Shown one piece after another: positions 1 through 34,398 of a stretch of DNA of 34,398 nucleotides. Within the stretch, counting starts at the first letter, position 1. Every line of letters begins with the position of its first letter. The stretch is from Bacteroidia bacterium (GTDB lineage Bacteria; Bacteroidota; Bacteroidia; Chitinophagales; Saprospiraceae): NCBI GenBank assembly GCA_030433135.1, contig JAUILF010000013.1, forward strand, positions 1 through 34,398, in the 5' to 3' direction. The notes beneath the pieces were generated by a model. That model saw only the letters and a list, made by a program, of their open reading frames with translations. It did not search any database and had not been told where the DNA came from. A program made the position numbers and the translations under genes.

Positions 1-674
1 CTAACCGGACGTTGGTTCTTCATGCGGTTAAAGTCAAAGATGGACCGGTATGAATTATTGAGTAAATAGCAATCCAGGTCACCATCGTGGTCAAAGTCAA
101 AGAAAACCGCATGGGTACCATATCCAGGGTCATCCAGTCCATATTGGGCAGATTCTTCTTTGAATACAACTTTACCATCAGCCCCGAGACCCTGATTAAT
201 GAATAGTTCATTTTGCTTGTCCGATCCGTCGATATCCCCACTGTTGCAAACATAGATGTCCAGCCAACCATCGCCATTGATATCTGAAATGGTGACCCCG
301 GTAGACCAGGCCCGGGCTCCACCTACCCCCGCTGATTCTGTGATGTCTTCAAAAGTGAAATCTCCTTTGTTCAGGTACAGGCGGTTGGGGAGCATATTTG
401 CTGAGAAGTAAAGATCAAGCAGGCCATCATTGTTGATATCACCAGCAGCGATACCACCACCATTATAAAAATTGCGATAGGTATAGATGTTAAAATCTTT
501 GTCGTAAGCGAGGTTGTTGGCAAAGTCGATCTTTGTGTGAGCAGGTGAAAGCAATGAAAATCTGGGTGTCTCCGAGGTTGGTTGCTTTGACTGGCAAGAT
601 ATGGCCAGAAGGATTAATATTCCCAACCAGGGTTTGAAATACAGCTTATTATTTGTTACGGTATTCAGATTCAC
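1..674 (-). CDS. VCBS/FG-GAP repeat (CRTAC1-like) lipoprotein, partial; C-terminus beyond left edge
   Basis: Reverse-strand translation from GTG at 674 reads VNLNTVTNNKLYFKPWLGILILLAISCQSKQPTS...NGGGIAAGDINNDGLLDLYFSANMLPNRLYLNKGDFTFEDITESAGV...DINGDGWLDIYVCNSG...FDFDHDGDLDCYLLNN. It has a lipobox and repeated D-x-N/D-x-DG-x-x-D calcium-binding FG-GAP motifs, and is open to the window edge. The GTG overlaps the upstream TGA. Confidence 0.88.
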   Translation of the reverse strand, partial: MNLNTVTNNKLYFKPWLGILILLAISCQSKQPTSETPRFSLLSPAHTKIDFANNLAYDKDFNIYTYRNFYNGGGIAAGDINNDGLLDLYFSANMLPNRLYLNKGDFTFEDITESAGVGGARAWSTGVTISDINGDGWLDIYVCNSGDIDGSDKQNELFINQGLGADGKVVFKEESAQYGLDDPGYGTHAVFFDFDHDGDLDCYLLNNSYRSIFDFNRMKNQRPV

Positions 675-1255
675 TGGGCTCGTTCTTTCTCTGTCATTTT
701 TCTAAATGTAGGTAGATCAACAATATCTACGTTGACATATTGATCACTAAAACTGTATACAGAAATCCTTCTATTGCCGTCCATTTTGACATAGGCAGTT
801 CCCTTTTGTGGATCAGAGCTTGCTACTTCAATAAATCCGGGACCAAACCACTCCTCCATCAAAGTAAGTACTTCAGGCATAAGCTTAATTGCAAATAGGT
901 CTTTATTCCATGGCGACCAGGCTTCGTAAGTGAAGGTTATGGGCATAGAGACTATGGAGTCCTTGTAAAAGATCGGATAAAAATCCATAGCAGCAGGATT
1001 GTTGAAGTCCGTAACACGGTAGTAAACCGTAGTATTACTTGTCCCCTCTCTGACCAGTCCTTGTTTGTTCAGCTTCCAGCAACGGTCATAAAAATCCTTT
1101 GCAGGCATCCCCAGGTACAAGCCAAAGAAGAGACTGTCATGTCGGATGCCACTGGCTAACTCCCGCTCTTCCATTTGATAGTATTCGGAACTGTGATGGC
1201 AGGACACAACACCAATGAACATTATGAGCAAAAACAGGTGTTTCATAAGAGTCAA
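671..1255 (-). CDS. Small lipoprotein of unknown function
   Basis: 194 aa ORF with an N-terminal signal and lipobox (LLIMFIGVVSC); stop overlaps the GTG start of the VCBS gene. Confidence 0.75.
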   Translation of the reverse strand: MTLMKHLFLLIMFIGVVSCHHSSEYYQMEERELASGIRHDSLFFGLYLGMPAKDFYDRCWKLNKQGLVREGTSNTTVYYRVTDFNNPAAMDFYPIFYKDSIVSMPITFTYEAWSPWNKDLFAIKLMPEVLTLMEEWFGPGFIEVASSDPQKGTAYVKMDGNRRISVYSFSDQYVNVDIVDLPTFRKMTEKERAQ

Positions 1256-1406
1256 AAATCAGAAGTAACAATATCCATTTTCAAACAAGGAGTTTGTACC
1301 GATTGGTAAATTTAGAAAGTTATCTATTTGCTTAATGGTGTTCGAACATGGACTATCTGTGAGGTTTATTTACTCTGGATGCCAGGACTAAATTGACCAA
1401 AGATGA

Positions 1407-1442
1407 AAAGACCAGATGGAACAATCTTGCCATCTGGTCTTT
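1407..1442 (-). terminator. Probable intrinsic terminator of the susD-like gene
   Basis: Perfect 13-bp inverted repeat AAAGACCAGATGG-N10-CCATCTGGTCTTT, 24 bp past the SusD stop; on the minus strand the 3' arm runs into CTTTTC. Confidence 0.75.
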
Positions 1443-1465
1443 CCTGATATCTATTGAGATTTGAA

Positions 1466-3028
1466 CTAGTACCCCGGATTCTGTACCAGGTTTGCATTGG
1501 CATCGGTCTGTGCTTTTGGGATTGGAAATAAAGACAGGTGTTCATCACCGGCGGGCTTTTCCCACCACTCGTCATCCCATACACCAAATCGTATCATATC
1601 GGTACGACGCACTGCTTCAGCAAACATTTCCCGTCCTCGTTCAGCCAATAAGTCTTCGGCAGTCAATTCTGTAAATCCACTAATACCTGCTCTGGTACGA
1701 ATTTGGTTAACCAGGTCAAGGGCTTCGGCATTGCCTGCATCCATACGCCACAATGCTTCGGCACGCATTAAAATGACATCAGCATATCGAAACATGGGAT
1801 AATCGTTATTCATGTTTTCCAGTCCTCCAATTTCAAATTCAAATTTTGACACTCTGGCACCGGCCTCTCTCCAGGCTTCGGGGAAAAGTTCATTTACTTC
1901 GGCCCTGATTGTAAACGGAACTCCATCCGGATCGGTTCCACTGGCTGCGGTACCGGCATCTTCCAGGCGAACTTTTCCGGAAACGTCCCATTGTGGACCC
2001 ACTAGGAAGTTGCCTCTAACCGTGGATGGTCCTTCTTCTGTGTTTGGCTCACCTTTTCGAAGATCATCATCCGAATAGGAATTGTAAAAGTCCTCTACGG
2101 TACACCATCCATTCCAGGGTTGGGCCTGCAAATTATAGGTTTGTTGATTGAGATAGCTTAATGTCTGCATAACCAGGTTAAATCCATTTGCAAAAATGGC
2201 ATCGTAAGGTATCGCCCAGATGTTTTCGAGCGATCCTTCATTATCAACATTGAAGTTGTTGAAGTAATCCGGTTCAAGACTAAAATTACCCGAGCTTATG
2301 ATTTGCTCACAGACATCGGCCGCCTTTTGCCATTCCGGAGTTCCGGTGTAGACTTCGGCATTCAAATATAGTTTTGCCAGGGCAGTTTGTATGACCATTT
2401 GATTGACCCTGCCATAGGTGCTGGCATCAACATTAGGACTGGCATCAGGCAGGGCAGCGAGGAGTTCTGACTCTACAAAAGCATATACCTCTGACCGTGA
2501 ATTGGTCGGAGGGTTTGGGTCTGCATCGGCAAAAGAAGTTACAATGGGAACATTACCATAGATATCCATAAGCCATAAATAGAAAATGGCCCTCAATCCT
2601 TTCAACTCACTGATAAATGGATCGGTGAGAGGATTTTGCAATTCTTCAAACTGAAAGATCAACCTGTTGCACGAATTAACACCACCAAACAGGAAACCCC
2701 ATGCTCCATTCACAGTAGGATCTTCTGGGGTCCACTTGTGTTGATGTAGTCTCACCCAGTGACCACCATCACCCCAGTCAGGGCCACGGGTTGGAACCAC
2801 CATTGCGTCGGAAGATATTTCCTGAGATTGCATCATGTTGCCGGCATATCCGTATAAGGAAGTGTATGCGGCTCCCAGTGCTGATATGAGTTCTTCTTCA
2901 GTCTTAAAAAAGTTGTCAGCTGTGACCTCACTGAACACTTCTTCTTCGAGATCAGTACAGGCAGGTACTACCACCAGGCATATTACAGCGAGCAGTACTA
3001 TTTTTATGTGATATATGTATTTTTTCAT
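1466..3028 (-). CDS. SusD/RagB family nutrient-binding outer-membrane lipoprotein
   Basis: 520 aa, lipobox (VVVPAC), SusD-like N-terminus (TDLEEEVFSEVTADNFFKTEEELISALGAAYTSLYG), C-terminal 'YPMFRYADVILMRAEALWR...ERGREMFAEAVRRTDMIRFG...LFPIPKAQTDANANLVQNPGY', immediately downstream of SusC. Confidence 0.95.
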   Translation of the reverse strand: MKKYIYHIKIVLLAVICLVVVPACTDLEEEVFSEVTADNFFKTEEELISALGAAYTSLYGYAGNMMQSQEISSDAMVVPTRGPDWGDGGHWVRLHQHKWTPEDPTVNGAWGFLFGGVNSCNRLIFQFEELQNPLTDPFISELKGLRAIFYLWLMDIYGNVPIVTSFADADPNPPTNSRSEVYAFVESELLAALPDASPNVDASTYGRVNQMVIQTALAKLYLNAEVYTGTPEWQKAADVCEQIISSGNFSLEPDYFNNFNVDNEGSLENIWAIPYDAIFANGFNLVMQTLSYLNQQTYNLQAQPWNGWCTVEDFYNSYSDDDLRKGEPNTEEGPSTVRGNFLVGPQWDVSGKVRLEDAGTAASGTDPDGVPFTIRAEVNELFPEAWREAGARVSKFEFEIGGLENMNNDYPMFRYADVILMRAEALWRMDAGNAEALDLVNQIRTRAGISGFTELTAEDLLAERGREMFAEAVRRTDMIRFGVWDDEWWEKPAGDEHLSLFPIPKAQTDANANLVQNPGY

Positions 3029-3049
3029 TTCTGTCTTCTTTTTATGCTC

Positions 3050-5998
3050 TTAGAATCCCAGGTTTAATCCAAAAGTGAAGCCCCGAGCTGTGAAATAGGT
3101 GTTTCTTCGGTCGATACCGGGAGCCAATGCCCCAAAGTCACTTCCGTCATCTTCCAGTCGTGGTTCAGGTGAAACTCCGGTATAATTGGTGATGGTAAAC
3201 AGGTTCTGTCCGGTAACAAACACCCGGATCTTACTGAAGCCTCCCGGTAGACTTTCCTGCCTGATAGTATAACCAATAGTCAAGTTATCTAACTTGAGGA
3301 AGTCTGCACTTTCCACATGATAGCTGGAAAATTGAGGTTGATCTGTCAGGTCGGCAACATTGCTCGAGGTTCTCAAGATATTGTAGGCGCTGATCTGGCT
3401 GGGAGCCTCATAAAAGGCACGGAAAGTATTGATCATTTCATGTCCAAATACTCCCCGGAAGAATACATTGACATCGAAATTGCCAAAGTTGAAGTTGTTG
3501 TTGAAGCCAAGGTTGAATTTTGGGAAACCATTACCGATAACAGCTCTATCCTGAATGTCATCAATGTCACCACTTCCATCTACATCTACAAAATTCCATA
3601 AACCATCTTCACCGACTGGTTGATCTTCGTTGATCACCAGACCCCATAATTGACCTATGGGTGCTCCTTCTTCAAGTCTGATCAGAGGAGTACCATTTTG
3701 CCCGGGTGACCCCAGGTTGGCACCATCCCGAAAACCTCCAAGGCTGACTCCCCGGCTGGCATCAGTTAGAGATACCAGTTCAGGTGTAAACCATCTACTA
3801 CCTGTGAAGTTCATTTGCCAACTACCTGAACCCAGAGGAACCGTGTAACCTAAACTCAACTCGATTCCGGAATTATTGACTTCACCGACGTTAAACCAGG
3901 TAGATCCAAAAAGATTAGGTGGAACAGGAACATTAAAAAAGAAAATACCATCCTTGGTGGTTGAGTTGTAATACTCAAGTGATCCCGTCAACCTATAGTC
4001 CATCACGGCAAAATCAACACCTATATTAATATCGCTTTTGGTTTCCCATTTCAGATCCGGGTTCGCATTGGACACAGGCCCGAAACTTTGCACAAATTCA
4101 CCATTGTAATAGAAATTGTTAGTGGGACCAAAGCGCTGTAAGGAAAGCAGGCTTTCTCCGACATTATTACCGGTAACACCATATCCGACTCTTAATTTCA
4201 GCTGGTTAAGTCCAGCGAGGCCAACAGCTCTAACCAGGTCAACGCCTCCACTGACTGCCGGAAACCACCCCCACTTGTTGTCCTCTCCAAATCGTGAAGA
4301 GCCTTCACGGCGTAAACTTGCGGTAAGAAAATAGGTGTCAGCAATGTTCAGGTTTGCTCTTCCAAAAAAGGCGATCAATTTGCTACTGGTTCTGTTCGAA
4401 CCCACGGTTCCGTTTCCTTTGTCAAAGTCCAGAGCTGCACCTGCATTATTGTACTGAAATGCATCAGTTAAAAAATTGCCACCTTGCAGACCGAAACCTT
4501 CGTAATCATAATCCTGGTACTCGTAGGCACCCAGAATTGATAAACTGGAATTTCGACCGAGGTCGGTGTTAAAATTTCCCTCAATTCGAAAAAGTCTATC
4601 CTGTTCTTCGCTGTTGAAACGCTCAACCCGACCATTGGCATTTTCGCCCACCCAAAAACTGTTTTTGTCAAAATATCTGGACTGGTTGAGGTTGACATTT
4701 TGTTGAGAATAAAATAGAGCCACAGATAGTGTGCGGGTGAGATTATATTCACCCCGGATATTTGCGGCCAGAGTCTTTTCTGTTTCGAGATTGGAGTTTT
4801 GCTCAATGATGGCTACCGGATTGTAATAGTCAAACAATACCTGCTGGGCATAACCATCCCATCGTTCATTGTCATCTCTTACCGGTGAGGTAGGATTGTA
4901 TATGGTAGCATACCTAAAGGCTTCTTCTCTTCCCAGATTAGAATCCTCATTAGTGGTGGCAATATTGGCAGTAATGGTCATGCGATCATTGAAGGCTTTT
5001 TGAATCACATTACCCCTGAAATTCAATCGTTGGAATCCTGTTGTCCGGGCAATTCCCTGGACGTCCCTGAAGTTTCCGGAAAGCCGGTAAGTCGTTTTCT
5101 GAGATCCTCCACTTAGGGATAAGTTGTGTGTCTGGGTAATACCGGTCTGCATGATTTCATCAAACCAGTCTGTACTGTGGCCCAGATCATTTCCTCCGCC
5201 AAAGTTGCGGTATTCATCGGCATCTAATACATCTGTAACGTTGTCAACTACCTCAAAGGTAACCTGTCCCGTATAGTTGACGATGGCTGACCCAGCTTGC
5301 CCTTTCCGTGTAGTCACGAGAATAACTCCTGATGCACCCCGTGTACCGTAGATGGCAGCAGCTGAGGCATCTTTCAGTACATCCATTGACTCAATATCCT
5401 GCGGGTCAATGCTATTAAGGTCACCACCCAGTACACCATCGATGACAATGAGTGGCTCGGTACTGGCACCAATGGTAGACAAACCTCTCAATCGGATGTC
5501 AAAGCCACCATTCGGATTCGATCCTGGTCGGGCTATCACCAAACCACCTACCTTACCCTGTAGCAACTGTGTCGGATCATTAACATTGCCCTGGTTGAAA
5601 TCGTCTGCATTGACATGAGCAATAGATCCGGTCACCTCTTTTGCTTTTTGAGTTCCGTAACCAGTTACTACTACTTCCTCCAATTCCGTACCGGCGGTCA
5701 GTGACACGTTCACTTCATCACTGGTTCCAATGGTAATTTCCTGGGCTGTATACCCAGTGTAGGAAACATAAAGGATGGTAGCATCTTCGGGGACCTCAAG
5801 TGAATAGGCTCCGTCGAAATCAGTTACAGTTCCGATAGTAGTCCCTTGCACCAGTATACTTGCTCCGATGAGTGGATCACCGGAATCCTGGTCAGTGATT
5901 ACCCCGGTGATTGTTCGTTGTGCCATACCTTGAAAGCTCAGCATGCAAAACGCAAGGACAGGGAGGACCAGTCCTCTCAGGTAAAACCTAGATTTCAT
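3050..5998 (-). CDS. SusC/RagA family TonB-linked outer-membrane protein
   Basis: 982 aa with carboxypeptidase-regulatory-like N-domain (GVITDQDSGDPLIGASILVQGTTIGTVTDFDGAYSL), TonB box region (ELEEVVVTGYGTQ), plug motif (DPQDIESMDVLKDASAAAIYGTRGASGVILVTTRKG) and beta-barrel C-terminus. Confidence 0.97.
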   Translation of the reverse strand: MKSRFYLRGLVLPVLAFCMLSFQGMAQRTITGVITDQDSGDPLIGASILVQGTTIGTVTDFDGAYSLEVPEDATILYVSYTGYTAQEITIGTSDEVNVSLTAGTELEEVVVTGYGTQKAKEVTGSIAHVNADDFNQGNVNDPTQLLQGKVGGLVIARPGSNPNGGFDIRLRGLSTIGASTEPLIVIDGVLGGDLNSIDPQDIESMDVLKDASAAAIYGTRGASGVILVTTRKGQAGSAIVNYTGQVTFEVVDNVTDVLDADEYRNFGGGNDLGHSTDWFDEIMQTGITQTHNLSLSGGSQKTTYRLSGNFRDVQGIARTTGFQRLNFRGNVIQKAFNDRMTITANIATTNEDSNLGREEAFRYATIYNPTSPVRDDNERWDGYAQQVLFDYYNPVAIIEQNSNLETEKTLAANIRGEYNLTRTLSVALFYSQQNVNLNQSRYFDKNSFWVGENANGRVERFNSEEQDRLFRIEGNFNTDLGRNSSLSILGAYEYQDYDYEGFGLQGGNFLTDAFQYNNAGAALDFDKGNGTVGSNRTSSKLIAFFGRANLNIADTYFLTASLRREGSSRFGEDNKWGWFPAVSGGVDLVRAVGLAGLNQLKLRVGYGVTGNNVGESLLSLQRFGPTNNFYYNGEFVQSFGPVSNANPDLKWETKSDINIGVDFAVMDYRLTGSLEYYNSTTKDGIFFFNVPVPPNLFGSTWFNVGEVNNSGIELSLGYTVPLGSGSWQMNFTGSRWFTPELVSLTDASRGVSLGGFRDGANLGSPGQNGTPLIRLEEGAPIGQLWGLVINEDQPVGEDGLWNFVDVDGSGDIDDIQDRAVIGNGFPKFNLGFNNNFNFGNFDVNVFFRGVFGHEMINTFRAFYEAPSQISAYNILRTSSNVADLTDQPQFSSYHVESADFLKLDNLTIGYTIRQESLPGGFSKIRVFVTGQNLFTITNYTGVSPEPRLEDDGSDFGALAPGIDRRNTYFTARGFTFGLNLGF

Positions 5999-6588
5999 TG
6001 AATTTTACGTTTAGTTGAAGTAATTCTATAGCAGTTTCATACAGCTTCTCACGGTAATAATGTTAATAAAAAATTAAGAAAGCACCATGAGAATGGGCGA
6101 ATATATTTTAGAAGCCCTAATGCATTTGTTGGACTATCAGGATATAAGGTACTGGCAACGAAGGTTGTATATGTCAAAATAAATGTTTTGCAGATTTTTT
6201 GTAATCAGACTACTTTCATATGCTTAGGTTAGTATTAAAATTGTTAGTACTGCCATGGGTGTGAGATTCCATATAAAATAGGTAGATATTAGTGATAGAC
6301 AGATGTTAATCTTGTTGGCACTATTTGGTACTCTTTCATGTAATATTGGACTCTTTACAGTTGTTAAAAACTGTTAAAATATCACCATTGTAAATAGATG
6401 GTTTAAGCTCGGTTTGGGCCAGGCTATTTGCGTTTTGTTAATGTTGGGGAGTTCTCAAAAAGGTTCGATTCGAGAAGTCGTTTCTATGGCCGTGAAAATG
6501 AAGGGTGTATGATTTTGTTGGTAGTATGTGGTTAACATGTTAAATATAATATGTAAATTATGTTGCAACGGAATAAGCTCTAATTTCC

Positions 6589-8604
6589 ATGCAGACCATC
6601 TTACGCCAGAACCCACTCCTGCGGACCACATTTGCCGTCCTTTTAGGAGTTTATCTGGGGTACTACACGGAAATAGCCAACTATATTTCATTACCTATAC
6701 TGGCAGCTCTGGCAGTTGTTTTGCTTGTACTCCATTATTTTACGAGGGGTCGCCAGCACGACCTGGCAGGTGGGATTCTGTCCATCGCGTCATTGATAGG
6801 AGGAATGTGCCTGGTGGTTCAACAATTTCCTTCCACACAAGTAAGCCACTTTTCACACTTCCTTCTGGATGAGAATGAGACCTACATACTTATCACATTT
6901 GTCAATGACAACAGGATAGAAGGAGAGGTTCTGGAGATTAATGGAAATAGGTCCGAGGGGAAAGTGGTAGTTTATCTATGGTCGTTATCAGACACTTCAA
7001 TTTCGGTGAGCGACCTGGTCTATGCTGATCTTGAAATAAGATCTATTGATCAGCCTGTAAATCCCGCGGGTTTTAATTATCGAGATTACTATGCTTCGAG
7101 GGGCATTTTCCATCAGGCTAATATCAGGAAAGCCCCTTTCGTTGTTGCCAGGCAATACCAAGGAAGTCTATGGGGTTGGTTTGCCAGGTTGAGAAGTAAG
7201 GGGGAGACATTGCTAAATTCCACGCCAATGAGGGATGAAGAACTGGCTCTGGCAAAAGCCCTTTTGTTGGGTGACAAGAATGACATACCTGACGAGATGA
7301 AACAACGCTATGCCTCCACAGGTACCATGCATATTCTAGCGGTTTCAGGCCTGCATCTGGGCATACTTTATCTCATTATACGCAGTGTTATAAACCCATT
7401 TTTTAGCAGATTCCGGCGTGGATTAGTACTACAAAGCCTCATTTTGGTAATCATTCTCTGGAGCTATGCAATCGTAGTGGGAGCCACATCAAGTGTGTGT
7501 CGGGCTGCGGCTATGTTTACTCTATTCGAAGGGAGCCAGCTTCTGTCGAGGCGGACCTACCCGGTGAATTCTCTATGCGCAGCTGGTCTGATTTTGATGG
7601 TATTTGATCCACTTAGTGCGCTCTCTGTGGGCTTTCAATTATCATTTTCGGCAGTGTTGGGGATTATAGTTTGTTATCGCTCCATTGAAAAGCTCCTCAT
7701 TATTGAGAATAATATTGGTCATAAGATCTGGCAGATGATTTCCGTTTCAATTGCCGCTCAATTGTTTACCTTGCCGTTGGCCGTTTTCTATTTTCATCAA
7801 TTCCCACTTTACTTTTGGATTTCCGGTTTGGTGGCCATTCCTTTGGCGTTTGCGACGTTGTTGACCGGTTTTCTTTTATTTGCCTTTTCCTGGATCCCGG
7901 CAGTTGTCCTGGTCATGGGCTGGATACTGGCCAGGATTACCTGGATGATGAATGCCTGGATTTCCTTTGTTGAAACTTTTCCGGGGGTAGTGTTAAAGGA
8001 GCTCTGGATTGATCACACCCAGTTATTCTTACTATTTGCACTTATAGGAGGAATAGCGCTTTTTCTATGTACGAGAGGAAAAACGGCACTTCTCGTTATG
8101 ATTGGGTTATTGTGTATCAGCGAGGTTTATGCTTTGGTGGACAAGTACAAACTGACGAAGGAAAAAGAGCTGGTCATATATGCAAACTTTCGTTATCCTG
8201 ATGCTGACCTGTTTGTTAATCGGCACGTGTTCCCCTTATCGAATGCAGTGATGGAAAGTTCCAGGGCCAGTGACAGGTACCGGGCAGCACGAAGGACCCT
8301 GCGGCAACTTGACTACAGTAGCCTGGATGGCGATTTGGTGATTGTGGATGGTTTGCAGCTATACTCGTCAAACCTGGAGTACGATGAATCTTTCCTACCT
8401 CAATCTGTGGATGTGGTTTGGCTACGCTCGGAACCCATCGTGGAAAATTTGCTACACTTTTTGCCTCTTGATCCGTGGATTGTACTGGATGGATCACTGC
8501 CTCCCTGGGTAAGTAAAAACAGTTACGAAAGACTTGATGAAGCGGGTTTTCGAGTACATGATATTCGCAGTCAAGGTGCTTTTCGTTACAAACTGGAACC
8601 ATGA
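6589..8604 (+). CDS. comEC: ComEC/Rec2-family competence membrane protein, without a recognisable metallo-beta-lactamase motif
   Basis: 671 aa polytopic protein with the ComEC core (ALLLGDKNDIPDEMKQRYASTGTMHILAVSGLHLGILYLI...) and an N-terminal DUF4131-like region (PVNPAGFNYRDYYASRGIFHQANIR). Confidence 0.9.
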   Translation: MQTILRQNPLLRTTFAVLLGVYLGYYTEIANYISLPILAALAVVLLVLHYFTRGRQHDLAGGILSIASLIGGMCLVVQQFPSTQVSHFSHFLLDENETYILITFVNDNRIEGEVLEINGNRSEGKVVVYLWSLSDTSISVSDLVYADLEIRSIDQPVNPAGFNYRDYYASRGIFHQANIRKAPFVVARQYQGSLWGWFARLRSKGETLLNSTPMRDEELALAKALLLGDKNDIPDEMKQRYASTGTMHILAVSGLHLGILYLIIRSVINPFFSRFRRGLVLQSLILVIILWSYAIVVGATSSVCRAAAMFTLFEGSQLLSRRTYPVNSLCAAGLILMVFDPLSALSVGFQLSFSAVLGIIVCYRSIEKLLIIENNIGHKIWQMISVSIAAQLFTLPLAVFYFHQFPLYFWISGLVAIPLAFATLLTGFLLFAFSWIPAVVLVMGWILARITWMMNAWISFVETFPGVVLKELWIDHTQLFLLFALIGGIALFLCTRGKTALLVMIGLLCISEVYALVDKYKLTKEKELVIYANFRYPDADLFVNRHVFPLSNAVMESSRASDRYRAARRTLRQLDYSSLDGDLVIVDGLQLYSSNLEYDESFLPQSVDVVWLRSEPIVENLLHFLPLDPWIVLDGSLPPWVSKNSYERLDEAGFRVHDIRSQGAFRYKLEP

Positions 8605-9644
8605 AAGAACGTTGGTCTGGTTTACTTTACTACACGAAAAAAGAGCGCAGAGCCATAGTGATCCTGATCCTGGTGATATTGGTGGCAAGGGTCTCAAATC
8701 ACTTTCTGGACATGTGGTCTTCTCCTGAAGAAATGATTGCTGTACGGTTTGCCCCGGAAATGGCCGCACGGTTTACGGAGTCATCAGTTGATACGCAGGT
8801 ACATGTACCCGCTTTTGATATCAACAAGGTGACTATAGATGAACTGGTGGCTTATGGATTGAGACGAGGTGTGGCTTCCACCTGGATCAAATACAGGGAA
8901 GCCCGGGGAGGTTATACAGACCAATCGCAATTATTCAGGATTTTCGGAATAGATACTGTGTGGTTGAGAGAAAATCGGAAAAAATTCATGTTGGAAAACA
9001 AAGTTGGACTGGCCAGGACCAAAAGACCTGAAAAGGCTCGGGCTGAAATTCCTCCGGGAACGAAGGATACTACTGAGGTGGTACATTCTCAGGTTCGTGC
9101 AACCTCAGCTTTGCCGCCGGATCACAAAACAATGGATGCTCCACAGGTGAGACAATATCAAGATGATGAAGGAATAGGGGAAAATGTGATACCTAGTAGT
9201 AAAAACCGTTCGGCTGTCCATGAAGAAATGAGGCAGGTAGATATCAATCGGTCCAATGTCTATGAATGGCAGATGCTCAAAGGTATCGGGCCGGTTCTTG
9301 CTGGCAGGATCATCAGGTTTCGACAAAAGTTAGGTGGATTTCACTCCATTGATCAGGTTGCTGAAACGTATGGATTGCCGGATAGTACCTTTTCGGCCAT
9401 TCAGCCATTGTTGGTACACTCGCCGATCCAGGATCATATTTTGATCAATGAGATTGGCCAGGATTCACTTGCCAATCACCCTTATATCAAATGGAAAGAA
9501 GCGAGCATCATTATACACTATCGAATGCAACATGGACCTTACGAGTCCGCCTCTGATTTATACCGAACCAGGGTATTTGACAGCACTTTTGTTGAGAGGA
9601 TTAGTCCATACCTGGACTTTAGCATTCGCACCAAGAAGCTATAG
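8601..9644 (+). CDS. Helix-hairpin-helix (ComEA-like) membrane-anchored protein
   Basis: 347 aa, N-terminal TM segment, repeated HHH motifs ([47 protein letters not shown]); ATGA overlap with comEC. Confidence 0.88.
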
Positions 9645-11309
9645 CAGGTGAACAGCTATCATTCCAAGTATACCAACCAACAGAACATAGTAAATCGTGG
9701 GGATGATGGTCTTGCTGAGGATGGCCCCTTCTTTACCCAGCAGTCCTACCGTGGCCGAGGCCGCAACTACATTGTGTATAGCAATCATGTTGCCGGCAGC
9801 CGCGCCCACTGCCTGAAGAGCGACAATAATGGTCGTAGACATAGATAACCGTTCGGCTACACCAAACTGGAAGAGACTCAACATCAAATTACTGACTGTA
9901 TTGCTGCCTGCAATAAAGGCTCCGAGAGCCCCTATCGATGGTGCAAACAGGGGATAAATGTTACCAACGTTAGAGGCCACCCATTCGGCCATGCTGACCG
10001 GCATACTTTCGTATCCCATAGGATTGAGTCCGGAATTAATGTAGATCCTTACCATAGGTATGGTAAAAATCAAAACAAAGCCAGCACCCAGAAGCATTCC
10101 CGAACTGGATCGGAAGGCTTGTAAGAACTTCCTGGCAGTCATCCTGTGATAGTAATAGGTAAACAGGCTAACCACGATGAGAATGGTACCGGGAAGATAG
10201 AGTGGGGAAGTTGAGCCCGAAATCTCGGTACCGAAGATGTTGTTCCATTGTAGTGAAAGACTGCCTAAAAAAGCCTTCAATGGCAGCTGTGGCAGCCTGG
10301 TTAATACCAGTAAAAGACCAACCAATGCATAAGGAATCCAACTTTGCAAAAGTCCGGGACTGTCTTTTCGTTCATGTTCTTCAAGATTGATCTCCAATGT
10401 GCCAAACCAGTGCCTGGGCCATTCTGACCGAGGTGCAAACTGCCAGTTGGATCCGGGATGAAAGAAACCCCGGCTTAGGAGAAAAGTGGTAAGACCCAGG
10501 CCACATAAGGCACCAAATAAGGAAGGAAATTCAGGTCCCAGTAAGGTGCCTATGATCGCATAAGGTACCGTGAAAGCCAGGCCACCAAAGATCAGAAATG
10601 GAAATATGTCAAGACCTTCCCGCCAGGATCGGTTGGTACCAAAGAACCTGGTGAGCATACATACCATAATTAATGGAATCATCACTCCTGTGATACCGTG
10701 AAAAATCACCACGTCTTTGGTCACTTCAAGGAGATAGTCCAGGGTACTCATATCGGTTGTGGTCAGATAGGTGTCAAACTCTTCTGACTCCAACCCGCCT
10801 CTGACTCCAACCAAAACGGGGGTTCCTACTGCCCCAAAAGTGACAGCTGTACTTTGAACCATCATTCCCAACATGACTGCTGCCAGGGCTGGAAAGCCGA
10901 TGGCAACCAGCAGCGGCGCCACAATGGCCGCTGGAGTTCCAAAACCTGCTGCGCCTTCGATAAACGATCCAAACAACCAGCAAATGAGCACTACCTGAAC
11001 TCGCCGGTCTTCACTAATCTGACTGAATCCCTTCCTGATTACACCGACTGCCCCTGAGTAAGTAAGCACATTTAGCAGCAGTATAGCCCCAAAAATGATC
11101 CATAAGATGTCAAAGGTGATAAACAGGCCTTGAATAATACTGGCTCCTATAGTGATAAGATCCAGTTGCCAGCCGATATATCCGAGGACAATAGTCAATA
11201 CCAGTACCAGTGGCATGGCGATTTTAGCTGGCCAACGCAGTCCCACCAATAAAACAGCTGCGAGTAAAATCGGTAGAAAGGCAAGGAGCGCCAGGAGGGC
11301 AGGATTCAT
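9639..11309 (-). CDS. lldP: L-lactate permease (LctP/LldP family)
   Basis: 556 aa polytopic protein with LldP motifs ([103 protein letters not shown]). Confidence 0.95.
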
Positions 11310-11315
11310 GTGTGA

Positions 11316-14246
11316 TCAATTATTGACTGTAAAAACCTCCGTCCAGTAGCTGGCTTTCTTGTTGGCGAAATGCTCCAGTTGATGACGGCAACTGAAGCCA
11401 TTGGCAATAATAAAGGTGTTGTCATCTGCCTCCTTCACCTTGTTGAACAAGCGTTTTTCACCCACTTTACGCGATAGGTCATAGTGCTCTTTTTCGTATC
11501 CAAATGAGCCTGCCATTCCACAACATCCCGATTCAATCTCTTCGACTTCCTTGCCACACATTTGAATTAGGGCCTTGATTTTTGCAGTGCCATACAATGA
11601 TTTTTCATGGCAATGTCCGTGCATCATAATCTTGTCATACTTTATCTCCACCGGAAGTTGTCTGCTGCCCGACATCTTCTCCAATAGAAAATCTGCTACC
11701 GGCATAATACCATCAGCAAGAAGTTGACCCAGAAATTCATCCTCCAGCAGGTCAGGAATATCATGATTTAATGCAGAAGCACAACTGGGCTCGCAAACCA
11801 GGACTTTCTTTCCGTCCCTTATGATTTGGGCAAGCTTTTTTGCTACAATCTCTCCTGCATCCCTGGCTTCCCTGAGAAAACCATTGGATATTTTAGGCCT
11901 TTGACAACATCCCACTTCGGCCAATTCTACGTGGAATCCACAACCCGCTAAAAGCTTCACGGTAGAAATCCCAACTGACGGTTCGTGATTATTAAGATAG
12001 GTGTCAACAAATAATGTAACCGTTTCCACGGGATTTTCGGGAGCCCGATAATTTTTTTGATACCAGCTGGTAAACCGGGTATGCGCATAATCGGGAAGAA
12101 TACGCTCCCGGTGGATACCGGCAAAGCGGTGCATCGCATTGCGAAATAGTGATGATCTCTGCACGGAATTGACCACGGATGCCAGTGGTCCGGAGAACTT
12201 TCTCGCAAAACTGGAAGAGTCCCTGATAAAACGTTCGCGGAGGGTGGTGCCCTCTTTGTCGTATTTCATTTGCCAGACCTCACTTTTCAACTTGGCCATG
12301 TCGACATTACTGGGACACTCGGCTTTGCATGCCTTACAGGACAGACAAAGATCCAGGGTTTCTCTGAGCCTGGAAGAAGTCAGGTCTATGGAGTCCATCT
12401 GGCCCGACATTGCCAGCCTTAAGGCATTGGCTCTCCCCCGGGTAGATTGTTCTTCATCCAGAGTTGCCATAAAACTGGGGCACATCGTACCATTCAGTGT
12501 CTTTCTGCATTCACCAACTCCTGAGCACATATGGATCGCATCGTGAAAACTTCCGTCAGCTCTATATTGGTAAACCGTCTCGATTTCTTTGTCATGGTAG
12601 GAGGTGCCGTAGCGCAAATTCTGGTCGATCGGGGGTGCATGGATTTTCTTTCCCGGATTCAAAATTCCGTCCGGGTCAAACAGGGCTTTAACCTGCTCGA
12701 AAGCCTGGTAGATCTGCTTGCCAAAGAACCTTTCGTTGAAGGGACTCCTTACTAATCCGTCACCGTGTTCACCACTCCAGGACCCCTTGTATTTTTGTAC
12801 CAGCTGAAACGTCTCCTCAGCAATATTCTTGAACCTTTGAATGTCAATGGCTTCCCGCAAATCAAGAATTGGTCTTACATGAATTACCCCCACACTCGCG
12901 TGTGCATACATGGCAGCTTCCGTCTCATTCCGATCACATATTTCCCTCACCCCTTCAATGTATTCAGGCAATACATCCAGGGGGATAGCTGCATCTTCAA
13001 TAAAGGCAATCGGTTTTTTCTTGCTTTTCATACCCAGCATCAATCCCAGTCCTTTCTTTCGTATGGTCCAGACATCTTCGTAGGATTGTCCCTCGGGATA
13101 AATGGGAAAGGCATATCCCAGGTCCATTTCTTTCAGTTTTTCGATCATGGGCAATGGCCTGGAAAGTACTTCCTCATCACTGTCACCGTAAAACTCGACG
13201 ATCAAGACTGCTTCCGGGTTGCCTTCGATGACGTGGCAACTTCGCTGTGTAGTAAGGTTTTTTCGGCTAAGTTCTATGACCGTGTGGTCAATGATTTCTA
13301 CAGCAGCAGGGCCGTATGATACCATCGTCTGGACTGCCCTGATAGCCTCACCTAGTTTTTCGAAGTGTGCCAGACATACGCTTTTCTTCAAGGGCAGGGG
13401 CTCAAGATTGAGTTTTGCCTCCAGTATGATGGCCAGGGTAGCCTCACTTCCTACAACGAGTTTGCTCAGATTCCAATTGTCAGTGTGAATGAACTCGTCC
13501 AGGTTGTATCCCCCGACCCGTCGCATTACTTTGGGGAATCGCTCTTCAATTTCATCTCTGTTCTCTTCAATAATGTCAGCAATGCCCCGGTAAACCTCTC
13601 CTTCGCGATCTGATCGGGACGCAATCTCATCATAAACAGATCTGGGTTTTTCAGACAGATGAAGGATGGTTCCATCACTGAGCAATGCCTTGATCTCCAG
13701 CACGTGATCCACCGTTTTGCCGTATAGGATGCTTTTTGTTCCCGAGGAATTATTTCCCATCATACCACCAACGTTGGCACGGCTGGAGGTAGCGGGGTCA
13801 GGAGCAAAGTGAAGGCCATGAGGGGCAAGAAAATGATTGAGGTTATCCCTGACCATCCCGGGTTGGACCCTTACCCACTTTTCTTCGGTATTCAGTTCCA
13901 GAACCTGATTCATATACTTGGAAAAGTCCACAATGATGGATTCCCCTATAGTTTGTCCAGCCAGGCCGGTTCCTCCACCCCGGGCAACTATGCTCACACC
14001 ATGGTCCCGGGCAATGTTGATTATATGAATAACATCTTGTTCGTCTTTAGGCAATGCTACTGCCAAAGGCTTGATCTGATATAAACTGGCATCGGTGGAA
14101 TACAGACCCAGACTTACTTCGTCAGTCAATAAATCACCTGAGATATGTTGCTCCAGGTCGGCTATAAATAAATGTTTGGTCACAGTATTTAATTGAAGGG
14201 GATCAAGATAATAAAACCGACATGAAGTGGTCTCAGCTGTTCCCAA
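11316..14246 (-). CDS. FAD-binding oxidase fused to 4Fe-4S/CCG domains (D-lactate/glycolate dehydrogenase type, GlcD-GlcF fusion); start uncertain, GTG at 14183 is an alternative
   Basis: FAD-PCMH motifs (IVARGGGTGLAGQTIGESIIVDFSKYMNQV; GGMMGNNSSGTKSILYG), FAD-oxidase C (GSWSGEHGDGLVRSPF), 4Fe-4S (CLSCKACKAECPSNVDMAKLKSE), CCG-type (ESGCCGMAGSFGYEKEHYDLS). Sits 6 bp upstream of lldP. Confidence 0.93.
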   Translation of the reverse strand: MGTAETTSCRFYYLDPLQLNTVTKHLFIADLEQHISGDLLTDEVSLGLYSTDASLYQIKPLAVALPKDEQDVIHIINIARDHGVSIVARGGGTGLAGQTIGESIIVDFSKYMNQVLELNTEEKWVRVQPGMVRDNLNHFLAPHGLHFAPDPATSSRANVGGMMGNNSSGTKSILYGKTVDHVLEIKALLSDGTILHLSEKPRSVYDEIASRSDREGEVYRGIADIIEENRDEIEERFPKVMRRVGGYNLDEFIHTDNWNLSKLVVGSEATLAIILEAKLNLEPLPLKKSVCLAHFEKLGEAIRAVQTMVSYGPAAVEIIDHTVIELSRKNLTTQRSCHVIEGNPEAVLIVEFYGDSDEEVLSRPLPMIEKLKEMDLGYAFPIYPEGQSYEDVWTIRKKGLGLMLGMKSKKKPIAFIEDAAIPLDVLPEYIEGVREICDRNETEAAMYAHASVGVIHVRPILDLREAIDIQRFKNIAEETFQLVQKYKGSWSGEHGDGLVRSPFNERFFGKQIYQAFEQVKALFDPDGILNPGKKIHAPPIDQNLRYGTSYHDKEIETVYQYRADGSFHDAIHMCSGVGECRKTLNGTMCPSFMATLDEEQSTRGRANALRLAMSGQMDSIDLTSSRLRETLDLCLSCKACKAECPSNVDMAKLKSEVWQMKYDKEGTTLRERFIRDSSSFARKFSGPLASVVNSVQRSSLFRNAMHRFAGIHRERILPDYAHTRFTSWYQKNYRAPENPVETVTLFVDTYLNNHEPSVGISTVKLLAGCGFHVELAEVGCCQRPKISNGFLREARDAGEIVAKKLAQIIRDGKKVLVCEPSCASALNHDIPDLLEDEFLGQLLADGIMPVADFLLEKMSGSRQLPVEIKYDKIMMHGHCHEKSLYGTAKIKALIQMCGKEVEEIESGCCGMAGSFGYEKEHYDLSRKVGEKRLFNKVKEADDNTFIIANGFSCRHQLEHFANKKASYWTEVFTVNN

Positions 14247-14856
14247 TATCTTGGTTCATCATCCAGTTTTCCCTTTTTATAACCTCCTGCTTGCCCAATA
14301 GCCGATGCCTCTGTCCTCGGATCATTTTCGAAAAGACTATGTATTTTAATTGTTCAGAAAAACACCTGAACACAGATACCAATTTTAACATATGAAGATT
14401 CTGCTCATAGAGCTATTTTTCATTTTGTAATGGCCACATAGCCAGGGACTATCAGATATCATATGTTGAGATATTTTGGACGGGATGGAACTTTTTACCA
14501 TTATGATGGCACCATCTGGAAAATTAGAACGTTACTACGTATCTTAGTAAAAGGTGAAATGCTGCAAGCAAGACCATCGTAAGGGTGATATGTGAGGCAT
14601 TTTATCTTTACCCAACCCCCACTAATTCCAAATGAGGTATTACAGGATACCTGTTACTATCATTGGAATAGTTTAGTATCCAAAAATCTGCGAACACGGT
14701 TAGACTATTGTTTCAGGGATAATATTGTCCTGTAACTAATTAGGCTTTGTGTTATGAAATCCGTATCTGAACACAGGGGATACAACCTCCTGTCACCTCC
14801 CTTTGCATATCGTTTGATCATTGGTCACGAAGATGTTTTTGCCTGGTACTGACGTA

Positions 14857-15100
14857 CTGACGAATCGCTTTGCGATTGTCAGCATTGTACTTTGCGATTG
14901 TCAGCATTAGCTTTTCGCGAATGTCAGTACTGACGACCTTTCGGTGTCAGCGCTTCGCTACTGACGATCCTTCAGATGTCAGCATTCACACTCACACGTA
15001 CTGACGATCCTTTGGATGTCGGCATTCACACCCGCAGCTACTGATGATCCTTCGGATGTCAGCATTCACACTCACACCTACTGACGACCTGCGGTGTCAG
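14857..15100. repeat. Array of about six imperfect-palindrome (hairpin) units; last four at an exact 40-bp period
   Basis: CTGAC-g-[arm]-loop-[arm']-GTCAG units at 14857-14882, 14930-14950, 14961-14982, 15001-15022, 15041-15062 and 15081-15100, plus degenerate half-units between 14887 and 14927. Inner arms co-vary (AATCGC/GCGATT, ATCC/GGAT, ACC/GGT). Confidence 0.9.
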
Positions 15101-15245
15101 CACTTCACATACCTAAACTCACACCTCTTTTCACTAAACTTCTGGCACACTTATCTTTATATGTTTGTTATTATTTGTATATTAAGAAACTTTCCAGCTT
15201 ACAGAATTAACATAAAATTTGTAATTTGATAACTCAGAGTTTTTT

Positions 15246-15266
15246 TTATCCACAGTCTGTGGAGAA
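15246..15266. promoter_or_regulatory. DnaA-box-like inverted pair upstream of the class II ribonucleotide reductase
   Basis: TTATCCACA-GTC-TGTGGAGAA: left half is an exact consensus DnaA box, right half is its inverse with one mismatch; core TCCACAG-T-CTGTGGA is a perfect palindrome. Confidence 0.5.
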
Positions 15267-15341
15267 GTTTAGGAGTGAAAAAACATATACTAATAATTTT
15301 TTATATAAAGTTGCAGATGCAAAATCCCTAGCTTGTAACTT

Positions 15342-17930
15342 ATGAATACTGATACTGTAATAAATGAAGAAGTGATGGAGATCAAGGATCTGAAGACTTT
15401 CTCCCACGCAGAAGCACTGGCCGCCGCTACGAAGTACTTTAATGGTGATGAACTGGCAGCCAATGTATGGATCAATAAATATGCGTTGAAAGACTCGCAT
15501 GGTAACCTCTATGAGTGTACTCCGGATGACATGCATCGAAGAATTGCTGCCGAAATCCATCGCATTGAAATAAAATATCCCAATCCGTTGAGCGAGGAAG
15601 AGATATACGATATGCTCAGGGATTTCAGATACATTGTACCTCAGGGAGGTCCCATGTCTGGAATAGGAAATAATTTTCAGATCTCGTCGCTGTCCAATTG
15701 TTTTGTCATTGGTAATGGTCATGACTCTTACGCCGGAATTATCCGGATGGATGAAGAGCAGGCACAACTCATGAAACGACGTGGAGGAGTGGGACATGAT
15801 CTGTCTCACATCCGCCCCAAGGGCAGTCCTGTGATGAACAGCGCACTGAGTTCTACCGGGATTGTGCCTTTTATGGAGCGTTACTCCAACTGTACGCGTG
15901 AGGTGGCCCAGGAGGGTAGGAGAGGTGCTCTGATGCTCACTGTTAGTTTGAGGCATCCCGATTCGGAGGACTTTATCGATGCCAAGACAGAACAGGGCAA
16001 GGTTACCGGTGCCAATGTATCGATCAAGGTGGATGATGCCTTTATGGAGGCTGTAAAGAGCAAGCAATCTTATGTACAGCAGTATCCTGTCAAAGCTGTG
16101 GAGCCCAAGTACACCAAGAAAATTAATGCCGAAAAACTCTGGAACAAGATCACCTATAATGCCTGGAGGTCTGCTGAGCCGGGAGTGCTTTTCTGGGATA
16201 CGATTATCAAAGAGTCAGTTCCTGATTGCTACGCCGATCTCGGATACGAGACGATTAGTACCAATCCTTGTGGTGAAATACCATTATGTCCTTATGATTC
16301 TTGTCGTTTGCTTGCCATCAATCTGTACAGCTTTGTGGAGGACCCCTTTACTCCCAATGCCAAGTTTGACTTTGAAAAATTCGGGAAGTATGCCCAGTAT
16401 GCACAGCGCATCATGGATAATATCATTGATCTGGAACTAGAAAAGATTGATAAAATTCTGGAAAAAATAGAGCTGGATCCCGAACCGGAGAGTATTAAAC
16501 GGACCGAAAAGGACCTTTGGCTCAAGATCAGAAAGAAGTGTGAGGAAGGTCGAAGAACCGGTGTAGGTATTACGGCCGAAGGTGATATGCTGGCCTCGCT
16601 GGGATTTCAATATGGAACTGCGGAAGCCACATCTTTTGCAGTAGATGTTCATAGGGCCCTGGCCACTAATGCTTATCGGAGCAGTGTAGATTTGGCAAGA
16701 GACAGGGGATCTTTCGGAGTGTACGATTGGGAAAGGGAAAAGGACAATCCCTTCATTCAGCGTCTTGCCGAGGCAGATGAGGAATTGTACCAGGATATGA
16801 AAAAGTATGGCCGGAGAAACATTGCCTTGTTGACGATTGCTCCTACGGGTACCACAAGTTTGATGACCCAGACTAGCTCGGGAATTGAACCCGTCTTCCT
16901 CGTTAGCTATAAGAGGCGTAGAAAGGTCAATCCCAACGACCCTGAAGTAACGGTCTCATTTGTGGATGAGGTAGGGGATTCCTGGGAGGAGTATCACGTA
17001 TTTCATCACAAGTTCAAAGACTGGTTGGAAATCAATGGGTACAACGTGGACCAGGTCATGACACTGGAAGATGAGCGCCTGGATGAGATCATTCGGGATT
17101 CTCCATTTCATGGTGCCACCGCCAATGATATCAACTGGGTGGAGAAAGTGAAAATGCAGGGAGCTATTCAAAAATGGGTTGACCACTCAATCAGTGTTAC
17201 TGTCAATATCCCTCAGGAGACGTCGGTGGAACTGGTGAGGGAAATCTACGAAACAGCCTGGGAATCTGGTTGTAAAGGTTGTACGATTTACCGTGATGGA
17301 TCCCGTGATGGTGTCCTGCTGGCCAAGGAGAAGAAAGACAATAAGGGGTTGTCAGGAACCGTCTATGAGCTCAAGGAATCCGATGCTCCCAAAAGACCTA
17401 AACGAATTGAAGCGGAAGTGTTGAGGTTTAGAAACAACCAGGAAGAGTGGATTGCCGTTGTTGGTCTGCTGAAAGGGAGACCCTATGAGGTCTTCACCGG
17501 AAAAGCAGAGGATATGTTTCGCTTTCCATCCTATGTTAACCGGGGCTGGGTCAAGAAGGAGTACGATGAGGATTCCAAAAGTAACCGGTATGATTTTCAG
17601 TTTCTGGACAAGGAAGGTTACAGAGTAACCATAGAAGGTCTGTCCAGGTCTTTTGACAAGGAATACTGGAACTATGCCAAACTGATCTCAGGTGTATTGA
17701 GGCACGGTATGCCCCTCAATTATGTAGTCAACCTGATCAATGGCCTTAATGTGGAGGAGGAAAGCATAAACTCCTGGAAAAAAGGAGTGGTGAGAGCTTT
17801 GAAAAGATTTATCCCAGACGGTACGAAGGTGGTGAAGAAAAAGTGCCCAAGTTGTGAGGATCACGATGGATTGATCTACAAAGAGGGCTGTCTGATCTGT
17901 AAGAGTTGTGGCTTTTCGGAGTGTAGTTAG
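15342..17930 (+). CDS. nrdJ: Adenosylcobalamin-dependent (class II) ribonucleoside-diphosphate reductase
   Basis: 862 aa with RNR motifs (PQGGPMSGIGNNFQISSLSNCFVIG; RRGGVGHDLSHIRPKGSPV; STNPCGEIPLCPYDSCRL; APTGTTSLM; SGIEPVFLVSYKRR; CKGCTIYRDGSRDGVL) and the C-terminal domain with Zn-finger-like Cys (CPSCEDHDGLIYKEGCLICKSCGFSEC). Confidence 0.96.
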   Translation: MNTDTVINEEVMEIKDLKTFSHAEALAAATKYFNGDELAANVWINKYALKDSHGNLYECTPDDMHRRIAAEIHRIEIKYPNPLSEEEIYDMLRDFRYIVPQGGPMSGIGNNFQISSLSNCFVIGNGHDSYAGIIRMDEEQAQLMKRRGGVGHDLSHIRPKGSPVMNSALSSTGIVPFMERYSNCTREVAQEGRRGALMLTVSLRHPDSEDFIDAKTEQGKVTGANVSIKVDDAFMEAVKSKQSYVQQYPVKAVEPKYTKKINAEKLWNKITYNAWRSAEPGVLFWDTIIKESVPDCYADLGYETISTNPCGEIPLCPYDSCRLLAINLYSFVEDPFTPNAKFDFEKFGKYAQYAQRIMDNIIDLELEKIDKILEKIELDPEPESIKRTEKDLWLKIRKKCEEGRRTGVGITAEGDMLASLGFQYGTAEATSFAVDVHRALATNAYRSSVDLARDRGSFGVYDWEREKDNPFIQRLAEADEELYQDMKKYGRRNIALLTIAPTGTTSLMTQTSSGIEPVFLVSYKRRRKVNPNDPEVTVSFVDEVGDSWEEYHVFHHKFKDWLEINGYNVDQVMTLEDERLDEIIRDSPFHGATANDINWVEKVKMQGAIQKWVDHSISVTVNIPQETSVELVREIYETAWESGCKGCTIYRDGSRDGVLLAKEKKDNKGLSGTVYELKESDAPKRPKRIEAEVLRFRNNQEEWIAVVGLLKGRPYEVFTGKAEDMFRFPSYVNRGWVKKEYDEDSKSNRYDFQFLDKEGYRVTIEGLSRSFDKEYWNYAKLISGVLRHGMPLNYVVNLINGLNVEEESINSWKKGVVRALKRFIPDGTKVVKKKCPSCEDHDGLIYKEGCLICKSCGFSECS

Positions 17931-18063
17931 GCATTTTCTGAATTTTAGGGCTATTCCCGCCGAACAGTGTGGTTAGGTATTGTCCAGATACAAGCTGCTG
18001 AGTGATCTGTAGTCTTTTATATATATTGCCTCGATAGCTACCGGTGATCTATCACCCATAATC

Positions 18064-21000
18064 TTGATGAGGGTTAGTAAGAGATATACAGGCTGTCAGC
18101 TGCATATGATCAGGGTCATGTTTGTGACTCTATTTAGCTTCATGTGCGCACATTGGACCTATGCTCAAATGAAAGAGTCCATGCCGGTCCTTTTACCGTC
18201 CTATACCAATCATTTTTACCAGGAAGAATCGTCCTTTGTTAGTAAATGTTTTGAAAATGCTGTGGTCGACGAAAAAGGCCGCCTTTGGTTGGGTGTGTGC
18301 GGTGTCCATTCTGTCCTCAATTCCATTGGTGTGCTGTCATTTGATGGCTACGAATTTCATAACCTTCAGTTGGCAGATCCGCAAGGGTTATTAGCCAAAC
18401 CTCATCGACTGGTAGGAATTAGCAGCCTTGGAAAGATGTTCGGTATTGTATTTCCGAATAAAACAAGTCACATTTTTTTTATTGACCCTGCTACTCATGA
18501 AACGGAATATGTAGCAGTTCCCAGGTCAGAAGAATATCCCCTCTCAATCAGAGGTATCAGTGAAACAGCAGATAAGGGATTTTTACTTCTGGGCCTAAGA
18601 AATGGTACTGATTCACTAGAGATGTTATCCTTGAAAAATGGTCAACTGGCAAGAACGTGGATACGGGAATTTCCTGGGACACGGTGGTCGAGGAGATTTG
18701 TTCTACCAGTGGTTGATACTCCTGAAGAAACCTGGTATATGCTTTCGACTTCTACCGTTTATAGGTTTGATAAGGCTGAGCAGGAACACAAAGAGTACAG
18801 CTTTGTAAATGAATGGCAGAACAGCGACGCCGATAACAGGGTAATTGTTGATCTCAGGATTCCATACCTGATTCATAGTGTGGATGGTGTGCTATTTGCA
18901 TTGATGATCCGGGAGAATGGAACACCAGGATTTTTTCAATACAGCACTGATGAGGATCGATTTATTTCAATGAAAAACGACCTGCCATCAGACTGGGCAC
19001 CGGAAGGTATTTTTGTCGATCAGATTGGACAGCTCTGTTTTCTATTTAAAGACGAGCACGATACCTACAAAGCGATATTGCGGGACACCCTGGGAGCTTT
19101 TTATGATTACTCCCGAATGGTTGAGCAGCAATCCCAGATTACAAGACTCATTGCCACAGATTTTTTCAAGCAGGTCTTCGTGACCAGTACAACGGGACTT
19201 TTTAGTGTCGGCCTTCGACAGTCAGATGCCATCCGGCATGAATTGAATGGAACCTGGATCAGTTCAATGATAGAATTGCCAAACGGGGAAATCCTGGTCA
19301 ACAGCACTCTGGAAGAATGGTATACACTCGATCCGGTAACAGGCAGGTCAGCCCAATTCGACGGGCCTGATTGTGGCGTTTCACCTTCTGTTTTTCAGCC
19401 GGGTATGAAACAACAGTTGCATAAAGATCGAGCAGGCCAGGTATGGTTCCTCTCTGATCATTATCTGGTGGAGTATGACCCAATGCTCAATACTTGTCGT
19501 GCATTTGATTTAGGAAGAGAATGCAAGTTGTTTGCCTTCATGGACGATCGCAGGGTGGTTCTGGTGTTTGGTGGAAACAAAATTGGCATTTACGACACCG
19601 GAATCCGGGACTACGTTGATATGGGTGCGGGGATTCCTTCTGAGCTTCCAGGCCGGGTTCGTGACCTATACTTTGATGACCAGGGCATACTCTGGATTCC
19701 GACCAATTATGGATTATGGAAATTGAACCTGGAGAAAGGGGAAACTGACGTACTGGGTCTTGACGGCACATTTGGAGATGTCCGTTTTCCATGTATTTAT
19801 GGAGCACCAGATGGCAAGATATGGTTGGGCACCTATTTCTCAGGTTTGGTTATTTATGATCCTGTTTCCGGTTTAGTTAAAACCATCGATCATCGGCAGG
19901 GCCTGTCAAGCAATGCTGTTATGAGTCTGGTAGCAGATGATCAGGGTGATGTTTGGGTTGGAACAGAATACGGAATCACCCTGATATCTAAAGAAGGTGA
20001 CATCATCAGAGAGTTTCACAGAGGAGATGGACTGGGATATGAAGTGTTCGAGCGATTTGATGCGTACAAGGATGGGAAGGGACGTCTATATTTTGGAAGC
20101 CGGAATGGCCTGACCATTATTGACCCGGGAAGGCTCAAGTCTGATCTGAAGCACAAGGAGAATGTACATTTGTTTGTAACAGAAATGTCTTATTTCGATA
20201 GCCAGGAGGAGAGGGATGTGGTTAAGCATGGCTTTTCGAATCAATTGGAGGAAGTGGACCTTCCGGCTAACCGTCGATACTTACGTGTGAATTATGCTGT
20301 ATCCAGCTATGTCGAGCCCGGGCGTAACAGATATGCCTACAAGTTGGATGGGATAGATGACAAATGGAATTATGTGGGTAACCAGCATGAACTCGTGCTA
20401 AACCATTTGCCCGCCGGTAAGTACGATATTCTGATTAAGGGATCGGATTATGCTAATAATTGGACCAACGATCCTTTGGTGATTTCCGTAAATGCCAGGG
20501 AATATTTCTATAATCAGCGAGCATTCTATGCCGGGTTGGTCGGCCTCGTCGCCCTGATCGCATTCTTTTGGGTGCGACGGCTCAGAACAGAAAAACTGAG
20601 GTTGGAGAGTGAGGTAAACAGAAGAACAAGTCAAATTCGGTCAGATAAGGAAATCATACAACGTCAGGCTCAGAGCCTTCGGCAACTCGATGAAATGAAA
20701 TCGCGGTTTTTTACCAATATTTCTCACGAGTTACGTACACCCATCACACTAATTAATCTGCCGGTTGAGCAAATACTAACGAAATCAGGACAGGCTCTGA
20801 GTGAAAACATGCAGCGAAACCTTGAGACGATTCTGCGTAATGGCAAGAATCTATTGCGGCTGGTAGACGAACTTTTTGATTTATCTCGCCTGGAAGAGGG
20901 AAAATTGGAGCTGAACAAAACAGACATTAATCTCTATGGATTTTTCCTTGAGGTTTATGAAGCATTTGAAAATACGGCTCTGCACAATGAAATTGATTTT

Positions 21001-22287
21001 CAGTTAACCTGCGACCTTCCAGAGAATGCATTTTACCGGGCAGACTCCAATCGCCTGAGGACCATTGTGAGTAACCTCATATCGAATGCATTGAAATTTA
21101 CACCGAGGGGTGGGCAAGTACGTGTTTCGGTTCAGGAAGGAAAACTGGAAAAGTACCCTGGTGTGGAAGTATTAGATCAAAAGATCAATAGGGAACTTGC
21201 CGTAGTTGTATCAGATTCCGGTCCTGGAATCGATTCCGAAGATTTACCTAAAATTTTCCAGCGTTATTTTCAAGCTGAGAACGGAGTTCCATCAGCATCA
21301 ACCGGAATGGGAATTGGTCTGGCACTGTCTGCTGAACTAACTAAATTGATGAACGGAACGCTCACAGTTGACAGTGAGCCTGGAAAGGGAAGTGTATTTA
21401 CACTTAGGGTTCCTATGGCTAGAGATTTGTCTGACAGACAGATCAAAAATGTGAAAGCATCAGGTGAGAGTGTGTTAGAGGAGGTGGAGTTACGCGATGC
21501 ATTGATAACGCCCAATGAGGATTCTTACCGTCTTCTCATCGTGGAAGATAATGTAGAAATGCAGCATTTGCTTCAGACGCTATTGTCAGAAAGGTATCAT
21601 TGCCTGATTGTTGGCAATGGAAAGGAGGCCTGGGATAAGATAGAAAGTAAAGAACTCCTACCCGGAGATGTCGACTTGATTATCTCTGATATTATGATGC
21701 CGGAAATGGATGGTTATACATTATTAGCACTCCTTAAGAAAGAAGATGAATGGCAAAATATTCCGGTAATAATGCTGACTGCGCGCACTGCGCAAGAAGA
21801 CAAACTTCGTGCTCTGCGATTGGGAATAGACGATTATTTGACCAAGCCTTTTTCTGAAAAGGAATTACTCCTGCGTGTTTATAACCTAATTCACAATGCC
21901 GTCTTGCGGCAAAATTTCCGTAAGGTGTTGGAACCTGCACTTAAGGTGGGGTTTGAAGATGTACCGTCTTCTGACCAGCAATGGCTAGAACAACTGGAAG
22001 AGGTAGCAAAGAATGCTTTGCAGAAAAAGCTTCCTCTGACCAAGGTCTATCTGGCGCAGGAGATGGCTGTCAGTGAAAGACACCTCTTGCGATTGGTTAA
22101 GGAGTTGACAGGTTTGACCGTAAGTAAATACATTTTGGAGGTTAAACTGCAGAAAGCCAGGCATTTGCTTGAAAGTCATACTTTCCCGACCATAGCTGAA
22201 GTTTCTTTCGCATGCGGATTCAGGAGCCCGGGATATTTCTCAAAGGTTTTTGAAAAACATTATGGTAAAAAACCGTCTGATTTCTGA
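18064..22287 (+). CDS. Hybrid two-component system (HTCS): two-component-regulator propeller, Y_Y_Y, histidine kinase, receiver, AraC-type HTH
   Basis: 1407 aa: propeller repeats (DDQGILWIPTNYGLWKLN; DDQGDVWVGTEYGI), Y_Y_Y region (YAYKLDGIDDKWNYVG...LPAGKYDILIKGSD), HisKA (FTNISHELRTPITL), HATPase (SDSGPGIDSEDLPKIFQRYFQAE), receiver (LLIVEDNVEMQHLL...DLIISDIMMPEMDG...LTKPFSEKEL), AraC HTH (IAEVSFACGFRSPGYFSKVFEKHYGKKPSDF). Confidence 0.96.
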   Translation: MMRVSKRYTGCQLHMIRVMFVTLFSFMCAHWTYAQMKESMPVLLPSYTNHFYQEESSFVSKCFENAVVDEKGRLWLGVCGVHSVLNSIGVLSFDGYEFHNLQLADPQGLLAKPHRLVGISSLGKMFGIVFPNKTSHIFFIDPATHETEYVAVPRSEEYPLSIRGISETADKGFLLLGLRNGTDSLEMLSLKNGQLARTWIREFPGTRWSRRFVLPVVDTPEETWYMLSTSTVYRFDKAEQEHKEYSFVNEWQNSDADNRVIVDLRIPYLIHSVDGVLFALMIRENGTPGFFQYSTDEDRFISMKNDLPSDWAPEGIFVDQIGQLCFLFKDEHDTYKAILRDTLGAFYDYSRMVEQQSQITRLIATDFFKQVFVTSTTGLFSVGLRQSDAIRHELNGTWISSMIELPNGEILVNSTLEEWYTLDPVTGRSAQFDGPDCGVSPSVFQPGMKQQLHKDRAGQVWFLSDHYLVEYDPMLNTCRAFDLGRECKLFAFMDDRRVVLVFGGNKIGIYDTGIRDYVDMGAGIPSELPGRVRDLYFDDQGILWIPTNYGLWKLNLEKGETDVLGLDGTFGDVRFPCIYGAPDGKIWLGTYFSGLVIYDPVSGLVKTIDHRQGLSSNAVMSLVADDQGDVWVGTEYGITLISKEGDIIREFHRGDGLGYEVFERFDAYKDGKGRLYFGSRNGLTIIDPGRLKSDLKHKENVHLFVTEMSYFDSQEERDVVKHGFSNQLEEVDLPANRRYLRVNYAVSSYVEPGRNRYAYKLDGIDDKWNYVGNQHELVLNHLPAGKYDILIKGSDYANNWTNDPLVISVNAREYFYNQRAFYAGLVGLVALIAFFWVRRLRTEKLRLESEVNRRTSQIRSDKEIIQRQAQSLRQLDEMKSRFFTNISHELRTPITLINLPVEQILTKSGQALSENMQRNLETILRNGKNLLRLVDELFDLSRLEEGKLELNKTDINLYGFFLEVYEAFENTALHNEIDFQLTCDLPENAFYRADSNRLRTIVSNLISNALKFTPRGGQVRVSVQEGKLEKYPGVEVLDQKINRELAVVVSDSGPGIDSEDLPKIFQRYFQAENGVPSASTGMGIGLALSAELTKLMNGTLTVDSEPGKGSVFTLRVPMARDLSDRQIKNVKASGESVLEEVELRDALITPNEDSYRLLIVEDNVEMQHLLQTLLSERYHCLIVGNGKEAWDKIESKELLPGDVDLIISDIMMPEMDGYTLLALLKKEDEWQNIPVIMLTARTAQEDKLRALRLGIDDYLTKPFSEKELLLRVYNLIHNAVLRQNFRKVLEPALKVGFEDVPSSDQQWLEQLEEVAKNALQKKLPLTKVYLAQEMAVSERHLLRLVKELTGLTVSKYILEVKLQKARHLLESHTFPTIAEVSFACGFRSPGYFSKVFEKHYGKKPSDF

Positions 22288-22455
22288 AAGCTGCTAAGCC
22301 CATCTACTGCTCTCACTGTTTATGAGCTATAAGTAACAATTCAGAATCATAAAAGGCCTGAAATTGACATTTTTTGGCCTATTTGTGACATCCGTATGAC
22401 ACCATCTTTGCGAGTAATTCAGACCAACAACTTGTGAAGAAAGGCCAATTGTCAT

Positions 22456-25400
22456 ATGAAGTATTTATTGAGATTCCAGAAGAAATACCGTTTCTGTATT
22501 TTGCTTTTGCTGATAGTAAGTGACTTATCAGCCCAAATTTTTGTTGATAGTTCAGCCGTGAGTGGATCTAATGATGGCACCTCGTGGCCTAATGCATACA
22601 TAACTCTTACTGATGCTTTGGCGGCAGCAGCGGGAGGAGATTCTATATTTGTCAGCAAAGGCACTTACTACCCGGATGAATACACTGACTCTGGTATAAT
22701 AGTTGATTCAGATAACAGTAGCATTTCCTTTGACATCCCGGATAATGTTGTTCTGTTGGGAGGGTTTTGTACAAGCTCTTTTGACACAACTATTTCCTCG
22801 CGCGACTGGAAGAGGCACCAAACTATTCTCAGTGGAGACATCGATCAGGATGAATTGCTGAATGGAAATAGCTATCACGTAGTCAATTGCTCACAAGGAT
22901 TGTCAGCTGAACTTGATGGGTTTAAGGTTACTGCAGGGAATGCCACTGGGTCCACAAATGCACAGAGGAGGGGTGGAGGGATTTGGTGTAATAAGGCGAA
23001 CATCATCTTGAGAAATATGCTGGTCACCGGGAATCGAGCTCTGGTAGCAGGAGGTGGAATGACTGTTACGAATGAAAGTAACCTTACTATGTTGAACTGT
23101 ATCCTTTCAGAAAATCATAGTGTGGGTATTTCCAAGCTGGGTGGAGGAGCCATTTACACAGCGAACAGTAAACTAATCTCAGTTAACACGGACTACGTTG
23201 GAAACCTCTGTGATGATGCCCATGGTGGAGCGATTAATGGGGTAGGATCTGTTGTTGATTTGGTTAATTGCACCATTACCGGAAACGCTTCGCGGCTAAA
23301 TGGTAGCGCATTGCTTTTGCAAGAGAGAGCACAAAGTAGTATACGTAATTGCATTTTATGGAATAATTGGATCATAGAAACAGATACATCCAGCGGTCAA
23401 ATAGTCTCCAATGACAGCTCACTGGTTGTAGTGGAAAATTCTATCATTCAACATTCTGGCGGCAGTGGTAGTTGGTCTGTCAGTAACATTACCGACGGCG
23501 GAGGGAACCTGGATAGCGACCCCTTGTTTGTCCTGGATGCTGATCCGACATCTACTCCCAATAGTGTGGGTGTCTTTCAGTTAAAGTGTGGGTCACCAGC
23601 TATAAATTTCGGTGCAAACAATTTGTATGCAGACTCCTTTCCACCAGTAGACCTTGCCGGTAATGAACGACACGTGCACAGCAGTATTGATATGGGAGCC
23701 TATGAGTTCTTCGATCGAGTGTGGCATGTAGATAGTGCGGCAGCTTCCGGTGGAGATGGTCTCAGTTGGAAGACAGCTTTCAATTCATTGCAGGACGCAC
23801 TTTTAAGTGCTTGTGAGTTTGATTCGATTTATGTCAGTAAGGGTAGTTATTATCCTGACCTTTATGAAGGAGGAATGTTAGATCTGGATGATCAGGCTGT
23901 ATCTTTTTCTGTGCCGGATGAGGTGGTACTATTGGGTGGTTTTAGCACCGGGAATGGTGATACCACCCTGGATAAACGAGATTGGATTAAATATCAAACC
24001 ATTCTCAGTGGTGATATAGATCAGGATGGCACAGAGCAAAATAATAGCTACAACGTGATCAAATGCGTTTTCGGAGTGTCAGCAGAACTTGATGGTTTCA
24101 TTGTCTCTGCCGGGAATGCCAATGGAACGACAAACATACAAAGGAGAGGAGGAGGGATTTTTTGTAATAACGTGGACATCATATTGAGAAATATGGTGAT
24201 CACCGGCAATCGAGCCATTGATGCGGGAGGTGGAATGGTTATAACGAATGGCAGTAAAGTTATGATGATGAATTCTAGCTTGTCTGCAAATAGGCATACG
24301 ATCAATTTCATTGGCGGGGGAGCCATTTACATAATGAATAGTGAACTAACCTCAATTAATACAGAGTACATTGGAAACAAATGTGACTTTGATCCCGGTG
24401 GAGCTATATATGCTTTCGGAGCTGATGTGGATTTAGTCAATTGTACTGTTAGTGGTAATGCTTCTGAGGAATTGAGTAGTGCATTGCTTCTAAGCGATGG
24501 AACACAATGTAGCATACAAAATTGTATCGTGTGGAACAACTGGAGATCAGCAATGGATACTACCACTGTTACCATTGTTTCAGAAGGGAACTCTGATGTT
24601 GTTATCAGTAATTCCATCATACAGAATTCTGGTGGCAGCGGTAGTTGGTCTGTAAATAACGTTATTGATGGTGGTCGAAATAGGGATGTTGATCCGGCAT
24701 TTGAGATCGATTCCGATCCCTTGACGTCACCTAACAGTACCGGAGATCTGCGCTTAAGGTTCTATTCACCGGCTATAGACGCTGGTGATAAAACGTTATA
24801 CGCTGATACCTTTGTTATGGTAGATCTGGCAGGAAATGAACGGATCTTTCCAGATGAAATCGACATGGGAGCGTATGAGTATTTCGTCCCCTGTGAAGAT
24901 ACCAGGGTACTGTACGTAGATTCCGCTGCAGTTGCCGGTGGAGATGGTCTAAGTTGGAGCACACCTTTTCGCACTTTACAGGATGCCTTGAAATATCCCT
25001 GTGAGTTTGATTCCATTTTCGTCGGTAAGGGCACTTATTATCCAGATGAATTCACCAATACGGATACGATTGTTGATAGTGATGTTCGTGCTACTTCGTT
25101 CATCCTGCCTGACAGCATAGTTGTACTTGGAGGGTTTTGTGTAGACGCCGGCGATACTACACTGGCTGCCAGGGATTGGAAGAAGCATGAGACGATATTA
25201 AGTGGTGATATAGATCAGAACGAAGAACTCGGTAACAACAGCTACCACGTACTGGTAAGTTCTCAGGTAAGCGATGCAACCATCCTTGACGGTTTCACTA
25301 TTAGCGGTGGCAATGCAAACGGTGACGGGGCTCAGTCAAGGGGTGGGGGTATATTTAACAACCATGGTGATATAGTGATCCGAAACTGCAAGATATCGGA

Positions 25401-26517
25401 TAACAGTTGTAGTCAGGGAGGAGGTGGAATGATAGTTGCAAATCAGAGTAAGCCGACACTGACAAACAACTTATGGGTGGGAAACCGAGCTCAGATATCT
25501 GGAGGTGCCATAGATGTTGCCAATAGTGATGTTGTCTTGATAAATAATGCCTTCAAGGGAAATCGGGCTGTTACCAGCAGAGGTGGAGCAGTGAATAACC
25601 GACTCGGTGGTACCAGTACGATCATCAACAGTACGTTTAGTGGCAATGCAGCAGCTGCCGGTGGTGCGATTGCAAATATTGATGCAGGAAGTCTGACCAA
25701 ACTGGATAATTGCATCGTTTGGAACAACCGTAGTGGCAATAGCATTAATGCGGTGAGTGCTTCCGTAGATAATGCCGATAGTGGTACATCGATCATCCGA
25801 AGTAGTATTTTGGATAACTCCGGTGGTAGTGATGCCTGGAACAATGCGATCGGGAGTGATGGAGGGGGAAACAAAGATGTCGACCCCGAATTTGTAACGG
25901 ATGCAAATCCGTCAGGTGCGGCTAATGAGTCCGGAGACCTGCGCTTGATGCCCACCTCTCCAGCTGTGAATTGTGGTTCCGATATTTTGTATTCCGATAC
26001 CTTTCCTGATTATGATCTTGCATGTGGAGATCGTCTTGCTTGTGGCCGAATCGATATGGGCGCCTTTGAAGTTCTGGACACCGTAGCTCCAACAATCACA
26101 TGTCCTTTGGACACAACCATTGATTGCATGGCCAGTACAGACACTATGTATATGGGTTTCGTGGAGGCTGAAGACCTGTTTGGTATTGACACTATTTATT
26201 ATAGAGATTCACTTACCGGAGATCAATGTTTGGTCACAGATACATTGTTTCGGACTTTTATAATATTGGACAAGAGCGGGAATATAGCGAGCTGTACTCA
26301 ATTGATCATTCTCGCACCACCAGATCATTGTACTACAGTTTCGACATTTGATAATGGAGCCTGGGATATACCACCAAGTTTATCCCGCATGGCGATTATT
26401 GCAGATGACTATGATACTGCTACCTACGGTGGTTTTGATGCCTGCACATTGACGGTCCATCCCGGGGTTGTATTTGAAGTGCAGCAGGGAGACCTGGTCA
26501 ATATATTGAATGATTGA
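22456..26517 (+). CDS. Parallel beta-helix (choice-of-anchor-Q-like) surface protein with three ~395-aa repeats and an HYR-like segment; likely truncated C-terminus
   Basis: 1353 aa; signal peptide; three copies of VDSxAxxGGDGLSWxTxFxxLQDAL...ILSGDIDQD...RRGGGI...GGGM...GGAI...IDMGAYEF; HYR-like 'VAPTITCPLDTTIDC'. Ends at '...VHPGVVFEVQQGDLVNILND' with no sorting domain. Confidence 0.85.
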   Translation: MKYLLRFQKKYRFCILLLLIVSDLSAQIFVDSSAVSGSNDGTSWPNAYITLTDALAAAAGGDSIFVSKGTYYPDEYTDSGIIVDSDNSSISFDIPDNVVLLGGFCTSSFDTTISSRDWKRHQTILSGDIDQDELLNGNSYHVVNCSQGLSAELDGFKVTAGNATGSTNAQRRGGGIWCNKANIILRNMLVTGNRALVAGGGMTVTNESNLTMLNCILSENHSVGISKLGGGAIYTANSKLISVNTDYVGNLCDDAHGGAINGVGSVVDLVNCTITGNASRLNGSALLLQERAQSSIRNCILWNNWIIETDTSSGQIVSNDSSLVVVENSIIQHSGGSGSWSVSNITDGGGNLDSDPLFVLDADPTSTPNSVGVFQLKCGSPAINFGANNLYADSFPPVDLAGNERHVHSSIDMGAYEFFDRVWHVDSAAASGGDGLSWKTAFNSLQDALLSACEFDSIYVSKGSYYPDLYEGGMLDLDDQAVSFSVPDEVVLLGGFSTGNGDTTLDKRDWIKYQTILSGDIDQDGTEQNNSYNVIKCVFGVSAELDGFIVSAGNANGTTNIQRRGGGIFCNNVDIILRNMVITGNRAIDAGGGMVITNGSKVMMMNSSLSANRHTINFIGGGAIYIMNSELTSINTEYIGNKCDFDPGGAIYAFGADVDLVNCTVSGNASEELSSALLLSDGTQCSIQNCIVWNNWRSAMDTTTVTIVSEGNSDVVISNSIIQNSGGSGSWSVNNVIDGGRNRDVDPAFEIDSDPLTSPNSTGDLRLRFYSPAIDAGDKTLYADTFVMVDLAGNERIFPDEIDMGAYEYFVPCEDTRVLYVDSAAVAGGDGLSWSTPFRTLQDALKYPCEFDSIFVGKGTYYPDEFTNTDTIVDSDVRATSFILPDSIVVLGGFCVDAGDTTLAARDWKKHETILSGDIDQNEELGNNSYHVLVSSQVSDATILDGFTISGGNANGDGAQSRGGGIFNNHGDIVIRNCKISDNSCSQGGGGMIVANQSKPTLTNNLWVGNRAQISGGAIDVANSDVVLINNAFKGNRAVTSRGGAVNNRLGGTSTIINSTFSGNAAAAGGAIANIDAGSLTKLDNCIVWNNRSGNSINAVSASVDNADSGTSIIRSSILDNSGGSDAWNNAIGSDGGGNKDVDPEFVTDANPSGAANESGDLRLMPTSPAVNCGSDILYSDTFPDYDLACGDRLACGRIDMGAFEVLDTVAPTITCPLDTTIDCMASTDTMYMGFVEAEDLFGIDTIYYRDSLTGDQCLVTDTLFRTFIILDKSGNIASCTQLIILAPPDHCTTVSTFDNGAWDIPPSLSRMAIIADDYDTATYGGFDACTLTVHPGVVFEVQQGDLVNILND
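22537..26085 (+). repeat. Three tandem ~1.18-kb coding repeats (about 22537-23718, 23719-24906, 24907-26085)
   Basis: Aligned repeat starts: IFVDSSAVSGSNDGTSW (22537), VWHVDSAAASGGDGLSW (23719), VLYVDSAAVAGGDGLSW (24907); each ends near I/DMGAYEF or DMGAFEV. Copies 1 and 2 share QRRGGGI-CN--IILRNM; copy 3 differs. Confidence 0.85.
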
Positions 26518-26719
26518 CCCAGGACCTGGGATTGTCCGAACGTTTGAACATCTAGCTTTGGTGACCTTTGCGTACCTATACTATCTATTACGAACCAAAT
26601 ATGCCTGCCCAACTGTGTCATTCCCGCCCGACCGGATCGTCATTCGGGCGCGGCAGGGGGGGCAGGGACTCAAAAAGATCTCATGGGAAAAATCAGGAGT
26701 TGCGTGGATGCATGAAGAA

Positions 26720-26738
26720 GACATCCCTACAGGATGTC
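26720..26738. repeat. Short perfect hairpin
   Basis: GACATCC-CTACA-GGATGTC, 7-bp perfect arms, in a noncoding interval. Confidence 0.6.
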
Positions 26739-27305
26739 AATATGACACTGAGTTCGCTATAGTATATGGAAAAAGACGTCAACTCCCAGTGGCCATCAAG
26801 ATCGCTTGTAACTTGCAAGATGTTGATAAGAAGGTCAAACTAATCGTACATGTACAACCTACTTTTCAAGGATAAGTGTAGCCTTATACATTTGGAGAAA
26901 TGGGATGATAGTTAATATGATTCAGAGAAACATAATTGAGGATAAAGCGCATTGCAACGACCTTGACTCCAAATGGATCCAGCGGTTATACAAGCGATCC
27001 ACCCAGGCCCCTCAAGAGAAGTGCCTATTGATCAATATATTCAGAGAGAACAGGAGCCTTTCCGCCACTTTGGGGAGTTGACTAGAGTTTTGCTTCTTTT
27101 CATCAATGGAAAAGAAGGCCCCCACGGCAGTGGTCCTGACAGCAAGAAGACAACGGACGATTGAGCAGAAATCGCACTGCCCAGGGTTTTCAACCCCATA
27201 TCTTTTCAAGGCATATAAACCTGCGAGAGAAGAAACGAACTATTCATTTTCTGCCAAAAAATGACAGAACTTGATCATTAATGTAATAATCCCGGTTAAA
27301 CCATC

Positions 27306-28280
27306 CTACCAACCCAACACGTATGCAAAGATCAAAGGTGCTACAATCGTAGCATCCGATTCAATCACAAATTTTGGAGTATCTATTTCCAGTTTGCCCC
27401 AGGTGATTTTTTCATTGGGCACTGCACCGGAGTATGATCCGAAACTGGTAGTCGAATCACTGATCTGACAAAAATAGGACCAGCAGGGTATTTCGGTCTG
27501 ACCCAAATCCTGGTATAGCATGGGCACCACACAGATGGGAAAATCTCCCGCAATGCCTCCACCAATCTGGAAAAACCCAATGCCTGAGTCAGCCGCTGTC
27601 TTTTGGTACCAGTCTGCCAGGAAAATCATGTATTCAATGCCTGACTTTACAATGGAAGGTGAAAACTCCTGACGTATGCAATGAGCGGCAAAAAAGTTGG
27701 CTGTGGTACTGTCCTCCCAACCGGGAACGATAATGGGTAGGTTTTTTTCGGCAGCTGCCACCAACCAGGAGTCTTTTGGATCTATTTCATATTCATCCTC
27801 CAATTTACCCTGCCTGATAATACTGTAAAGATATTCATGAGGAAAATAACGTCTATCGTCTTGCGCAGCACCTGACCACTCTTCAACCAGTACCTTTTCC
27901 AGTTTTCGCATGGCCTCTTCCTCGGGAATGCAGGTATCTGTCACCCGGTTGAAATGCTGTTCAAGTAATTCCTGTTCATCCTGTGGGCTTAGATCCCGGT
28001 ATCCGGGAATCCGTTTGTAGTGGGAGTGCGCTACCAGGTTAAACAGATCCTCTTCGAGGTTGGCACCGGTACAAGTGATGATATGGATCTTGTCCTGGCG
28101 AATCATCTCAGCCAATGATAATCCCAGTTCTGCTGTACTCATGGCACCAGCAAGAGTGACCATCATTTTGTTTCCTGCGACCAATTGCTTCTGATATTCT
28201 TTGGCAGCATCTACCAGGGTAGCTGCATTGAAGTGGCGGAAATGATGCTGTACGAAATCTGAAACCGGATGTTGATTCAT
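27306..28280 (-). CDS. Deoxyhypusine synthase-like protein (bacterial DHS-family polyamine enzyme)
   Basis: 324 aa; DHS-like NAD region (ITCTGANLEEDLFNLVAH) and C-terminal 'SGAVPNEKITWGKLEIDTPKFVIESDATIVAPLIFAYVL', matching the DHS active-site context (W-G-K). Confidence 0.88.
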   Translation of the reverse strand: MNQHPVSDFVQHHFRHFNAATLVDAAKEYQKQLVAGNKMMVTLAGAMSTAELGLSLAEMIRQDKIHIITCTGANLEEDLFNLVAHSHYKRIPGYRDLSPQDEQELLEQHFNRVTDTCIPEEEAMRKLEKVLVEEWSGAAQDDRRYFPHEYLYSIIRQGKLEDEYEIDPKDSWLVAAAEKNLPIIVPGWEDSTTANFFAAHCIRQEFSPSIVKSGIEYMIFLADWYQKTAADSGIGFFQIGGGIAGDFPICVVPMLYQDLGQTEIPCWSYFCQISDSTTSFGSYSGAVPNEKITWGKLEIDTPKFVIESDATIVAPLIFAYVLGW

Positions 28281-28288
28281 GGTCAGTC

Positions 28289-29713
28289 CTATTTATTGAG
28301 CACTTTGTTGCTGTCAGAGTAGCCCAGGATATGGAGCATGTGATCGACAGTCTGCTCTTCACGATACACGTGTTCCACAAAATTTCCCTTGCTGTCCTGC
28401 TGCACCACAATATGACGAGGAGATGGAATCAGGCAATGCTTGATACCTCCATACCCACTGATGGCATCCTGGTAGGCTCCGGTATGGAAGAATCCCAGAT
28501 AGAGAGGTTCCTTATCACCTGGCCGGTTGACCGGAAGGTAAATCTCCTGATCGAGATCCTCCGAATTGTAATAGTCTGAGTGGTCACAGCTGAGACCTCC
28601 GATATTGACCCTCGTATACTCGTTGTTCCATTTGTTAATAGGGAGCAGGATGAATTTTTCGTAAATGCTCCAGCTGTCAGGAATGGTGTTCATCAAACTG
28701 TTGTCGATCATGTACCAGAGCTCATTATCATTTTGCTGCTTTTGTTCAAGCACGGAAAAAATCACAGCACCACTTTCACCTACCGTGTATTTGCCAAATT
28801 CAGTAAAAATATCTGGTTCTTCTATACCAGCATCCACGCACACGTCCTTGATGTTACGTACAATCTCCCTAATCATGTAATCATAGTCGAAATTAAAGGA
28901 GAGGTTATTGCGTATAGGTAGTCCACCACCCATATTTATAGCCCTGAGAGATGGAGCTTGTTTTTTCAGGTCTGCATAAATCTGCAATGCCCTTTTGAAT
29001 TCTCCCCAGTAGTAAATGTCATCCCGGATCCCGGAATCCACGAAAAAGTGGAGCATTTTCAATTCCAGGTTCGGATTATCCTGAATCTTGCTTTTATAAA
29101 AATCGATTATTTCTGAAGACCGGATACCCAGCCGCGAAGTGTAGTAGGCACTGGAAGATTCCTCATTGATTGCCATCCGAATGCCTACTTTTAACTTTCT
29201 GTCTGTCAGAGCGATAAGGCGGTCAAGTTCCTGCATGCTGTCCAGTACGGGAACTGAATTGTAAAATCCTGCTTCATTAAGTTTGATGATTTTTCGTAAG
29301 TAGTCATCGGTCTTATATCCATTGTGGATCAGAATAATATTCTGATCAATTAAACCGGCCTCGAAGAGCTTGAAAATCAGATCAATATCGAAAGAGGATG
29401 AGGTTTCCAGGTGTACTCCATGATTGAGCGCTTCCTTAATCACATGAGAGAAATGACAACATTTCGTACAATAGCAATAGTAGTACTTTCCCTTGTAATC
29501 GCTTAATCGTATTGCCCGGTTAAAAAGGTTTTTGGCTTTTTTGATTTGTGATCCTACTTTGGGTAAATAGGTTAGGCGAAAAGGTGTCTTGTATTTCTCG
29601 ATCAGGTATTGAAGCGACAGGCCATTAAAGTAGAGCCACTCATTGCGCAGATCAAAACCTTCCTGCGGAAAATAGTAGGTTTGATCGATTAGATCGAAAT
29701 ATGAATTAATCAT
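28289..29713 (-). CDS. speA: Biosynthetic arginine decarboxylase-like, PLP fold-type III enzyme (Bacteroidota type)
   Basis: 474 aa; 'YFPQEGFDLRNEWLYFNGLSLQYLIEKYKTPFRLTYLPKV', 'YYYCYCTKCCHFSHVIKEALNHGVHLETSSSFDIDLIF', 'INMGGGLPIRNNLSFNFDYDYMI', 'IFTEFGKYTVGESGAVIF', 'GGLSCDHSDYYNSE', 'YLGFFHTGAYQDAISGYGGIKHCLIP'. Confidence 0.85.
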   Translation of the reverse strand: MINSYFDLIDQTYYFPQEGFDLRNEWLYFNGLSLQYLIEKYKTPFRLTYLPKVGSQIKKAKNLFNRAIRLSDYKGKYYYCYCTKCCHFSHVIKEALNHGVHLETSSSFDIDLIFKLFEAGLIDQNIILIHNGYKTDDYLRKIIKLNEAGFYNSVPVLDSMQELDRLIALTDRKLKVGIRMAINEESSSAYYTSRLGIRSSEIIDFYKSKIQDNPNLELKMLHFFVDSGIRDDIYYWGEFKRALQIYADLKKQAPSLRAINMGGGLPIRNNLSFNFDYDYMIREIVRNIKDVCVDAGIEEPDIFTEFGKYTVGESGAVIFSVLEQKQQNDNELWYMIDNSLMNTIPDSWSIYEKFILLPINKWNNEYTRVNIGGLSCDHSDYYNSEDLDQEIYLPVNRPGDKEPLYLGFFHTGAYQDAISGYGGIKHCLIPSPRHIVVQQDSKGNFVEHVYREEQTVDHMLHILGYSDSNKVLNK

Positions 29714-29843
29714 GTATTTTCATCAGCTGATAGGTCCTGTAATTCGCTCGCAAAGCTAAAAACAAATGAAGTATTGACGACGCTTTTTTTCATTAACGGC
29801 TTCATTTTTCACTCTGATACGGAAGGATGTAAACACAAAGACA

Positions 29844-30692
29844 ATGAGCATGTTGGTAGGTGATATTGGTGCGACCGGCTCGACATGGGGCCTGATTCGT
29901 GACGCTGACCCGGTAAGGTATTTCGATGCCCCGGGGTACAACCCTGTCAGTCATGGTGAACCACAGTTGGTTTCGGTAGTGGACGCGATTGAGGAAGAGG
30001 TTGGTGAGTTACGTCTTTCGACGATTTGGTATTATGGTGCAGGAGCGGGAAACAGCGTGATGACCAGAGGGATTGAGAAGACCTTTCTAAGTAGACTTCA
30101 GGCATCTTCTGTTCATATTGGGTCTGATCTGCTGGCTGCCGGCAGAGCATTATGTCAATCCAGTCCTGGCACAGTGGCTATATTAGGTACCGGGAGTAAT
30201 GTGGGTGAATATGACGGATTGCAGATCGTGTCTCAGGCCTCATCTCTGGGCTATCCTCTGGGAGACGAAGGTAGTGGTACTGACCTGGGAAAGCGGTTGG
30301 CCCGGGGATTTTACTATGGTCTCTTGCCCCCGGAAATAAAGGTCTCAGCTGCAGAAAGGTTACCTTCCGATCGATTTGAATTTTTAAATGAACTGCGCAG
30401 CACTGCGACACCTAATCGTTTTCTGGCTCAACTTAGTCGGGTGCTGGCATTGCATCGCGATCATCCCTGGGTGAAGCAACAGGTTCGTGAGGCTTTTACA
30501 GACTTTGCCAGCATACACCTTAGAAATCAGAAAAAACATGAAAAAATACATTTCGTGGGATCAATAGCTTTTTATTTTTGCGACGAAATCCGGCTGGTGC
30601 TTGAAGAGTTTCAGTTGCAGCTGGGTGAGGTTGTAAGAGAACCTATTGAATTACTGGTGAGTTTTCACCAAAATCAAATTAACAATGAGTAA
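29844..30692 (+). CDS. BadF/BadG-type ATPase / N-acetylglucosamine kinase-like protein
   Basis: 282 aa ASKHA fold: MLVGDIGATGSTWGLI (phosphate 1), SPGTVAILGTGSNVGEYDG, GYPLGDEGSGTDLGKRLARGFY, HFVGSIAFYF. Confidence 0.88.
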   Translation: MSMLVGDIGATGSTWGLIRDADPVRYFDAPGYNPVSHGEPQLVSVVDAIEEEVGELRLSTIWYYGAGAGNSVMTRGIEKTFLSRLQASSVHIGSDLLAAGRALCQSSPGTVAILGTGSNVGEYDGLQIVSQASSLGYPLGDEGSGTDLGKRLARGFYYGLLPPEIKVSAAERLPSDRFEFLNELRSTATPNRFLAQLSRVLALHRDHPWVKQQVREAFTDFASIHLRNQKKHEKIHFVGSIAFYFCDEIRLVLEEFQLQLGEVVREPIELLVSFHQNQINNE

Positions 30693-31668
30693 GGATATCA
30701 AACATGTAGGTGTGTTTTGCAGTGGCGGTGATGCGCCTGGTATGAATGCAGCCATTCGGGCAGTGGTGCGAACCTGCGCACATAATGATCTGCATGTTCA
30801 CGGAATATATAATGGTTATGAAGGTCTTATTGAAGGGGACATAGCCAGGTTGGAAACCAGGGATGTAGCCAACATTATGCATAAGGGAGGTACTGTTTTA
30901 AAAACAGCCCGAAGTGAGCGTTTTCGAACCAAAGCGGGACGGAAAGCCGCCTATGAGACAATCCTCGCACATGATCTGGATGCCATTATTGCCATTGGTG
31001 GAAATGGTACCATGACCGGCGCCAAGATTTTCGAAGAGGAATTTGGGATACCTTTCATAGGTATACCGGGTACTATTGATAACGATCTGTTTGGTACCGA
31101 TTATACCATTGGCTTTGACACAGCGGTCAATACGGCCATTGAGGCGGTAGACAAAATCAGGGACACTGCGGATTCACACAACCGTTTATTCTTCATTGAA
31201 GTAATGGGGCGCCACTCCGGGTACATTGCTTTGTATACGGGGATAGGTAGTGGAGCCGGTGGAATCTTAATTCCTGAGATCGGTACTGATGTAGACGAGT
31301 TGATGACAGTCCTGCAGAAAATGATGAAGCGTAAGAAGCTGTTTGGGTTGATCATTGTTGCCGAAGGAAATGAAAATGGCACTTGTCAGGAGGTAGCTGA
31401 TTTGGTAGCCAGAGAACTGACCAACTACGAAGTCAAAGTGGCAGTGATTGGCCACCTGCAGCGTGGTGGCTCGCCCACTGCCATGGACAGAATCCTGGCC
31501 AGTAGAATGGGTTATGGTGCTGTCACTGGTCTGCTGAATGGGATATCCAAAGTGATGTGTGGAGTACACAATAATGAGGTTGTGTATGTACCTATTAAAG
31601 ATGCCATCAAAAAGAAAAAGGACATTGAAAAGGAGCTGCTTGAGTTGGCAGAAATCCTCTCGATGTAA
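30685..31668 (+). CDS. pfkA: ATP-type 6-phosphofructokinase
   Basis: 327 aa; CSGGDAPGMNAAIRAVVR, IGGNGTMTGAK, GIPGTIDNDLFGTDYTIGFDTA, EVMGRHSGYIA, GHLQRGGSPTAMDRILASRMG. Confidence 0.95.
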   Translation: MSKDIKHVGVFCSGGDAPGMNAAIRAVVRTCAHNDLHVHGIYNGYEGLIEGDIARLETRDVANIMHKGGTVLKTARSERFRTKAGRKAAYETILAHDLDAIIAIGGNGTMTGAKIFEEEFGIPFIGIPGTIDNDLFGTDYTIGFDTAVNTAIEAVDKIRDTADSHNRLFFIEVMGRHSGYIALYTGIGSGAGGILIPEIGTDVDELMTVLQKMMKRKKLFGLIIVAEGNENGTCQEVADLVARELTNYEVKVAVIGHLQRGGSPTAMDRILASRMGYGAVTGLLNGISKVMCGVHNNEVVYVPIKDAIKKKKDIEKELLELAEILSM

Positions 31669-31676
31669 GTAATATC

Positions 31677-31991
31677 ATGTCATTTAGTGTAGTCTATATC
31701 ACTCATGCCAGTCGTGAAGAGGCGGACCGGGTTTCTCAGCAGGTTGTTAACGAGAGACTGGCGGCCTGTGCGAATGTATTCCCGATAAATTCAATGTACT
31801 GGTGGCAGGAGTCGATAGAACAGGAAGGGGAGTGGGTTTCACTTCTTAAAACCACCCATGTGATGTGGCCGGTTCTCAAGACCAGGATAGAGGCCATTCA
31901 CGCCTATGATACACCTTGCATCATGCGCTGGCAAGTAGAGGCCAATACGAAATATGAAGCCTGGATCGAGAGTGAGGTCAAGTCTCTTTAA
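31677..31991 (+). CDS. cutA: Divalent-cation tolerance protein CutA
   Basis: 104 aa; 'VVYITHASREEADRVSQQVVNERLAACANVFPINSMYWWQESIEQEGEWVSLLKTT...IEAIHAYDTPCIMRWQVEANTKYEAWI' is CutA1-like. Confidence 0.93.
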   Translation: MSFSVVYITHASREEADRVSQQVVNERLAACANVFPINSMYWWQESIEQEGEWVSLLKTTHVMWPVLKTRIEAIHAYDTPCIMRWQVEANTKYEAWIESEVKSL

Positions 31992-32208
31992 TCCGTAGAC
32001 TTTGCCCGGTTTTGAAATTCTTTGGAGGGTGTCTGCCCAATCTACGTCCAACACCAGGAGAATTACCATAAAATTGATCTACCAATTATAGAGATAGAAA
32101 ATCCTTTTTTTAAATTACGGACCCTTTTTCAAAAGGGAATGAGAATCAAATTTTGAAAATATTGCTACTGTTGCCTATGTCGCAGGTAGTATAGAAATGT
32201 AAAAACAA

Positions 32209-33408
32209 ATGGCAAAGACTAAAAGTAAAGGGGTTATAGGTATTCTGACAGGAGGGGGAGATGTACCCGGACTGAATCCGGCTATCAGGGCGGTAACGGT
32301 ACGGGCTATCCGTGAAGGATACAAAGTGATTGGCCTGCGTAGAGGTTGGGGTGGTATTATTGATGTGGTTAGAGACAAGAAGTTTGACAACAGTGGAAAT
32401 TTCATTGAATTGACCAAAAATGTGGTTGATCGGGCGGCCAGGACTGGAGGTACTTTTTTGCATTCCAGCCGGACCAGACCAAGTCATGTTGTTAAAGAAA
32501 CTGTTCCTCAGCATCTGCAGGACACCTATAAAGAAGAGGTAAATGACCTCACTGAAGAAGTGATCAAAAACCTTGAATGGATTGGAATTGATTTTCTCAT
32601 TGCGATTGGAGGGGATGATACGCTGAGTTATGCTGTGCATCTGTTTAAGCGGGGCGTGAATGTCAATGCCATTCCCAAGACCATGGACAATGATGTACCA
32701 GGTACCGATTACTGTATCGGATTCAGTACCTGCATTACCAGGACCATTAACATGACCAACAATTTGCGGACCTCAGCCGGTTCTCATGAACGATTTATGG
32801 TGTTGGAGGTATTTGGGAGGTACGCGGGTTTTACAGCCATGCTTCCAACCATGGCCGGAGCGGCTCACCGGTGTCTTATTCCTGAACACCCATTCAATGT
32901 GGAACAATTGACCGAATTGATGGTAATGGACCGCAAGGAGAATCCGAGCAATTATTCCATTGTGCTGGTCTCGGAGGGTGCTACTTTTGAAGGTGGTGAG
33001 ATGCAGTTTACCAACGCAGAAAAAGATGCCTATGGTCATGCAAAACTGGGCGGTATCGGAGACATGGTCTCAGCAAAACTGAAAGAGATATCACCAAAAT
33101 TCAATAATGGGAATACCATTAACACCATAAATCAGAAACTGGGCTACCTGGTGCGTTGTGGGGACCCTGATGCTATTGACTCGATTGTTCCGATGGCCTA
33201 TGGTACCATGGCTCTTGATTTGATCTTGCGTGGTATTCATGGTCGCCTGGTCGTTCTGAAAAATGGCCGATATGATCATGTCCCTATTGAGGTAGTCACC
33301 AGCACCAAAAAGCTGGTCAATGTTGAAAAGCATTATGATGTTGAGAGACTTCATCCAATTTACAGGGACTTTGAAATGTTGCCACTATTTATCATGGCCA
33401 GCGAATAA
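32209..33408 (+). CDS. Phosphofructokinase, PPi-dependent-type signature
   Basis: 399 aa; LTGGGDVPGLNPAIRAV, IGGDDTLSYA (Asp at E. coli position 104), IPKTMDNDVPGTDYCIGF (Lys at E. coli position 124), FGRYAGFTA, LGYLVRCGDPDAIDS. Confidence 0.92.
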   Translation: MAKTKSKGVIGILTGGGDVPGLNPAIRAVTVRAIREGYKVIGLRRGWGGIIDVVRDKKFDNSGNFIELTKNVVDRAARTGGTFLHSSRTRPSHVVKETVPQHLQDTYKEEVNDLTEEVIKNLEWIGIDFLIAIGGDDTLSYAVHLFKRGVNVNAIPKTMDNDVPGTDYCIGFSTCITRTINMTNNLRTSAGSHERFMVLEVFGRYAGFTAMLPTMAGAAHRCLIPEHPFNVEQLTELMVMDRKENPSNYSIVLVSEGATFEGGEMQFTNAEKDAYGHAKLGGIGDMVSAKLKEISPKFNNGNTINTINQKLGYLVRCGDPDAIDSIVPMAYGTMALDLILRGIHGRLVVLKNGRYDHVPIEVVTSTKKLVNVEKHYDVERLHPIYRDFEMLPLFIMASE

Positions 33409-33660
33409 TATCCGACGGTGACCGGTTGTAGGATGCCGGTTGCCGGCCTGGAAGCTTAAGGTTTAGGGTTTAAGATTTGTTCTTTGAACCGGGGAATACG
33501 TAATCCAGCAGACTGTGAACTACAGACGGTAACTGGGAACTGATGGCTGAGAACTGCCTCCCTTTGCGGCCTTTGCGTTGTCTCACGCTGGAATTCAGGT
33601 AGAGCCACTAATCTTCGTGATCTTTGCGTGAACAGTGTAGAGCCTTCCGCGGGATAGGCA

Positions 33661-33695
33661 ACCTCTCAACAACTCAACCTCTCAACGTCTCAACC
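33661..33695. repeat. Degenerate CTCAAC simple-sequence tract
   Basis: aCCTCTCAACAACTCAACCTCTCAACGTCTCAACC: four CTCAAC cores at 7-10-bp spacing in noncoding DNA. Confidence 0.75.
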
Positions 33696-33725
33696 TGTGC
33701 CAGCCACAGCGGGTAGCTAACCAGC

Positions 33726-34398
33726 CTAATTAACAGCCTTTTCTGAATACATCAGCCACGACTTGAGAAAGTCATCGAGGTCACCATCCAAAACGGCATC
33801 TGTCTGCGATGTCTGATGGCCGGTACGGTGATCCTTCACACGACGATCATCCAGGACATAACTCCTGATTTGAGAACCCCATTCATTTTTCATTTTGGTG
33901 GCTTCGATCTTGTCCTTTTCTTCCTGCTGTTTTTGCAGTTCCAGTTCATAGATGCGGGATTTCAGCATTTGGATGGCTTTTTCCCGGTTCATATGCTGAG
34001 ACCGTTCTTCCTGGCACTCTACAACCAGCCCGGTAGGGAGGTGGCGTACTCTCACCGCTGATTCTGTCTTGTTAACATGCTGACCACCGGCACCGCTGGC
34101 CCGGAATGTGTCCCACTCCAGATCTGCAGGGTTTACCTCTACTTCAATCCTGTCATCCACCATGGGATGTACAAAAACAGAAGAAAAAGAAGTCATTCGC
34201 TTGCCCTGCGCATTAAATGGACTGACTCTTACCAGTCGGTGAACACCGTTTTCCCCTTTGAGCATTCCATAGGCGTAGTCACCATTGATTTCCAGAGAGA
34301 TAGATTTGAGACCGGCAACGTCACCGTCTACCCGGTTGAGTTCGGAAACTTTGTACCCGTTCTTTTCGGACCACATGATATACATTCGCATCAGCATG
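33726..34398 (-). CDS. prfB: Peptide chain release factor 2 (C-terminal part; N-terminus beyond right edge)
   Basis: GVHRLVRVSPFNAQGKRMTSF (SPF anticodon-like motif), RASGAGGQHVNKTESAVRV (GGQ), YVLDDRRVKDHRTGHQTSQTDAVLDGDLDDFLKSWL. Confidence 0.95.
   Translation of the reverse strand, partial: MLMRMYIMWSEKNGYKVSELNRVDGDVAGLKSISLEINGDYAYGMLKGENGVHRLVRVSPFNAQGKRMTSFSSVFVHPMVDDRIEVEVNPADLEWDTFRASGAGGQHVNKTESAVRVRHLPTGLVVECQEERSQHMNREKAIQMLKSRIYELELQKQQEEKDKIEATKMKNEWGSQIRSYVLDDRRVKDHRTGHQTSQTDAVLDGDLDDFLKSWLMYSEKAVN

Follow-up and report, generated by a model that had tools for sequence, protein, structure and literature searches.

A dispersed, REP-like DNA hairpin with a fixed lower stem and a variable but paired upper stem in Saprospiraceae genomes

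We analyzed a 34,398-nucleotide stretch of DNA (the window), namely contig C514 of a Saprospiraceae MAG with 577 contigs and 6.3 Mb in total (the host genome, G000). The window contains a FAD-linked oxidase gene on the minus strand and an nrdJ-like gene on the plus strand, and the 1,095-bp divergent spacer between them holds an array of hairpins at positions 14847-15104, upstream of nrdJ on the same strand and 240 bp away from it. Six hairpins lie within 14855-15104, with CTGAC starts at 14857, 14930, 14961, 15001, 15041 and 15081; the last four are spaced by exactly 40 bp, and TRF calls a period-40 array at 14958-15109 with a score of 218. These features agree with an earlier note on this DNA, which had described six hairpins with outer arms CTGAC/GTCAG, an unpaired G and changing inner arms, four of them exactly 40 bp apart, two with wobbles (15001 and 15041) and one with a single inner mismatch (14961). 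That note had overlooked an extra half-unit, TACTGACG, which forms the 5' end of the array, two orphan right arms inside it, and the TA before and CA after the palindrome that belong to the conserved unit. A doubled left half, TACTGACGTACTGACGA, is part of the array. A DnaA-box sequence, TTATCCACA, lies at window positions 15246-15254 upstream of nrdJ, with a near-inverted second copy, TGTGGAGAA; it is not conserved in the congener G005.

Table 1. Features of the hairpin array and its neighbors, in window coordinates.
Feature	Position	Strand	Basis
FAD-linked oxidase/Fe-S gene, divergent neighbor	11316-14246	-	PF02913, PF01565
Orphan left half-unit TACTGACG	14847-14854	+	Sequence; a like doubled left half starts the G000:C422 array and is also in the C65 and C129 copies
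Unit 1, TACTGACGAATCGCTTTGCGATTGTCAGCA, 6-bp inner stem	14855-14884	+	DNA fold -9.3 kcal/mol, z -4.8
Orphan right arm TTTGCGATTGTCAGCATT	14891-14908	+	Sequence
Second orphan right arm, degenerate	14912-14927	+	Sequence
Unit 2, inner arms ACC/GGT	14928-14952	+	Sequence, alignment
Unit 3, inner arms ATCC/AGAT, one C-A mismatch	14959-14984	+	Sequence, alignment
Unit 4, outer arms CTGAC/GTCGG	14999-15024	+	Sequence, alignment
Unit 5, outer arms CTGAT/GTCAG	15039-15064	+	Sequence, alignment
Unit 6, inner arms ACC/GGT	15079-15102	+	Sequence, alignment
nrdJ-proximal region, includes TTTTTTATATAAAGTTGCAG; conserved with congener G005; outside the repeat	15215-15316	+	Comparison with G005
nrdJ-like ribonucleotide reductase gene, neighbor, not part of the element	15342-17930	+	PF02867, E=2.9e-92

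Across copies, the unit reads TACTGACGA-(variable paired stem-loop)-TGTCAGCAY and measures 21 to about 40 bp, with a fixed part made up of the lower stem CTGAC/GTCAG, the bulged G and the flanks TA and CA. Among 98 distinct copies, the bases preceding TACTGACG are near random, giving a sharp 5' edge, and a pyrimidine follows GTCAGCA in all 98, mostly with a second pyrimidine next, indicating that the unit is a discrete element. CAC-rich tails, CATTCACACTCACAC, are typical of this genus. In the upper stem, sequence is free to change from one genome to another and from copy to copy within a genome, but pairing is kept: of the 237 pairs at inner positions one to three, 170 are Watson-Crick, compared to 77.4±6.8 when the right arms were exchanged at random among copies (5000 shuffles, with a maximum of 100). 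Relatedness among the copies of one genome makes this shuffle test inexact, but the excess is wide and is seen across genera. All four pair types occur at inner position 1, and within G000 alone 99.0% of cells are paired versus 90.7% after shuffling.

The hairpin is dispersed in the host genome, mainly in intergenic positions, and its copies there were collected through pattern and model searches only. A hairpin pattern allowing up to three mismatches gave 15 matches in G000 and none for its backwards control, the exact-collar pattern TACTGACGA-N(4-30)-TGTCAGCA gave 27 and none, both well in excess of chance, and a covariance model built from 22 copies gave 38 matches. A consensus search of the host and its relatives had been proposed in the earlier note; it recovered the hairpin in G000 and in many other genomes, which also rules against that note's fallback of a local unstable repeat. 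A second array in the host (C422:28069-28371) has the layout of the window array at 71% identity. Sorted by spacer type, clusters of copies from several genomes fall in convergent (9), tandem (15) and divergent (3) spacers, besides seven cases inside ORFs, mostly short and doubtful ones. An all-against-all comparison of neighboring genes yielded no gene family consistently beside the copies, and a neighbor gene as mobilizer or regulon was dropped on that ground. A composite transposon was likewise considered for an inverted pair of copies on C534 (20192+, 24291-) and rejected, the genes between them being a peptidase and a TetR regulator. The array is therefore not specific to nrdJ and is one landing site of a dispersed hairpin.

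Three host spacers, that of nrdJ included, lack the array in congeners that have the same neighboring genes. The C129 spacer measures 170 bp with its hairpins in G000 and 24-26 bp between the same two genes in G003 and G002, and at C422 about 750 bp separate the flanking matches in G000 versus about 350-370 bp in G002, G004 and G005. In G005 the FAD oxidase-nrdJ pair is syntenic, its spacer holds no hairpin, and the only conserved portion is the nrdJ-proximal ~100 bp (about 15215-15316), so the array is lineage-specific and sits upstream of the conserved region. Movement is read here from a static comparison of MAGs whose flanks are about 70-75% identical, in which some of the differences could, strictly, be deletions in the congeners. 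Loss in the relatives is possible, but it would require several independent clean losses.

These results bear on the idea that the array is a structured RNA leader or sRNA, with tandem hairpins transcribed toward nrdJ and regulating it. Its position upstream of nrdJ on the same strand fits this idea, as do the wobble units of the window, which are G-U on the plus strand and which the earlier note had taken as consistent with selection on such an RNA. The window's own wobble units are a small sample, however, and across genomes the first deviations from pairing comprise 7 cases of G-U on the plus strand and 9 of A-C, which read as G-T on the opposite strand. No preference for either RNA strand emerges, so the covariation does not point to RNA; RNA of the minus strand folds as well as or better than that of the plus strand. 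The same type of hairpin adjoins unrelated genes, and a survey of nrdJ loci in 80 relatives, many of them distant or truncated, showed none. Rfam 15 has no family above its gathering threshold, and the spacer contains no intrinsic terminator (a hairpin followed by a T run). The earlier note had itself named absence upstream of nrdJ in close relatives as a point against its reading, and this is the situation in G005. We rejected the leader on the dispersal of the hairpin, the surveyed nrdJ loci where none was seen, the empty syntenic G005 spacer and the missing strand bias of wobbles, and we give it next to no credence; among the four options listed in that note (structured leader, sRNA, tandemized REP-like repeat, protein-binding array), the tandemized REP-like repeat is the one our results support. 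Compensatory stem changes can arise by template switching without selection (PMC8794818). This family also cautions that strong covariation at dispersed palindromes is by itself no evidence for a structured RNA.

We found exact-collar matches in 31 of 398 Saprospiraceae genomes. At least two copies are present in 15 of the 398, spread over ten genera, and the highest counts per genome in the family are 27, 20, 15 and 14; chance is estimated to give ~0.02 matches per genome, and single matches without a paired inner stem were not counted as real. Three genomes from sister families of the same order (G830, G821 and G021) hold 2-3 copies, while the rest of the phylum sample gave only two isolated matches, which is the chance level. 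The 113 matches in IMG/VR viral contigs look like chance given the pattern and the size of the collection, and a phage or plasmid carrier was rejected as only 3 of 80 inspected matches have three inner Watson-Crick pairs. Our literature search turned up no record of the collar sequence or of palindromic repeats from Saprospiraceae.

Some copies directly abut the 3' ends of stable RNA genes. Searching 21 genomes for a tRNA T-arm followed by the collar returned 20 matches, compared to 2 for the backwards control. Seven of these, from five genomes, adjoin real genes, and in each of the seven the first collar base directly follows the 3' end called by ARAGORN: tRNA-His in G000, G005 (C38) and G100, tRNA-Arg tct in G002 (C604) and G105 (C80), tRNA-Arg cct in G100, and tmRNA in G000. 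The two G000 copies are on contigs C260 (at 1019) and C440, and the G100 copies on C31 and C120. The tRNA-His copy of G100 has lost its right arm, and a separate T-tailed terminator lies further downstream of the tRNA-end copies in G002 and G100. Contig C15 of G000 carries pseudo-copies of the 5' portion of a tRNA-Leu gene; they read GCCCGGGT[TACTGACGATGAATGTCAGCACAAG]GGTGGAATTGG versus GCCCGGGTGGTGGAATTGG in the intact gene, a difference that amounts to a clean 25-bp insertion without target duplication; the three tandem pseudo-copies were counted as one event. We also observed tandem repeats with units of 134 bp and 193 bp, in which part of a tRNA is joined to a minimal form of the hairpin, TACTGACGATRAATGTCAGCA (G000:C15, L410 2333-2811; G021:C27), and this minimal form recurs in five genomes from three families. 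To our knowledge, REPs are not known to be placed precisely at tRNA 3' ends, and these copies offer a precise way into the question of how targets are chosen.

REPs rank with the most frequent repeats in bacteria, and how they spread is understood for few of them. The hairpin resembles them in being a short, imperfect, extragenic palindrome in many copies. The tag of the GTAG superfamily is missing, as neither strand has a constant unpaired GTAG or GTGG 5' of the hairpin; the foot on the 5' side is TA, preceded by near-random bases, and on the minus strand RTG stands 5' of the stem, with TA and then near-random bases 3' of it. Like the CGTC-tagged REPs (Neisseria dRS3, Rickettsia RPE), our element is palindromic, dispersed, clustered in places and has no dedicated transposase known, but those REPs require an unpaired CGTC at one end and a CCA-like tail (PMC3733652), along with an 8-9 bp stem, whereas in our element CGTC is confined to the stem on the minus strand, the outermost five pairs are closed and the tail is GCAY.

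We also looked for a flanked transposase. The Y1_Tnp genes of G000 (C34, C146 and C185) and of nine other hairpin-bearing genomes showed no clear flanking copy, nor did the loci examined in further genomes, and a RAYT REPtron was rejected on this negative scan of the loci found; RAYT-type genes do not track the hairpin, with no RAYT-type match in hairpin-bearing G003, G070 and G115, an absence limited by MAG gaps. One TGCTGACG copy on a short locus with a Y1 match (G100:C120) belongs to tRNA-Arg. The RAYT gene on C34 of G000 carries the motifs NHVH, WQ and YIHQNP, as in subclass 2.6 (PMC6006769). The TnpAREP palindromes of that Bacteroidetes subclass come from the same phylum, have atypical secondary structures and have copies elsewhere in the genome (PMC6006769), as does our hairpin; the C34 gene, however, is flanked on both sides by its own, different palindromes, GTTTGAAGTTGCAAACTTCAAAC and ATCTGTAGTTTGCAACTACAGAT. 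These palindromes (L104 4486-4561 and 5341-5363) have a similar core, AGTT/AACT, and covarying outer arms, a pattern opposite to that of our hairpin. With the defining tag and a flanked transposase looked for and not found, the hairpin is not a REP by membership.

A close parallel is the E. coli REP/BIME system with its group 2 TnpAREP. Both involve a small, imperfect, bulged hairpin that is dispersed between genes, clustered and patchy in occurrence, and both have a constrained lower stem and unpaired bulge with an upper stem that is only structural (PMC8266576). E. coli TnpAREP needs GTAG and the unpaired bulge, contacts bases of the lower stem and cleaves at CT; in the upper stem, a swap to the complement is tolerated and removal is not (PMC8266576). 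Our hairpin differs from the E. coli one in lacking a 5' GTAG, in its TA foot, in having no flanked RAYT gene that we could find, in an upper stem that is far more variable, even within one genome, and in its exact copies at tRNA 3' ends. It shares with IS200/IS605 ends an extrahelical base in the hairpin and insertion without target duplication (here, the tRNA-Leu pseudo-copies), but is a single-hairpin unit with no transposase between hairpins and no conserved 5' target base.

Together, the dispersal, the fixed base with its changing but paired tip, and the tRNA-end copies suggest that the hairpin represents a new small repetitive element family and not an nrdJ switch. We lean, by a modest degree, toward a reading in which the array marks one of the insertion loci of a dispersed REP-like hairpin that works like a REP and is moved or copied in trans by a putative enzyme. 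Such an enzyme would recognize the hairpin in single-stranded DNA through its lower stem, foot and bulge, and the upper stem would serve as structure only, as has been shown for E. coli TnpAREP and its REP. A TnpAREP-like recognizer, a step that we infer, would leave behind this division into constant and free parts. Tandem arrays, nested copies and orphan arms would arise later by slippage or template switching at the hairpins, and any effect on nearby genes such as nrdJ would be incidental or absent. A bolder proposal, which we regard as doubtful, is a separate superfamily of mobile DNA hairpins, with a fixed bulged-G collar and a free paired upper stem, served by an enzyme outside the known RAYT set that prefers exact tRNA/tmRNA 3' ends.

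Other explanations account for parts of these data. Slippage and template switching very likely contribute to array growth and inner-stem change, and one could suppose that, together with recombination, they account for both spread and pairing with no enzyme at all, given the orphan arms, doubled left halves and 40-bp tandem copies and the known capacity of template switching to produce compensatory stem changes without selection (PMC8794818). This would leave unexplained why the same collar occurs in unrelated genera with sharp edges, at many loci and at exact tRNA/tmRNA ends, and we consider it unlikely. The hairpin might instead have begun as a 3'-end element of stable RNA genes (a processing, termination or integration site) that was later scattered; the seven copies at the first base past an annotated tRNA or tmRNA, and the partial tRNA copies with hairpin in G000:C15 and, by inspection, in G021:C27, agree with such an origin. 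Most copies lie away from tRNA genes, only a small number of tRNA genes bear the hairpin, and the separate terminators in G002 and G100 and the lost right arm of the G100 tRNA-His copy also speak against it, so we hold this origin to be rather improbable. We put little weight on a protein-binding or nucleoid element, in which the collar would be an operator or the site of an architectural or topoisomerase-type protein and arrays would be binding platforms: the fixed collar, intergenic position and few divergent spacers would suit it, but a double-strand operator has no need of a freely varying upper stem that is kept paired, and no neighbor gene recurs. The extrahelical base, the tandem arrays and the tRNA 3' ends also recall the folded, single-stranded sites on which tyrosine recombinases act, such as integron attC. 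The core arms of attC are GTTRRRY/RYYYAAC; here the arms are CTGAC/GTCAG, units 40 bp apart have no gene cassettes between them and form no cassette array, and again there is no recurrent neighbor gene, making this kind of site highly improbable.

For the favored reading, a REP-like hairpin mobilized in trans, natural variation in these genomes separates the REP into a fixed lower stem and a free, paired upper stem, a split that matches the E. coli biochemistry in an unrelated phylum.

Several smaller observations concern individual copies and spacers. Some copies are nested: one hairpin encloses another complete one in its loop or arms, and left and right halves are doubled (G005:C38 after tRNA-His; G000:C65 and C129). 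A 5.4-kb contig of G003 (C611) has a hairpin at 13-40 together with another ribonucleotide reductase gene and a Y1_Tnp gene, which is probably a coincidence. Long CACACCCACACTCACAC runs are found in spacers of this genus (G000 and G003), whether or not the hairpin is present.
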